DNA of 52,642 nt, taken from assembly GCA_946480825.1 (NCBI GenBank), contig CAMLLG010000025.1, positions 1 through 52,642 on the forward strand. The letters are read 5' to 3'. Within the stretch, counting starts at the first letter, position 1. Each line of letters starts with the position of its first letter. The notes under the pieces were generated by a model, which worked only from the letters and a program-made list of their open reading frames with translations, ran no database searches and was not told the DNA's origin. Source of the stretch: an uncultured Lysobacteraceae bacterium. GTDB taxonomy: Bacteria > Pseudomonadota > Gammaproteobacteria > Xanthomonadales > Xanthomonadaceae. Below are positions 1-52,642 of this stretch, piece after piece. The translations under genes and the position numbers were made by a program.

Positions 1-1
1 G

Positions 2-913
<912 letters not shown>

Positions 914-934
914 GCCGGCCACGGCACTTCACCC

Positions 935-962
935 CGAACGGCGGCCTCCGGGCCGCCGTTCG
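935..962 (+). terminator. Hairpin terminator after hppA
   Basis: A perfect 12-bp stem (CGAACGGCGGCC paired with GGCCGCCGTTCG) encloses a TCCG tetraloop 21 bases after the hppA stop. The T-run is weak (TTCG inside the stem end), as is common in high-GC genomes. Confidence 0.7.
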
Positions 963-1082
963 CATGTCCGCACGTCCGACTCCCACGGACCTCCGGCAGC
1001 GCGGACGACCGCCGCGGATGCTGCGACGCAGCAGGCGGCGGCGTAGAATGCGCGCCTCCCCGTCATCGCATGGAGCCCCGTC

Positions 1083-1637
1083 ATGGGCCTGGACCTCGTT
1101 CCCACCGGCAACAACCCGCCGCACGAAATCAACGTCATCATCGAAATTCCGAAGGACGCGGAGCCGGTCAAGTACGAAGTGGACAAGGCCACCGGCGCGA
1201 TCTTCGTCGATCGCATCCTGTCCACGCCGATGCGTTATCCCTGCAATTACGGTTACGTCCCGCACACGCTGTGCGGCGACGGCGATCCGGCCGACGTACT
1301 GGTGATCCTGCCGCTGCCGCTGGTGCCCGGTTCGGTGATCCGCGTGCGCCCGGTCGGCGTGCTGCGCATGAAGGACGAAGCCGGCAGCGACGAGAAGCTG
1401 CTGGCGGTGCCGGTGGACAAGGTGTTTTCCGGGTATGGCCACATCGCCGACATCGGCCAGGTCAGCCCGCACTGGCTGGAGCGCATCGGCCACTTCTTCG
1501 AGCACTACAAGGATCTCGAAAAGGGCAAATGGGTGAAGCTGGACGGCTGGGGCGACGCCGCCGAGGCCAAGAACATCCTGCTGGAGTCGATCGAGCGCTA
1601 CAACGCGACCCCGGAAGGCGAGAAGCCGAAGTTCTGA
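1083..1637 (+). CDS. ppa: Inorganic pyrophosphatase, soluble family I
   Basis: 184 aa cytoplasmic enzyme hydrolysing pyrophosphate to two phosphates with Mg2+, pulling biosynthetic reactions forward. The family signature GDGDPADVLV carries the three metal-binding Asp residues. The N-terminal EIPKD and the YEVDKATGAIFVDR and YPCNYGYVPHT segments match the conserved active-site region, and length is normal for the bacterial family. The start follows a GGAG box 8 bases upstream. The gene lies directly downstream of the membrane PPi-driven pump but is separated from it by a terminator hairpin, so it probably has its own promoter. The cell thus has both an energy-conserving and a dissipating route for PPi side by side. 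Confidence 0.96.
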   Translation: MGLDLVPTGNNPPHEINVIIEIPKDAEPVKYEVDKATGAIFVDRILSTPMRYPCNYGYVPHTLCGDGDPADVLVILPLPLVPGSVIRVRPVGVLRMKDEAGSDEKLLAVPVDKVFSGYGHIADIGQVSPHWLERIGHFFEHYKDLEKGKWVKLDGWGDAAEAKNILLESIERYNATPEGEKPKF

Positions 1638-1659
1638 GAATCCGCCCGGAATCTCCCGC

Positions 1660-1684
1660 AAAGCCCGCGCCCCGCGCGGGCTTT
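1660..1684 (+). terminator. Rho-independent-like terminator after ppa
   Basis: A perfect 11-bp stem (AAAGCCCGCGC with GCGCGGGCTTT), loop CCC, 23 bases after the ppa stop; the stem ends A-rich on the 5' side and T-rich on the 3' side. Confidence 0.8.
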
Positions 1685-1777
1685 CGCGTTTCGGCCCGCG
1701 CATCGGCATGGATGTCTTGACAGACCCCGTGCGCTGCGCGGATACAGGAGGCCGGCCCCCACCGCTCCGGAGAATCG

Positions 1778-2647
1778 ATGTTCCGTCTCGAAGAATTCCA
1801 GACCGCCGCCGAACTTGAGGCCATGGAGGCCACCATCCGCCGCGCCTGCGACGCCGCCGTACGCGACCCGCTGTCGCAGTTCCTCTTCATCGACCGCTAC
1901 ACGCGCTGGAACGGCTATGCCGGCGCGCTGGTCGCCAAGCTCTCGGGCAACCTCGGCGAATCGCAGGACCTGTTCCTCGATCCCAACGAGCCCGACCGCG
2001 CGCAGGCGGTGCGCGGCATGGACGTGGCGGGCCACGTGCTGGACGCGACCGTCGACGAACACCTCGACAAGGGCCATCGCGTCCCGCACCGCACCCTCGC
2101 CCAGGCCATGCGCAAGGCCGCGGCGGACTACGCCGGGCTGTCGCTGGCCGAGCGCAACGCGCTGTCGGAACCGCCGGCCTGGCTGCGCGATGTGGTCGCG
2201 CGCACCTTCACCTGCTACGGCAGCGTGCCCCACGACGCCGAAGCCCTGATCCGTTCGATCGGCACGCACATCGCTTCGGAATCGATGGCCGACCGCGAAT
2301 ACGCGATCATCGACCGCGTGTTCCGCGGCGAACGCCATTACGAAGGTTTCTACCAGTATCTGCGCGACCGCGATTTCCGGGTCGAACTCGGCGGCAAACT
2401 GGTGCATGCCTATGCCTGGATCACGATCCACGCCACCTTCGAATCGCAGGGCGTCGAAGCCGAACATCTCGCCGAAGCGATGAAGGCGCTGGAACTCGCC
2501 GCGCGCTATCGCCCGGAATCGCGCGAACGCATTCTCGAACTCGCCCGCGAGGGCTACCGCAGCTTCGCCGACCTGCAGCGCGATTTCTTCGTCAACGCGG
2601 CGCTGGAATGCGACGCGGCCGCGGATGGGCGACAACAGGCGGCCTGA
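1778..2647 (+). CDS. Protein of unknown function, probably all-helical
   Basis: 289 aa, no signal peptide and no membrane helix. The start has a CGGAG box at good spacing, and codon use matches the neighbours. The protein is rich in Ala, Glu and Arg with long amphipathic stretches, which suggests an all-alpha fold. Several His and acidic residues sit in helical segments (HVLDATVDEHLDKGHRVPHR, and EYAIIDRVFRGERHYEGFY), a look shared with heme-oxygenase-like helical proteins, but no motif is decisive and I do not assign a function. It stands alone between the ppa terminator and the convergent giant gene; its TGA lies in a hairpin shared with that gene's stop. Confidence 0.85.
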   Translation: MFRLEEFQTAAELEAMEATIRRACDAAVRDPLSQFLFIDRYTRWNGYAGALVAKLSGNLGESQDLFLDPNEPDRAQAVRGMDVAGHVLDATVDEHLDKGHRVPHRTLAQAMRKAAADYAGLSLAERNALSEPPAWLRDVVARTFTCYGSVPHDAEALIRSIGTHIASESMADREYAIIDRVFRGERHYEGFYQYLRDRDFRVELGGKLVHAYAWITIHATFESQGVEAEHLAEAMKALELAARYRPESRERILELAREGYRSFADLQRDFFVNAALECDAAADGRQQAA

Positions 2648-2661
2648 GTCTCGCTCAGGCC
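2641..2661. terminator. Hairpin shared by two convergent stop codons
   Basis: GGCCTGAG-TCTCG-CTCAGGCC: a perfect 8-bp stem with a 5-nt loop. The TGA of the plus-strand gene (2645-2647) and the TGA of the minus-strand gene (2655-2657) both lie in the stem, as mirror images. A bidirectional terminator is plausible, although there is no T-run on either side. Confidence 0.5.
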
Positions 2662-5600
2662 TCCTCGATCGGCAGACTCACCCGCATCAGCCGGAACCAT
2701 GCATCGGAGGTGTCCTCATCGCCAACGCGGGCGAAGAGTTCGGACAGCGAGTGACACGCGGTCGGCCGGTCATCAGCTTTACGCGGATTTTGCTGCACGG
2801 TCAGCAGGCGCAAGCGCAGGCTGCCGGGCGGGGCGCGTTCGAATGCCTGCAATGCCTTGGGGGCGATCTGGATCGGTCCTGGTTTGCCGACATCGAAAGC
2901 GTTGATGTCGATGATCCGCTCGCTGCCGGGAATGCCGCGGGCATCGATGACCTGATACGTCAGCACCGGGAACAGCCCATCGAAACCCGGCTCTCGATCG
3001 AGCGCGACAACCTCCGTCGTGCCGTCGTACACGATCGAAACATCCGACGGTCCCCGCCGCAAGCGCAGACCTGAGGCAACGATCGGTCGGGGGTCGCGCT
3101 GACTCCCATCGCGCACGAGAATCTGATCGGACGGCCGCGGCAAGTGGATCCAGCCCGCCGACACCGCTTCCGACTCCAGATCGTTCTGCGGCAACGGCCA
3201 GACCCACCCCCTGGGCACTTCGCGACGCACGCGAAGCTTGACCAGCGGCCAAGGGTGCCCGGTGGCGGCATCCTTCGCCGGCGTATCGAAACTCACGACC
3301 CAACTCGCGCGCCGATATTTCGCGCCAGGCAGATCGGGGTCGAAACTGTGGCCGATCGGGCCGTGGGTCTCGCAATCGAGCTCCAATGCCGATGTCGGTC
3401 GCGCCTGGATCAGGATCGGATCCGGCCCGGCCATCTCCGCCGTCACGACGATCCGTTCGGGCAACCCCGCTTCATCGAATGCCGACTCCTCCAGTTGCAC
3501 CAGACACGCCAGCTTGCGCGGTCTTTTGTCCAGTGTGCTTTCGCCCGATTGGCTTTCGACATCGTCATAACCGGCCGTCAGCGGCAACACCATCGCGATC
3601 TTCGGCCGCGGCAATGCCGTTGCCCCCGGCCGGAATTTCAGGGCGAACGGCGCCCAAGTCTCCGTGAAGCTTTCGGCCTGCGTCTGGTCCTGCATCAATC
3701 CTGCATAGCGGCTGCGCGCGCGCAGACGGAAGCGGTGGTACTCCGCCGCACGCCGCGACTGCAGATCTTCGCGCCACACCACCGTACGCGGATCATTGGC
3801 TGCCGATGCGGCGAACTCACGAACATGATCGTCGTCGGAACGCCCGTGAAAGCCCCAGGACTCGAAACCACCCGCATCGTTCGGCTTGAAGGCGGTGCGA
3901 TCGTCGCCTGTCGGCACCAGCGCATCGACCTTCGTCCGATCGACGTGCCGCCCGCTCCAGGCCCAGCGCTGGCGCTCGAGGATCAAGGTTCTCGCATATT
4001 GCCAACCCTCGACGCCCGCATTAGAGAAATCCGCTTCAACAGTCAACGTGCGCCCGTCGAAAGCAGGCTTCAGCGCCTTCTGGAGTGCCGATGCCTGCGC
4101 GTTCTCGATGGCCGGTGCCTGCGGCATTTTTTCGGTGGCGACTTCAGCCAGCAACGTTCTGGGCGCGAAACGGATATAGCCGGCGGCATTCCGTGCAACC
4201 CCGACGGATCGCCCGAAGATCTCGACAGGTGCGAAGATTTTTTTTCCCTGCAAGTCTTTGTCGACATCGTCGTATCCAGCGAATCGTTCGGCCTTCACGA
4301 GTGCCGACGCCGACACGCGATACACGTGTCCCTTGTAGAACCCCGAGACGACGATCTCGCCGTTCCGGTTGTCGATCGTCGGTGGAAACATTGGCTTGTC
4401 GGGCAGCGGGTCCGCAGCCCCGTCCGCATCGATCCGCACCGTCATCGCACGCGTCTGCCCGTCCGGCGCTGCGGCTGCGGCAGGCGATGCACCGACGCCT
4501 TCCACCCGGAAGATGCTGGGCTGGCTCTGCTTGTCGGGTGTCGGCCACACCTGCTCGACTTCGATCAGATAAGCGTCGTGCGCGGGATCGTGGAATTTCG
4601 GCAGCGATTTCGCACCCTCGGGCTGGGCTGCGATCGCATCCGCCCGCGCCATCCACGTCGCGAGCGTCTTCCTGAGTTGCTCGGGCCATTGTTCGCCCGG
4701 TACACCGCCATCCTTGGCCGAGATCAGTGCGCGCCAGTGCCGCAGCCACACCATCATGTCCACTTCCGGTGGCTGCAGATGGAAGATATGCTTGGCCTTG
4801 TCGCGCCATTGCTGCGACGGGCACAGCAGTGTCAACGGTTCTTCGGACGGCGTGGTCGCGGCCAGCACTTCATGCGCAAGCGGATGCACATCTTCCCTGC
4901 GCGAGAACAACGTGTCGCTCTCGCCGGGTTCGAGCAGCGGTGCGCCGACCGGCACCCGTCGCAAATAATGGAAAGGCCCGAAGCCCGTTTCCAAGACATC
5001 GGCGGTGATGCCACGTGAAGAGAACAGTTCCTTCCTCGGATGCGCGGGATGCAGTCGCTCGCCCTCGTTCCTCGCACACAGCGCGGACGGCAATGCATTG
5101 CCGGGCCCGATGATGAAAGGTTTGCAGAAGTATCGCTGGCCGAATTTCAGATCCGGGAATTTGACGGCGGGATGCGCCACCGTCCGCACATCGGTCAGCG
5201 CGCTGTCGGCTTCGGGCTCGCCGCCGTAACCGATCGCCAGCGCTGCGTCGACATTGCCCTCGAACCACGGCTCGCCGCGATAGGCGACCATGGTGGTGCG
5301 CAGTTCTCCCGCGAACGCGGACGGCTGCCCGGACAGTGCGGCATAGCGCAAGGCTTCCGCTCCTTCGGGCAGGATCGATGCCGACGCCAGACAATGCCAG
5401 GGCTTTCCCGCCTGCCGCACCAGCAAACCGATGCCGGCGATCTGGCGCCGGAGATCCTCGAAGTTTGTATCGTCGCTGTCGACGTGCCCCGGGCGGTCGA
5501 TGGGCAGCATCAGATCGTGCACGCGATCCAGCGGCCATGGGTCGCCGAAGGCGGCAGGATAGCCGAGCGGCACGTCGGGCAACGCGCGTGCGCTGCCATC

Positions 5601-7334
5601 GAGATGACTGCGTCGCAGCGCTTCGACGCGCATTCGCAGGGCGCGGGCCAGCGCATCGAACAGGGGCGCGTCGGTGCGGATGTCCGATGCGACCAGATAA
5701 TCCCGCAGCGGTGCGTTCGGCGGGACGGGGTCGTCGTCGACATTCGACAAGAGTGCGACCAGCGTGCCTTTCGGGTCGGCGGTCGGCGCATCGTGAAGCT
5801 TTTCCACCACGGCCCGAAGCGGTTTGGGTGCGCCCAAGAGCTTCACATCGTCGCCATTGGTGCACCAGGCGCCGCGCACCATCGCGCCGAGCGGGAAACT
5901 GTCTCTCTTCTCGGATTTCAACCAGTCCTGCAGTGCTTTCGGTACGTTCGATCCCGGATGCGCTTTCGCGTGCAGTTTCACCGCCTCCAGCCAGGGTGTC
6001 GCATAGAGCGCGAACAATCCGGCGTCGGATGTCAGCCAGGCGAATGTGCGCGCAGCCTCACGCAAGAAATCCAGACCGCTGCGCTTGCCGAGCCCGTCGG
6101 CCGTCGGCTTTCCGTCGACCATCAGCTCGCCGTCGGCCGTCAGCGTCCAATTGATCGGCAGGATGCGAAGACTCTGCTCTTCGGCGCTTGCATTGTGCGC
6201 CGCGATGACAGCGTCGAGCGCCGGCATCGTCTGCAATGCAAGCGACGCAAGCACATCGCCCCAGCGCTCGGCGTCGTAGGCATCGCCCGGCAACGCACTG
6301 AGGATCGAGGTCAGCGGATGGCCGCCATCGCTGCCGACCCTGGTCAGCACGCCGTAACGCAGTGTCCACGCCTGCAGTGCGAATGCGATCAAGACTTCTC
6401 GCTGCGCCTGTTGCTCGAAACGCTGCTGCAGCGGCTTTGTCAGGTCCGGCGCACCTGCCTCCGCGGACAGCAACTGCGACAGCGCATCGAACAACGCATC
6501 CGGGTGATCGCAGGCCTCGGCCACCAATCCCGGCACGGCCGCGAACCAATCGTGCGAGGTCCAACCGCCTGCCTGATCCGAACGCCCCCACAGCGTGTGA
6601 AGATCGAGCAGTGCGCCAGTGGTCTCGGCCTGATTCGGGTCGGGCACGGCGCTGGTGCCGATGCGGGCCTTGGCGATCACAGACGCATCGTCGTTCGCCC
6701 AGCGATAGTCGACCCTCAGCTCCGGCGCCTGGTCGTCGTTCCATGTCGGCGTCTTGGTACTCAAGATCGCGCCGTCGGTGACCTTCGTCTCGATCCGTTG
6801 CGGGACAAGACAATACAGCGCATCAGGGGCGACGAATTGATCCCCTTGCACTCTGAACATGTACTGTAGTTTCAGACGATACGGCAGCAGACCGGGCCAC
6901 CGCCCTGCACCGGCGAGCAAATCGGGCCAGCACTGACGGTTGCCAGCATCCGGCTTCTCATCGTCCTCGTTCTGATTGAGACCGAGCTGGAATTCGTGAT
7001 GCGGGGTAATTTCTTTCTGCACGCAGCGTTCAAAGAGTGCTCCGAGCCGCTCTTTGATCGGCTCCGCCGTCGCTACGGTGGGCATCCAATCCTCCATGAG
7101 CGCCACCTCGGCGAACGATTCGTCCGGCAATGCCTCCAGAGCATCCTTGACCAGGCGGTAAAGTTTGAATTCGATCGCATCCCACCGCCACGGTTGCAGC
7201 AGCGCGTGCAACCGCTCGTCGTTCGGCGATTCCCCGCCCTCCCACTCCGCGCTCACCGAAAGCACCAGGTGACGATAGCCGTCTTCGTACGTGGGACCGA
7301 GGACCGCCGTGTCGAAATAGAAATGCAGATCCAT
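2655..7334 (-). CDS. Giant protein of unknown function (second gene of a two-gene operon)
   Basis: 1559 aa, with no signal peptide, no membrane helix and no motif I recognise, so presumably cytoplasmic. It begins MDLHFYFDTAVLGPTYEDGY. The N-terminal half is mixed and helical; the C-terminal third has short hydrophobic strands alternating with turns (for example HVYRVSASALV and WPLVKLRVRREVPRGWVWPL), suggesting beta-rich domains. Trp is frequent. The start lies 3 nt after the stop of the 2076-aa gene, with a GAGGA ribosome site inside that gene's last codons, so the two are almost certainly translated together. The reading frame is intact over 4.7 kb, which argues for selection. Base composition is less GC-rich than flanking genes, a sign of possible acquisition. 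I do not assign a function. Confidence 0.9.
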   Translation of the reverse strand: MDLHFYFDTAVLGPTYEDGYRHLVLSVSAEWEGGESPNDERLHALLQPWRWDAIEFKLYRLVKDALEALPDESFAEVALMEDWMPTVATAEPIKERLGALFERCVQKEITPHHEFQLGLNQNEDDEKPDAGNRQCWPDLLAGAGRWPGLLPYRLKLQYMFRVQGDQFVAPDALYCLVPQRIETKVTDGAILSTKTPTWNDDQAPELRVDYRWANDDASVIAKARIGTSAVPDPNQAETTGALLDLHTLWGRSDQAGGWTSHDWFAAVPGLVAEACDHPDALFDALSQLLSAEAGAPDLTKPLQQRFEQQAQREVLIAFALQAWTLRYGVLTRVGSDGGHPLTSILSALPGDAYDAERWGDVLASLALQTMPALDAVIAAHNASAEEQSLRILPINWTLTADGELMVDGKPTADGLGKRSGLDFLREAARTFAWLTSDAGLFALYATPWLEAVKLHAKAHPGSNVPKALQDWLKSEKRDSFPLGAMVRGAWCTNGDDVKLLGAPKPLRAVVEKLHDAPTADPKGTLVALLSNVDDDPVPPNAPLRDYLVASDIRTDAPLFDALARALRMRVEALRRSHLDGSARALPDVPLGYPAAFGDPWPLDRVHDLMLPIDRPGHVDSDDTNFEDLRRQIAGIGLLVRQAGKPWHCLASASILPEGAEALRYAALSGQPSAFAGELRTTMVAYRGEPWFEGNVDAALAIGYGGEPEADSALTDVRTVAHPAVKFPDLKFGQRYFCKPFIIGPGNALPSALCARNEGERLHPAHPRKELFSSRGITADVLETGFGPFHYLRRVPVGAPLLEPGESDTLFSRREDVHPLAHEVLAATTPSEEPLTLLCPSQQWRDKAKHIFHLQPPEVDMMVWLRHWRALISAKDGGVPGEQWPEQLRKTLATWMARADAIAAQPEGAKSLPKFHDPAHDAYLIEVEQVWPTPDKQSQPSIFRVEGVGASPAAAAAPDGQTRAMTVRIDADGAADPLPDKPMFPPTIDNRNGEIVVSGFYKGHVYRVSASALVKAERFAGYDDVDKDLQGKKIFAPVEIFGRSVGVARNAAGYIRFAPRTLLAEVATEKMPQAPAIENAQASALQKALKPAFDGRTLTVEADFSNAGVEGWQYARTLILERQRWAWSGRHVDRTKVDALVPTGDDRTAFKPNDAGGFESWGFHGRSDDDHVREFAASAANDPRTVVWREDLQSRRAAEYHRFRLRARSRYAGLMQDQTQAESFTETWAPFALKFRPGATALPRPKIAMVLPLTAGYDDVESQSGESTLDKRPRKLACLVQLEESAFDEAGLPERIVVTAEMAGPDPILIQARPTSALELDCETHGPIGHSFDPDLPGAKYRRASWVVSFDTPAKDAATGHPWPLVKLRVRREVPRGWVWPLPQNDLESEAVSAGWIHLPRPSDQILVRDGSQRDPRPIVASGLRLRRGPSDVSIVYDGTTEVVALDREPGFDGLFPVLTYQVIDARGIPGSERIIDINAFDVGKPGPIQIAPKALQAFERAPPGSLRLRLLTVQQNPRKADDRPTACHSLSELFARVGDEDTSDAWFRLMRVSLPIEEA

Positions 7335-7337
7335 GGC

Positions 7338-10300
7338 TCAATCCTCGTAACGCGCGAGATAGGCAGCGGCGCGTGCGCCGTGAACGTCGGTCACCGGCGA
7401 TGCGACATCGGCGGTGATCGCACGTTTCGCAACGTCGCCGGCCAACGCCTGTTGACCGTTCGACTTCCCGGCGAACCGGTAATTCACGCGCTGACGCACC
7501 GTGCGCTTGAAGAACCGGCCGATCTTCACGGTGATGTGCACCACGCCGCGACCGACCAGCGAGCCACTGGACTGGTATTCGATCTCCAACCGCAGATACA
7601 GGCCGACGGTGATGATGCCCCACAGCCGGAAGTTGCCGCTGAAGAGGAAGAACACGATCAGGCTGAAGCGCGAACGCGAACCGCGGCTGACGAATCTGGC
7701 GTTGACGCCGAAGACCACCTGGGCCATGCCACGGATCGGGCCGAAGTTCACCGAGAACACGCGCCCCGCGGCCAGGGCGATGTCGACCTCGGATTCGAGC
7801 AATCCCTTCGACGGCAGATAAGATGCGGCCACCGCCAGCCAACCGCCGCCGCCGAGCAGGCCGACGCTGAGCACGAACGGCTTGTCGGGCGAGGCCAGGC
7901 TCAGGCGCGTGCCGATCCTGAACTCGGGCTTGGCCACCAGTTCGAACGACAGATTCAGCGCAAGCCCATCGATCGAGAACGCGCCGAAGTTCAACGGACC
8001 CGGATCGAGTTCCAGCGTCGTGCGCACGCCGATGGGCAGGCCGTCGGCCTCGATCAGCATCGGCACGAAGCCGCGCGCCTGTTCCGGATCCTGATCGATC
8101 TTGCTGCGCGCGCGGATGAGATCGGCCAGGAATTTCAGGCCGGCCTTGAAATCGATGCGGTCGGGCGAGAAGTCGAAGTCGAACTGGCCGCGATCGTCGA
8201 AACGGATGCTGGCGTCGCGTAGATCCACCAGCGGATTGCCCGAGAATTCCAGCCGGATCGTCGATGCGATCTCGCCTTTGGCGTAGAACGCGGGGTTGCC
8301 TCCGAGCCCCGCCTCCATCCGCGAACGCGCGGAGAATTTCGGTTTGACCAGCCGCAGCGCGAGGCTCATCGCATCGAACAGCACCGGATTGGTCCTGTAG
8401 GGCACATCGACATCGGCCTGCACCCAGGCACGCTTGGTCTTCTTGTCGAAGCCGTGCGTCACCTTCACGGCGTTGCGGTCCAGATTCGGCAACTTCACCC
8501 GCGACAGCAGACCCGGCATCTTCACGCCGCCGAGACTGCCGAAGACCGCATTGAGATCGAAATCGCGCAGCGCGGCCGGCAACAGACCGGAGGCATCCAG
8601 ACCGATGCTCGGCAGATTCAGCGACAGCCCCTTGAGATCGTCGCCCAGCTCGGCGAAGAACGAGGTCACCGGGCTGATGTCGATGGTCAGGTCTGAAGGA
8701 TCGAACACGTATTCGAGCCATTCGCGATTGAAGCTCAGCTCCGGCAGGTTCGGCGCGGCGCCGAATGCGCGCAGCAGCGACAGCGGGGCATTGAATGCGG
8801 TGCGGACGGATTCGCCGAGGCTGTCGAGCGCGTGGCGCAAGCCGTCGGACACATTGTCGAGCGACTTCGACCATTCATCCCATTGTTGCTTCAGTTTTTC
8901 CTCGATCCAAGCCAATTCCGGCGGCGACAACCGACCGACAATCACCTCTATTTCCTTGACCAATTCCTGCAGCGCGGCGAAGTCGCCACCGAGTGTCAGA
9001 CTCGGCAAGGAAGGACAGATATCCGTCCTGATTCGGTGCTCGATATTACCTTTTGCCGTATCGAAGGCGGACCTTGTTGTCGAGGACAACTCCTGCACGC
9101 CTGCATTCAGAACACGAAGAAACGTCTCCGTGGTCATGGCGCCCCGGAGATCCCTTTCGATTCTGGAAACCAGAACGCGGATGGCATCCAATGCAAAGTC
9201 GACCTCCCGCGAGAGCGCATCGAGATCCGACCCGACTTCGCTCAATCCCTCTTCCACCGCTTGATGCAACGCATCGATATGCGACTCTATTGCGGTTTCG
9301 ACACCTGAAATATCACTGCGGATGTCTTGCTGAAGCTTTTCCAGCTCGACTTCCAGGTGATCGGCCACGCCCTGTGCTTGGACCAAACGCGCATCGATGT
9401 CTTCGAGAAGACGCTCCACTCTCCCTTTCGCCTGTTTGGCGATATTCTTCAACTTTGATGGAAGATCTTTGCCCGCCTTGCCTTTCCAGTAACGTGAAAG
9501 CGTTTCGATCGCGCGATCAAGACCCGAAAATGCCTGCGTGGAGCGCCATTGGATCACTTCGACGGCCTGGCGGGCGCGCGAGATGCGCGTCCGATATGCT
9601 TTCAGGTCGATGGTCTGGCCAGCCTTGTCCAAGGCCTCATGCAAAGCGGTGACGGCTTCTCCAAGCATGGCATGCAGCGCCAATTGGGCATGGTCGATGT
9701 CCGCCCACGTTCGTCGCATCGCGCCATCGAGGTTATCCAGTACCAGACGCTTCTTGTCGACCAGCACATCGATCCGTCCACGGAAATCATCCGCCAGATT
9801 CGTCAATTGTGCCTGCGCTCGTTCGCCCAGATCGAGAACCCTCTTTTGGATCTTCTCGTGTTCCTCCCCGATTCTGCTGATCAGCTCTCTCGACAATGCG
9901 TCGATCGGGCGATGCGCCTGCTTGACGAGAAGATCACACGTCGTCTTTTTCTTCATCTCCTCCAGAGCTTTCCATTGCTCCGAATTCTTGAATTTCTCGA
10001 TCCGGCCGGCGATTCTGTCTTTCTCCAGGAGCCAACGTTTCTCATCCCAGAATTCGCGCAAGCCCCGCAGCACGGTGTCCCGCAGGTCGAGACGGATACT
10101 CTCCGCTTCGGAAAGCAATGCTCCGAAGATTCTTGTCGGCGAAGGCTCGCCTGCAGGCGCTACCGGCTTGCGCATCACCGTCAGGTTGCGCAGCTTCGCC
10201 GAGATCGGCTGCTGCCCACGCCCGGCGATGAGATCGATCGGCCGCTCGCCGTCCTCGATCCGCCACGTGCACGCCGCGAGCGCGGGGCGCCCTTCAGCAG

Positions 10301-13300
10301 ACGATGGCAACGACCTGCGCAGCGACTCGGCGCTGCGATCGCCGAACGCCGCCTCCGTGCCTTCGACGCGGGCGAGAGCATCGACGAAATCCACACCCTC
10401 CACTGCCGGCCACAGATCGGTGTCGCCGCCTGCGTTCAGCACCGTATTGGTGAAGAACCGCAGATGCTCGGGGTCGGCGATGGCATGCAACGCTTCTTCG
10501 CCTGCTTCTTCCGAGGCAGCAAGCAAGTTGACCAGCGGCTTCGGAAAGAGTTTCGCGTCTTGGTCGCGCCGCCAAAGCGGCACCGACCAACCGACGTCAC
10601 CCACATCAACGCCCCACAGCGAACTCACCCGGATGATGCGATCAGCGAACTTCAGGCCCTGCACGAAGCCGGTCGCCTGTGCCGGCTGGCCCGCTGGCGC
10701 GAAACGGCGTTCCGGCTCAAGGATTTCGACGTATTCATCGATCTTGCGTACGATCGGCAGATACTTGAGCAGGTTCTGCTCTTCCTTGTCGCCCTCGATG
10801 CCGTAACGCTCGGCGCGCTGCGTCGTACGCTCGTACACGATCACGTGCTTGGCGCGATTCCAGAACACGCCGATGCGGCCGATGCGCTCCACCGCGTAAT
10901 GGCTGACCCGGCCCAGCTCGACATTGGCCTCGATGATCGAGCGCTCTTCGTCGAAACGGGCCTTGAGTGCGCCGTAACCACCCAGCGCGGTCCAGGCGAC
11001 ACGGGACAGCTCGCCGCTGGTGGACTGCAGCTCCCGGGTGACGGCTTCGTAGATGCGACGGGATTCGAAGCCGAAGGTCGCGCCGCCCCGCAGACCCGTG
11101 TCTTTGTCGGCAGCGTCTTTTTTCAGATAAGGCCGCGCGTGCAGATCCGCGACGTTCCGGCGCGCGATCGGATCGGACGTCGCGTCGAGCGGCGCATCCG
11201 GATCGGTCTTCGCGATGCGCAGACGTTGACTCAGGCCACTGTCCTGATCGAAGCGAAGCGATCCGGCTTCCAGCGGCCGATACGGTTGCAACGAGAGCAG
11301 GCGACTCTGGTAGCTCTCGACCAGCGCATTCCATGCGCGACTGTATTCGAGAGGCAGCGTTGCCGTGTCGGTGCGCCTGCTTTCGGGATCGACGACCTCG
11401 AGCCGTTGCGCGATGCGTCCACGCTGGATTTCGTCCGTCGTCAGTCGCACGCCGGCCGGGCGCAGGGTCGATTCCAGACCGTACAGCAGCTCGAAGCGCG
11501 CCGAGGACAGCAGCGGGCCCGCGGCCGCTTCGCCCGGACGACCGAACAACAGGCGCAGATTCCACGGCAGATCGCTGTAGGCACGTTCGTCGTCGCGCAG
11601 GCGCAGTTTGAACTCGGCATGCGGGCCCAGCCGGTAACCGATCGCTGCACGCTTGCTCCCCGCCGGTCTCTCGTCGATATCCTTCCGGCGTTCGTACGCT
11701 TCGCCGACGCCCTGCGTCGGCAGCGTCAATGTCGCATCCGGTTGCAGCGACCGGAAACGCCAGCGCGGCCCCTCGGGATCGCTGAGCGACCAGCCCGCAT
11801 AGTCGTTGCTCTCGGCGTTGTTCGCTTTCGGAAATTGGAAAGCGATTTTTCCGATGAAAAATGGAGCTTGATCGAGGACGATCAGTTCGAACTGCGGCGA
11901 CCGACCCTGATCGCCGCCCTCCCCGCCGGCCGGCGCCTGCACTCCGAGCGACATCTTCAGGCTGCGCGAGCGGTCGTCGCGCAAACGCTCTTCGATGCGC
12001 AGCGTGCTGTCGACCCCATCTCCCGGCGCGACTTCGGCGAGGATGGGCGCGGGCAAGCGGTCACTGTTCGCATCGTCCGCGAAACGGCTTCGGGGCACGG
12101 CATCGAAACCGCCCGGCTTGACCGCAAGATCGCCGAAATGGCATTCGAGACGGTAGGACGGGCGCTGCAGCCTGATCCGATATCGATCCAGCGCCACGCC
12201 CCAGGCGATGCGGAACAGACGGACTTCCGCCTGCTTCGCATCGATCCGCATCGCGCCGATATCGATTTTTCGCGGCTGGAAGTGCCCGGGCCCCGTCAGC
12301 TCGATCACGGTGTTGGGCATGAAACCGTGCGCCGCATCCCGGGCCTTGATCGCGACGAACGCGCAATCGGCATCGAATTGCATCGGGCCGCCGTCCGATG
12401 TCATTGCGGGCAATGTGACCTGGACCGGGAACCTTTGCGTCGTCAGGATTTCGACGTTGCGCGCAGGCCCGAACGCATCGACACCGCCCCAAGAGGACTG
12501 CGCGGGCTGCAGGTCGCGCTGCTGCCATGCGATCGTCGCGGTCGCGGCGGGCGCCACCACAGGCTTGTTCGGGTCGGATCTGGGCGACTCGATCTGCGGA
12601 AGCGCGCTGATACCGTCCGCTTCGTTCGCCAGAAGAACCGCTTCGTGGATGGGCCCCGAGACGATGCGCTCGAAGCCCTTGAGCACCCGATAGGGCGATA
12701 GCCGCTCGATGCGGAACTCGCGCCAGACTTCCCGGCTCCCTCCGACCGGCGGGCCCCACGGGTCCGTCTGCACCAGACTGTATGCCGGGGGTTTCGAAGC
12801 GGAGTCGAAATCCAGAGGAACGCCATATTCGAGCGGGCTGGCGCTTCGGGCATCCGCGGAGAGGCGTAATCGCGGCCCGGTCAAAGGCGGCACACCGTCG
12901 GTCTCGACCTGCGGCCAGAGCACCGATTCGAATCTGGTGTGTGCGCTCAGGCCGAGGGAAATCTCGATTCTGTATTGATTGGACTCCGAGTTCTTCGCGC
13001 GCCGGATCGCGATCGGGATATCTAGACTTCCGTCGCCTTCGATCGCCAGCTGCTGCGCCCCCATCGCGAGAAAAAGCGGCAGAGATCGCGCACCACCACC
13101 CGGTCGCCAATAGAATTTTGCGGTCTTGGCGGTATCGCTCCAGACCTCGTAGCCCTTGAATTCCTGATAGAAGCCGATCGCGACCGGCTTTCCGACCGTG
13201 AGCGATGCGACGACGATCGATTTGTCCGGCCCGTTGTCCGGCCCGACCTCCGCGACAAGTCGAAACGCGAGTGGACCGACATCGTTGACGCTGGAATCGC

Positions 13301-13568
13301 CGCGATAATCGATACCGGTGAACAATGCGTTGCGCACGACGTAATCGATGGTCAATGTGTCGCCCGAAACCTTGACTTCACTGCCATCGGGGCGACAGTG
13401 CGTCCAGAACAGCAGGAGTCCTTTGCTCCACAATTCGAAGCGGAAAATCCGATCGCGGCTTCCGGCTCCGGCCTCGAATTTTCCGTTCCGGATCTTGACT
13501 TCGAGCGGTAGCCGGCCCGGATCTTCGAAAAAAAACCGCGCCGCCAACAACTTGTCCATGTCGCTCAT
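7338..13568 (-). CDS. Giant protein of unknown function with a central coiled-coil region (first gene of a two-gene operon)
   Basis: 2076 aa, intact frame. The start ATG has AGGGG 5 bases upstream; a second in-frame ATG lies three codons later. There is no signal peptide. Approximate regions: 1-1150 mixed and beta-rich, with many Arg/Asp-rich strands; 1170-1590 long charged helices with heptad-like spacing, typical of coiled coil (EKDRIAGRIEKFKNSEQWK onward); 1600-2030 beta-rich with alternating hydrophobic residues (LDPGPLNFGAFSIDGLALNL) and a strongly hydrophobic strand pair near the end (SLIVFFLFSGNFRLWGII). The part encoding the coiled coil (about 8850-10050) is the most AT-rich part of the operon. 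No catalytic motif was seen. Size and layout suggest a structural, scaffold or large effector-like role, but that is speculation. A 158-bp gap upstream could hold the operon promoter. Confidence 0.9.
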   Translation of the reverse strand: MSDMDKLLAARFFFEDPGRLPLEVKIRNGKFEAGAGSRDRIFRFELWSKGLLLFWTHCRPDGSEVKVSGDTLTIDYVVRNALFTGIDYRGDSSVNDVGPLAFRLVAEVGPDNGPDKSIVVASLTVGKPVAIGFYQEFKGYEVWSDTAKTAKFYWRPGGGARSLPLFLAMGAQQLAIEGDGSLDIPIAIRRAKNSESNQYRIEISLGLSAHTRFESVLWPQVETDGVPPLTGPRLRLSADARSASPLEYGVPLDFDSASKPPAYSLVQTDPWGPPVGGSREVWREFRIERLSPYRVLKGFERIVSGPIHEAVLLANEADGISALPQIESPRSDPNKPVVAPAATATIAWQQRDLQPAQSSWGGVDAFGPARNVEILTTQRFPVQVTLPAMTSDGGPMQFDADCAFVAIKARDAAHGFMPNTVIELTGPGHFQPRKIDIGAMRIDAKQAEVRLFRIAWGVALDRYRIRLQRPSYRLECHFGDLAVKPGGFDAVPRSRFADDANSDRLPAPILAEVAPGDGVDSTLRIEERLRDDRSRSLKMSLGVQAPAGGEGGDQGRSPQFELIVLDQAPFFIGKIAFQFPKANNAESNDYAGWSLSDPEGPRWRFRSLQPDATLTLPTQGVGEAYERRKDIDERPAGSKRAAIGYRLGPHAEFKLRLRDDERAYSDLPWNLRLLFGRPGEAAAGPLLSSARFELLYGLESTLRPAGVRLTTDEIQRGRIAQRLEVVDPESRRTDTATLPLEYSRAWNALVESYQSRLLSLQPYRPLEAGSLRFDQDSGLSQRLRIAKTDPDAPLDATSDPIARRNVADLHARPYLKKDAADKDTGLRGGATFGFESRRIYEAVTRELQSTSGELSRVAWTALGGYGALKARFDEERSIIEANVELGRVSHYAVERIGRIGVFWNRAKHVIVYERTTQRAERYGIEGDKEEQNLLKYLPIVRKIDEYVEILEPERRFAPAGQPAQATGFVQGLKFADRIIRVSSLWGVDVGDVGWSVPLWRRDQDAKLFPKPLVNLLAASEEAGEEALHAIADPEHLRFFTNTVLNAGGDTDLWPAVEGVDFVDALARVEGTEAAFGDRSAESLRRSLPSSAEGRPALAACTWRIEDGERPIDLIAGRGQQPISAKLRNLTVMRKPVAPAGEPSPTRIFGALLSEAESIRLDLRDTVLRGLREFWDEKRWLLEKDRIAGRIEKFKNSEQWKALEEMKKKTTCDLLVKQAHRPIDALSRELISRIGEEHEKIQKRVLDLGERAQAQLTNLADDFRGRIDVLVDKKRLVLDNLDGAMRRTWADIDHAQLALHAMLGEAVTALHEALDKAGQTIDLKAYRTRISRARQAVEVIQWRSTQAFSGLDRAIETLSRYWKGKAGKDLPSKLKNIAKQAKGRVERLLEDIDARLVQAQGVADHLEVELEKLQQDIRSDISGVETAIESHIDALHQAVEEGLSEVGSDLDALSREVDFALDAIRVLVSRIERDLRGAMTTETFLRVLNAGVQELSSTTRSAFDTAKGNIEHRIRTDICPSLPSLTLGGDFAALQELVKEIEVIVGRLSPPELAWIEEKLKQQWDEWSKSLDNVSDGLRHALDSLGESVRTAFNAPLSLLRAFGAAPNLPELSFNREWLEYVFDPSDLTIDISPVTSFFAELGDDLKGLSLNLPSIGLDASGLLPAALRDFDLNAVFGSLGGVKMPGLLSRVKLPNLDRNAVKVTHGFDKKTKRAWVQADVDVPYRTNPVLFDAMSLALRLVKPKFSARSRMEAGLGGNPAFYAKGEIASTIRLEFSGNPLVDLRDASIRFDDRGQFDFDFSPDRIDFKAGLKFLADLIRARSKIDQDPEQARGFVPMLIEADGLPIGVRTTLELDPGPLNFGAFSIDGLALNLSFELVAKPEFRIGTRLSLASPDKPFVLSVGLLGGGGWLAVAASYLPSKGLLESEVDIALAAGRVFSVNFGPIRGMAQVVFGVNARFVSRGSRSRFSLIVFFLFSGNFRLWGIITVGLYLRLEIEYQSSGSLVGRGVVHITVKIGRFFKRTVRQRVNYRFAGKSNGQQALAGDVAKRAITADVASPVTDVHGARAAAYLARYED

Positions 13569-13726
13569 GCGCGCCCCTGTTCGACGATGAGTCGTCGCCC
13601 GATCGGGGCGACATGCATCGCTACGCTGGCATGCTCATACAGGACGCGCAAGGGGCAGTCGTCGGGAAGACGACAGCGCGACCAAAGTGATGCCGGCTGC
13701 GCTGGCCGGCCGGAGCCATCGCCCCC

Positions 13727-14734
13727 TCAGGCGTACTCGCCCGCCGATTTCGCGGCGGCGCGGGCGTCGGCGGGCGCGACGGCGACGCGGGCGATCATCA
13801 CCATCATCACCTGCAGCCACGGCATTTCGTTGCGCAGGGTCACGCCCTGCGCGAGCGGGCGGACGGTCGCGGCGAAGGCATCGAACGCGGCGCGGTATTT
13901 CGCGCGGCCTTCGACGGCATCACCGTACTGCGCCCACAGGCCCTTCCATTGGCGGATCAGCCGTGCGGCGTGCTGTTGCAGCGTCGGCACCTGCGGATGC
14001 GGCAGGCATTCGCCGAGCAGGAACGACAGGTGTTGGCCGAGCTCCCACGGGCTCATCACCGCCGGCACGTTCACCGCTTCGCAGGCGAACGCGGCCGGTG
14101 CAGAAGCGTCGGGCAGCACGCGGCGCGGCCGCCAGCCGGGGAGGTCCGCGTCGTGCGGACGGCCTTGGCCGACCAGATCCCAGAACGCGCCGCCGCCGAC
14201 GGTGTCGCAGACCAGATGGATGCGCGACTGCACGGCATCGTTGAGCACGCGGTGCTGGCGCCAGGTGTCGAAGATCCAGCATTCGCCCGCGGCCATGTTG
14301 ATGGTCTGGCCGTCGCATTCGAACTGCACCGTGGGCTGGGTCACGATCGGCACGTGCACGCGCACGCGCTCGGTCCAGTAATAGCCCTGGTCGGCGTGGC
14401 GGGTGACTTCGGCCTGCCCCGCCAGGCGCATCAGCCGGGTGCGGCCGATGGTGGCGCCGAGACTGGCGAGGGTCTGTCGCAGATAGGGGCAATGCTGCAG
14501 GTGCGGGGTGGGACGCATGACACCGGCGAAGGCTTCGTTGTCCGGGTCGCCGTCCACCGCCAGCAGCGGCAGCATCGAATTGCCGGGAAAGCCCTGCGGA
14601 TGCGGCTTCCATACCGATTCGCCGAGGGCCTCGATCTCCTGCGCGAGCACGGCCGCGTCGAACGACAGCGGCAACTGGATGAAAGGTACCTGGAGTTTCA
14701 AGGCCGCGGCCCCGGGTTGCTGCGATGGCGGCAT
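13727..14734 (-). CDS. Aspartyl/asparaginyl beta-hydroxylase-like Fe(II)/2-oxoglutarate dioxygenase
   Basis: 335 aa from the preferred ATG (MPPSQQPG); an in-frame ATG at 14815 adds 27 low-complexity residues. The first half matches the Asp/Asn hydroxylase family: an iron-binding HxD in RHADQGYYW (His113, Asp115), the distal His161 in WRQHRVLN and the 2-oxoglutarate Arg171 in SRIHLV. Such enzymes hydroxylate Asp, Asn or Arg side chains using O2, Fe(II) and 2-oxoglutarate. The C-terminal half (about 185-335) is helical and unassigned. No signal peptide, so cytoplasmic. It lies downstream of the TonB receptor with a REP-like repeat in between, and upstream of the giant pair in the same direction; co-transcription with either is not shown. 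The target is unknown. Confidence 0.87.
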   Translation of the reverse strand: MPPSQQPGAAALKLQVPFIQLPLSFDAAVLAQEIEALGESVWKPHPQGFPGNSMLPLLAVDGDPDNEAFAGVMRPTPHLQHCPYLRQTLASLGATIGRTRLMRLAGQAEVTRHADQGYYWTERVRVHVPIVTQPTVQFECDGQTINMAAGECWIFDTWRQHRVLNDAVQSRIHLVCDTVGGGAFWDLVGQGRPHDADLPGWRPRRVLPDASAPAAFACEAVNVPAVMSPWELGQHLSFLLGECLPHPQVPTLQQHAARLIRQWKGLWAQYGDAVEGRAKYRAAFDAFAATVRPLAQGVTLRNEMPWLQVMMVMIARVAVAPADARAAAKSAGEYA

Positions 14735-14844
14735 TTTAGGCCGATTTCGCGCGCCTGCTGCTTGCGCCCGATCAAACCCCGGGCGGCGGCCCCGGAAGGA
14801 AGTCGGACCCGACATGGCCCCGGAAAGACCGGGGCCATACCGCC

Positions 14845-14903
14845 GGTAAAGCGGGCTTCAGCCCGCTGCTTCGACATCATCAAGGGGTTTCAGCGAGCCG
14901 AAG
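14845..14903. repeat. REP-like inverted repeat, GGTARAGCGG family
   Basis: GGTAAAGCGGGCTTCAGCCC followed by GCTGCTTC, with a degenerate inverted copy ending AAGCCCGCCCTA about 30 bases on. It has the same layout as the copies at 44701 and 46594: a GTAG-like head and a GC hairpin with a TTCA loop. It lies between the TonB receptor and the dioxygenase gene. Confidence 0.65.
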
Positions 14904-14946
14904 CCCGCCCTAACAATCCCTCAGGCCGGCGATTCCGGATCCGCGC

Positions 14947-17900
14947 TCAGAACTTCTGGTTGTACTGCAGGTAGAAGAAGCCTCCGCCCGGCAGATCGTA
15001 GGCGCCGTCGAACGAATGCGCGAAGGCGTTGCGGGCGATCGGCGGTTCCTTGCCGAACAGATTGCGCGCGCCGACGCTGACCTTGCCGTTCCACGGCGTT
15101 TTCCAGCCGACCTGCACGTCGTGATAGAACCGCGCGCCGATGCGGTTCTCGAAGCGCAGCGGGTTGCCGTTGGCGTCGAGCACATCGTTGTCGCACAGCT
15201 CGGTCGGGGTGATGCCGTATTCGAAATAGTTCGGGCCGAACGGACAGCCTTCGTCCATCGCCGAGTAGTAGCGCACCGCCCAGGTCGCGTCCCAGTCGCC
15301 CTTGCGCCACGACGTGGTCAGGTTCGAGCGCAGGCGCCAGGCCGGCGCGCCGTTGTACTGGCCGACCACGCCGAACAGGGTGTTGTCGGTCGAGTAGGTG
15401 TTGTCCCACTGGAACGAGAACCTGCCCCATGCGGTCTCCGGCATGGCGTAGGTGACCTGGACGTCGTAGCCCTCGACTTCGCCCTGCGCCAGATTGAACT
15501 GGCTCTGGCGCACATCGACGATGTTGCCGACGTTGTCGCGGGTGACGAACGAACAGAACAGCGCGCGCTGGGCCGCGTCCGGCGCCGCGCCGACGCTGCC
15601 GGGCGCGCCGTAGCAGGCGGTGAGGATGGCCTGGGTGCCGCGGAAGGTGATCACGTCCTCGAGGGTGATGTTGTACCAGTCGAGGGTGACGTTCAGGCCC
15701 GGCGCCCAACTCGGGCTGTAGACGATGCCGAAGCTTTTCGTCTCGCCGAATTCCGGCTGCAGATCCGGGTTGCCGCCCTGCAGCGAGCGGATCTGTCCGT
15801 TCGGCTGGGCCACGCCGACGCCCGGCACCCCGTCCGCGGTGCAGCGCGCGGCATCGGTGGTGGCCAGGCCGATGTTCGCGATGTTGCAGGGGTCGATCGC
15901 GGCCGGGAAGCTCTCGGTGCCGCCGAGATACAGGTCGAGCACGTCGGGCGCACGGAACGATTCGGAGAAGGTGCCGCGCAGCATCAGGTCGTCCATCACC
16001 TGCCACTTGATGCCGATCTTCTTCGCGGTGTCGCCGCCGATGTCCGGGACGACCGTGGTGCCGCCGAAGAAACCGCTGGAATCGTAGTCGGACTTGCGCG
16101 CCGCGAGATTCACTTCCAGCAGCTTGGCGAACGGCAGGTCGGCCAACAACGGGATGTTCAACTCGGCGTAGATCTCGTCGACGTTGACGTTGCCGCTGGT
16201 CGGCTCGGTGAAATTCGACGAGGAACCGCCGCCGGCCACCAGCGCATCGGGCTGGTTCCGGAACGCGGTGCGACGATGTTCGAGGCCGACCGCGAAACCC
16301 AGCGGACCAGCCGGCAGGTCGACGATCGAACCGGAGAGATTCGCGAAGTAGTCCTTCGTCGTCATCTGCTGCAGCGAATTCTGGGTGTAGCTGATGTAGT
16401 CGATCATCGCCTCGTATTCCTCGCGCGTGATCACGCCCGCGCCGAGGCCGAGATCGGCGCCGCCGAACACGTTGAACGGCACGCAGCCGGCGATCACCGC
16501 GCCGGCACCGTCGAGACATTCGAGCGCGCCGGTGACCGGGTTGCGGCGGGAATCGCCGACCGCGCGGCGCAGGTTGAACAGATTGATGAAGTTCTCGCCG
16601 CGCTGGGCGATGCGCGAATCCAGATACGAATAGCCGACATCCCAATAAAGATCGCGACCGGCGAGATCGAACGACCCGTCGAACGACAGCGTCACCGCGA
16701 GATTGTCGTTGTCGAAATAAGGCTTGCGCGGACCGACCGCGAGCGCGCGGAAATTGGCCTGGCGCAGGTCTTCGCCGAACGGATTGAACACGTTGCCCGC
16801 GGTCGGCGCGAACGCCCACTGCGGGCCGGCCAGCCCGCGGATGTCCATGGTCAGCGGCACTTCCGCCAACTGTTGGTCGGAACTGCGCTGGACGTAGGTG
16901 GCCATCGCATTGAAGTTGATGCGATCGGTCAGGCGCAGCGATGTCTGACCGTAGACGCCGAAGCGTTCGATCGGCTGCAACAGATAGTTCACCGGCGCGA
17001 AGTTGTAACGGTCGGAGCTGCCGGAGCCGTCGAACGTATAGTTGATGAAGGCGCGGAAATCGGAGGCCTGGCGGCCGTCTTCGCCCGGCCTGAGGGTGTA
17101 CGGGCCACCGGCGACGGGCGTGCAGGTCCGGAAACCGGAGGCGGTCGGCGTGAGCGCACCCGCGCAGCGGGTGAAATTGCCGCGCAGGCTGGTGCCGGAA
17201 CCGAACAGACCGCCGGAAGCGAGATCGCCGCCGCCGTACACCGGCACCGACGCGATCTCGCGATCACCGGCGTAGACCGGTTCCTGGTCCTGATAGGCGA
17301 TGTTGAACACCGCGTTCCAGCGCTCGCTGCCGGCGCCGACGGTGAAATCGTAGGACTGCTGGAAGCCGTCGCCCTTGCCGTAGCCGCCGAGGTAGGCGTT
17401 GGCTTCGGCGCCTTCGAAATTCCTGCGGGTGATCACGTTGATCACGCCGGCGATGGCGTCGGAGCCGTAGATCGCCGAGGCGCCGTCCTTCAGCACTTCG
17501 ATGCGTTCGACCACCGAGACCGGAATCGAATTGAGATCGACCACGGCGGCGTTGGTGATGCCGGCGGTGATCCAGCGACGGCCGTTGACCAGGATCAGCG
17601 TGCGGTTGGCGCCGAGGCCGCGGAGCGAGATGTTCTGGGTGCCGTCGCTGCCGTTGGTGCCGGTGGTGACGTTGCGCAGCGCGCCGCCGTCGCTGGCGGC
17701 GATGTTGAACAGGATGTCGCCGACCGAGGTGAGGCCGCTGGCCTCGATCGCGGTGCGGTCGATGGTGAGCACCGGCGAGGTGCCTTCGACTTCGGCGGCG
17801 CGCGGAATGCGCGAACCGGTGACGACGACGGTGTCGAGTTCGTCCTGCGCGTCGCTGTCCTGCGCCTGCGCGGTGGCGGGCAGCAGTGCGGCCGAAGCGA

Positions 17901-17964
17901 GTGCGGCCGCGACGGCGAGCGGCAGTGTGGCCGGCGCGGCGGCGTGCGGATGGGATGGGGTCAT
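14947..17964 (-). CDS. TonB-dependent outer-membrane receptor
   Basis: 1005 aa from the ATG that has GGAG 6 bases upstream; an ATG four codons earlier has a poorer site. A signal peptide (hydrophobic run ending ATAQAQ) is followed by a TonB box-like DTVVVTGSRI, then a plug domain with DILFNIAASDGG, SLRGLGANRTLILVNGRRW and VERIEVLKDGASAIYGSDAI, all typical of the family. The rest is a beta barrel with alternating aromatic strands. It ends in YLQYNQKF, a C-terminal Phe as outer-membrane barrels require for assembly. It imports a scarce ligand using TonB/ExbBD energy; the substrate cannot be read from sequence. The length and the VVVTGSRI form resemble the large receptor set used for carbohydrates or peptides in Xanthomonadaceae. 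The AraC-type gene 104 bp upstream may regulate it. Confidence 0.95.
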   Translation of the reverse strand: MTPSHPHAAAPATLPLAVAAALASAALLPATAQAQDSDAQDELDTVVVTGSRIPRAAEVEGTSPVLTIDRTAIEASGLTSVGDILFNIAASDGGALRNVTTGTNGSDGTQNISLRGLGANRTLILVNGRRWITAGITNAAVVDLNSIPVSVVERIEVLKDGASAIYGSDAIAGVINVITRRNFEGAEANAYLGGYGKGDGFQQSYDFTVGAGSERWNAVFNIAYQDQEPVYAGDREIASVPVYGGGDLASGGLFGSGTSLRGNFTRCAGALTPTASGFRTCTPVAGGPYTLRPGEDGRQASDFRAFINYTFDGSGSSDRYNFAPVNYLLQPIERFGVYGQTSLRLTDRINFNAMATYVQRSSDQQLAEVPLTMDIRGLAGPQWAFAPTAGNVFNPFGEDLRQANFRALAVGPRKPYFDNDNLAVTLSFDGSFDLAGRDLYWDVGYSYLDSRIAQRGENFINLFNLRRAVGDSRRNPVTGALECLDGAGAVIAGCVPFNVFGGADLGLGAGVITREEYEAMIDYISYTQNSLQQMTTKDYFANLSGSIVDLPAGPLGFAVGLEHRRTAFRNQPDALVAGGGSSSNFTEPTSGNVNVDEIYAELNIPLLADLPFAKLLEVNLAARKSDYDSSGFFGGTTVVPDIGGDTAKKIGIKWQVMDDLMLRGTFSESFRAPDVLDLYLGGTESFPAAIDPCNIANIGLATTDAARCTADGVPGVGVAQPNGQIRSLQGGNPDLQPEFGETKSFGIVYSPSWAPGLNVTLDWYNITLEDVITFRGTQAILTACYGAPGSVGAAPDAAQRALFCSFVTRDNVGNIVDVRQSQFNLAQGEVEGYDVQVTYAMPETAWGRFSFQWDNTYSTDNTLFGVVGQYNGAPAWRLRSNLTTSWRKGDWDATWAVRYYSAMDEGCPFGPNYFEYGITPTELCDNDVLDANGNPLRFENRIGARFYHDVQVGWKTPWNGKVSVGARNLFGKEPPIARNAFAHSFDGAYDLPGGGFFYLQYNQKF

Positions 17965-18068
17965 CGTCGTCTCCATGAGAAGTGAGTGCTGGACTGTGCG
18001 AATGCGCCGGATGCGAACGCACCGCGATGCGCGGAGGCATCGCTGCGCGGCGTTGCGTTAGTGCGGCG

Positions 18069-19073
18069 TCAAAGCTCGGGCCACATTACGTTTCGTGCCG
18101 ATGCGCCGCTTTGCGCGGCGGGTTTCGTGCCTGTGCCGACCTTGGCGCCCCGCCGCGACGCGTCGCGCCAGGCGGTGGCGGTGGTGCGATAGCGCGCGCG
18201 GAAGGCGCGCGCGAAGCTGCAGCTGTTCTCGAAACCGCAGCAGGCGCCGATCTCGCTGATTGCGGCGTCGGTACCCGCGAGCAGTTCGCAGGCATGTTCC
18301 AGACGCAGACGCACCGACGCGGCCTGAGGACTCTCGTCGTAGATGTCGTGGAAGGTCTTCGACAGATACCAGCTGGAAAAACTGGTGAGTTCGGCGAGTT
18401 CGGTCAGACGCACGACGCGGTCGCGATGTCCGTCTAGGAACAGGCGCGCGCGCTGCAGGCGTCCGAACACCTGACGCTTGCGCCGCATCGAACGCCCGGG
18501 GCAGCGGGCGATGCCGCGATCGAGTTCGCCCTGCAGCGCGGTGAGATGCGACAGCATCGATGCGAGCGCGCGCACCGCCGCTTCGTGCCCGGCCGCGGCG
18601 CCTGCGCTCGCATCGCGGCCGTTGCGCCACAGCCGGATCGCGATGCGCAGATCGCGACGGCTCATGCGGCCGCGACCCGGCAGCAGATCGGCACGCCGCG
18701 CGCCGCCCGGTTCCGCCGGCAACAGCAGACCCAGCGTGGCGCCATGACGGCCTGCGAGCAGCGCCGGGACCGAATCGCGATCCAGCGCCAGCCACTCGCC
18801 GGGGTTCAGGACGAAGCTGCCTTCGCGCGCCTGGACCCGGGTGCATCCGCGCAACTGGAACCAGATCGAGAACCCGCCGCCACCGGTGCGGACGCTGCCC
18901 ATGCGTGCGACCGCGAGCCAGCGGCACGCATGATCGAAGGGACGATGGCTGTCGAGCGGAGTGTCGAGAGGAGGCTCCCGCAGATCCACCGAAGCGCCCC
19001 GATCCGCCAGCGCGTGGTGACGGACGATGGACAGGGGAATGCGAGGGGGCGATGCCGTGTGTTCGAGTTGCAT
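18069..19073 (-). CDS. AraC-family transcriptional regulator
   Basis: 334 aa. The C-terminal 100 residues carry the paired helix-turn-helix of AraC/XylS proteins: VVRLTELAELTSFSSWYLSK (first HTH) and DAAISEIGACCGFENSCSFARAF (second HTH, with the conserved GF-x-N-x-S-x-F-x-RAF run). The N-terminal part (FSIWFQLRGC, then a REGSFVLNPGEWLAL strand pair) looks like a cupin-type ligand domain. The start has GGAG 8 bases upstream. It lies in the same direction as the TonB receptor and about 100 bp before it, so it is a likely regulator of that gene. A palindrome and an 11-bp tandem repeat lie just upstream of its start. Confidence 0.93.
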   Translation of the reverse strand: MQLEHTASPPRIPLSIVRHHALADRGASVDLREPPLDTPLDSHRPFDHACRWLAVARMGSVRTGGGGFSIWFQLRGCTRVQAREGSFVLNPGEWLALDRDSVPALLAGRHGATLGLLLPAEPGGARRADLLPGRGRMSRRDLRIAIRLWRNGRDASAGAAAGHEAAVRALASMLSHLTALQGELDRGIARCPGRSMRRKRQVFGRLQRARLFLDGHRDRVVRLTELAELTSFSSWYLSKTFHDIYDESPQAASVRLRLEHACELLAGTDAAISEIGACCGFENSCSFARAFRARYRTTATAWRDASRRGAKVGTGTKPAAQSGASARNVMWPEL

Positions 19074-19099
19074 GTCTGCGCTCCGTGCCGAATGTGGTC

Positions 19100-19114
19100 T
19101 CCGGTGTGACCGGA
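19100..19114. promoter_or_regulatory. Short palindrome upstream of the AraC-type gene
   Basis: TCCGGT-GTG-ACCGGA, a perfect 6-bp inverted repeat with a 3-bp centre, 27 bp before the regulator's ATG. It could be an operator or a leader hairpin; position is the only evidence. Confidence 0.3.
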
Positions 19115-19169
19115 TCGCGGCGGAGCGACAGGAAATTTTCCGGAGATTTCGGCTAAATCGGCGCGAATA

Positions 19170-19190
19170 CGTTCCGAAATCGTTCCGAAA
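19170..19190. promoter_or_regulatory. Two direct repeats with an 11-bp period upstream of the AraC-type gene
   Basis: CGTTCCGAAA occurs twice, at 19170 and 19181, one helical turn apart, about 100 bp upstream of the regulator start and just past the stop of the preceding gene. The repeats lie on one DNA face, as expected of a regulator site, but this is inferred from spacing alone. Confidence 0.35.
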
Positions 19191-19199
19191 CCCGATGGA

Positions 19200-21491
19200 T
19201 CAACGACTTGCGGCGGGGCGGACGCGGGTTCCGAAGTTGCCCAGACCGATGCCGCCCAGACCGGGAATCGGCGCGACCCCGATATCGGTCTGGGTGTCCT
19301 GGATCACGGAGACGTAGACCGAACGCGAGGCCGGAGCGTAGGTCACGCCTTCCAGCCACCACTCGCCGTTGCCGAGGCAACGCCCGTCCTGGCGCGCGGG
19401 CGTGTCCGCACCTTCGGCGGCGACCAGTCGCCAGAACCAGGAACACGTATTGGCATCCATCACCCGCACGCCTTCATCGGTCGCCACCAGCATGCGGTTG
19501 CGACGCTGGCTCGCCACCCGGTCGATGGTGCGGACATCGCCCAGCGCGAAATCGGCGCTGCGGATCTCGGGGGTGGACATGCTGGCCAGCACGATCCGGC
19601 GATGGCGCGGATCGACCACCGCCACCGCAACGTCGGCCACCTGCGCCAGCGCACGCCACGGGCGCGCGCTGCGGTCGTAGAGCGTGACCCCGAGCCGGCC
19701 TTCGCCGTGGTCGGCCACCACCAGCAGACGATCGGGATCGGGATGGTAAGCGACGTGCACCGGATCGCCGTCGGGCGCCGCCAGCCGGGTCATGCGCCCG
19801 CGCGCGGGTTCGATTTCGTAGATGCCGGTCTTGCCGCCCGGCGGCCGGCCGATGGCGAGCGCGCGTCGCGAATCCGGATGCCACATCACCGGATGGCGCG
19901 GCAACGGGATGAAGCCCTCGAACGAACGCAGAGTATCCGGCCGGGTCGTGTCCTGCCACCACAGGCGCATGTCGCCGGTGCGGTCGGACACGAACAGCGC
20001 CTGGCGGCCGTCGGGCGCGATCGACGGCAACAGATTGGAGCCGGTGCTGTCGAACAGCACTTCCGAGCGGCCCAGCGCCGATGCGCCGTCGCCCAGCGCG
20101 AGCCGGCGCGCGATCGACCGCATGTTCTCGACCTCGAACGCGACGGTGCCGTCCCCGGCGGAGACCGACGGAAACATGAAACTGCTTTCGCCACCCGGAT
20201 GGTCGGTGATGCGGCCGCTACCCAGATCGAGGGTCGACAGCACGACCTTGCCGTCGCGATAGCGCGTGAACAGCAGGCCGCGACTGTCCGGCGTCCACGC
20301 CAGGCCGTAGATGTTGGTGCGCAGATCGGTCAACCGCTCCGGCGTGCCGCCGCCGACCGGAATCCGCCACAGATCGGCCAGCGACACGTTGCGCTGGAAC
20401 GCGATCCAGCGCCCGTCCGGAGAGACCACCGGCGAAAGATCTTCATCGGTGGGCGCGCGCGCGTAGGGAATGCGCTCCCAGCGACCGCGGTCGAGCGCCA
20501 TCCGGTACAGCGCCTTGTCGACGCCGGTGCGGGTCGAGTAGCCGTTCTTGCGCGCACCGACCAGCGCCTTGCCGTCCGGATACCACGCCACCGGGTGCGA
20601 TTCGCCGTCGATGCATTCGCCGAGTTCCCGCGCGCTGCCGCCCGCGGCGGGAATCGCCATCACCAGACAGCGATCCGGGCCGCTGCGCACGAACGCGATT
20701 TCGCGGCCGTCGGGCGACCACGCCGGCATCAGGTCGTAGTGCCCGGGCACCGCCTCGGTCAGCGCGCGCGGCGGCGTGGCGGTGGAGGTCTGCAGCATCA
20801 GGGTCGCGCTGGCGCCCTTGTTCACGCTGCGGGTGTAGACCACCAACGCGCCATCGGGCGAGAGGCTGGGCCGCTCCTCGGCCGCGGGCATCGATGCGAT
20901 CCGCTGGAATTCGAGGCGCTCCGCGGTCGTCGGCGACGACGACGGCAGCATCGCCGCGGGCGCGGCCGGCGGGCGCCATTCGAACATCCGCGCCGCGACG
21001 AACAGGCCCGGCACCAGCGCCACGGCGGCGGCCGCCAACCAGGGCCAACGGCGGGGTGGACCCGTGGCGGTCGGCGACGATGCGGACGCGGTGCCGGGCA
21101 ATGCGGATTCCGGTTCGGGCACGGGCGCGTCCACCAGCCATTCGATCGGCGCGACCAGGCGATAGCCCTGCTTCGGCAGGGTCTCGATGGCGCGCGCGCG
21201 CCCGCGTTCGTCGCCCAGCGCCCTGCGCAGTTGGGTGATCGCCTGGGTCACCACGTCGTCGGTCGGCAGCGTGTCCGGCCAGACCCATTCCAGCAGCGCT
21301 TCGCGGCTGACCAGCCGGCCCGCATGCGCCACCAGCACCATCAGCACGCCCAGCGACTTCAACGTCACCCGCACCGGCTCGCCGCCGTCCACCGGCGCGA
21401 TCTCGCGCAGCGGAATGTCGACCACGCGGTCGCCGATCCGCAGGCGGTCGGAGGGACGGGGATCGAGCAGGTTGGCGTGGGATTTCAGCAT
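19200..21491 (-). CDS. Membrane transcription factor: winged-helix DNA-binding domain plus periplasmic TolB-like propeller
   Basis: 763 aa from the ATG at MLKSHANLL; an upstream in-frame ATG would add 26 residues ahead of the domain. Residues about 20-115 are an OmpR/CadC-type winged helix (VTLKSLGVLMVLVAHAGRLV, TDDVVTQAITQLRRALGD, IETLPKQGYRLVAP). A single membrane helix lies at about 149-169 after an acidic/Pro linker. The rest has repeated SPDGR-type strands (LSPDGALVVYTR, SPDGREIAFVR, SPDGRWIAFQR, TPDSRGLLFTR) typical of TolB/WD40-like propellers. The layout is that of CadC-like one-component regulators that sense outside the inner membrane and bind DNA inside. Ligand and targets are unknown. 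It lies in the same direction as the AraC-type gene but 126 bp away. Confidence 0.9.
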   Translation of the reverse strand: MLKSHANLLDPRPSDRLRIGDRVVDIPLREIAPVDGGEPVRVTLKSLGVLMVLVAHAGRLVSREALLEWVWPDTLPTDDVVTQAITQLRRALGDERGRARAIETLPKQGYRLVAPIEWLVDAPVPEPESALPGTASASSPTATGPPRRWPWLAAAAVALVPGLFVAARMFEWRPPAAPAAMLPSSSPTTAERLEFQRIASMPAAEERPSLSPDGALVVYTRSVNKGASATLMLQTSTATPPRALTEAVPGHYDLMPAWSPDGREIAFVRSGPDRCLVMAIPAAGGSARELGECIDGESHPVAWYPDGKALVGARKNGYSTRTGVDKALYRMALDRGRWERIPYARAPTDEDLSPVVSPDGRWIAFQRNVSLADLWRIPVGGGTPERLTDLRTNIYGLAWTPDSRGLLFTRYRDGKVVLSTLDLGSGRITDHPGGESSFMFPSVSAGDGTVAFEVENMRSIARRLALGDGASALGRSEVLFDSTGSNLLPSIAPDGRQALFVSDRTGDMRLWWQDTTRPDTLRSFEGFIPLPRHPVMWHPDSRRALAIGRPPGGKTGIYEIEPARGRMTRLAAPDGDPVHVAYHPDPDRLLVVADHGEGRLGVTLYDRSARPWRALAQVADVAVAVVDPRHRRIVLASMSTPEIRSADFALGDVRTIDRVASQRRNRMLVATDEGVRVMDANTCSWFWRLVAAEGADTPARQDGRCLGNGEWWLEGVTYAPASRSVYVSVIQDTQTDIGVAPIPGLGGIGLGNFGTRVRPAASR

Positions 21492-21642
21492 CGGCGAAGC
21501 CCGGTGGGAGGCGCATGCGCGCCGGTCGTGGCGAGAGGCCGTCGCGGCAGCCTGCACCCGGGCCGCCATTCGACACAGTGCCGCAGGTCACTGCGGCACA
21601 GGTCAAGACGGGACACCCGGGCCGCCAAACTCGGCACAGCGG

Positions 21643-21664
21643 CCGGGCGGATCACATCGCCCGG
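21643..21664 (-). terminator. Possible terminator hairpin after the channel gene
   Basis: A perfect 7-bp stem CCGGGCG/CGCCCGG with an 8-nt loop starts 10 bases past the channel stop. There is no T-run. Confidence 0.4.
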
Positions 21665-21674
21665 TCCGCGCGGC

Positions 21675-22349
21675 TCAGTCCACCCGCGGCCGCGCCGACA
21701 GACCGACCAGGCGCGAGACCACGATCGCGATGTACATCACGCCCGCGAACATCTGCAACATCGTCAGCGCGCGCGCCGGCAACGTGGCCGGGGTGATGTC
21801 GCTCAGGCCCACGCCCGACAGCACGCTGAAGCTCACGAACAGCAGTTCCATCCAGGTGCGCTGCGGTATCTGCGACCCGTTCATCGGGAAACTGCCGGGA
21901 TACCAGATCTGGCAGACCGAGTAGGCGAACGCCCACGACCACGCCAGCAGCGTGAACACCGCGCCCACCGCCAGCAGCTCGTCGAGGGTGACGCGATGAT
22001 CGTCGAACATGTAGGCGATCAGGCCGATCGCCGCATACAGATAGAGCACCGCTTCCAGCAGATGCGCGGTGGGCAGCAGCCATGGCCATGCCACCACGTT
22101 CGTGGCCAGCATGCACACCGCGGACGGCACCGCCATGCACCACGCGATCCAGTTCACCGCCGGGCTGCGATTGATCACCCACAGCACCAGCGCCAGCACC
22201 ATCAGCCCGAAGCCACCCAACACGGTGCGCCCGAGCGCGGAATCGTCGAGCACCGGATACAGGATGACGCCCGCCAACTGCCCCAGCAGCAGCAGACCCG
22301 CCGGATGCCTGCGCAGCAGCACGATGGTCCTGAGCACGCCGAATTTCAC
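21675..22349 (-). CDS. Small ion-channel-like membrane protein with non-canonical selectivity filter
   Basis: 224 aa from a GTG (VKFGVLRTIV) preceded by GCGGGA and lying 25 bp after the upstream gene's stop; an upstream ATG (22481) would overlap that gene by over 100 bp and add a non-hydrophobic tail. Hydrophobic segments lie at about 18-33, 46-60, 66-85, 97-114 and 127-146. They are followed by a two-helix pore module: MELLFVSFSVLSGVGLSDIT, then a final membrane helix. The pore helix/filter aligns with potassium channels (TTLTTVGYGD), but here it reads SVLSGVGLSD, so the GYG core is GLS. Family known: ion-transport two-helix pore proteins. Ion specificity is uncertain and probably not classical K+. 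It is probably co-transcribed with the hydrolase gene upstream. Confidence 0.85.
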   Translation of the reverse strand: MKFGVLRTIVLLRRHPAGLLLLGQLAGVILYPVLDDSALGRTVLGGFGLMVLALVLWVINRSPAVNWIAWCMAVPSAVCMLATNVVAWPWLLPTAHLLEAVLYLYAAIGLIAYMFDDHRVTLDELLAVGAVFTLLAWSWAFAYSVCQIWYPGSFPMNGSQIPQRTWMELLFVSFSVLSGVGLSDITPATLPARALTMLQMFAGVMYIAIVVSRLVGLSARPRVD

Positions 22350-22374
22350 GCCGGGTCCCGCCGCATCGTTCCGT

Positions 22375-23595
22375 TCATGCGCGCCCTCCTCCGGGACTTC
22401 GCCGACGCTCGACGTCGAGCACCGCGCGGCCCAATGCTGCCATGAACGGCAGACCGATGCCGTCGTATTCGTAACGATCATCGTTGTAGATGCCGTCGGC
22501 GTTGACCCGGATGCTCGCGGCCAGCATGAATTCCCGGCCCGATGCGCGATCGACCACCCAGGCCACTTCGCTGAGCGAGCCGTAGGCCATGCCGCTCTTG
22601 CCGAACACGGTCAGTCCATCGGGATAACGTGTCTTGCCGTCGCCGACGAAGAACCAGCGCGCATGACCGTCGGGATGTTCCGCTTCGTCGTAGACCGGAT
22701 CGATGCTGTCGCGCGGCCGCAGGCTCAGCGCGCGCAACAGCGACCCGCGCAGCGGATCGTCGATCCGCCAGCGCTGCGTCGCCGGCACCGATTCCGGGCG
22801 CAGGAACGCCTGCAGCATGCGCAGCGCATCGGCCAGCGGCAGGAAGTTCGCGCGCGAGAAATCGTGCGGCCCGGGAGTGACGCTGCCGTCGTCGTTGCGC
22901 CAGCCTTCGCCCAGCCGCGCCGCACCGAACGGAAACCGCCGCGCGGCGGCGACCGCGGGCGCGAAGTCGCGCAGGAGATCGCCGTTCGAAGACAGCAAGC
23001 GGCCACCGCCGCTGCGGCGATTGGCGTCGATGTCGGACGATCCGATGCGCGCGATCAGGCGCACGTGCGGATAGCCCAATGCCGCCAGGCGCCGGTGGAT
23101 CGCATCGCCGCCGAGCAGTTCGAACCAGCGATTGAACGGCACGTTGTCGCTGACCGCGAAGGTCCGGGCCAATCCGCGCGCGAACGATTCGTCGAGCGTT
23201 TCGCCGCGCGGTTTGTCTGCCCAGGCCCCGCTGATCGGCGGCGCGTGCAGACGCAGCACGCTGGCGGCATCGCCGCCAGCGGCCTGCACCGCTTCGGCCA
23301 TCAACAATGCCATCGGCAGCTTGACCACGCTGGCGGCGGGAAACCAGAGGCGCGGGGTCATGCCCAAGTCGTGGGTGGACACGTGTCGCACTCCGTCGGC
23401 GGCGCGCAGGCCGCGCAGCCAGCGCACCTGCACCGCATGCGCGGGATCGTGCGCGACCGCGGCCAGCGCGGGCGGCATCCGCGCGAAGACTTCGGACCAG
23501 ATCGGATCGATGATCGGTCGCGCACGCGCACCGCGCGCGGTCATCGCCGCGCCCAGACCGAGCGCACCGAGAGCCAGGAATTCGCGTCGACGCAT
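22375..23595 (-). CDS. Tat-exported serine hydrolase of the class A beta-lactamase fold
   Basis: 406 aa from MRRREFLALGALGLGA, a twin-arginine signal peptide ending near RGARA; a further upstream ATG adds only Arg-rich sequence. It has all three motifs of penicillin-recognising serine enzymes: SxxK as S89-V-V-K92 (FPAASVVKLPMALLM), SDN at 149-151 and KSG at 333-335 (FGKSGMAYGS, equivalent to KTG). An obvious omega-loop Glu166 equivalent is not identifiable by eye, so it may act on peptidoglycan peptides or small amides rather than beta-lactams. It acts in the periplasm. The ATGA at its stop and the channel gene 25 bp downstream suggest an operon. It diverges from glgP across about 290 bp. Confidence 0.9.
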   Translation of the reverse strand: MRRREFLALGALGLGAAMTARGARARPIIDPIWSEVFARMPPALAAVAHDPAHAVQVRWLRGLRAADGVRHVSTHDLGMTPRLWFPAASVVKLPMALLMAEAVQAAGGDAASVLRLHAPPISGAWADKPRGETLDESFARGLARTFAVSDNVPFNRWFELLGGDAIHRRLAALGYPHVRLIARIGSSDIDANRRSGGGRLLSSNGDLLRDFAPAVAAARRFPFGAARLGEGWRNDDGSVTPGPHDFSRANFLPLADALRMLQAFLRPESVPATQRWRIDDPLRGSLLRALSLRPRDSIDPVYDEAEHPDGHARWFFVGDGKTRYPDGLTVFGKSGMAYGSLSEVAWVVDRASGREFMLAASIRVNADGIYNDDRYEYDGIGLPFMAALGRAVLDVERRRSPGGGRA

Positions 23596-23887
23596 GCGGC
23601 GGGCCTCGTCGTGGGATGGCAGCGGTGGCGAGTATGGCGCCCCGAATCCGAGGCGAACTCCGCGGCGAACGATGCTGCATCGCAATAAACGGCGTGCGCG
23701 CGGCACGGGATGAATACGTATGCAACACGGCGTTCCGGGCCGGTGCGCCCACTCCCGCGGTGAATACGATTGTAGCGGGGTCGCTCCGGAGGCATGCGGC
23801 TCCTAAGCTTCGCGGGTTCAAGCGACGGCGTCCGCCCCGGGATCGCCGTGCCCCGGACCCATGCAGGTCCACTGCGGAGAGCGATAC

Positions 23888-26404
23888 ATGCATCAGATCG
23901 ATACCGGCGCGACGCGCGACGAGACCGGCACGCCTGCGACGACAGCCGCGCAGAGCGACCTGCTGCCGGCGTTCCGCGCGGCGCTGGCGACCGCCCGCGG
24001 CGAAGCCGGCGGCGCGCCCGGCGCGGTTCCGGCCGCACGCACCGCGCTGCGCGCCGCCGCCGACACCTGCCGCAACGCGCTGGCCGCGCGCTGGGCCGCG
24101 ACCCAGGCCGAAGACGCGCGTCGCGATCCCTCGCAGCGTCGCGTGCATTACCTGTCGATGGAATTCCTGATGGGCCGCGCCCTGCGCAACGCGCTGTCGG
24201 CGCTGAGGCTGGAGCCCGAACTGCAGCGCGAACTCGCCGCCGGCGGCCTGTCGCTGGCCGACGTGCTCGAAGCCGAGCCCGACGCCGCGCTCGGCAACGG
24301 CGGACTCGGCCGGCTGGCCGCGTGTTTTCTCGATTCGTTCGCCGAAACGGGCCTTCCGTCGTTCGGCTACGGCCTGCGCTACCGCTACGGCATGTTCGCG
24401 CAGGCCACCCAGGACGGCCGCCAGATCGAGCGCCCCGACGACTGGCTGCGTCACGGCGCGCTGTGGGACATCGAACGGACCGACGTCGAGTACACCGTCG
24501 GCTTCGGCGGCAGCGTCGGCTCCGACGGCATCGGCGGCCGCCGCTGGCAACCGGCGGAACGCGTGATCGCGCGCGCCTTCGATTTCGTGGTGCCGGCGCA
24601 TCACGGCCACCGCGTGTCCACATTGCGCCAGTGGCAGGCCAGCGCCGAGGCGCCGATCGATTTCGCCGCGTTCTGCCGCGGCGATCATGCCGGCGCCGCG
24701 CGCCATCAGGTCGCCGCCGATGCGTTGAACTGGGTGCTGTATCCCGACGACAGCACGGACGCCGGCCGCGAGCTGCGCCTGAAACAGGAAGCGCTGCTGG
24801 TCAGCGCCTCGTTGCAGGACCTGATCGCCCGCCATCTCGCCGAAGGCCGCGCGCTGGAACAACTGGGCCACGGCAATGCGGTCCATCTCAACGACACCCA
24901 TCCCGCGCTGACGCCAGCCGAGCTGATGCGCCTGCTGGTGGACGAACACAACCTCTCCTGGGACGACGCCTGGGCGATCACCCGCCGCGCGGTGTCGTAC
25001 ACCAACCACACGCTGATGCCCGAAGCGCTGGAAACCTGGCCGCTGCGGATGTTCGAAGCGCTGCTGCCGCGCCATCTCGAAATCATCTATCGCCTCAACC
25101 ACGAGTTCCTCGAAAGCGTCCGCCGCCGCCACCCGGGCGACGAAGCACTCGTGCGCAGCGTGTCGCTGATCGACGAAACCCAGGGCCGTCGGGTGAAGAT
25201 GGCCGCGCTCGCGGTGCTGGCCTCGCATCGCGTCAACGGCGTCGCGAAACTGCATTCGGACCTGATGGTCGACACGATCTTCGCCGACTTCGCCGGACTC
25301 TTCCCCGAGCGCTTCATCAACGTCACCAACGGCGTCACCCCGCGACGCTGGCTGCAGCAGGCGAATCCCGGACTGTCGGCCCTGCTCGACGACAGCATCG
25401 GCCAAGGCTGGCGCCGCGATCTGGGCGAACTGGACGCGCTGCGCGCGCGTGCCGACGACGCCGCGCTGGGCGCGCGCCTCGCTGCGGTCAAGCGCGCCAA
25501 CAAGCAGCGGCTCACCGCGCTGATCCGCAACGAACTCGGCATCGAGGTCGATCCGGATTCGCTGTTCGACGTGCAGATCAAGCGGATCCACGAATACAAG
25601 CGGCAACTGCTCAACCTGCTGCACGTGGTCGCGCGCTATCGGGCGATGCTGGCGCAGCCCGACGGCCCGGACGGCAACGGCTGGGTGCCGCGCACCGTGA
25701 TCCTCGCCGGCAAGGCCGCTTCCGCTTACCACACCGCCAAGCAGATCATCCGCCTCGCCCACGACATCGGCCGCACCGTCAACAGCGACCCGCGGCTCGG
25801 CGGCAAACTCAAGGTCGTGTTCCTGCCGAACTATGGCGTGAGCCTCGCGGAAACCATCATTCCCGCGGCCGATCTGTCCGAACAGATCTCCACCGCCGGC
25901 ACCGAGGCCTCGGGCACCGGCAACATGAAGTTCGCGATGAACGGCGCGCTGACCATCGGCACCTGGGACGGCGCCAACATCGAAATGGCGCAGGCGATGG
26001 GCGAAGAGAACATGTTCGTGTTCGGCCTGCGCACCGACGACATCGCGAAGCTGCGCGCGATCGGTTACGACCCGCGCTGGATCGCCGGCCAGAACGCCGC
26101 GCTGCGCGACGTGCTCGACGCCATCGGCAACGGCGGTTTCAGCCCGGGCGAACCGAAGCGTTACCGCGCGCTGGTCGACGGCCTGCTCGGCGCCGATCCG
26201 TACCTGCTGCTCGCGGATTTCGCCGACTACGTCGCCACCCAGGCGCGGGTCGATGCGCTGTATCGCGATCCGGCCGCATGGAACGCCCGCGCGCTGCGCA
26301 ACATCGCCGGCATGGGCTTCTTCTCCACCGACCGCACCGTGCGCGAATACGTCGACAAGGTCTGGGCGGGCGCGACGCCGCCACCGGGACGGATCCCCGG
26401 CTGA
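23888..26404 (+). CDS. glgP: Glycogen/maltodextrin phosphorylase
   Basis: 838 aa; removes terminal glucose from alpha-1,4-glucan with phosphate to give glucose-1-phosphate, using PLP. The start chosen has GGAGAG about 8 bases upstream; an ATG nine codons earlier is possible. Conserved blocks are VHYLSMEFLMGRALRNAL, ALGNGGLGRLAACFLDS, HLNDTHPAL, FINVTNGVTPRRWLQQ, QIKRIHEYKRQLLN and the PLP-lysine block EASGTGNMKFAMNGA (Lys681). Length is normal for bacterial GlgP. It is the first gene of a four-gene glycogen operon; glgB starts 2 nt after its stop. The N-terminal 35 residues are Ala-rich and variable. Confidence 0.97.
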   Translation: MHQIDTGATRDETGTPATTAAQSDLLPAFRAALATARGEAGGAPGAVPAARTALRAAADTCRNALAARWAATQAEDARRDPSQRRVHYLSMEFLMGRALRNALSALRLEPELQRELAAGGLSLADVLEAEPDAALGNGGLGRLAACFLDSFAETGLPSFGYGLRYRYGMFAQATQDGRQIERPDDWLRHGALWDIERTDVEYTVGFGGSVGSDGIGGRRWQPAERVIARAFDFVVPAHHGHRVSTLRQWQASAEAPIDFAAFCRGDHAGAARHQVAADALNWVLYPDDSTDAGRELRLKQEALLVSASLQDLIARHLAEGRALEQLGHGNAVHLNDTHPALTPAELMRLLVDEHNLSWDDAWAITRRAVSYTNHTLMPEALETWPLRMFEALLPRHLEIIYRLNHEFLESVRRRHPGDEALVRSVSLIDETQGRRVKMAALAVLASHRVNGVAKLHSDLMVDTIFADFAGLFPERFINVTNGVTPRRWLQQANPGLSALLDDSIGQGWRRDLGELDALRARADDAALGARLAAVKRANKQRLTALIRNELGIEVDPDSLFDVQIKRIHEYKRQLLNLLHVVARYRAMLAQPDGPDGNGWVPRTVILAGKAASAYHTAKQIIRLAHDIGRTVNSDPRLGGKLKVVFLPNYGVSLAETIIPAADLSEQISTAGTEASGTGNMKFAMNGALTIGTWDGANIEMAQAMGEENMFVFGLRTDDIAKLRAIGYDPRWIAGQNAALRDVLDAIGNGGFSPGEPKRYRALVDGLLGADPYLLLADFADYVATQARVDALYRDPAAWNARALRNIAGMGFFSTDRTVREYVDKVWAGATPPPGRIPG

Positions 26405-26406
26405 GC

Positions 26407-28584
26407 ATGCTCGCACAGGGGGACATCGCGGCGCTGCTGGAAGCGCGGCACGCCGATCCGTTCGCGGTGCTGGGCCTGCACGCCGATGCCGCCGGCAAAC
26501 TCTGGCTGCGTGCGCTGCTGCCCGGCGCCGAAGCGGTCGAAGTGCTCGATGCCGCCAGCGGCAGGGCGCTGACCGATCTGCTGCATCATCGCGACGGTTT
26601 CTTCGAAGCCCGCGTGCCGCTGCGGCGCAAGCGCTTCGACTATCGCCTGCGCGTGCGCTGGCAGAGCGGCGAAACCGGCACCTATTGCGACGCCTACGCT
26701 TTCGGCCCGCAGCTCGACGAAGACCAGCTCGCGGATTTCCGCGACGGCCGCGAACTGCGCCCGCACGGCTTCCTCGGTGCGCATCCGTGCCGCATCGGCG
26801 GCATCGACGGCGTGCGTTTCGCGGTGTGGGCGCCGAACGCGCGCCGCGTCAGCGTCGTCGGCGATTTCAACGGCTGGGACGGTCGTCGCCACCCGATGCG
26901 CCTGCGCCACACGGCGGGCGTGTGGGAAATTTTCGTGCCGCACGTCGTGCCCGGCGATCTGTACAAATTCGAACTCGTCGCAGGCGACGGCACGCTGCTG
27001 CCGACCAGGGCCGATCCGTTCGCGCGCGCATCCGAACTGCGTCCGGGCACCGCCAGCAAGGTCGCCGCGCCGATGCCGCCGCGCCTGTTGCCGCCGGAGC
27101 GCGCCGCCGCCAACGATCGCCACGCGCCGGTCAGCATCTACGAAGTGCATCCGGGCTCGTGGCGGCGCGATGCGCACGGCGGGTTTCCCGACTGGGACGC
27201 GCTCGCCGCACAGCTGCCGGCGTACGCGGCCGACCTCGGCTTCACCCACATCGAACTGCTGCCGGTGTCCGAGCATCCGTTCGACGGCTCGTGGGGCTAT
27301 CAGACGCTCGGCATGTTCGCGCCGACCGCACGCTTCGGCACGCCCGAAGGATTCGCGCGCTTCGTCGAGGCCTGCCACGTGCGCGGTCTCGGCGTGCTGA
27401 TCGACTGGGTGCCCGCGCATTTCCCGAAGGACGCGCACGGCCTGGCGCGCTTCGACGGCACCGCGCTGTTCGAATACGCCGATCCGAAGGAAGGCGAGCA
27501 CCGCGACTGGGGCACGCTGATCTACAACTTCGGCCGCACCGAAGTGCGCGCCTTCCTGGCCGGCAGCGCGCTGCACTGGCTGGAGCAGTACGGCATCGAC
27601 GGTCTGCGCGTGGATGCGGTGGCGTCGATGCTGTATCGCGACTATTCGCGCAACGATGGCGAATGGATCCCGAACGCGTTCGGCGGCCGCGAGAATCTCG
27701 AAGCGATCTCGCTGCTGCAGACCATCAACGCCCGGATCGGCGGCGACGTGCCCGGCGCAATCGCTCTCGCCGAAGAATCCACCAGTTTTCCCGGCGTCTC
27801 CGCGCCCACGCACGTCGGCGGCCTCGGCTTCCATTACAAATGGAACATGGGCTGGATGAACGACACGCTGCGCTACGTGCACGAAGACCCCGTGCACCGG
27901 CGCTGGCACCACGACCTGATGACCTTCGGCCTGGTCTATGCCTTCAGCGAGAACTTCGTGCTGCCGCTGTCGCACGATGAAGTGGTGCACGGCAAGGGTT
28001 CGTTGCTGCAGAAGATGCCCGGCGACGACTGGCAACGCTTCGCCAATCTGCGCGCTTACCTGGGTTTCATGTGGGGCCACCCGGGCAAGAAACTGCTGTT
28101 CATGGGCCAGGAATTCGCGCAGCCCCACGAATGGCGTCACGACGAAGCGCTGCCCTGGCATCTGCTGCAGGACGCGCGACACGCCGGCATGCGCGCTCTC
28201 GTCCGCGATCTCAACCGCCTCTATCGCGACACCTCTGCGCTGCATCGGCTCGACTGCATCGCCGCCGGCTTCGCGTGGCTGGTCGGCGACGATCGCGACC
28301 AGTCGGTGTTCGCCTGGATCCGCCGCGACGGCGACGGCGGCACCGCGCTGGTGATCTGCAATTTCACCCCGGTGCCGCGTCACGGCTATCGTCTCGGCGT
28401 GCCCGACGATGGCGCCGCCGCGTGGCGCGAAGCCCTCAACACCGACTCGCGCCACTACGGCGGCAGCGACCTCGGCAACGGCGCGCAGGCATTGCGCACC
28501 GAAGCGGTGCCGGCCGGCGGCCACGCGCGTTCGCTCGCGCTGAACCTGCCGCCGCTGTCGACACTGATCCTGGTGCCGGCATGA
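26407..28584 (+). CDS. glgB: 1,4-alpha-glucan (glycogen) branching enzyme
   Basis: 725 aa; cuts alpha-1,4 chains and rejoins them as alpha-1,6 branches. An N-terminal CBM48-type domain pair (DPFAVLGLHADAAGKLWLRA; GVRFAVWAPNARRVSVVGDF) is followed by a GH13 catalytic barrel: DGLRVDAVASMLYRDYS with nucleophile Asp403, AIALAEESTSFPGV with the catalytic Glu at 456/457, and LPLSHDEVVHGKGSL with the transition-state Asp. Length matches the roughly 730-aa GlgB type with the extra N-terminal domain. The start ATG lies 2 nt after the glgP stop, so translation is likely coupled. A REP pair separates it from glgX, possibly affecting relative expression. Confidence 0.97.
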   Translation: MLAQGDIAALLEARHADPFAVLGLHADAAGKLWLRALLPGAEAVEVLDAASGRALTDLLHHRDGFFEARVPLRRKRFDYRLRVRWQSGETGTYCDAYAFGPQLDEDQLADFRDGRELRPHGFLGAHPCRIGGIDGVRFAVWAPNARRVSVVGDFNGWDGRRHPMRLRHTAGVWEIFVPHVVPGDLYKFELVAGDGTLLPTRADPFARASELRPGTASKVAAPMPPRLLPPERAAANDRHAPVSIYEVHPGSWRRDAHGGFPDWDALAAQLPAYAADLGFTHIELLPVSEHPFDGSWGYQTLGMFAPTARFGTPEGFARFVEACHVRGLGVLIDWVPAHFPKDAHGLARFDGTALFEYADPKEGEHRDWGTLIYNFGRTEVRAFLAGSALHWLEQYGIDGLRVDAVASMLYRDYSRNDGEWIPNAFGGRENLEAISLLQTINARIGGDVPGAIALAEESTSFPGVSAPTHVGGLGFHYKWNMGWMNDTLRYVHEDPVHRRWHHDLMTFGLVYAFSENFVLPLSHDEVVHGKGSLLQKMPGDDWQRFANLRAYLGFMWGHPGKKLLFMGQEFAQPHEWRHDEALPWHLLQDARHAGMRALVRDLNRLYRDTSALHRLDCIAAGFAWLVGDDRDQSVFAWIRRDGDGGTALVICNFTPVPRHGYRLGVPDDGAAAWREALNTDSRHYGGSDLGNGAQALRTEAVPAGGHARSLALNLPPLSTLILVPA

Positions 28585-28618
28585 TCGATGATCACCGGAA
28601 TCCCGGCTTCTCGCCTTT

Positions 28619-28697
28619 CGCAGGAGCGCCGCACGTCGCGACCTGCCCGCGATCCGACGCGCTCGATCATCCAGTCGCGACACGCGTCGCTCCTACG
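28619..28697. repeat. REP inverted pair, GTAGGAGCG family
   Basis: Left unit CGCAGGAGCG...TCGCGACCTG (28619-28645) and right unit, inverted, CAGTCGCGA...CGCTCCTACG (28672-28697). It matches the pair at 46501-46576 and lies in the glgB-glgX gap. Two inverted REP units make a long imperfect hairpin. Confidence 0.75.
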
Positions 28698-28731
28698 AAA
28701 AGCGGCTCTGCGCATGGGGCCGCCGCGGATC

Positions 28732-30891
28732 ATGACTGAGCCAGCACCCGCATCGCTTCAGCCCGGCCGCCCCGCGCCGCTGGGCGCGCACGTCGTCGAT
28801 GGCGGCGTCAACTTCGCGGTGTTCTCGCAGCGCGCGAAGCGTATGGAGCTGTGCGTGTTCGACGACGACGGCCGGCAGGAACGCGCGCGCCACGAACTGC
28901 CGCACGTCGAAGACGGTGTCTTCGCCGGTGTGCTGCCCGATGCCGGCCCCGGCCTGATCTACGGCTATCGCGCACACGGCAGTTGGAAGCCGGAATCCGG
29001 CTATCGCTTCAATCCTCACAAACTGCTGCTCGATCCGTACGCGCGCGAGATCGTCGGCCGCTTCGAATGGCGCTCCGAACATTTCGCGCATGCGCACGGC
29101 CATCCGGATGGCGCGCGCGTGCTCGACACCCGCGACAACGGGGCCTTCGCGCTGAAGACCCGGGTCGCCGCACCCGATGCGCCGGCGCTGCGTTCGCCGC
29201 AACGGCCGCGCCGCGCGCTGTCGGAACTCGTGCTGTACGAACTGCACGTCAAGGGCTTCACGATGACGTTGCCCGGCATTCCCGATGCGCTCCGCGGCAC
29301 CTATGCCGGGTTGGCGCATCCGGCGGCGATCGCGCATCTGCAGCGGCTCGGCGTCACCGCGCTGTCGCTGCTGCCGGTGCAGACCGCGCTGGACGAACAG
29401 GCGCTGCGCGATCGCGGCCTGGTCAATTACTGGGGCTACAACACCCTCGGCTTCTTCTGCCCCGACGCGCGCTACGCCCACGACCGTGCGCCCGGCGGCA
29501 CGATCGCCGAATTCAAATCGATGGTGGTGACCCTGCAGGCCGCCGGTTTCGACATGGTGCTCGACGTCGTCTACAACCACACCGCCGAAGGCGACGAACA
29601 CGGGCCGACGCTCTCGTTCCGCGGCCTCGACAACGCCAGCTGGTACCGGCTGATGGCCGACGACCGCAGCCGTTACGACAACGCCAGCGGCTGCGGCAAC
29701 ACCCTCCGCCTGATCCATCCGCGGGTGACCCAGTTCGTGCTCGACTCGCTGCGCTATTGGGTCGAAGTCATGGGCGTCGACGGCTTCCGCTTCGATCTCG
29801 CGCCCGCGCTCGGACGCACGCGGCACGGGTTCGATCCGACCGCGCCGTTCTGGATCGCATTGCGTCAGGACCCGGTGCTGTCGCAGGTGCATCTGATCGC
29901 CGAGCCATGGGACTGCGGCCACGACGGATATCAACTGGGCCGCCTGCCCGGCCGTTTCCTCGAATGGAACGACCGCTTCCGCGACGCCGCGCGCGGCTAC
30001 TGGCTCGGTCACGACGCCGGCGCGCAGGTCGGTCGCAGCGAATTCGCGCGCCGCTTCACCGCCTCCAGCGACCTGTTCCATCATGGCCGCCGTTTGCCCG
30101 TGGCCAGCGTCAACTTCGTCGCCGCGCACGACGGCCGCACCCTCGCGGATGTCGTCACCTATCGCGAGAAACACAATCTCGCCAACGGCGAACACAACCG
30201 CGACGGCCATGCCCACGAAGTCTGCGCGAACTTCGGCAGCGAAGGCCCGAGCGATCATCCGCAGCTGGCCGACACCCGACGTCGCGTGCGCCGCGCGCTG
30301 CTCGCCACCGTGCTGCTCGCGCAGGGCACGCCGATGCTCTGCGCCGGCGACGAGTTCGGCAACAGCCAGCGCGGCAACAACAACGCCTATTGCCAGGACA
30401 ACGCCACCGGCTGGCTGGACTGGCGGGCATCGGGCGACGCGAACGACGACGACATCGATTTCGTCGCCGCGCTCATCGCGCTGCGTCGCGAAGACCCGCT
30501 GCTGCGTCACCCGCGCTGGTTCTCGCCCGCACCCGACGCGCACGAACCTGCGATCCACTGGCTGCGCCCCGATGGCGAAGCGATGCAGGTGGACGACTGG
30601 CACGACGCGCACGCCCATGCCTTCGCCTGCCAGCTCGCGAGCGACGCTACGTCGCCACCGCGCTGGAGCATCATCTTCAACCCCGGCGCGCAGCCGGCCC
30701 GCTTCCGTCTGCCGCACGGCCCGTGGCGGCTCGCCGTGGACAGCAGCGGCACGCTCGCCGCAGGACCGATCGCACGGGCCGCCGACGGCGCGTTCGATGT
30801 ACCGTTTCGCGCCCTGGTGCTGCTGCGTCGCGACCCGCATGGTCAGGACGCGCATGCCAAGGACCCGCTTTCTCTGGAGATTTCCCGATGA
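28732..30891 (+). CDS. glgX: Glycogen debranching enzyme (isoamylase-type)
   Basis: 719 aa from the ATG at MTEPAPASLQPG; upstream in-frame ATGs (28588, 28714) lie in or next to the REP element and add atypical sequence. The enzyme hydrolyses alpha-1,6 branches of phosphorylase-limited glycogen. It has a CBM48-like N-terminus (PLGAHVVDGGVNFAVFSQ), then a GH13 barrel: VVYNHTAEGDEHGPTLSFRG, VDGFRFDLAPALGR with nucleophile Asp355, LIAEPWDCG with catalytic Glu391, and NFVAAHDGRTLADVV. NSQRGNNNAYCQDN and the final DWRASGD region match GlgX. It overlaps malQ by 4 nt (ATGA), showing an operon. Confidence 0.96.
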   Translation: MTEPAPASLQPGRPAPLGAHVVDGGVNFAVFSQRAKRMELCVFDDDGRQERARHELPHVEDGVFAGVLPDAGPGLIYGYRAHGSWKPESGYRFNPHKLLLDPYAREIVGRFEWRSEHFAHAHGHPDGARVLDTRDNGAFALKTRVAAPDAPALRSPQRPRRALSELVLYELHVKGFTMTLPGIPDALRGTYAGLAHPAAIAHLQRLGVTALSLLPVQTALDEQALRDRGLVNYWGYNTLGFFCPDARYAHDRAPGGTIAEFKSMVVTLQAAGFDMVLDVVYNHTAEGDEHGPTLSFRGLDNASWYRLMADDRSRYDNASGCGNTLRLIHPRVTQFVLDSLRYWVEVMGVDGFRFDLAPALGRTRHGFDPTAPFWIALRQDPVLSQVHLIAEPWDCGHDGYQLGRLPGRFLEWNDRFRDAARGYWLGHDAGAQVGRSEFARRFTASSDLFHHGRRLPVASVNFVAAHDGRTLADVVTYREKHNLANGEHNRDGHAHEVCANFGSEGPSDHPQLADTRRRVRRALLATVLLAQGTPMLCAGDEFGNSQRGNNNAYCQDNATGWLDWRASGDANDDDIDFVAALIALRREDPLLRHPRWFSPAPDAHEPAIHWLRPDGEAMQVDDWHDAHAHAFACQLASDATSPPRWSIIFNPGAQPARFRLPHGPWRLAVDSSGTLAAGPIARAADGAFDVPFRALVLLRRDPHGQDAHAKDPLSLEISR

Positions 30892-32408
30892 TCGATCTCG
30901 AACAACGTGCGGCCGGTGTGCTGCTGCACGTGACGTCGCTGCCCGGGCCGCATGGCATCGGCGATTTCGGGCCGGACGCCTATCGCTTCGTCGACTGGCT
31001 GCAGTCCGCGGGCCAGCGCATCTGGCAATGGCTGCCGACCAATCCGATCGGCCCCGGCAATTCGCCGTACCAGAGCGTGTCCGCGTTCGCCGGCAGCCCG
31101 CTGATGGTCGCGCTGGAACCGCTGATCGGCGCCGGCTGGCTGCCCGCGCCGACGCTGCCGGAGGGCGGCTTCGACTCGCACCGCGTCGATTTCGGCAAGG
31201 TCATCGGCTGGCGTCAGACCCAGTTGCGCGCGGCGCATGCGGGGTTCGTCGCCCGGGGCAGCAAGACCGAACACGCCGCGTTCGCGCAATGGTGCGGGGC
31301 GCAGGCCGGCTGGCTCGACGACTACACCCTGTTCATGGCGCTGGAAACGGCGCACGGCGGCCAACCGTGGTGGCAGTGGCCGGCGCCGCTGTGCGCACGC
31401 GAGAAGACCGCACTCGACGCCGCCCGCAAACAGCACGCCGCCGAGATCGGCTTCTGGGCCTTCGTGCAGTGGTGCTTCGATACCCAGTCGCATGCACTCA
31501 AGACCTATGCCAACGCGCGCGGCATCGCGATCATGGGCGATCTGCCGATCTTCATCGCCCACCACAGCGCCGACTGCTGGTCGCGTCCCGATCTGTATCT
31601 GCTCGATGACGCGCATCAGCCCACGTCGGTCGCCGGTTGCCCACCGGACGCGATGGCGCCCACCGGCCAGCGCTGGGGCAACCCGCTGTATCGCTGGGAC
31701 CGGATGGCGAAGGAAGATTTCGCGTGGTGGACCGCACGCCTGCGCCGCGCGCTCGATCAGGCCGACGTGTTCCGCATCGATCACTTCCGCGGCTTCGCCG
31801 GCTACTACGAGATTCCGGCCACCTGCCCCACCGCCGAAGAAGGCGAATGGAAACCGGGCCCGGGCAAGGCGCTGTTCGACGCGATCGAACGCGTGCTCGG
31901 TCCGTTGCCCATCGTGGCCGAAGATCTCGGCCTGATCACGCCCGACGTGATCGCGCTGCGCGACGGCTGCGGCTTCCCCGGCATGAAGATCCTGCAGTTC
32001 GGCTTCGGCACCGACGCCAACGACGATTTCCTGCCGCACAACTGGGACCGCCCGTTCGTGGCCTACACCGGTACCCACGACAACCACACCGTGCGCGGCT
32101 GGTGGAACACGGCCACCGAGCGCGAACGCGCCTACGCCGGCAGCTATCTGCCCGCCAGCGACGGCGACGTGCACTGGGCGATGATCCGCGCCTGCTGCAA
32201 CTCCGTCGCCAACCTCGCCGTCTGCCAATTGCAGGACGTGCTGGGCCTCGGCGTCGAGCACCGCATGAACACCCCCGGCACCGTCGGCGACCACAACTGG
32301 ACCTGGCGCTTCACCTGGGACCGCGTCGACCACGAAGCCACCCGCGTCCTCGCCCTCATCACCGCCGCCAGCGGCCGCACGCAGTTCGAACTCGCACGAC
32401 TCCCGTAA
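30888..32408 (+). CDS. malQ: 4-alpha-glucanotransferase (amylomaltase)
   Basis: 506 aa; transfers alpha-1,4-glucan segments between maltodextrins, rebuilding the short chains left by GlgP and GlgX. Family GH77 blocks are LHVTSLPGPHGIGDFG at the start, QWLPTNPIGPGNSPYQS, GIAIMGDLPIFIAHHSADCW, VFRIDHFRGFAGYYEIP with the nucleophile Asp, PIVAEDLGLITP with the catalytic Glu, and YTGTHDNHTVRGWW. Length is that of the short amylomaltase form. The start overlaps the glgX stop (ATGA) and has a GGAG box inside glgX. It is the last gene of the operon, followed by a strong terminator. Confidence 0.97.
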   Translation: MIDLEQRAAGVLLHVTSLPGPHGIGDFGPDAYRFVDWLQSAGQRIWQWLPTNPIGPGNSPYQSVSAFAGSPLMVALEPLIGAGWLPAPTLPEGGFDSHRVDFGKVIGWRQTQLRAAHAGFVARGSKTEHAAFAQWCGAQAGWLDDYTLFMALETAHGGQPWWQWPAPLCAREKTALDAARKQHAAEIGFWAFVQWCFDTQSHALKTYANARGIAIMGDLPIFIAHHSADCWSRPDLYLLDDAHQPTSVAGCPPDAMAPTGQRWGNPLYRWDRMAKEDFAWWTARLRRALDQADVFRIDHFRGFAGYYEIPATCPTAEEGEWKPGPGKALFDAIERVLGPLPIVAEDLGLITPDVIALRDGCGFPGMKILQFGFGTDANDDFLPHNWDRPFVAYTGTHDNHTVRGWWNTATERERAYAGSYLPASDGDVHWAMIRACCNSVANLAVCQLQDVLGLGVEHRMNTPGTVGDHNWTWRFTWDRVDHEATRVLALITAASGRTQFELARLP

Positions 32409-32468
32409 GGTGCGCCCCGGGCGCACCGGATTTTTCGATTGCCGAAACAATCAATCGCTTCATGCAAC

Positions 32469-32492
32469 AGCGCCGGAAAACCGGCGCTTTTT
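32469..32492 (+). terminator. Rho-independent terminator of the glycogen operon
   Basis: A perfect 8-bp stem AGCGCCGG/CCGGCGCT with an AAAA loop is followed by TTTTT, 60 bases after the malQ stop. Confidence 0.9.
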
Positions 32493-32637
32493 CGTGGGCA
32501 CAGCAGCTGCCACGACACTCCGGGGTCGAGACCGATCAAACCCGGACGCCCCCCTGCGACACAACCCCAATCGCGGCGCGGCGTGCTGGCGCGCGTGTGC
32601 AGCTCCGATCCTGCCGCGACTCGTCGGCGTCCGATGC

Positions 32638-33903
32638 CTACTGCATCGGGGACGAATCGCCGGTCGCGTTCAGCGGATCCGTCTCCGTCACATGCGCATT
32701 GGAATATTTGTCGAAAAGACGCATGTATTTGCGATAGCTTTCGCTGTCCCATCGAAACCCGGTCAACTGTTCGTCGAGCCCGATCGAATTCATGAGCTCG
32801 TCCGGAATGGCGAACGATGGCTTCTTCGCGGCCTCCGCTTCGGCTTCGGTCGGCGGGAATTTCTTCAGGCCGAAACTGTAGGGCTCGAGCTGGCCCATGT
32901 GATGCGTGGCATGCTGCGCGGTCTCGAGATACTCCCGCTTGAGCTTCGGATACACCCCGGGGATGTACTGGTGCGTCGCGATGTCCTTCTGCACGATCAT
33001 CGTCAGAAAGGCGAACGTGGCGATGGGATTCAGGAAGAAGGTGGGAAACGCGGTCAGGTATCGGATGAAGCCTTCGAGATGCCCATTCCCCGCAACCGCG
33101 ATCATCCCGCTCGGGATCGCGTCGTGATGGGTGCCATGCAGGTAGATGAACTCCAGCTCGGAGTTGTGGCCCAACCAATGATCCCGATAGAACCAGTCGT
33201 TCACCGCCTTCAGATACCAGGACTCCGTGAACACGTTGATCATCAGCGCCAGTGGCAACGCCAGGACCGAGAACTCGAAGTGCATGATGATCAGATACCA
33301 CGGGGCCAGCGTCACGATGTGCGCCAGCAGTCCCGTGAAGTAGGCATGGAAGATCTCGACGACGACGTTGTCCCGCTTCGAGAACGCCTTTTTCCAGGCC
33401 GTCTCCATCAGGAAGTCGCGAACCACCTGTCGCTTGCGCAGATGATCGACGAGGATGACGGTCCTGTAGATGGTGATTCCGCCGAGATGGATATAGAAAA
33501 GCCACAACGCGATGTTCCGCATGAGCCCCGTGTGATGGGGCCAGTCCGGCGTCAGATGAATGATGTAGTTTTCCAGCAGAAGCACCGCGAGCGCGAAGAA
33601 GTATACGGGCTTGATGTTCTGGATCTTGTACACGACCATGTAGAGCGCATCCTGCGGCCTGCGCAACAACAGCGGCACCGAAGCCTCCGCACCGTGCCTC
33701 CACACGAAGGCGCCGATCATGTAGGCGCATACGGCGAGACCGACCCAGGTCACCACATTCGTCGGGCCGAAGATGAAATAGATGGCCGCACCGCAGAACA
33801 GGGTCATGAGGACATAGTCGAAGAAGTCCTTCGCCCGATATGTCGTCCTCGGCTTCCTCACGCCGTACAGCTTGTGGAAGTGTGTGGGATCGGCTGTTGT
33901 CAT
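32638..33903 (-). CDS. Membrane di-iron hydroxylase/desaturase-like protein (fatty acid hydroxylase superfamily look-alike)
   Basis: 421 aa from the ATG at MTTADPTHFH, which has AGGACAG just upstream; an earlier ATG adds 16 residues. Several hydrophobic segments (about 31-46, 50-66, 101-112, 131-152, 190-225, 284-303). Three histidine boxes match the membrane di-iron pattern: HxxxH at 242-246 (HWLGH), HxxHH at 256-260 (HGTHHD) and HxxHH at 331-335 (HATHHMGQ), with further His at 275 and 311. Such enzymes hydroxylate or desaturate lipid chains or sterols with O2. The substrate is unknown; the sequence between boxes is not that of a standard desaturase by eye. It is convergent with malQ. The long gene-poor region upstream holds A-rich repeats that may regulate it. 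Confidence 0.85.
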   Translation of the reverse strand: MTTADPTHFHKLYGVRKPRTTYRAKDFFDYVLMTLFCGAAIYFIFGPTNVVTWVGLAVCAYMIGAFVWRHGAEASVPLLLRRPQDALYMVVYKIQNIKPVYFFALAVLLLENYIIHLTPDWPHHTGLMRNIALWLFYIHLGGITIYRTVILVDHLRKRQVVRDFLMETAWKKAFSKRDNVVVEIFHAYFTGLLAHIVTLAPWYLIIMHFEFSVLALPLALMINVFTESWYLKAVNDWFYRDHWLGHNSELEFIYLHGTHHDAIPSGMIAVAGNGHLEGFIRYLTAFPTFFLNPIATFAFLTMIVQKDIATHQYIPGVYPKLKREYLETAQHATHHMGQLEPYSFGLKKFPPTEAEAEAAKKPSFAIPDELMNSIGLDEQLTGFRWDSESYRKYMRLFDKYSNAHVTETDPLNATGDSSPMQ

Positions 33904-34095
33904 GACTGTCCTGTCCTTGATGAATTTGAATTCCGTTTCCGAAAGCCGCATCGACCGATCGGATCCGCAGGGCCTTCCACCGCACGCCCCCTGCAGATCG
34001 CCGCCATCGGTGCAGTGACCAGAAAGTCATGAAGTATCCGGACAGGCCATTCTCCAGACAGCCCGGCGTCCAGGCACGACCTCAACAGTCAGACT

Positions 34096-34138
34096 TCCGT
34101 CAAAAATATCAATCACTGCGTACTGCAAAAAAATATCG
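34096..34138. repeat. A-tract direct repeat, copy 1
   Basis: Starts TCCGTCAAAAATATC, continues AATCACTG and CTGCAAAAAAAT, ends near ATCGA. It matches copy 2 about 99 bp downstream with few differences. Confidence 0.65.
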
Positions 34139-34194
34139 ATGCCGCCGGGCGAGGCGCGCCGCGAACGGCCCATGCACGATCCCGCCCATCACTG

Positions 34195-34235
34195 TCCGTC
34201 AAAAATATCGATCACCGGGCGCTGAAAAAAATCGA
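34195..34235. repeat. A-tract direct repeat, copy 2
   Basis: Starts TCCGTCAAAAATATC, continues GATCACCG and CTGAAAAAAATCGA. It is the same orientation as copy 1, lies about 290 bp upstream of the hydroxylase gene and contains two A-tracts roughly 20 bp apart, which would bend DNA. Confidence 0.65.
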
Positions 34236-34885
34236 CATCCCGGTCACGATCTTTCTGTTCATGAAACTCAAGCTCCAACTTCAACTCTCCAAACCATAAA
34301 GAGCGCGAGCCATGCCTTCAAGTGCATGAGCACGAGAGAGAGTGTGACGCGATGGACTAACGATATTCGAATTCGTGCATTTGAGAGCGTGCAGCGATCA
34401 CGATTGAGCGAAGCAAGGACGCGGACCCGCAGCCATTCAGAGAGGCGCAACAACGCAAATTTCGAAGATCGACGCGGAATCGGTGCGGCCCACCCGAACA
34501 GACGATCGCCAGCATCGGATGCGTGAATGAGTACGACGCGCCAATGATCGTGCAAGCTTGCCGGGAGCGTCGAAGGCGCTGCACACGCGGATCGCGAACA
34601 CATCGCCGCATCGGAAATCGTGCGCGCAGTGTTGAGCGATAGCGTGAGCGAGGACCATGACGGAACAATGACGCGTCCCGCAGAGCCGGCGAAAGGACTG
34701 CTTCCGATAGCCGACTCCGTGATTCGACACGCTTCAGCATCGCACAAGCAACGAGACGGCAGAGACCCGATGAATGGGTCGATGCCCGAAGCCGAAGCCG
34801 ATGATCGATACGAAGCGTCGCGCGCTCGCCCAAGCCTTGTCCCTTGCGGTACCGTATCGCCACCTGTCGCATTCGAGGTGCCTGC

Positions 34886-35104
34886 ATGGCCTTCTGGATC
34901 AGCCTGATCGTCCTCTTCGTCGGTCTCTTCGTGGTCTTCGCCGCATCCCGTTCCCGCGGATCGCAGCAGCAGTCGCGCAATCGGAACTCCCACGGCGGCG
35001 GCAGCGACAGCTCGTCGTCGAGCGATCGCCATGACGATCACGGCGACAACGACGGCGGTGGCGGCGATAGCGGGGGTGGTGGCGACGGTGGCGGTGGCGA
35101 CTGA
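34886..35104 (+). CDS. Small membrane protein with a Ser/Gly/Asp-rich tail
   Basis: 72 aa. Residues 2-20 form one membrane helix (AFWISLIVLFVGLFVVFAA), followed by basic SRSRG and then a low-complexity tail: polar Ser/Gln/Asn, DRHDDHGDN, and GGGGD repeats to the end. Repeated Asp and His could bind divalent metal or Ca2+, but this is inference. An in-frame ATG 14 codons earlier is possible; the one chosen gives a clean membrane start. It lies 19 bp before the HEXXH gene and probably forms an operon with it. No family assigned. Confidence 0.7.
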   Translation: MAFWISLIVLFVGLFVVFAASRSRGSQQQSRNRNSHGGGSDSSSSSDRHDDHGDNDGGGGDSGGGGDGGGGD

Positions 35105-35123
35105 CCATCGGCAGAATCGCCGC

Positions 35124-35624
35124 ATGCATCACGCCGATCATTACCGCGCCATCGTCGATTTCATCGCCGGGATCGGTCTGGACATCACCGAGGAGACATT
35201 GCCCGCGAACACCTTTCTGCCCGGGGTCGCGCTGCGCGATGGCGGGCTGGTGGTCGATCCTGCCGGGCTGGTGTGGCCGGGGGATCTCTTGCACGAAGCC
35301 GGGCATCTGGCGGTGCTGCCTGCCGCGATCCGCGGCCGTGCGAACGACGATCTGGCCGATGAGGCCGGCATCGAACATGCGAGCGAGCTCGAAGCGATGG
35401 CCTGGGCCTGGGCGGCGGTGGTCGAACTCGGACTGCCGCCGGAGGTGCTGATCCACGAGGGCGGTTACAACGGCAAATCGCGCGATCTCCTGCAGATGTA
35501 TGCCTTCGGCGTGTATCCCGGACTGCAGGGCCTGTGCGCCGCCGGGATGACCGCCGCGCCCGGCTTCGCGCCGGAGCCGCTGCCGGTGCGTTATCCACAG
35601 ATGCTGCGCTGGCTGCGGGCGTGA
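35124..35624 (+). CDS. Unknown protein with an HEXXH zinc-site motif
   Basis: 166 aa, no signal peptide. The motif LLHEAGHLAVLP (His57-Glu58-x-x-His61) is the zincin catalytic pattern, placed in a helix after a hydrophobic strand (DPAGLVWPGDLL). Acidic residues 30 residues on (SELEAMAWAWAA) could supply a third ligand, as in gluzincins, and a second HEGG lies at 111-114. A small putative metallopeptidase or a metal-binding protein of unknown role is the best description. The start codon is the third possible ATG region and gives a clean hydrophilic N-terminus; an upstream ATG at 35031 would overlap the preceding gene. It is 19 bp downstream of the small Gly/Asp membrane peptide. Confidence 0.8.
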   Translation: MHHADHYRAIVDFIAGIGLDITEETLPANTFLPGVALRDGGLVVDPAGLVWPGDLLHEAGHLAVLPAAIRGRANDDLADEAGIEHASELEAMAWAWAAVVELGLPPEVLIHEGGYNGKSRDLLQMYAFGVYPGLQGLCAAGMTAAPGFAPEPLPVRYPQMLRWLRA

Positions 35625-35667
35625 ACGATCACGCACCGGGCAATCAAAACGCCGCCCGACGCAGCCC

Positions 35668-37188
35668 CTACGCCTTCGATGCGAAACGCGTCGCGAAGCG
35701 TTCGCGCAGCAGGTTCTTCTGCACCTTGCCCATGGTGTTGCGAGGGAGTTCGGGCAGCAGTTCCAGCGCTTTCGGCTGTTTGTAGCGCGCGAGGCATTCG
35801 CGCAGCGCGGCGTCGATCATCGCGAGATCGGGCGCTGCGCCGGGTTGCGGCACCAGGATCGCCATCACCGCTTCGCCGAAATCGGGATGCGGGACGCCGA
35901 TCACCGCGGATTCGAGCACGCCGGGCTGTTCGTCGAGCAGCAGTTCGACTTCCTTCGGGTAGACGTTGAAGCCGCCGGTGATGATCAGATCCTTCTGGCG
36001 GCCGATCAGGGTCAGATAACCGTCGTCGCCGAGCCGGCCGAGATCCCCGGTGATGAAGAAACCATCGTCGCGGAATTCCTCGCGCGTCTTCTCCGGAAGG
36101 TTCCAGTAACCGCCGAACACGTTCGGCCCGCGCACTTCGACCATGCCGGTCTCGCCCGCCGGCAGGGGCGCGCCGGTCTCGGCGTCGACCACGCGCACGG
36201 TCACGCCCGGCAGCGCAGGACCCACTGTGCCGGCGCGGCGCTCGCCCTCGTAGGGGTTCGAGGTGTTCATGTTGGTTTCGGTCATGCCGTAGCGTTCGAG
36301 TATGCGATGCCCCGTGCGCGCCTCGAAAGCGACATGGGTCTCCGCCAGCAGCGGCGCCGAGCCGGAGACGAACAACCGCATGCGCGCGACGAGGTCGCGA
36401 TCGAAACGCGCGTCGTCGAGCAGCCGCGTGTAGAACGTCGGCACGCCCATCAACACCGTCGACAGCGGCAGCAGGCGCAGGATCGCTTCGAGATCGAACC
36501 CCGGCAGGAAGATCATCGTCGCACCGCTGATCAGCGAGACATTGCTGGCGACGAACAGCCCGTGGGTGTGGAAGATCGGCAGTGCGTGCAGCAGCACGTC
36601 ATCGGCATCGAAACGCCATTCGCGGGCGAGCGTTTCCGCGTTCGACAGCAGATTGCCGTGGCTGAGCATCGCGCCCTTCGAACGCCCGGTGGTACCGGAG
36701 GTGTAGAGCAGCGCGGCGAGGTCGTCGTCGCCGCGCGGCGTCGCCGCGAACGCATCGATCTGCGCCTCGCACAGGTCGCGGAAGCTGCCGCGACCGGAAG
36801 CGTCGAGGGTCATCAGCGTGGCTCCGTGCTTCGCCGCGATCGGCGCCAGCGCGTCGGCCTTGCCGGGGTCGACCAGAAGCAGTCGCGGGGTCGCATCGCC
36901 GACGAAGGCATCGACTTCGGCAGGGGTATAGGCGGTGTTGAGCGGCAGGAACGCCGCGCCCGTCGCGACCGCCGCGCCGTAGAGCGCGAGCGCTTCGGGC
37001 GTTTTCGCCACCTGCACCGCGACGCGGTCGCCGGAGACGACGCCCGCGGCGCGGAAGGCGTTCGCGGCGCGATGGATCATCGCGAGGAACTCGGCGCCGC
37101 CGATCGTGGCGCCATCGGCCAGGATCAGGCAAGGATGCGAACGCGCGGCGAGCGGCGCGAACAGGCGGTCGTACAGCGGATTGGCCAC
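35668..37188 (-). CDS. matB: Malonyl-CoA synthetase (acyl-CoA synthetase family)
   Basis: 506 aa from a GTG with AGGA upstream; a far upstream ATG would add about 95 atypical residues. ATP-dependent ligase that joins malonate to CoA through an acyl-AMP. The AMP-binding signature is LLYTSGTTGRSKGAMLSHGN; further blocks are RYGMTETNMNTSNPYEGERR, GYWNLPEKTREEF, FFITGDLGRLGDDGYLTL and IITGGFNVYPKEVE, with the C-terminal lysine in NTMGKVQKN. The MNTSNPYEGERRAGTVG run carries the Arg that, in known MatB proteins, reads the free carboxylate of malonate. Cytoplasmic. It could feed fatty acid or polyketide synthesis, or detoxify malonate. It diverges from the redox operon across about 305 bp. Confidence 0.9.
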   Translation of the reverse strand: MANPLYDRLFAPLAARSHPCLILADGATIGGAEFLAMIHRAANAFRAAGVVSGDRVAVQVAKTPEALALYGAAVATGAAFLPLNTAYTPAEVDAFVGDATPRLLLVDPGKADALAPIAAKHGATLMTLDASGRGSFRDLCEAQIDAFAATPRGDDDLAALLYTSGTTGRSKGAMLSHGNLLSNAETLAREWRFDADDVLLHALPIFHTHGLFVASNVSLISGATMIFLPGFDLEAILRLLPLSTVLMGVPTFYTRLLDDARFDRDLVARMRLFVSGSAPLLAETHVAFEARTGHRILERYGMTETNMNTSNPYEGERRAGTVGPALPGVTVRVVDAETGAPLPAGETGMVEVRGPNVFGGYWNLPEKTREEFRDDGFFITGDLGRLGDDGYLTLIGRQKDLIITGGFNVYPKEVELLLDEQPGVLESAVIGVPHPDFGEAVMAILVPQPGAAPDLAMIDAALRECLARYKQPKALELLPELPRNTMGKVQKNLLRERFATRFASKA

Positions 37189-37312
37189 GGAAGGATCCTG
37201 TCGCGACGGACGGCATGTTGTTCGACGGACATCCATGCTAATCGGTCGTCGCGCTTCGCGCCCGCATGCGTACCGCGCCTGCGACCTTGGTCGAGAAAGG
37301 GCCTCCGGGCGC

Positions 37313-37341
37313 TTGAAAAAGCGGGACGCTGCTGATAACCA
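37313..37341 (+). promoter_or_regulatory. Weak sigma-70-like promoter candidate for the redox operon
   Basis: TTGAAA at 37313-37318 is followed after 17 bases by TAACCA, a poor match to the -10 box; GATAAC overlaps it. It lies 150-180 bp before the operon start. Low confidence. Confidence 0.2.
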
Positions 37342-37359
37342 TAGCGTCAGCGAGCGACA

Positions 37360-37381
37360 TCCGGACGCATCGGCGTCCGGA
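37360..37381. promoter_or_regulatory. Perfect palindrome in the matB/redox divergent region
   Basis: TCCGGACGC-ATCG-GCGTCCGGA: a 9-bp perfect inverted repeat with a 4-bp centre, about 113 bp upstream of the redox operon and 172 bp upstream of matB. It could be an operator or a transcript hairpin. Confidence 0.4.
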
Positions 37382-37493
37382 GATCGACAGGAGGCTCGCG
37401 ACGGCGCCCGGCATCGCAAGCCACCGGGCATGGAAAGGATTCCGGTGGCCCACGGCCGCCGACAGTACGGCATGGCCTGTCGTCAGAGGTGGC

Positions 37494-39080
37494 ATGGACG
37501 CGATACCGATCCGCGAAACCCAGGACCAGGACGATCTGGTCTGTCACTGCGCGGGCATCGGCCGCGCGCGGATCAAGGCCGCGATCGCGACGGCACCGGC
37601 GTCCACGCTCGAATCGCTCGGCACTCAGCTCGGCTGCGGCGTGCATTGCGGCTGCTGCCGGCCGCTGGTGCAGGAAATGCTCGGCGAATCGCCGTGGTAC
37701 GAGGTCGCGAACGCGAGCCGCACCCGGCTCACCGATGGCCTGCTCCCGCAGCGCGACATCATCCAGCTGGATCTGCAGTTGGTCGGATTCCCCCCGTATC
37801 CGCAGGCGAAGCCGGCGCAGCACGTGGTGCTGCAGGCCTGGATCGACGACGCCTGGGTGACGCGTACCTACACGGTGGTGAAGCAGTCCGAAGACGGCAA
37901 CACCGTGAGCATCGCGATGCGGCGCCTGCCCTACGGCGAACTGACGACGCGCCTGCTCGACGCCGACGAAACCATCTTCGCGGCCATTCCGATGCGCATC
38001 GCGGTGCCGGCCGGCGAAGCCGATCCCGGCGACGGCCGGCCGGTGGTGTGCTTCGTGGCCGGCGTCGGCGTGACCCTCGCGCTGTCGCTGTTGAACGGGC
38101 GCCCCCCCGGGCACATGCTGCACGTGGACTACAGCGCCTCGCACCGCGGCGACATGGTCTACGCCGATCGCATCGAGGCGTCGGCATCGGGCAGCCGCGA
38201 AGTGAGCTGTTTCCTGCGTGCGGAGGATGTGGATGGGCGCATCGACGACGAGGACATCCTGCAGACCGTGCAGGAATTCCCGGGCGCGCGCTTCTACGTC
38301 TGCGGGCCGCAGGGCTATACGGGCAGCGTCGTCGACGGCCTGCGCAAGGCGGGCGTGCCCGAGGCCGATGTGCGAGTGGAAGCGTTCTTCCTGAGATCGC
38401 ACGCCAAACCGCGGCGCAGCGTGCGCCGGCTCGCCTATGCCGCCGGGTTGGCGATCGCATTCCTGCCGTTGCTGCTGCTGGCGCCGGCGCTGGCGAAGTT
38501 CGTGCCGAACGCGGCGCACAATCCGGGGCACGAGGATCTGGCCTGCAGCGACTGCCATCGCGAAGCGCCGGGCACGATGCGACAGCAACTGCAGGCGAAG
38601 GCGAAGCACCTGGTGGGTCTGCGCGACGGCGACACCGATTTCGGAATGCGTGCGGTCGGCAACGCCGCCTGCATCGAGTGCCACGACAACCCCGACGACC
38701 GCCATCCCGCCCATCGTTTCCTCGAACCGCGTTTCGAGGCCGCGCGGCGCACGCTCGCCCCCGAGCAGTGCGTGAGCTGTCATCGCGAACATACCGGCAG
38801 CCGCGTGAGCCAGACCGACAGCGGCTTCTGCGCGGCGTGCCACGGCGATACGCAGGTGAAGGACGATCCCGCCACGCCGACCCATGCCGAGCTGTTCCGC
38901 GAAAAACGCTGGGACACCTGCCTGGCCTGCCACGATTTCCACGGCAACCACGGCCACGACGCGCCCACGGATCTCGACGACGCGCTCGCGCCCGGCGTCG
39001 TCGCCGCCTATCTCAAGCGCGCGGACTCGCCCTACGGCGACACCGTCGTGAAAGCCAAGCCGCCGGAGACCGCACAATGA
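37494..39080 (+). CDS. Transmembrane redox fusion: BFD [2Fe-2S] domain, FAD/NAD reductase, membrane helix, pentaheme cytochrome c
   Basis: 528 aa; an AGAGG box precedes the start. Residues 15-60 match a BFD-like ferredoxin domain: C17-H-C19 and C52-G-C-C55 as [2Fe-2S] ligands. About 90-300 is a ferredoxin-reductase module: the FAD motif RTYT, the NAD(P) phosphate motif CFVAGVGVTLALSLL and the C-terminal YVCGPQGYTGSVV. A positive stretch (RRSVRR) is followed by one membrane helix at about 313-335, then a region with five c-heme motifs: CSDCH (351), CIECH (393), CVSCH (426), CAACH (446), CLACH (476), plus additional His for second ligands. By the positive-inside rule the reductase is cytoplasmic and the hemes periplasmic. 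The stop overlaps the next gene (ATGA). I know each domain family but not this fusion as a named enzyme. Confidence 0.92.
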   Translation: MDAIPIRETQDQDDLVCHCAGIGRARIKAAIATAPASTLESLGTQLGCGVHCGCCRPLVQEMLGESPWYEVANASRTRLTDGLLPQRDIIQLDLQLVGFPPYPQAKPAQHVVLQAWIDDAWVTRTYTVVKQSEDGNTVSIAMRRLPYGELTTRLLDADETIFAAIPMRIAVPAGEADPGDGRPVVCFVAGVGVTLALSLLNGRPPGHMLHVDYSASHRGDMVYADRIEASASGSREVSCFLRAEDVDGRIDDEDILQTVQEFPGARFYVCGPQGYTGSVVDGLRKAGVPEADVRVEAFFLRSHAKPRRSVRRLAYAAGLAIAFLPLLLLAPALAKFVPNAAHNPGHEDLACSDCHREAPGTMRQQLQAKAKHLVGLRDGDTDFGMRAVGNAACIECHDNPDDRHPAHRFLEPRFEAARRTLAPEQCVSCHREHTGSRVSQTDSGFCAACHGDTQVKDDPATPTHAELFREKRWDTCLACHDFHGNHGHDAPTDLDDALAPGVVAAYLKRADSPYGDTVVKAKPPETAQ

Positions 39081-39985
39081 CGCTGCCGAAGATTCCCCGT
39101 TCCGTGCTCGCGCTCGCCGCTCTGGTCGTGGCGGGCATCTATTTTTTCGCGACCGCGCCGGCCGACCTCGACGACGCCAGCGCCGCGCGCGACGTACCGG
39201 TGGAAACGCTGTTCCGTCTGCTGGATGCGGAGAACGCATCGATCCGCGCGATCTACACCGGCGAGATCGTCACGCCCGGGCAGAAGATCGGGCTGGCCTA
39301 TCGCGAAGACTGGAAAGAGCGCGATGTGCATGCCGGGCCGCTGCCGGCGCTGTTGCTGCGCGAGACCGCCAATCGCCTCCAGCAGCGCGTGCCGGAACTG
39401 AACCTGTTTCTCGGCTCGACCTATCCGATCGAGGCCTCGAACATGTTCAAGGGCGCGCAGTCCCGATATTTCGCGAGCATCGAACGGGATCGCAAGCCGC
39501 GGTTTTTTCTCGACGACAGCACCGGCCGTCAAACCGCGATGTTCCCGGATATCGCCTCGGCGCCGGCCTGCGTCACCTGCCACAACGAACATGCGAAGAG
39601 TCCGCGCAAGGACTGGAAACAGGACGACGTGATGGGCGCAACCACCTGGTCCTTCGCGCGCGAAACGCTCTCCACCGATGAAGTGGTCGAAATCCTCGCG
39701 GCGTATCGCGCCTCGGCGATGGACACGTACGAGGCTTATCTGAAGAAGACCGCGCGCTTCGATGCGGCCGAACGTCCGCAATTGGGCGAACGCTGGCCGA
39801 AGGACGGCCTGTATCTGCCCGATGCGCAGACGTTCCGCCGACGGATGGAAGAGCGCAATTCGATCGCCTCGCTGAACCTGCTGCTGCAGGCGCGCGCACC
39901 GGACGGTACGGCGGTCGCCGCGCAGACGCCGGCCGCCGCGGCCGGTCGCGCAGGTGGCCAGGATCAGGCGGACACCGCGCCATGA
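39077..39985 (+). CDS. Membrane-anchored monoheme protein, Tll0287-like (DUF3365 type)
   Basis: 302 aa. One N-terminal membrane helix (about 8-25; SVLALAALVVAGIYFFA) acts as an anchor, and the rest is periplasmic. Residues about 40-195 resemble the Tll0287-like heme domain, ending in the c-heme motif ACVTCHNEHAKSPRKDW (C165-x-x-C-H169), where the CHNxHxxSPKxDW run is typical. The C-terminal part is helical and Ala-rich. It may pass electrons or sense redox state beside the pentaheme domain (inference). It overlaps both neighbours by 4 nt, so the three genes form a coupled operon. Confidence 0.85.
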   Translation: MTLPKIPRSVLALAALVVAGIYFFATAPADLDDASAARDVPVETLFRLLDAENASIRAIYTGEIVTPGQKIGLAYREDWKERDVHAGPLPALLLRETANRLQQRVPELNLFLGSTYPIEASNMFKGAQSRYFASIERDRKPRFFLDDSTGRQTAMFPDIASAPACVTCHNEHAKSPRKDWKQDDVMGATTWSFARETLSTDEVVEILAAYRASAMDTYEAYLKKTARFDAAERPQLGERWPKDGLYLPDAQTFRRRMEERNSIASLNLLLQARAPDGTAVAAQTPAAAAGRAGGQDQADTAP

Positions 39986-40512
39986 GTACGACACTGCCGC
40001 GCAACGCGGCCGCATCGAGAAGCGTCTATCAGACCGCGCTGGTCGCGGCATCGTGGTGCGGCCTGGCCGGCGTCCTGCTCGCCTGCATCGCATGGCTGTG
40101 GGCGCCGAGTCTGGAATCGCTGCTGAGGCTGCAGCGGATCGATGCCTACAAACAGGCCACCGGTTATGTCCTGGTCGGCCTGCTGGGCTTCGATCTGTCG
40201 CTGGCGCTGATCAAACGCCGACTGATCGGCGGGCGCGCGCAGCGCACGCTGCAGCTGGCGCACCGCATCCTCGGACTGACCATGCTGGTGATGCTGGTCC
40301 TGCATGCCGGATTCGCGCATGCCGGCTTCCTGCACGCCACCTTCGCGGTGACCATGCTGGTGGTGGTCGCCGGCGCCGTCTTGAACCTGCTGCCCAGTCA
40401 TCGCCTGGGCACCTGGGGACAATGGACCACGGCCCTGCACATCGCGGCGGGCTGTCTGCTCGCGGCGCTGGCGTTGATGCACCTGTATTTCGTCTACACC
40501 TACGCGACATGA
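39982..40512 (+). CDS. Small membrane protein, predicted di-heme cytochrome b (ferric-reductase-like)
   Basis: 176 aa, with membrane helices near 18-40, 58-77, 93-112, 118-136 and 150-172. Two helices carry His pairs 14 residues apart: His94/His108 (LAHRILGL...LVLHAG) and His153/His167 (ALHIAAG...LMHLYF). That is the spacing of the bis-histidine ligands for two stacked hemes b in cytochrome b and ferric-reductase membrane domains. Further His at 113, 118 and 140 may face the surface. A four-helix bundle with two hemes would carry electrons across the inner membrane from the cytoplasmic reductase to the periplasmic c-hemes (inference). ATGA overlap with the preceding gene; last gene of the operon. 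Confidence 0.85.
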   Translation: MSTTLPRNAAASRSVYQTALVAASWCGLAGVLLACIAWLWAPSLESLLRLQRIDAYKQATGYVLVGLLGFDLSLALIKRRLIGGRAQRTLQLAHRILGLTMLVMLVLHAGFAHAGFLHATFAVTMLVVVAGAVLNLLPSHRLGTWGQWTTALHIAAGCLLAALALMHLYFVYTYAT

Positions 40513-40733
40513 GACGACGCTCACGATACCGCCCTGCCGTCGGCTGAACGCACGTCGACGACGCTGCAGCAAGCGTCATCGCGGCTCGTCACCATCCCCG
40601 GGTCCCGACACGCGCGGCATCCGGAACCCCGCCGTTCCGGCCCGCGAAGACGAAGAACGGAAACGTCGCCATCGTCGGGACCCGAGTCGCGTCATTCCAT
40701 CGATTCATCCCGTCAACGAAAAGGAGTTCCCGC

Positions 40734-41654
40734 ATGCAAGGTCTCATCGGAAAAATCTGTTCCGCACTGCTGGTGGCCGCGGCCGCGGCCGCGCCATCCC
40801 AGGTCTTGGCCCAGTCGTGCACCACGTCGACCGCCTACTACGGCGTGCTGATGCAGGTCGCCGACCTCGACGGCAACGGCAGCCTGGAAGCCGTCTGCAA
40901 CGGCTACAGCGAAATCGCCGTCGTCGCCGGCAACGGCACCGCGACCCGCTACCCGATCTCGAACGTCTATTGGACGCAGTCGGTCATCGACGATATCGAC
41001 GGCACCCCCGGCGCCGAAGTCGTCCTGGGCCAGGCGCCCCATCTCACCGTCATCCGGCACTACTCGCGCACGAAGGTCTCGCAGTACATCGGACCGAACT
41101 TCACCATCGCGGTCGGCGCGGTTGCGGACCTGGACGGTGTGAGCGGAAAGGAAATCCCGCTGGAGAGCGGCAGCAATCTGGTCATCTACGGCAGGAACGC
41201 GATCCTGCGCACGGTCTGGATCACTTCCAACAACAACTGGAAGGTCTGTACCGAGATCGCCAACTGCGCCAGCAACATGAACAGCGCGACCGGTGCGGAA
41301 CTGCTGCTCGCGCTGCCGAGCGAGGTGAAGATCTATTCGATGGCGTCGGGCGGATTGAGCAGCTACTGGATCGGCAATCAGTACGCGACGCTCAGCAACG
41401 GCGTGCGCGACTTCGATGGCGTCGTCGGCAACGACATCGCGATCGCCCGCGCGGACGGCATGCTGCATGTCCTGCGTCCGCAAAGCGGCTATCTGCAGTC
41501 GATCAGCGGCGCCGGCACCTTCGGCAGCTCGTGGACGCTGGTCGGCTACGCGAATCTCGACGGCGTGGCCGGCGACGAGATCCGCATCCGCTCCAACACC
41601 AGCGGCCGCATCTATCGCGTCTACCCGCGCACCGGCTCAGTGGTGGCCGAGTAA
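40734..41654 (+). CDS. Secreted protein with six FG-GAP/VCBS-like repeats
   Basis: 306 aa; a strong AAGGAG box precedes the ATG. Residues 1-26 are a signal peptide (ALLVAAAAAAPSQVLAQ). Six units about 46 residues apart carry a Ca2+-loop-like motif: DLDGNGSLEAV (44), DIDGTPGAEVV (87), DLDGVSGKEI (132), a degenerate SATGAELLL (184), DFDGVVGNDI (226) and NLDGVAGDEI (274). This period fits a propeller of FG-GAP-type blades, with each DxDGxxGxE turn binding Ca2+. Secreted or periplasmic; role unknown, perhaps adhesion or sugar binding. It stands alone after the redox operon, with a strong terminator behind it. Confidence 0.88.
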   Translation: MQGLIGKICSALLVAAAAAAPSQVLAQSCTTSTAYYGVLMQVADLDGNGSLEAVCNGYSEIAVVAGNGTATRYPISNVYWTQSVIDDIDGTPGAEVVLGQAPHLTVIRHYSRTKVSQYIGPNFTIAVGAVADLDGVSGKEIPLESGSNLVIYGRNAILRTVWITSNNNWKVCTEIANCASNMNSATGAELLLALPSEVKIYSMASGGLSSYWIGNQYATLSNGVRDFDGVVGNDIAIARADGMLHVLRPQSGYLQSISGAGTFGSSWTLVGYANLDGVAGDEIRIRSNTSGRIYRVYPRTGSVVAE

Positions 41655-41663
41655 TGTTTCATC

Positions 41664-41688
41664 GCGGGTGCGCGCAACGCGCACCCGC
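41664..41688 (+). terminator. Terminator hairpin after the repeat protein
   Basis: A perfect 11-bp stem GCGGGTGCGCG/CGCGCACCCGC with loop CAA, 9 bases after the stop. A partial second copy (GCGCGCAATGCGCACCCGC) follows at about 41705-41724. Confidence 0.75.
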
Positions 41689-41936
41689 CTTCGACTCTGT
41701 CCCCTGCGCGCAATGCGCACCCGCGTTTCGGTCCTGTGCGGACACCCGCCCGCATATCGGGCTCTGGTCGTCCACGGCGTGAAGTCCACCGCCACGACCC
41801 CGCATCCATACCGTTGATCCTTTCCGGTCCCGGATTCCGCTGATGCTTGCGGAGCCTCTGCGTGCGTCCGCATCACCCACACCCTGTCGCGGCGCGCAGG
41901 CTCCGACATTCCCCCTTCATGCAAGGACTCATTCCG

Positions 41937-43343
41937 ATGACATCACTCGCAAGGATCTTCGCAGCCACGCTGCTGCTGTTCGCCTGCGCCGACGTTTCGG
42001 CGGCCAAGCGCGCGAACTTCGGCGGCACCAACCATTTCCTCTACGCCTACGGCACCACCGACGGCACCAATCCGAACAACACCTGGTATACCCCGGCGAA
42101 CAATCTCAGAACGCCCGTGGGCCAATACCACCTCGCCCCGAAACTGGTGCAGTCGCAGATCCATGCGATGAAGGCCAGCGGCCAGACCGCCTACACCATC
42201 ATCATCCACAACTCGAACATCGGCGACTGCGAATACAACGCCTGCAACGACGGCGTCTACGACGGCGTCTGGGGCGAAGTGATGGACAACACCCGGTACG
42301 CGCTGCGTCCGCAGCATCGCGCGAACCTCAAGGCGATCGTCGGCACCGCGCTGGACGCCGGCTTCCGCCGCATCTACATCCGCTTCGGCTACAACAGCAG
42401 CCCGGAAAGCTGGCCGATGTGGAACGAGACCCGCTACCAGCAGGTCTGGAACTTCATGGTCGACGCCCGCAACGCCGCCCGCGAAGAGGTGAACGCCCGC
42501 GGTCTGTCCGGCCTCTATGCGTCGCCGAAGAACATCCTGATCTTCGATCTCGGCCTGGAATCGGGCGGACTCGGCGGCGGGCAACTGCCGGCATTCATGG
42601 TGCGCCTGTGGCAGGACTACACCTACACCTTCGGCAACGACGATACCCTCGGCTACTCGATCGCATGGGCGCCCGGTCGCTTCAGCGGCCTGAAGAACCT
42701 GCTCGCGGGCACCGGCACCCTGCCGAAAATGTGGGGCGTGGACATCTACGACAACATGTCCACCTATCTCGGGCAGATGTACAACGAGATGGGCCCGCTG
42801 CGGAACCAGCCGATCCACCTGCTCGAAACCTATTTCAACTACACGCCCTCCGCCCAGGGCGCGCAGACCGCGCTCAACCAGCACGAATTCCTGAACATCG
42901 CCGCCTTCAGCCAATGGCCGACGTCGCCCGGCACGATGCATTTCTCGCGCCCCGTCGTCGATTCGCTGACCACCGCCACGACGTTCTCGAACTATCTGTC
43001 GACGATGTTCGGCGTCCGCAGGATGCACATCACCTCGACCAACGCCGACCTCCTCGGCGTGAAGGACATCGACTGCACCACCAAGGCCAGCTTCCCGTGC
43101 AGCGTGGGCCTGCGTTGGGGCAACCCGCCTTCCGGCAGGAAATACGGCGTGTATATCCGCATCCCGGGCGGCACCTCGCTGGTGCATTGCGAAACCGGGG
43201 CCGGCAGCTCGACCGTTTCGTGGATCTCGCTGAATCCGGACTACAAGTTCGACCTCTACGAGATCAACGCGGCATCGTGCAGCCACCCGACCCCGAATGC
43301 GGGCGCGATCCTGCGTGCGACCGCCGAAGCCACGCCGTTCTGA
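41937..43343 (+). CDS. Secreted protein of unknown function, possibly a TIM-barrel hydrolase
   Basis: 468 aa from an ATG with AAGGA 9 bases upstream; an ATG 6 codons earlier would give MQGLIP. Signal peptide 1-22 (IFAATLLLFACADVSA). The middle has alternating hydrophobic strands and helices in the order expected of a TIM barrel: TIIIHNSNIG, FRRIYIRFGYN, NILIFDLGLESGG, LGYSIAWAPGR, WGVDIYDN and IHLLETYFNY, with acidic residues at strand ends (ESG, IYD, LET) that could be catalytic. That resemblance to glycoside hydrolases is inference; I see no family signature. The C-terminal 100 residues are beta-rich with four Cys, likely disulfides. It follows the other secreted protein in the same direction but has its own leader. 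Confidence 0.8.
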   Translation: MTSLARIFAATLLLFACADVSAAKRANFGGTNHFLYAYGTTDGTNPNNTWYTPANNLRTPVGQYHLAPKLVQSQIHAMKASGQTAYTIIIHNSNIGDCEYNACNDGVYDGVWGEVMDNTRYALRPQHRANLKAIVGTALDAGFRRIYIRFGYNSSPESWPMWNETRYQQVWNFMVDARNAAREEVNARGLSGLYASPKNILIFDLGLESGGLGGGQLPAFMVRLWQDYTYTFGNDDTLGYSIAWAPGRFSGLKNLLAGTGTLPKMWGVDIYDNMSTYLGQMYNEMGPLRNQPIHLLETYFNYTPSAQGAQTALNQHEFLNIAAFSQWPTSPGTMHFSRPVVDSLTTATTFSNYLSTMFGVRRMHITSTNADLLGVKDIDCTTKASFPCSVGLRWGNPPSGRKYGVYIRIPGGTSLVHCETGAGSSTVSWISLNPDYKFDLYEINAASCSHPTPNAGAILRATAEATPF

Positions 43344-43374
43344 CATCGCGGTCTCCCGCAAAGCCCCCCATCAG

Positions 43375-43404
43375 CGGCCGTCCCGACAGCGATCGGGGCG
43401 GCCG
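43375..43404 (+). terminator. Imperfect hairpin after the secreted protein
   Basis: CGGCCG-T-CCCGA paired with TCGGG-G-CGGCCG around a CAGCGA loop, about 30 bases past the stop. One mismatch pair and no T-run. Confidence 0.4.
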
Positions 43405-43450
43405 GTCCACCGGCCGCGCCAACGGGCGGCGAGTCTGACAAGATAGGGGG

Positions 43451-44689
43451 ATGGACAAACCCTACGACGCCATTCCTTTCGACATCATCGTCTTCGGCGC
43501 CACCGGCTTCACCGGCCGGCTGGTCGCGGAATATCTCAATGCGACCTACGGCGTCGGCGGCGACGTGCGCTGGGCGATGGCCGGACGCAGCGCCGCCCGG
43601 CTGGCCGAAGTCCGCGACGCGCTCGGCATCGATGCGGCCCTGCCGCTGCTGGTGGCCGACGCCAGCGACGCCGACGCGCTGGCGGCGCTGGTCCGGCAGA
43701 CCCGCGTGGTGCTGACCACGGTCGGCCCGTACCAGACCTACGGCGAACCGCTGATCCACGCCTGCGCCGAAGCCGGCACCGATTACGTCGACCTCTGCGG
43801 CGAGCCGGGCTGGATGGCGAAGATGATCCCCGAACTGCAGGACAAGGCCCGCGCCAGCGGCGCGCGCATCGTGTTCTCCTGCGGCTTCGACTCGATTCCG
43901 TTCGATCTCGGCGTGTCCTATACCCAGCACGAAGCGCAGCAGCGCCTCGGCGCGCCGCTGCAGCGCGTGCATGGCCGGGTGAAAGTCCTCAAGGGCACGT
44001 TCTCGGGCGGCACCGTGGCCAGCATGCTGGCCACGATCGAAGCCACGAAGGATGCGCCGGCGCTGCGCCGCGCGCTGGTCGATCCGTTCGCGCTGACTCC
44101 GGGCTTCAAGGGTGCGCGCCAGCCCAACGATCACGTCGCCGAATACGACACGCTGGCGAAGAGCTGGACCGCACCGTTCGTGATGGCGCTCATCAACACC
44201 AAGAACGTGCATCGCAGTCATGCGCTGCTCGGCCACCCGTGGGGCACCGACTTCGTCTACAGCGAACGGACACTCACCGGAGACGGCCCCGCGGGCGAGA
44301 AGCGGGCCAGAAAGATGCTGCGGCAGACGAAGCTGCAGAACTTCATGCTCGCCTTCGCGCCGACCCGCGCTTTGCTGCGGCGTTTTTCGCTGCCCAAGCC
44401 CGGCGAGGGCCCGAACCGCGAACAACGCGAGAAAGGCCGTCACGAAACCCTGTTCTTCGGCCAGACCGCCGACGGCCGCACGCTCACCGCCAGCGTCGCC
44501 GGCGACCGCGACCCCGGTTACGGCTCAACCAGCAAGATGATCGCCGAAGCCGCGCTCTGCCTCGCCCGCGACATCGACCGCGCGCGCACGCCCGGCGATG
44601 TCTGGACGCCCGCGGCGGCGATGGGGATGACGCTGGTGGCGCGGTTGCAGGCGAAGGCCGGTTTGACATTCAAGATCGTCGACGCCTGA
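43451..44689 (+). CDS. Saccharopine-dehydrogenase-like oxidoreductase (trans-acting enoyl reductase family)
   Basis: 412 aa, cytoplasmic. The Rossmann start FDIIVFGATGFTGRLVAEYL and VLTTVGPYQTYGEPLIHACA, YVDLCGEPGWM and VFSCGFDSIPFDLG match the NADP-dependent family that includes mycobacterial trans-acting enoyl reductases and eukaryotic SCCPDH-like proteins. The likely reaction is NADPH-dependent reduction of a lipid intermediate; the substrate is unknown. The ATG follows GGGGG with almost no spacer, an unusually close ribosome site. A perfect 25-bp inverted REP pair lies 11 bp past the stop and may terminate the transcript. Confidence 0.88.
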   Translation: MDKPYDAIPFDIIVFGATGFTGRLVAEYLNATYGVGGDVRWAMAGRSAARLAEVRDALGIDAALPLLVADASDADALAALVRQTRVVLTTVGPYQTYGEPLIHACAEAGTDYVDLCGEPGWMAKMIPELQDKARASGARIVFSCGFDSIPFDLGVSYTQHEAQQRLGAPLQRVHGRVKVLKGTFSGGTVASMLATIEATKDAPALRRALVDPFALTPGFKGARQPNDHVAEYDTLAKSWTAPFVMALINTKNVHRSHALLGHPWGTDFVYSERTLTGDGPAGEKRARKMLRQTKLQNFMLAFAPTRALLRRFSLPKPGEGPNREQREKGRHETLFFGQTADGRTLTASVAGDRDPGYGSTSKMIAEAALCLARDIDRARTPGDVWTPAAAMGMTLVARLQAKAGLTFKIVDA

Positions 44690-44700
44690 CCTTCTATTCC

Positions 44701-44766
44701 GGTAGAGCGGCCTTCAGGCCGCTGCTCTTCGGTACGAAAAGGCAGCGGCCTGAAGGCCGCTCTACC
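44701..44766. repeat. REP inverted pair, GGTAGAGCGG family, perfect 25-bp arms
   Basis: The left arm at 44701-44725 starts GGTAGAGCGGCCTTCAGG; the right arm at 44742-44766 is its exact reverse complement over all 25 bases, with a 16-nt loop. Each arm also folds on itself (GCGGCC-TTCA-GGCCGC), as REP units with a GTAG head do. Confidence 0.85.
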
Positions 44767-44984
44767 GGGCGCTCCAGCAATTGTGCGCACCATCGCGACG
44801 CGTCCGCATGAGGACATGCCCATCCGGCATACGCATCGCGGAATCACGCGAAAACCCGTGGAATCGTTCGACCCGCGACGAAATGGTCGTTTCCCCGGAT
44901 ATTTCGACCAAAACCGAATTTTCACACACGCGCCGCAGACCCTTCGCATACTCCGCCGAAACACCTGGCTGGAAGGCATCGGGC

Positions 44985-46487
44985 ATGAAGACACCGCGCA
45001 TGCGCATCACCATCGTCGGCGCCGGCTACACCGGCAGCACGCTCGCGACCGAACTCGCGACCTCGCGCGACACCGAGCTCGATGTCTGCCTGGTCGGCAC
45101 GCCCGGGAATTTCGGCGGCGGCGTCGCCTACGGCGATGCGCGCGGCGAGCATCTGCTCAACGCGCGCGCCGGACAACTCGGCGCGACCGCCGACAAACCC
45201 GCCGATTTCGCGCGATGGCTGAATCTCTCGGAACGCGCGCGCGATGCGTTCCTGCCGCGCGTGGCCTATGGCGAGTATCTGCTCGATCGGCTGCACGACG
45301 CCGAAGTCACCTCGACCAATCTGACCTCGCTGGAAAACGAGGTGATCGAGATCGACCGCGTGCACGGCAAGGGCTATCGCGTGCATCTCGACGACGGCAG
45401 CAGCTTCATGAGCGACCGCGTGGTGCTCGCCGTCGGCGCGCTGCCGCCGCAACGACTGCCGGGCGTGGGCCCGCGGCTCGCCCGGCATTGGCGCCACATC
45501 GCGTCGCCGTGGCAGGAAGGCGATCTCGACCGCATCGATCGCGACGCGGAGCTGCTGATCGTCGGCACCGGACTGACGATGGTCGACATCGTCGCTACCC
45601 TCAACCGGCGCGGACATCGCGGGCGGATCGTCGCACTGTCGCGGCACGGCCTGCTGCCGCAGCGGCACACGACAACGCCTGCCGACCCGGTGGAACTGCC
45701 GCCCAACCTGCGCAAGGCGCTGCGCGAGAGCGATCTGCATGCGCTGGTCGCGGCGGTGCGTTCGGTGACGCGCGTGGTCGACGACTGGCGCGTCGTGATC
45801 GACGCGATCAGGCCCGAAATCCAGGCCTGCTGGCGCGGAATGTCGCAGACCCGGCGCGGGCGATTCCTGCGCCACGTGCGGGCGTACTGGGAATCGCACC
45901 GCCACCGCATGCCGCCGCAGGCGGCGGCGGAGATCGACGATGCGATCGCCAGCGGACAACTGCGGATCGTCTCCGGGCGCCTGCTGCGCGCGGGCCTCGC
46001 CGACAACGGCCTGACCGCGCTGATCCGGCCGCGCGGCAGCGTCGATGCGGAACGCCACGATTTCGATCTGCTGATCCGCGCGACCGGGATGGACACCGAC
46101 ATCACCCGCACCACCCATCCGCTGATCCAGCATCTGGTCGCGGCCGGCACCCTCCAGCCCGATCCGCTGGGTCTGGGTGTGCGGGTCTCTCCGACGCTCG
46201 AAGCGCTGGATGCGGATGGCCAACCGGTGCCCGGACTGTACTGCGTGGGCGCGCTGGCCCGCGGCGAAACCTGGGAATTCACCGCGATCAACGAACTGCG
46301 CAGCGCGGTCTACGGCCTGAGCCGACGCCTGCGCGCGGCCGCCGGCCTCGCAGCGCGGGACGACGACGACGGCGACGGGCACGACACGGGCGATGGGCCT
46401 GCAAATGAAGGCGGCGACATACCGACGCCTCATGGCATGGCGCCCATCGCTCGCGCAAGTTCGACCGTGCGACCTTCCGTGCGCTGA
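44985..46487 (+). CDS. FAD-dependent oxidoreductase of the FAD/NAD(P)-binding (NAD_binding_9) type
   Basis: 500 aa from MKTPRMRITIVGAG, with GGAAGG upstream; another in-frame ATG is five codons on, and earlier ones give Arg-rich sequence. The FAD dinucleotide motif is ITIVGAGYTGSTLATELA, followed by GGGVAYGDARGEHLLNARA, which is characteristic of this family (PF13454). A second nucleotide motif is LLIVGTGLTMVDIVATLNRRG. A C-terminal LYCVGALARGETWEFTAINE closes the FAD site. The last 60 residues are low-complexity (Asp-rich then Arg-rich) and may be unconserved. Substrate unknown. It lies between REP clusters and is probably monocistronic. Confidence 0.85.
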   Translation: MKTPRMRITIVGAGYTGSTLATELATSRDTELDVCLVGTPGNFGGGVAYGDARGEHLLNARAGQLGATADKPADFARWLNLSERARDAFLPRVAYGEYLLDRLHDAEVTSTNLTSLENEVIEIDRVHGKGYRVHLDDGSSFMSDRVVLAVGALPPQRLPGVGPRLARHWRHIASPWQEGDLDRIDRDAELLIVGTGLTMVDIVATLNRRGHRGRIVALSRHGLLPQRHTTTPADPVELPPNLRKALRESDLHALVAAVRSVTRVVDDWRVVIDAIRPEIQACWRGMSQTRRGRFLRHVRAYWESHRHRMPPQAAAEIDDAIASGQLRIVSGRLLRAGLADNGLTALIRPRGSVDAERHDFDLLIRATGMDTDITRTTHPLIQHLVAAGTLQPDPLGLGVRVSPTLEALDADGQPVPGLYCVGALARGETWEFTAINELRSAVYGLSRRLRAAAGLAARDDDDGDGHDTGDGPANEGGDIPTPHGMAPIARASSTVRPSVR

Positions 46488-46500
46488 AATGAAATCCCCC

Positions 46501-46576
46501 CGTAGGAGCGCCGGGAGGCGCGACAGGCTGCGGACAATCTTTCCTTGACCTGTCGCGCCTCACGGCGCTCCTACAG
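46501..46576. repeat. REP inverted pair, GTAGGAGCG family
   Basis: Left unit CGTAGGAGCG-CCGGGAGGCG-CGACAGG, right unit in inverse CCTGTCGCGCCTCACGGCG-CTCCTACAG. Same family as 28619-28697. It lies between the FAD enzyme and thiC, and could terminate both converging transcripts. Confidence 0.8.
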
Positions 46577-46593
46577 AGGATTGCGATCTCGCG

Positions 46594-46671
46594 GGTAGAG
46601 CGGCCTGACCAGTCTTCGACTGTTGAAAACCAGGCCGCTGCTTTCTCCATCGGGCTGCAGGCCGCTCTACC
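46594..46671. repeat. REP pair, GGTAGAGCGG family, with an insert in the left unit
   Basis: The left unit reads GGTAGAGCGGCCTG, then about 24 extra bases, then CAGGCCGCTGCTTTC; the right unit, inverted, is CTGCAGGCCGCTCTACC. Same family as 44701 and 14845. It abuts the end of thiC. Confidence 0.75.
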
Positions 46672-46681
46672 GATGGGATCA

Positions 46682-48649
<1,968 letters not shown>

Positions 48650-48729
48650 TCACGGGGACGAAGCGGCGGCGCGGCGGCGGACGGATGGCGGGCCCACGGG
48701 GGACGACACGGCAACACGGCGCAGCCTGC

Positions 48730-48813
48730 GAAGCTTCCCTACGCCGGTCTCAACCGGATCAGGTTCGAAGGGTCTGTCTCAATCGCCGGACGGGCCGGCG
48801 ATACCCCCGCTTC
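48730..48813 (-). promoter_or_regulatory. TPP riboswitch (THI element) upstream of thiC
   Basis: Reading on the minus strand: P1 GAAGC/GCTTC encloses GGGGGTATC, the TGAGA element, then ACCCTTCGAACCTGATCCGG and GGCGTAGGGAAGC, which match the conserved thiamine-pyrophosphate aptamer. The usual CTGAGA reads TTGAGA here, and the distal hairpin loop is TGAG instead of TAAT. A 7-bp hairpin (CCCGCAC...GTGCGGG, 48590-48608) just before the thiC ribosome site may form the expression platform. It is expected to reduce thiC expression when TPP is high. Confidence 0.95.
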
Positions 48814-48896
48814 TCTTGGCCGCCATTGAACCACTCCGCGGCACCCGCCGCCAGCCGTGCGGACGACGGCCGGGCCGTTCATGTTATGGGCAGCGT

Positions 48897-49952
48897 TCAG
48901 CGCAACCCGGCGTTGATCTTCGCCAGCGCCGCGGCACCGGGGCTCAGCTCCGCGGCCTCCAGCGTGTTCAACGGGCGGGCGACGGTCTTCAGATGCCCGT
49001 GCAGGTCGTCGGCGCCCGGATCGACGTAGAGCAGGCCGGTGACGACCTCGCCGCGCGCGTGCCGCTGCTGGATGAGGTTCATCGCCGCGATCCGATCGCG
49101 CGGATCGTAGTCCGCGTCGAGCTTGTGCAGACGCAGCACCGAACCGTCGTGCTGCTCGACTGCGATGGTGTCGCCGGCCGCATAATCGACCGCGATCTCG
49201 CTGCGCGGCACCATCACGTCGAGCTGGTTCACCGCGTCGTTGTGCTCGCGCACGTAGTCGTAGCTCTTGGTGCTGCCGGGGTGGTTGTTGAAGGCGACGC
49301 AGGGGCTGATCACATCGATGAAGGCGGCGCCGCGATGCGACAGCGCGCCCTTGATCAACGGCACCAGCTGCTTCTTGTCGCCGGAGAAACCGCGTCCGAC
49401 GTAGCTGGCGCCGAGCTGCAGCGCCATCGTCACCAGATCCAGCGGGCTGTCGGTGTTGGCCACGCCCTTCTTCGACACCGAGCCCTGGTCGGCGGTGGCC
49501 GAAAACTGGCCCTTGGTCAGGCCGTACACGCCGTTGTTCTCGACGATGTAGACCATGTTCACGCCGCGGCGGATCGCGTGCACGAATTGTCCGATGCCGA
49601 TCGACGCGGAATCGCCGTCGCCGGAGACGCCGAGATAGATCAGCTCGCGGTTGGCGAGGTTGGCGCCGGTGAGCACCGACGGCATCCGCCCGTGCACGGT
49701 GTTGAAACCGTGCGACTGGCCGAGGAAATAATCCGGCGTCTTGCTGCTGCAGCCGATGCCCGACAGCTTGGCGACGCGATGCGGCTCGATATCGAGTTCC
49801 CAGCAGGCCTGGATGATCGCCGCGGAGATCGAATCGTGGCCGCAGCCGGCGCACAGCGTGCTGATCTTGCCTTCGTAGTCGCGGCGGGTGAAACCGATCG
49901 CGTTGCAGGCCAGGGTGGGATGGTGCAGCTTGGGTTTGGCGAGATAGGTCAT
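48897..49952 (-). CDS. korB: 2-oxoacid:ferredoxin oxidoreductase, beta subunit
   Basis: 351 aa. The beta subunit binds TPP and an iron-sulfur cluster and, with the alpha subunit, oxidatively decarboxylates a 2-oxoacid (2-oxoglutarate most likely) to acyl-CoA with reduction of ferredoxin. Seen: STLCAGCGHDSISAAI and SGIGCSSKTPDYF (cluster Cys), HGFNTVHGRMPSVLTGANLA, YLGVSGDGDSASIG (TPP-binding GDG) and YIVENNGVYGLTKGQ (the NN end of the TPP motif), then SPCVAFNNHPGSTKSY. The start ATG is 10 bp after the dioxygenase stop. It is the last gene of the korA-dioxygenase-korB operon. The name follows the common annotation; the oxoacid is not proven by sequence. Confidence 0.94.
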   Translation of the reverse strand: MTYLAKPKLHHPTLACNAIGFTRRDYEGKISTLCAGCGHDSISAAIIQACWELDIEPHRVAKLSGIGCSSKTPDYFLGQSHGFNTVHGRMPSVLTGANLANRELIYLGVSGDGDSASIGIGQFVHAIRRGVNMVYIVENNGVYGLTKGQFSATADQGSVSKKGVANTDSPLDLVTMALQLGASYVGRGFSGDKKQLVPLIKGALSHRGAAFIDVISPCVAFNNHPGSTKSYDYVREHNDAVNQLDVMVPRSEIAVDYAAGDTIAVEQHDGSVLRLHKLDADYDPRDRIAAMNLIQQRHARGEVVTGLLYVDPGADDLHGHLKTVARPLNTLEAAELSPGAAALAKINAGLR

Positions 49953-49962
49953 TTCGGGCTAC

Positions 49963-51420
49963 TCATGCGTACATCGAATGTTCGCGAAGGGTGGAACGCC
50001 ACAGCCATTTTTCGCCCGCCAGCACCGGCCTGCCCGCATGCAGCGAAGCGGGATCCGGCACGCCGTCGGCGACGTTGCAATGCACGACCGCCGACCCGCG
50101 GCGGCCGCTCACGACCAATCCGCCATGCGGGTATTCCGTCTCGCCGCCGCGATCGGGCGCGTGCAGATAGGCGAGAAAGGTCGCGACGCGCTGGCCGCCG
50201 AGATCGCCGGCATGCGCGCGGTTCGACGCGATCTGTTCTTCGCTGAAATAGTCGACATGAGGCTGATACGCGTGCCCCGGGCCGTAGCTGATGATCGAGC
50301 ACGGTTCCATGTGCGTGGGCTGCCATGCCAGCGTCTCCACGATCCGTCGTTGCAGCATCCGCATCACCGGATCGGTGTCCAGCATCTTGAGCGGCCGCAC
50401 GTGACCATTGAACTGTTCCAGCTCCGAATCGGTATTGGCGCTATGGCTGCGCGCGATCTGTTCGGGCCGCAGCATCGACCCCGCGACCTTGTGGATCAAC
50501 CACGCGCATTCTTCGCGGTCGGCGAAGTCCTCGGCGATGCCGACTTTCGGCAGCCCCGTCGTCCACCGCCACTGCACCGCAGCGGCGCCGGCGCGCCTTC
50601 CGGCATCGCGGACGCAGGCGCGCCCCTGCGCATCCACGAAAAAGACCGGCGGCAGCGCGGCCGCCAGGTGCGACTCCAGCTTCGGCAGCACGGGATCGAT
50701 CGCCTGCGCGGAGAGGGCGTCGCCGCGACCCAGAGCGGCCAGCATGGGCTGCGCGGCCGCGAGATTGGCCTTGAGACTCGCGCGCAACGCGTCCGCCGCC
50801 GCACCGCCTTCCGGCGCCAGTTCGTCCGCGGCGCACTGCGCATCGCGAACGCCGGCGTCAGCCGCGCGCAGCAGCAGCGCGCGCGCCAGGACGGGATCGC
50901 GCTCCAGACCGCTGCCGGTCGCGAAGCGAAAGCCGAGCGAATAATAGGCAGGGCCGAATCCGAGCGCGCAGGCGCGCAACAGCAGCGTCGCCGGTGCGGC
51001 GCCGATGTCCGGCGCGCCGGGGCGGTCGGACAGATAGGCCAGTTGCCAGGCCGAAGGCGCATGACCGCGCTCGGCGAGACGACGCAGACCGACCATCGCA
51101 TCGTGCAGCGAGAACGGCATCGCGATGCCGACCAGCGACATGTCCGCCAGACGCTCGATGGCGGGCGGCACGCCCGCGGCCGCAGCGCGTCGCAGCCAGT
51201 GCGCGGCGGCGGTCTGCGATCGCGGACGCTGGACCACCTGCAGGTGATAGGCGCCCAGCAGCCACTGCGCCCAGGCACCGCCCGGGGATTCCGCCAACTC
51301 GGTCATCAGCGCGTAACCGCGCTCATGCTCGGATGTTCCGTAGCGATGCTGCGACAGCAATCGGTTCGCCGATTCGATCCGGTCCTGGGCACTCGCCGTT
51401 TGCGCCGCCGTGCCGGTCAT
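49963..51420 (-). CDS. Sel1-repeat protein with a C-terminal prolyl-4-hydroxylase-like 2-oxoglutarate dioxygenase domain
   Basis: 485 aa, cytoplasmic (no signal). Residues about 15-230 hold Sel1-like helical repeats (AAHWLRRAAAAGVPPAIERL, LLRACALGFGPAYYSLGFRF, ALLLRAADAGVRDAQCAADEL) used for protein contacts. The C-terminal 190 residues are a P4H-type double-stranded beta helix: CSIISYGPGHAYQPHVDYF with the HxD iron ligands, GGETEYPHGGL, and SLHAGRPVLAGEKWLWRS with the distal His and the 2-oxoglutarate Lys. It uses O2, Fe(II) and 2-oxoglutarate to hydroxylate an unknown protein. The start overlaps the korA stop by ATGA, and korB starts 10 bp after its stop, so it lies between the two subunits of one enzyme. 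Confidence 0.9.
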   Translation of the reverse strand: MTGTAAQTASAQDRIESANRLLSQHRYGTSEHERGYALMTELAESPGGAWAQWLLGAYHLQVVQRPRSQTAAAHWLRRAAAAGVPPAIERLADMSLVGIAMPFSLHDAMVGLRRLAERGHAPSAWQLAYLSDRPGAPDIGAAPATLLLRACALGFGPAYYSLGFRFATGSGLERDPVLARALLLRAADAGVRDAQCAADELAPEGGAAADALRASLKANLAAAQPMLAALGRGDALSAQAIDPVLPKLESHLAAALPPVFFVDAQGRACVRDAGRRAGAAAVQWRWTTGLPKVGIAEDFADREECAWLIHKVAGSMLRPEQIARSHSANTDSELEQFNGHVRPLKMLDTDPVMRMLQRRIVETLAWQPTHMEPCSIISYGPGHAYQPHVDYFSEEQIASNRAHAGDLGGQRVATFLAYLHAPDRGGETEYPHGGLVVSGRRGSAVVHCNVADGVPDPASLHAGRPVLAGEKWLWRSTLREHSMYA

Positions 51421-52642
51421 GCGTGGCTGTCCCGTCGTCCGTCGGGCCGGTCGATGCGCTGTTGGATGGCGTCCGCGATGAAGCGCGCGGTGATCGGCGT
51501 GCCGTCGTAATGCAGCACCGCGATCACCCGCGCAGGATCGACACCGAATTCGTTGATCAGCAACGAACGCAGCTGGCCGTCGCGGTTCTGTTCGACCACG
51601 AACACCGATGCGTGGGATTCGATGAAGTCGCGCACCGACTCCGGGAACGGGAACGCGCGGATCCGCATCGTGTCCAGCGCGATGTCCTGCGCGCGCAGGC
51701 ATTCGATCGCCTCCTGCATCGCGGGACTGGTGGACCCGTAGTGGATCGCACCGTAGGAGGGCTTGTCGTTGTAAGGCTTGCCGTTGGAGAGCTTGCCGTC
51801 GCGCGCGGGCAGCGCGGACCGGGACACGATCGGCTGCGGCACCAGATCGCGGGCGGTGTCGAACTTCTGCAGCAGGCGCTTCATGTTGTAGACGTAGTCG
51901 GCGCCGCGTTCGGAATACTGCGCCTGCGGGTTGCGCGAGGTGCCGCGGGTGAAATACGCGCCCTTCTCCGGATGCGTGCCCGGATAGGTGCGATACGTAA
52001 TGCCGTCGCCGTCGATGTCCTTGTAGCGCGCGAATTCCTTGCCGGCTTCGAGCTCTTCGCGGCTCAGCACCTTGCCGCGATCGTAGGCGCGGGCGTCGTC
52101 CCACGCGAACGGCGCGCACAATCGCTGGTTCATGCCGATGTCCAGATCGGTCATCACGAACACCGGCGTCTGCAGGCGGTCGGCGAGATCCAGCGCGTCC
52201 GCGGAGAACGCGAAGCATTCGTGCGGGTCTTCCGGCAGCAGCAGGATGTGCTTGGTGTCGCCGTGCGAAGCGTAGGCGGCGGCGAGGATGTCGGACTGCT
52301 GCGTGCGCGTGGGCATGCCGGTGGACGGGCCGCCGCGCTGCACGTCGATGATGGTGACCGGAATCTCGGCGAAATAGGCCAGACCGATGAACTCGTTCAT
52401 CAGCGACACGCCGGGGCCGGAGGTCGCGGTGAAGGCGCGCGCGCCGTTCCAGCCCGCGCCGACGACCATGCCGATCGAGGCGATCTCGTCTTCGGCCTGG
52501 ATGATCGCGTAACGGTTGTGGCCGGTGTCCGGATCGACCCGGAACTTCTGGCAGTACTTCTGGAAGGCCTCGGCCAGCGACGACGACGGCGTGATCGGAT
52601 ACCAGGCGCAGACCGTGGCGCCGCCGTAGACGCAACCCAGCG
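51417..52642 (-). CDS. korA: 2-oxoacid:ferredoxin oxidoreductase, alpha subunit (5' end outside the window)
   Basis: 408 codons are visible; the frame is open at the window end, so the N-terminal (gamma-like) part lies beyond. Blocks seen: WYPITPSSSLAEAFQKYC, AIIQAEDEIASIGMVVGAGW, ATSGPGVSLMNEFIGLAYFA, VDVQRGGPSTGMPTRTQQSD and VFVMTDLDIGMNQRL, which are standard for the pyrimidine-binding domain of fused gamma-alpha KorA. The internal ATG at 52469 (MVVGAGW) is not the start. It partners with korB two genes on. The stop overlaps the dioxygenase start, ATGA. Confidence 0.94.
   Translation of the reverse strand, partial: LGCVYGGATVCAWYPITPSSSLAEAFQKYCQKFRVDPDTGHNRYAIIQAEDEIASIGMVVGAGWNGARAFTATSGPGVSLMNEFIGLAYFAEIPVTIIDVQRGGPSTGMPTRTQQSDILAAAYASHGDTKHILLLPEDPHECFAFSADALDLADRLQTPVFVMTDLDIGMNQRLCAPFAWDDARAYDRGKVLSREELEAGKEFARYKDIDGDGITYRTYPGTHPEKGAYFTRGTSRNPQAQYSERGADYVYNMKRLLQKFDTARDLVPQPIVSRSALPARDGKLSNGKPYNDKPSYGAIHYGSTSPAMQEAIECLRAQDIALDTMRIRAFPFPESVRDFIESHASVFVVEQNRDGQLRSLLINEFGVDPARVIAVLHYDGTPITARFIADAIQQRIDRPDGRRDSHA

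Follow-up and report, generated by a model that had tools for sequence, protein, structure and literature searches.

A candidate modular NAD(P)H-driven electron conduit encoded by a three-gene cytochrome operon in a Lysobacteraceae bacterium

An uncultured Lysobacteraceae bacterium encodes, in one operon, a reductase fused to a five-heme cytochrome c, a monoheme cytochrome, and a small membrane protein with four paired histidines. The stretch of DNA analyzed (the window) contained 52,642 nucleotides. Could these genes carry electrons from NAD(P)H across the inner membrane? To our knowledge, there are few routes that take NAD(P)H electrons straight across the bacterial inner membrane without a quinone. 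We found no description of this operon in the open-access papers searched. We read it as a modular inner-membrane electron conduit driven by NAD(P)H, with a probability of roughly 0.7.

Operon layout and encoded proteins

The genes are referred to as p1, p2, and p3 (Table 1). p1 and p2 overlap by ATGA at 39077-39080, and p2 and p3 by ATGA at 39982-39985. A sequence-only reading of this DNA had given the coordinates, reading frames, and 4-nt overlaps, and an ORF check found all of them correct.

Table 1. Positions of the operon features in the window
Feature	Position	Strand	Basis
Upstream block CTTGAAAA ... TAACCAT, promoter-like (TTGAAA-17 nt-TAACCA)	37312..37342	+	Aligned upstream regions
p1, BFD-FNR-TM-pentaheme fusion, 528 aa	37494..39080	+	ORF, Pfam; ATG 37494, TGA 39080
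BFD-type [2Fe-2S] domain, p1 residues 15-64, Cys17/19/52/55	37536..37685	+	PF04324
FNR-type FAD/NAD(P)H reductase, p1 residues ~79-300	37728..38393	+	Pfam, NCBIfam, PDB profile search, AlphaFold
Single membrane helix, p1 residues 310-327, preceded by RRSVRR, cytoplasm to periplasm	38421..38474	+	Sequence, model helix
Pentaheme c domain, p1 residues 345-486	38526..38951	+	Pfam, conservation
p2, Tll0287-like/sCache_heme monoheme, 302 aa	39077..39985	+	PF11845, 27.3 bits
p3, 5-TM, candidate di-heme b carrier, 176 aa	39982..40512	+	His94/108 (TM3), His153/167 (TM5)

The block CTTGAAAA was the same in 8/8 aligned upstream regions (the window and seven Lysobacteraceae loci), and TAACCAT was kept in 7 of these 8. 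A generic sigma-70 scan of 37.1-40.8 kb returned no promoter-like site and missed this block too. Fnr boxes with 2 mismatches matched 15 times in the window (7.69 expected), with none at 34.3-45.3 kb. No RNA family was detected in 37-41 kb at E 0.1. Five terminator-like sites were found in 37.1-40.8 kb against 1.7 expected, and two of them lie at the start of p2.

p1 contains the modules that had been read from the letters. Its Fer2_BFD domain (PF04324) scored 35.1 bits against a cut-off of 26. The CXXCH motifs lie at 351, 393, 426, 446, and 476, and Cytochrome_C7, Cytochrom_c3_2, and Paired_CXXCH_1 all scored above their Pfam cut-offs in the pentaheme part. The four BFD cysteines and all five CXXCH motifs were invariant in 46/46 aligned fusion proteins (the window and 45 of 78 p1 homologs). 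Six additional conserved histidines (346, 404, 433, 464, 483, and 486) would suffice for five bis-His hemes. The FNR-type assignment was upheld as well. FAD_binding_6 scored 20.5 bits, slightly below its cut-off of 21.1, the top-scoring solved structures in a PDB profile search were flavohemoprotein reductase domains, and the AlphaFold pLDDT was 77-97 (ten-residue blocks) across the reductase region. The pentaheme part alone gave a best E of 0.13 in a sequence search of the PDB. Since 73/78 homologs span at least 88% of p1 and the residues above are invariant, a chance or artificial fusion was rejected.

p2 has an N-terminal hydrophobic anchor, judged by eye, and a CXXCH motif at residues 165-169. 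Its PF11845 score exceeds the cut-off of 24.1 bits, which places it in sCache_heme and confirms the Tll0287-like monoheme identity first proposed. Cys165, Cys168, and His169 were invariant in 27 aligned p2 proteins. The excerpted account in PMC12889525 defines sCache_heme (DUF3365/Tll0287) by CXXCH and gives its redox-type members Cys ligation. p2 shares the motif and the Pfam score with these proteins but has no conserved Cys besides CXXCH in the 27 aligned sequences, and so lacks a conserved counterpart of the axial Cys of the Tll0287 Cys/His-ligated sub-type. That excerpted account includes neither a pentaheme nor a four-His partner. A search of the PDB with the p2 profile gave nothing significant and one chance match (E 1.4).

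p3 carries the histidine pattern noted earlier as that of a candidate di-heme cytochrome b. His94, 108, 153, and 167 were invariant in 38/38 aligned proteins (the window and 37 of 76) and 99-100% conserved across all 77 p3 sequences. Five TM helices are predicted, and the pairs fall on TM3 and TM5 of the model. The only Pfam match was DUF4405 (PF14358), at 14.8 bits against a cut-off of 26.7. Ferric reductase-like PF01794 had no match in the window p3 at E 1 and scored 16.5 against 28 bits in a relative (L018). Neither a sequence search of the PDB with the p3 profile nor Foldseek with p3 (E 0.001) returned anything significant. A VIA search placed talin-type bundles on top and cytochrome b6/bc1 chains further down. 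Because the mean KR counts per loop were 1.47/0.82/2.13/0.05/1.82/0.26, p3 is predicted to be N-in and C-out.

The conduit topology is likewise predicted. The RRSVRR-helix-heme order of p1, with the p3 loop charges, puts the reductase and heme modules on opposite sides of the membrane. Both on one side was the arrangement that the sequence-only reading had named as speaking against it.

Relatives and placement of the reductase

The relative set consisted of the best 80 of 230 genome loci. They come from distantly related bacteria of seven phyla, as named in database records. Lysobacter hankyongensis also has a p1, 91% identical to that of the window. The pentaheme part was present in 80/80, the sCache_heme partner in 79/80, and the four-His protein in 76/80, and the three-gene linkage, proposed earlier as a check, is kept in other genomes. 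p3 is missing at a contig edge in L010, L013, and L035, and without a contig edge in L025. The pentaheme part and p2 share a strand in 79/79 loci. The three cytochromes co-evolve (Mantel r 0.90-0.91; n = 74 sets, 73 loci and the window), and the reductase does so with p2 (r 0.93) and p3 (r 0.96; n = 47, 46 loci and the window). As the p1 Cys/CXXCH and p3 His residues are invariant, conservation of the pattern far exceeds what chance would give. What we observed directly is the gene content, the motifs and their conservation, the operon structure, and the alternative fusions.

The reductase was present in 48 of the best 80 of 230 loci, in four placements. BFD-FNR is fused to the pentaheme part in 10 of the 48, FNR-Fer2 is fused to it in 13, FNR-Fer2 is a separate operon gene in 23, and FNR is fused to the four-His protein in 2. 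Separate reductase genes had been named in advance as a mark of an artificial fusion in the window. They do exist, yet within the same operon, and the artificial fusion falls since the fusion recurs (73/78). The reductase is covalently tied to p3 in L137, L040, and L042. L137 encodes an intact BFD-FNR-p3 protein (465 aa) beside the pentaheme part and p2, with Pfam matches above cut-off. The link from reductase to four-His protein, which had been inferred from the window, is therefore a natural fusion in two loci and intact in L137.

One [2Fe-2S] slot is filled by two unrelated types, BFD or plant-type Fer2, and the two versions occupy separate parts of the tree. Given these two types among 48/80 loci, the reductase was probably acquired more than once, on a tree whose backbone is weak. 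Judged by gene content, the unit is the three cytochromes, and the reductase is an optional, exchangeable add-on. The gene set first proposed was correct in its members, with the reductase lying outside the core.

The proposed electron route and its rivals

The best reading of the route order runs from NAD(P)H to FAD, [2Fe-2S], two hemes b in succession, five hemes c, and finally the sCache heme. The comparison of relatives supports the path from NAD(P)H through FAD and FeS to hemes b and c that had been suggested from the window. We infer cofactor loading, hop order, direction, donor, and acceptor as follows. The cytoplasmic FNR domain of p1 would pass hydride from NAD(P)H to FAD, and FAD would pass single electrons to the BFD cluster. 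Electrons would enter p3 at a heme b on the cytoplasmic side (His94/His153) and hop to one on the periplasmic side (His108/His167). From there they would pass to the periplasmic domain of p1, with its five bis-His hemes c, then to the p2 heme c and on to an acceptor. p3 would be needed as the membrane bridge because the single helix of p1 has no cofactor. The conduit would be modular, and its natural fusions indicate which parts touch.

The core could instead be a quinol:cytochrome c oxidoreductase. p3 would oxidize quinol and feed the pentaheme part and p2, and the reductase would be a bypass to p3 or the quinone, or work in reverse. Consistent with this, the reductase was absent from the fetched flank in 32 of the best 80 of 230 loci, 23 of which have flanks of >3 kb on each side. 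These include Methylococcaceae, Shimia, Dehalococcoidia, and Methylomirabilis, and the reductase-fused Lysobacteraceae clade adjoins reductase-less rows on the tree. The 32 loci suggest that the core may also accept electrons from quinol, and their three cytochromes are presumably quinol-fed. We nevertheless consider this rival improbable: a reductase is present in 48 of the 80 loci, its [2Fe-2S] domain is of two unrelated types, and it co-evolves with p3.

NapC/CymA, NrfB, and Geobacter CbcL also contain a membrane-anchored multiheme c, joined in CbcL to a di-heme b part. These are quinol-linked systems not known to contain an NAD(P)H/FAD/[2Fe-2S] module, whereas the proposed conduit has one. 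The window proteins stayed below the cut-offs of NapC/NirT PF03264 (11.5 vs 24.1 bits) and NrfB-like PF22678 (15.6 vs 27 bits).

p2 could also be a redox or NO sensor, with the other proteins merely setting its redox state and the operon serving as a signaling device. One signaling sCache_heme member binds NO and releases it slowly (excerpted PMC12889525), and p2 lacks a conserved Cys for the redox-type ligation described there. The same source, in excerpt, puts stand-alone members in redox roles, Pfam gives p2 no kinase, MCP, HAMP, or GGDEF family, and three conserved cytochromes are excessive for sensing. We find this reading hard to credit.

A role in extracellular electron transfer, by way of a partner in the outer membrane, is less credible still. 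The pentaheme part weakly matched the MtrC/MtrF type but missed the PF22113 cut-off (24.4 vs 30 bits). An alginate-export-type porin gene lies near 19 of the best 80 of 230 loci, between the pentaheme part and p2 in 6, but this cluster appeared only in loci of the Bacteroidota part of the tree. The porin may simply admit substrate, since the flavobacterial cluster follows nitrate/sulfonate-type ABC-transporter genes.

NOX, ferric reductases, and MsrQ resemble the proposed conduit in that a cytoplasmic FNR feeds two stacked bis-His b-hemes; the conduit adds [2Fe-2S] and a c-heme chain as acceptor. In NOX the bis-His heme helices are TM3 and TM5 (PMC5676040, in excerpt), and p3 has its two candidate bis-His motifs on the same predicted helices. 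NOX has six TM and a C-terminal dehydrogenase on the same chain, whereas here five TM are predicted and the reductase sits at the N terminus, in a gene of its own, or on the cytochrome c. The NOX FAD motif H(P/S/A)F[TS], as excerpted from PMC5676040, is absent from p1, which has RTYTVV at the likely FAD site. The conduit is NOX-like in its working and is not a member of NOX. A NOX- or ferric-reductase-like enzyme making superoxide or Fe(II) is highly improbable: O2 reduction would have no use for six extra conserved c-hemes, and no iron-uptake genes were recognized by eye among the neighborhood matches listed.

A reductase that mainly serves a neighboring globin (a split flavohemoglobin), merely co-transcribed with the cytochromes, has as little to recommend it: a globin occurs in 24 of the best 80 of 230 loci (the one examined is flavohemoprotein-like) and the best PDB matches of p1 are flavohemoprotein reductases, but the globin is limited to one Bacteroidota sub-clade and the reductase is covalently on the pentaheme part in Lysobacteraceae and on p3 in the three loci named above. 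Flavohemoglobin Hmp has a similar reductase part, but p1 has no globin domain and scored 40.7 against 432 bits for the NCBIfam equivalog, matching over the reductase part alone. The BFD-FNR module also occurs on other redox partners. L138 encodes BFD-FNR-siroheme nitrite/sulfite reductase (BFD sub-threshold), and L139 encodes cNMP-BFD-FNR-four-His protein. Neither the pentaheme part nor p2 was found in their 18-kb stretches.

Nitrogen-oxide context and distribution

If it works as proposed, the conduit points to a function for those sCache_heme proteins that stand alone, left as "redox-related" in the excerpted PMC12889525. Its job may be to supply electrons for periplasmic nitrogen-oxide or NO chemistry or protection, an assignment we hold only tentatively. 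The neighborhoods contain NO-dismutase-like genes in Methylomirabilis, and globin and nitrate assimilation genes in Bacteroidota, and they suggest nitrogen oxides. A co-occurrence test in Lysobacteraceae gave this no support, with NOR in 4/5 carriers vs 58/114 and NirB in 0/5 carriers vs 13/114. Were the context true, the conduit would join NO dismutase as an added component in denitrifying methanotrophs.

A bolder version, which we think unlikely, makes the triad an undescribed, widespread periplasmic nitrogen-oxide machine. NAD(P)H or quinol electrons would reach the p2 heme, where NO or nitrite would be bound and turned over, as a complement to NO dismutase in Methylomirabilis and, in Bacteroidota, to flavohemoglobin-type globins. 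If true, this would itself assign a function to the stand-alone proteins and establish a new class of transmembrane NAD(P)H oxidoreductase whose parts can be exchanged.

The p2 profile picked up no extra carrier among the genomes sampled, 296 of Bacteroidota and 196 of the order to which G009 belongs, the center excepted. One plasmid copy, in Flammeovirga kamogawensis, was found among 72,556 plasmid records. Some operons also contain heme supply genes, namely, an NrfE/CcmF-like lyase (sub-threshold) and hemA.

Three coupled genes in the window

The p1, p2 and p3 genes are co-directional and are joined by two 4-nt ATGA overlaps. Both couplings, and the p1 make-up proposed in the sequence-only reading (BFD, FNR, RRSVRR plus one helix, and five CXXCH motifs), are present in the sequence. 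The best PDB matches of the p1 profile were flavohemoprotein reductase domains (4eh1 and 1gvh). p3 matched no Pfam family above threshold. Directly upstream lies an AMP-binding ligase; the protein encoded directly downstream matches FG-GAP (Pfam) below threshold. These neighbors suggest no shared pathway.

Genes of the operon and domains of the fusion protein p1
Feature	Position	Strand	Content
p1	37494-39080	+	BFD [2Fe-2S], FNR-type reductase, RRSVRR, one helix, five CXXCH
p1 BFD [2Fe-2S] domain	residues 15-64
p1 FNR-type reductase	residues about 79-300
p1 single helix, RRSVRR before it	residues 310-327
p2	39077-39985	+	Tll0287-like monoheme protein
p3	39982-40512	+

Two stretches upstream of p1 are conserved in Lysobacteraceae. 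They are CTTGAAAA...TAACCAT (window 37312-37342) and ACAGGAGG (window 37387-37394), the latter about 100 nt ahead of the annotated start. The window also contains two adjoining very large ORFs of 1559 and 2076 aa (2655-13568, minus strand). Neither has a Pfam match above the cutoff; the 2076-aa ORF has a sub-threshold apolipoprotein-type match.

A cytochrome triad with an optional reductase

The protein search scored the 7995 best candidates and retrieved 78 p1 relatives, including Lysobacter hankyongensis (91%) and Ramlibacter (43-45%). In 73 of the 78, the match spans 88% or more of p1. The genome scan confirmed 230 places, and the best 80 were kept. Profiles built iteratively from pieces of the window found the pentaheme part in 80/80 of these loci, p2 in 79/80, p3 in 76/80 and a reductase in 48/80. 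The sequence-only reading had left recurrence to be checked; the fusion recurs in the homologs and the triad of pentaheme, p2 and p3 in most loci.

Three loci without p3 end at a contig edge (L010, L013 and L035); the fourth, L025, does not. The reductase was absent in 32 of the best 80 loci, with more than 3 kb of flank on both sides in 23 and on at most one side in 9. Gene order in the 80 was pentaheme-p2-p3 (28 loci), p2-p3-FNR-pentaheme (23), FNR-pentaheme-p2-p3 (22) or another (7, of which 2 have the reductase fused to p3). By record title, carriers were Pseudomonadota, Bacteroidota, Chloroflexota, Methylomirabilota, Myxococcota, Gemmatimonadota and Sulfurovum; many are MAGs. Two copies are broken, by assembly error or decay: p2 is shortened and read into p3 at L022:8429-9049, and the pentaheme part spans two frames at L046:3968-4669.

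Reductase placement in the best 80 of 230 loci was classed by motif, with Pfam run on L043, L037, L040 and L042. BFD-FNR is fused to the pentaheme part in 10 loci (BFD motif visible in 9; L008 is cut), and FNR-Fer2, with the other [2Fe-2S] domain type, in 13. FNR-Fer2 is a separate gene inside the operon in 23. FNR is fused to p3 in L040 (with BFD, in broken frames) and L042 (truncated at the contig edge). The p1 profile matched in 7 of 369 genomes of the class: the whole fusion in the centre genome, the pentaheme part in four and BFD-FNR only in two. One of the four, L137, encodes an intact 465-aa BFD-FNR-p3 protein with pentaheme and p2 directly behind. Natural fusions thus tie the reductase to both its b-type and c-type partners, and two unrelated [2Fe-2S] domains fill one functional place.

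The three cytochromes were placed on a quick-method tree with 75 rows, whose backbone is unsure, as are some of its long branches. It groups the BFD fusions in a single starred clade adjoining reductase-less rows, and the Fer2 forms lie within the Bacteroidota part. Five reductase states require six changes on this unsure backbone.

The p2 alignment gave a second, independent entry to the triad in whole genomes. Full-length matches were rare, with a clear gap to other sCache_heme proteins. They occurred in 5/119 Lysobacteraceae genomes, 3/398 Pseudomonadota (centre counted; 23 further genomes had weak matches only), 1/296 Bacteroidota and 1/196 of the order of G009 (each the centre itself), and 7/60 Methylomirabilota plus one broken copy. 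Each of 12 tested carriers had one full-length copy. Of 15 short loci taken around full-length p2, 14 contained the pentaheme gene; at least 3 of the 15 come from genomes already in the scan. The fifteenth, L105, sits in the genome of L043, where the pentaheme gene lies further along.

Topology, hemes and known systems

The predicted p3 model (pLDDT 84, pTM 0.74) has five long helices, and its loop charges alternate as N-in, C-out would predict. TM3 and TM5 would therefore be parallel, with His94/153 and His108/167 at opposite faces, probably binding two stacked hemes b. The reductase is N-terminal in p3-fused proteins and would thus be cytoplasmic, in agreement with p3 N-in. The p1 helix is free of cofactors, so given tunnelling limits the crossing of the membrane would have to fall to p3. 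The pentaheme domain has six additional conserved His, sufficient for five bis-His hemes, and is probably a wire and not a catalytic site. The p2 sub-family alignment has no conserved Cys ligand. Met155 is conserved within it, and not in the remoter L126/L127 proteins. L126, with 11 hemes, and the L127:7860-11804 stretch resemble each other.

NOX (PMC5676040) is the closest working analogue, but p1-p3 depart from it in the order of the chain, the number of helices and the FAD motif. PMC12889525 defines sCache_heme and gives redox roles to stand-alone members. PMC8238504 maps other transmembrane systems, and its text lacks DUF4405 and "multiheme"; passages from PMC9230427, PMC7374466 and PMC10732223 contain nothing on this gene set. 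The Flammeovirga kamogawensis plasmid record names a globin, DUF3365, a hypothetical protein, a ferredoxin-NADP reductase and the cytochrome c3 family, with no system name. We found no description of the triad in the open-access papers searched, and regard p1-p3 as a novel form among transmembrane NAD(P)H oxidoreductases.

L139:7833-10421 encodes a single 863-aa protein with two cNMP-binding domains, BFD, FNR and a C-terminal p3-like four-His membrane part. It is NOX-like in being one chain, but the reductase comes first. Neither pentaheme nor p2 lies alongside. At L138:5106-11529, a molybdopterin oxidoreductase adjoins a cNMP-BFD-FNR-siroheme nitrite/sulfite reductase fusion, with the BFD-FNR module as in p1.

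Nitrogen-oxide context

We give about a one-in-three chance that the triad's job is nitrogen-oxide chemistry. In Methylomirabilis, 6/7 carriers (some near-identical, so few independent cases) have, upstream, a monoheme cytochrome together with NorB/NO-dismutase-like genes, either one or two; the NorB part was assigned by Pfam on L017. In Bacteroidota, a globin occurs in 24 of the best 80 of 230 loci, all in one sub-clade, and is flavohemoprotein-like in the single one tested. BLAST neighbor clusters, mainly Bacteroidota with a few outside members, were NarK-like transporter (12 loci), NirB/nitrate-reductase-like (12), CobA (7) and Crp-type regulator (14). Single members of NirB and CobA were over the cutoff, NarK just under and nitrate reductase under. 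L046 has a NirC nitrite transporter nearby, and the siroheme nitrite/sulfite reductase fusion of L138 is a further clue.

Evidence against this reading comes from Lysobacteraceae, to which the closest relatives of the window belong. Carriers there were not enriched over non-carriers in NOR (4/5 versus 58/114) or NirB (0/5 versus 13/114), and no nitrogen genes were recognized by eye in the four Lysobacteraceae neighborhoods read, L001, L002, L007 and L010.

An alginate-export-type outer-membrane porin gene lies near 19 of the best 80 of 230 loci (by Pfam, L043 over the cutoff and L029 under). It sits between pentaheme and p2 in six (L029, L033, L038, L044, L061 and L076) and nearby in the other 13. 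It may let in substrate or form part of a longer route. L016, L020, L034 and L075 have an NrfE/CcmF-like heme lyase gene (name from L016) between the FNR and pentaheme genes.
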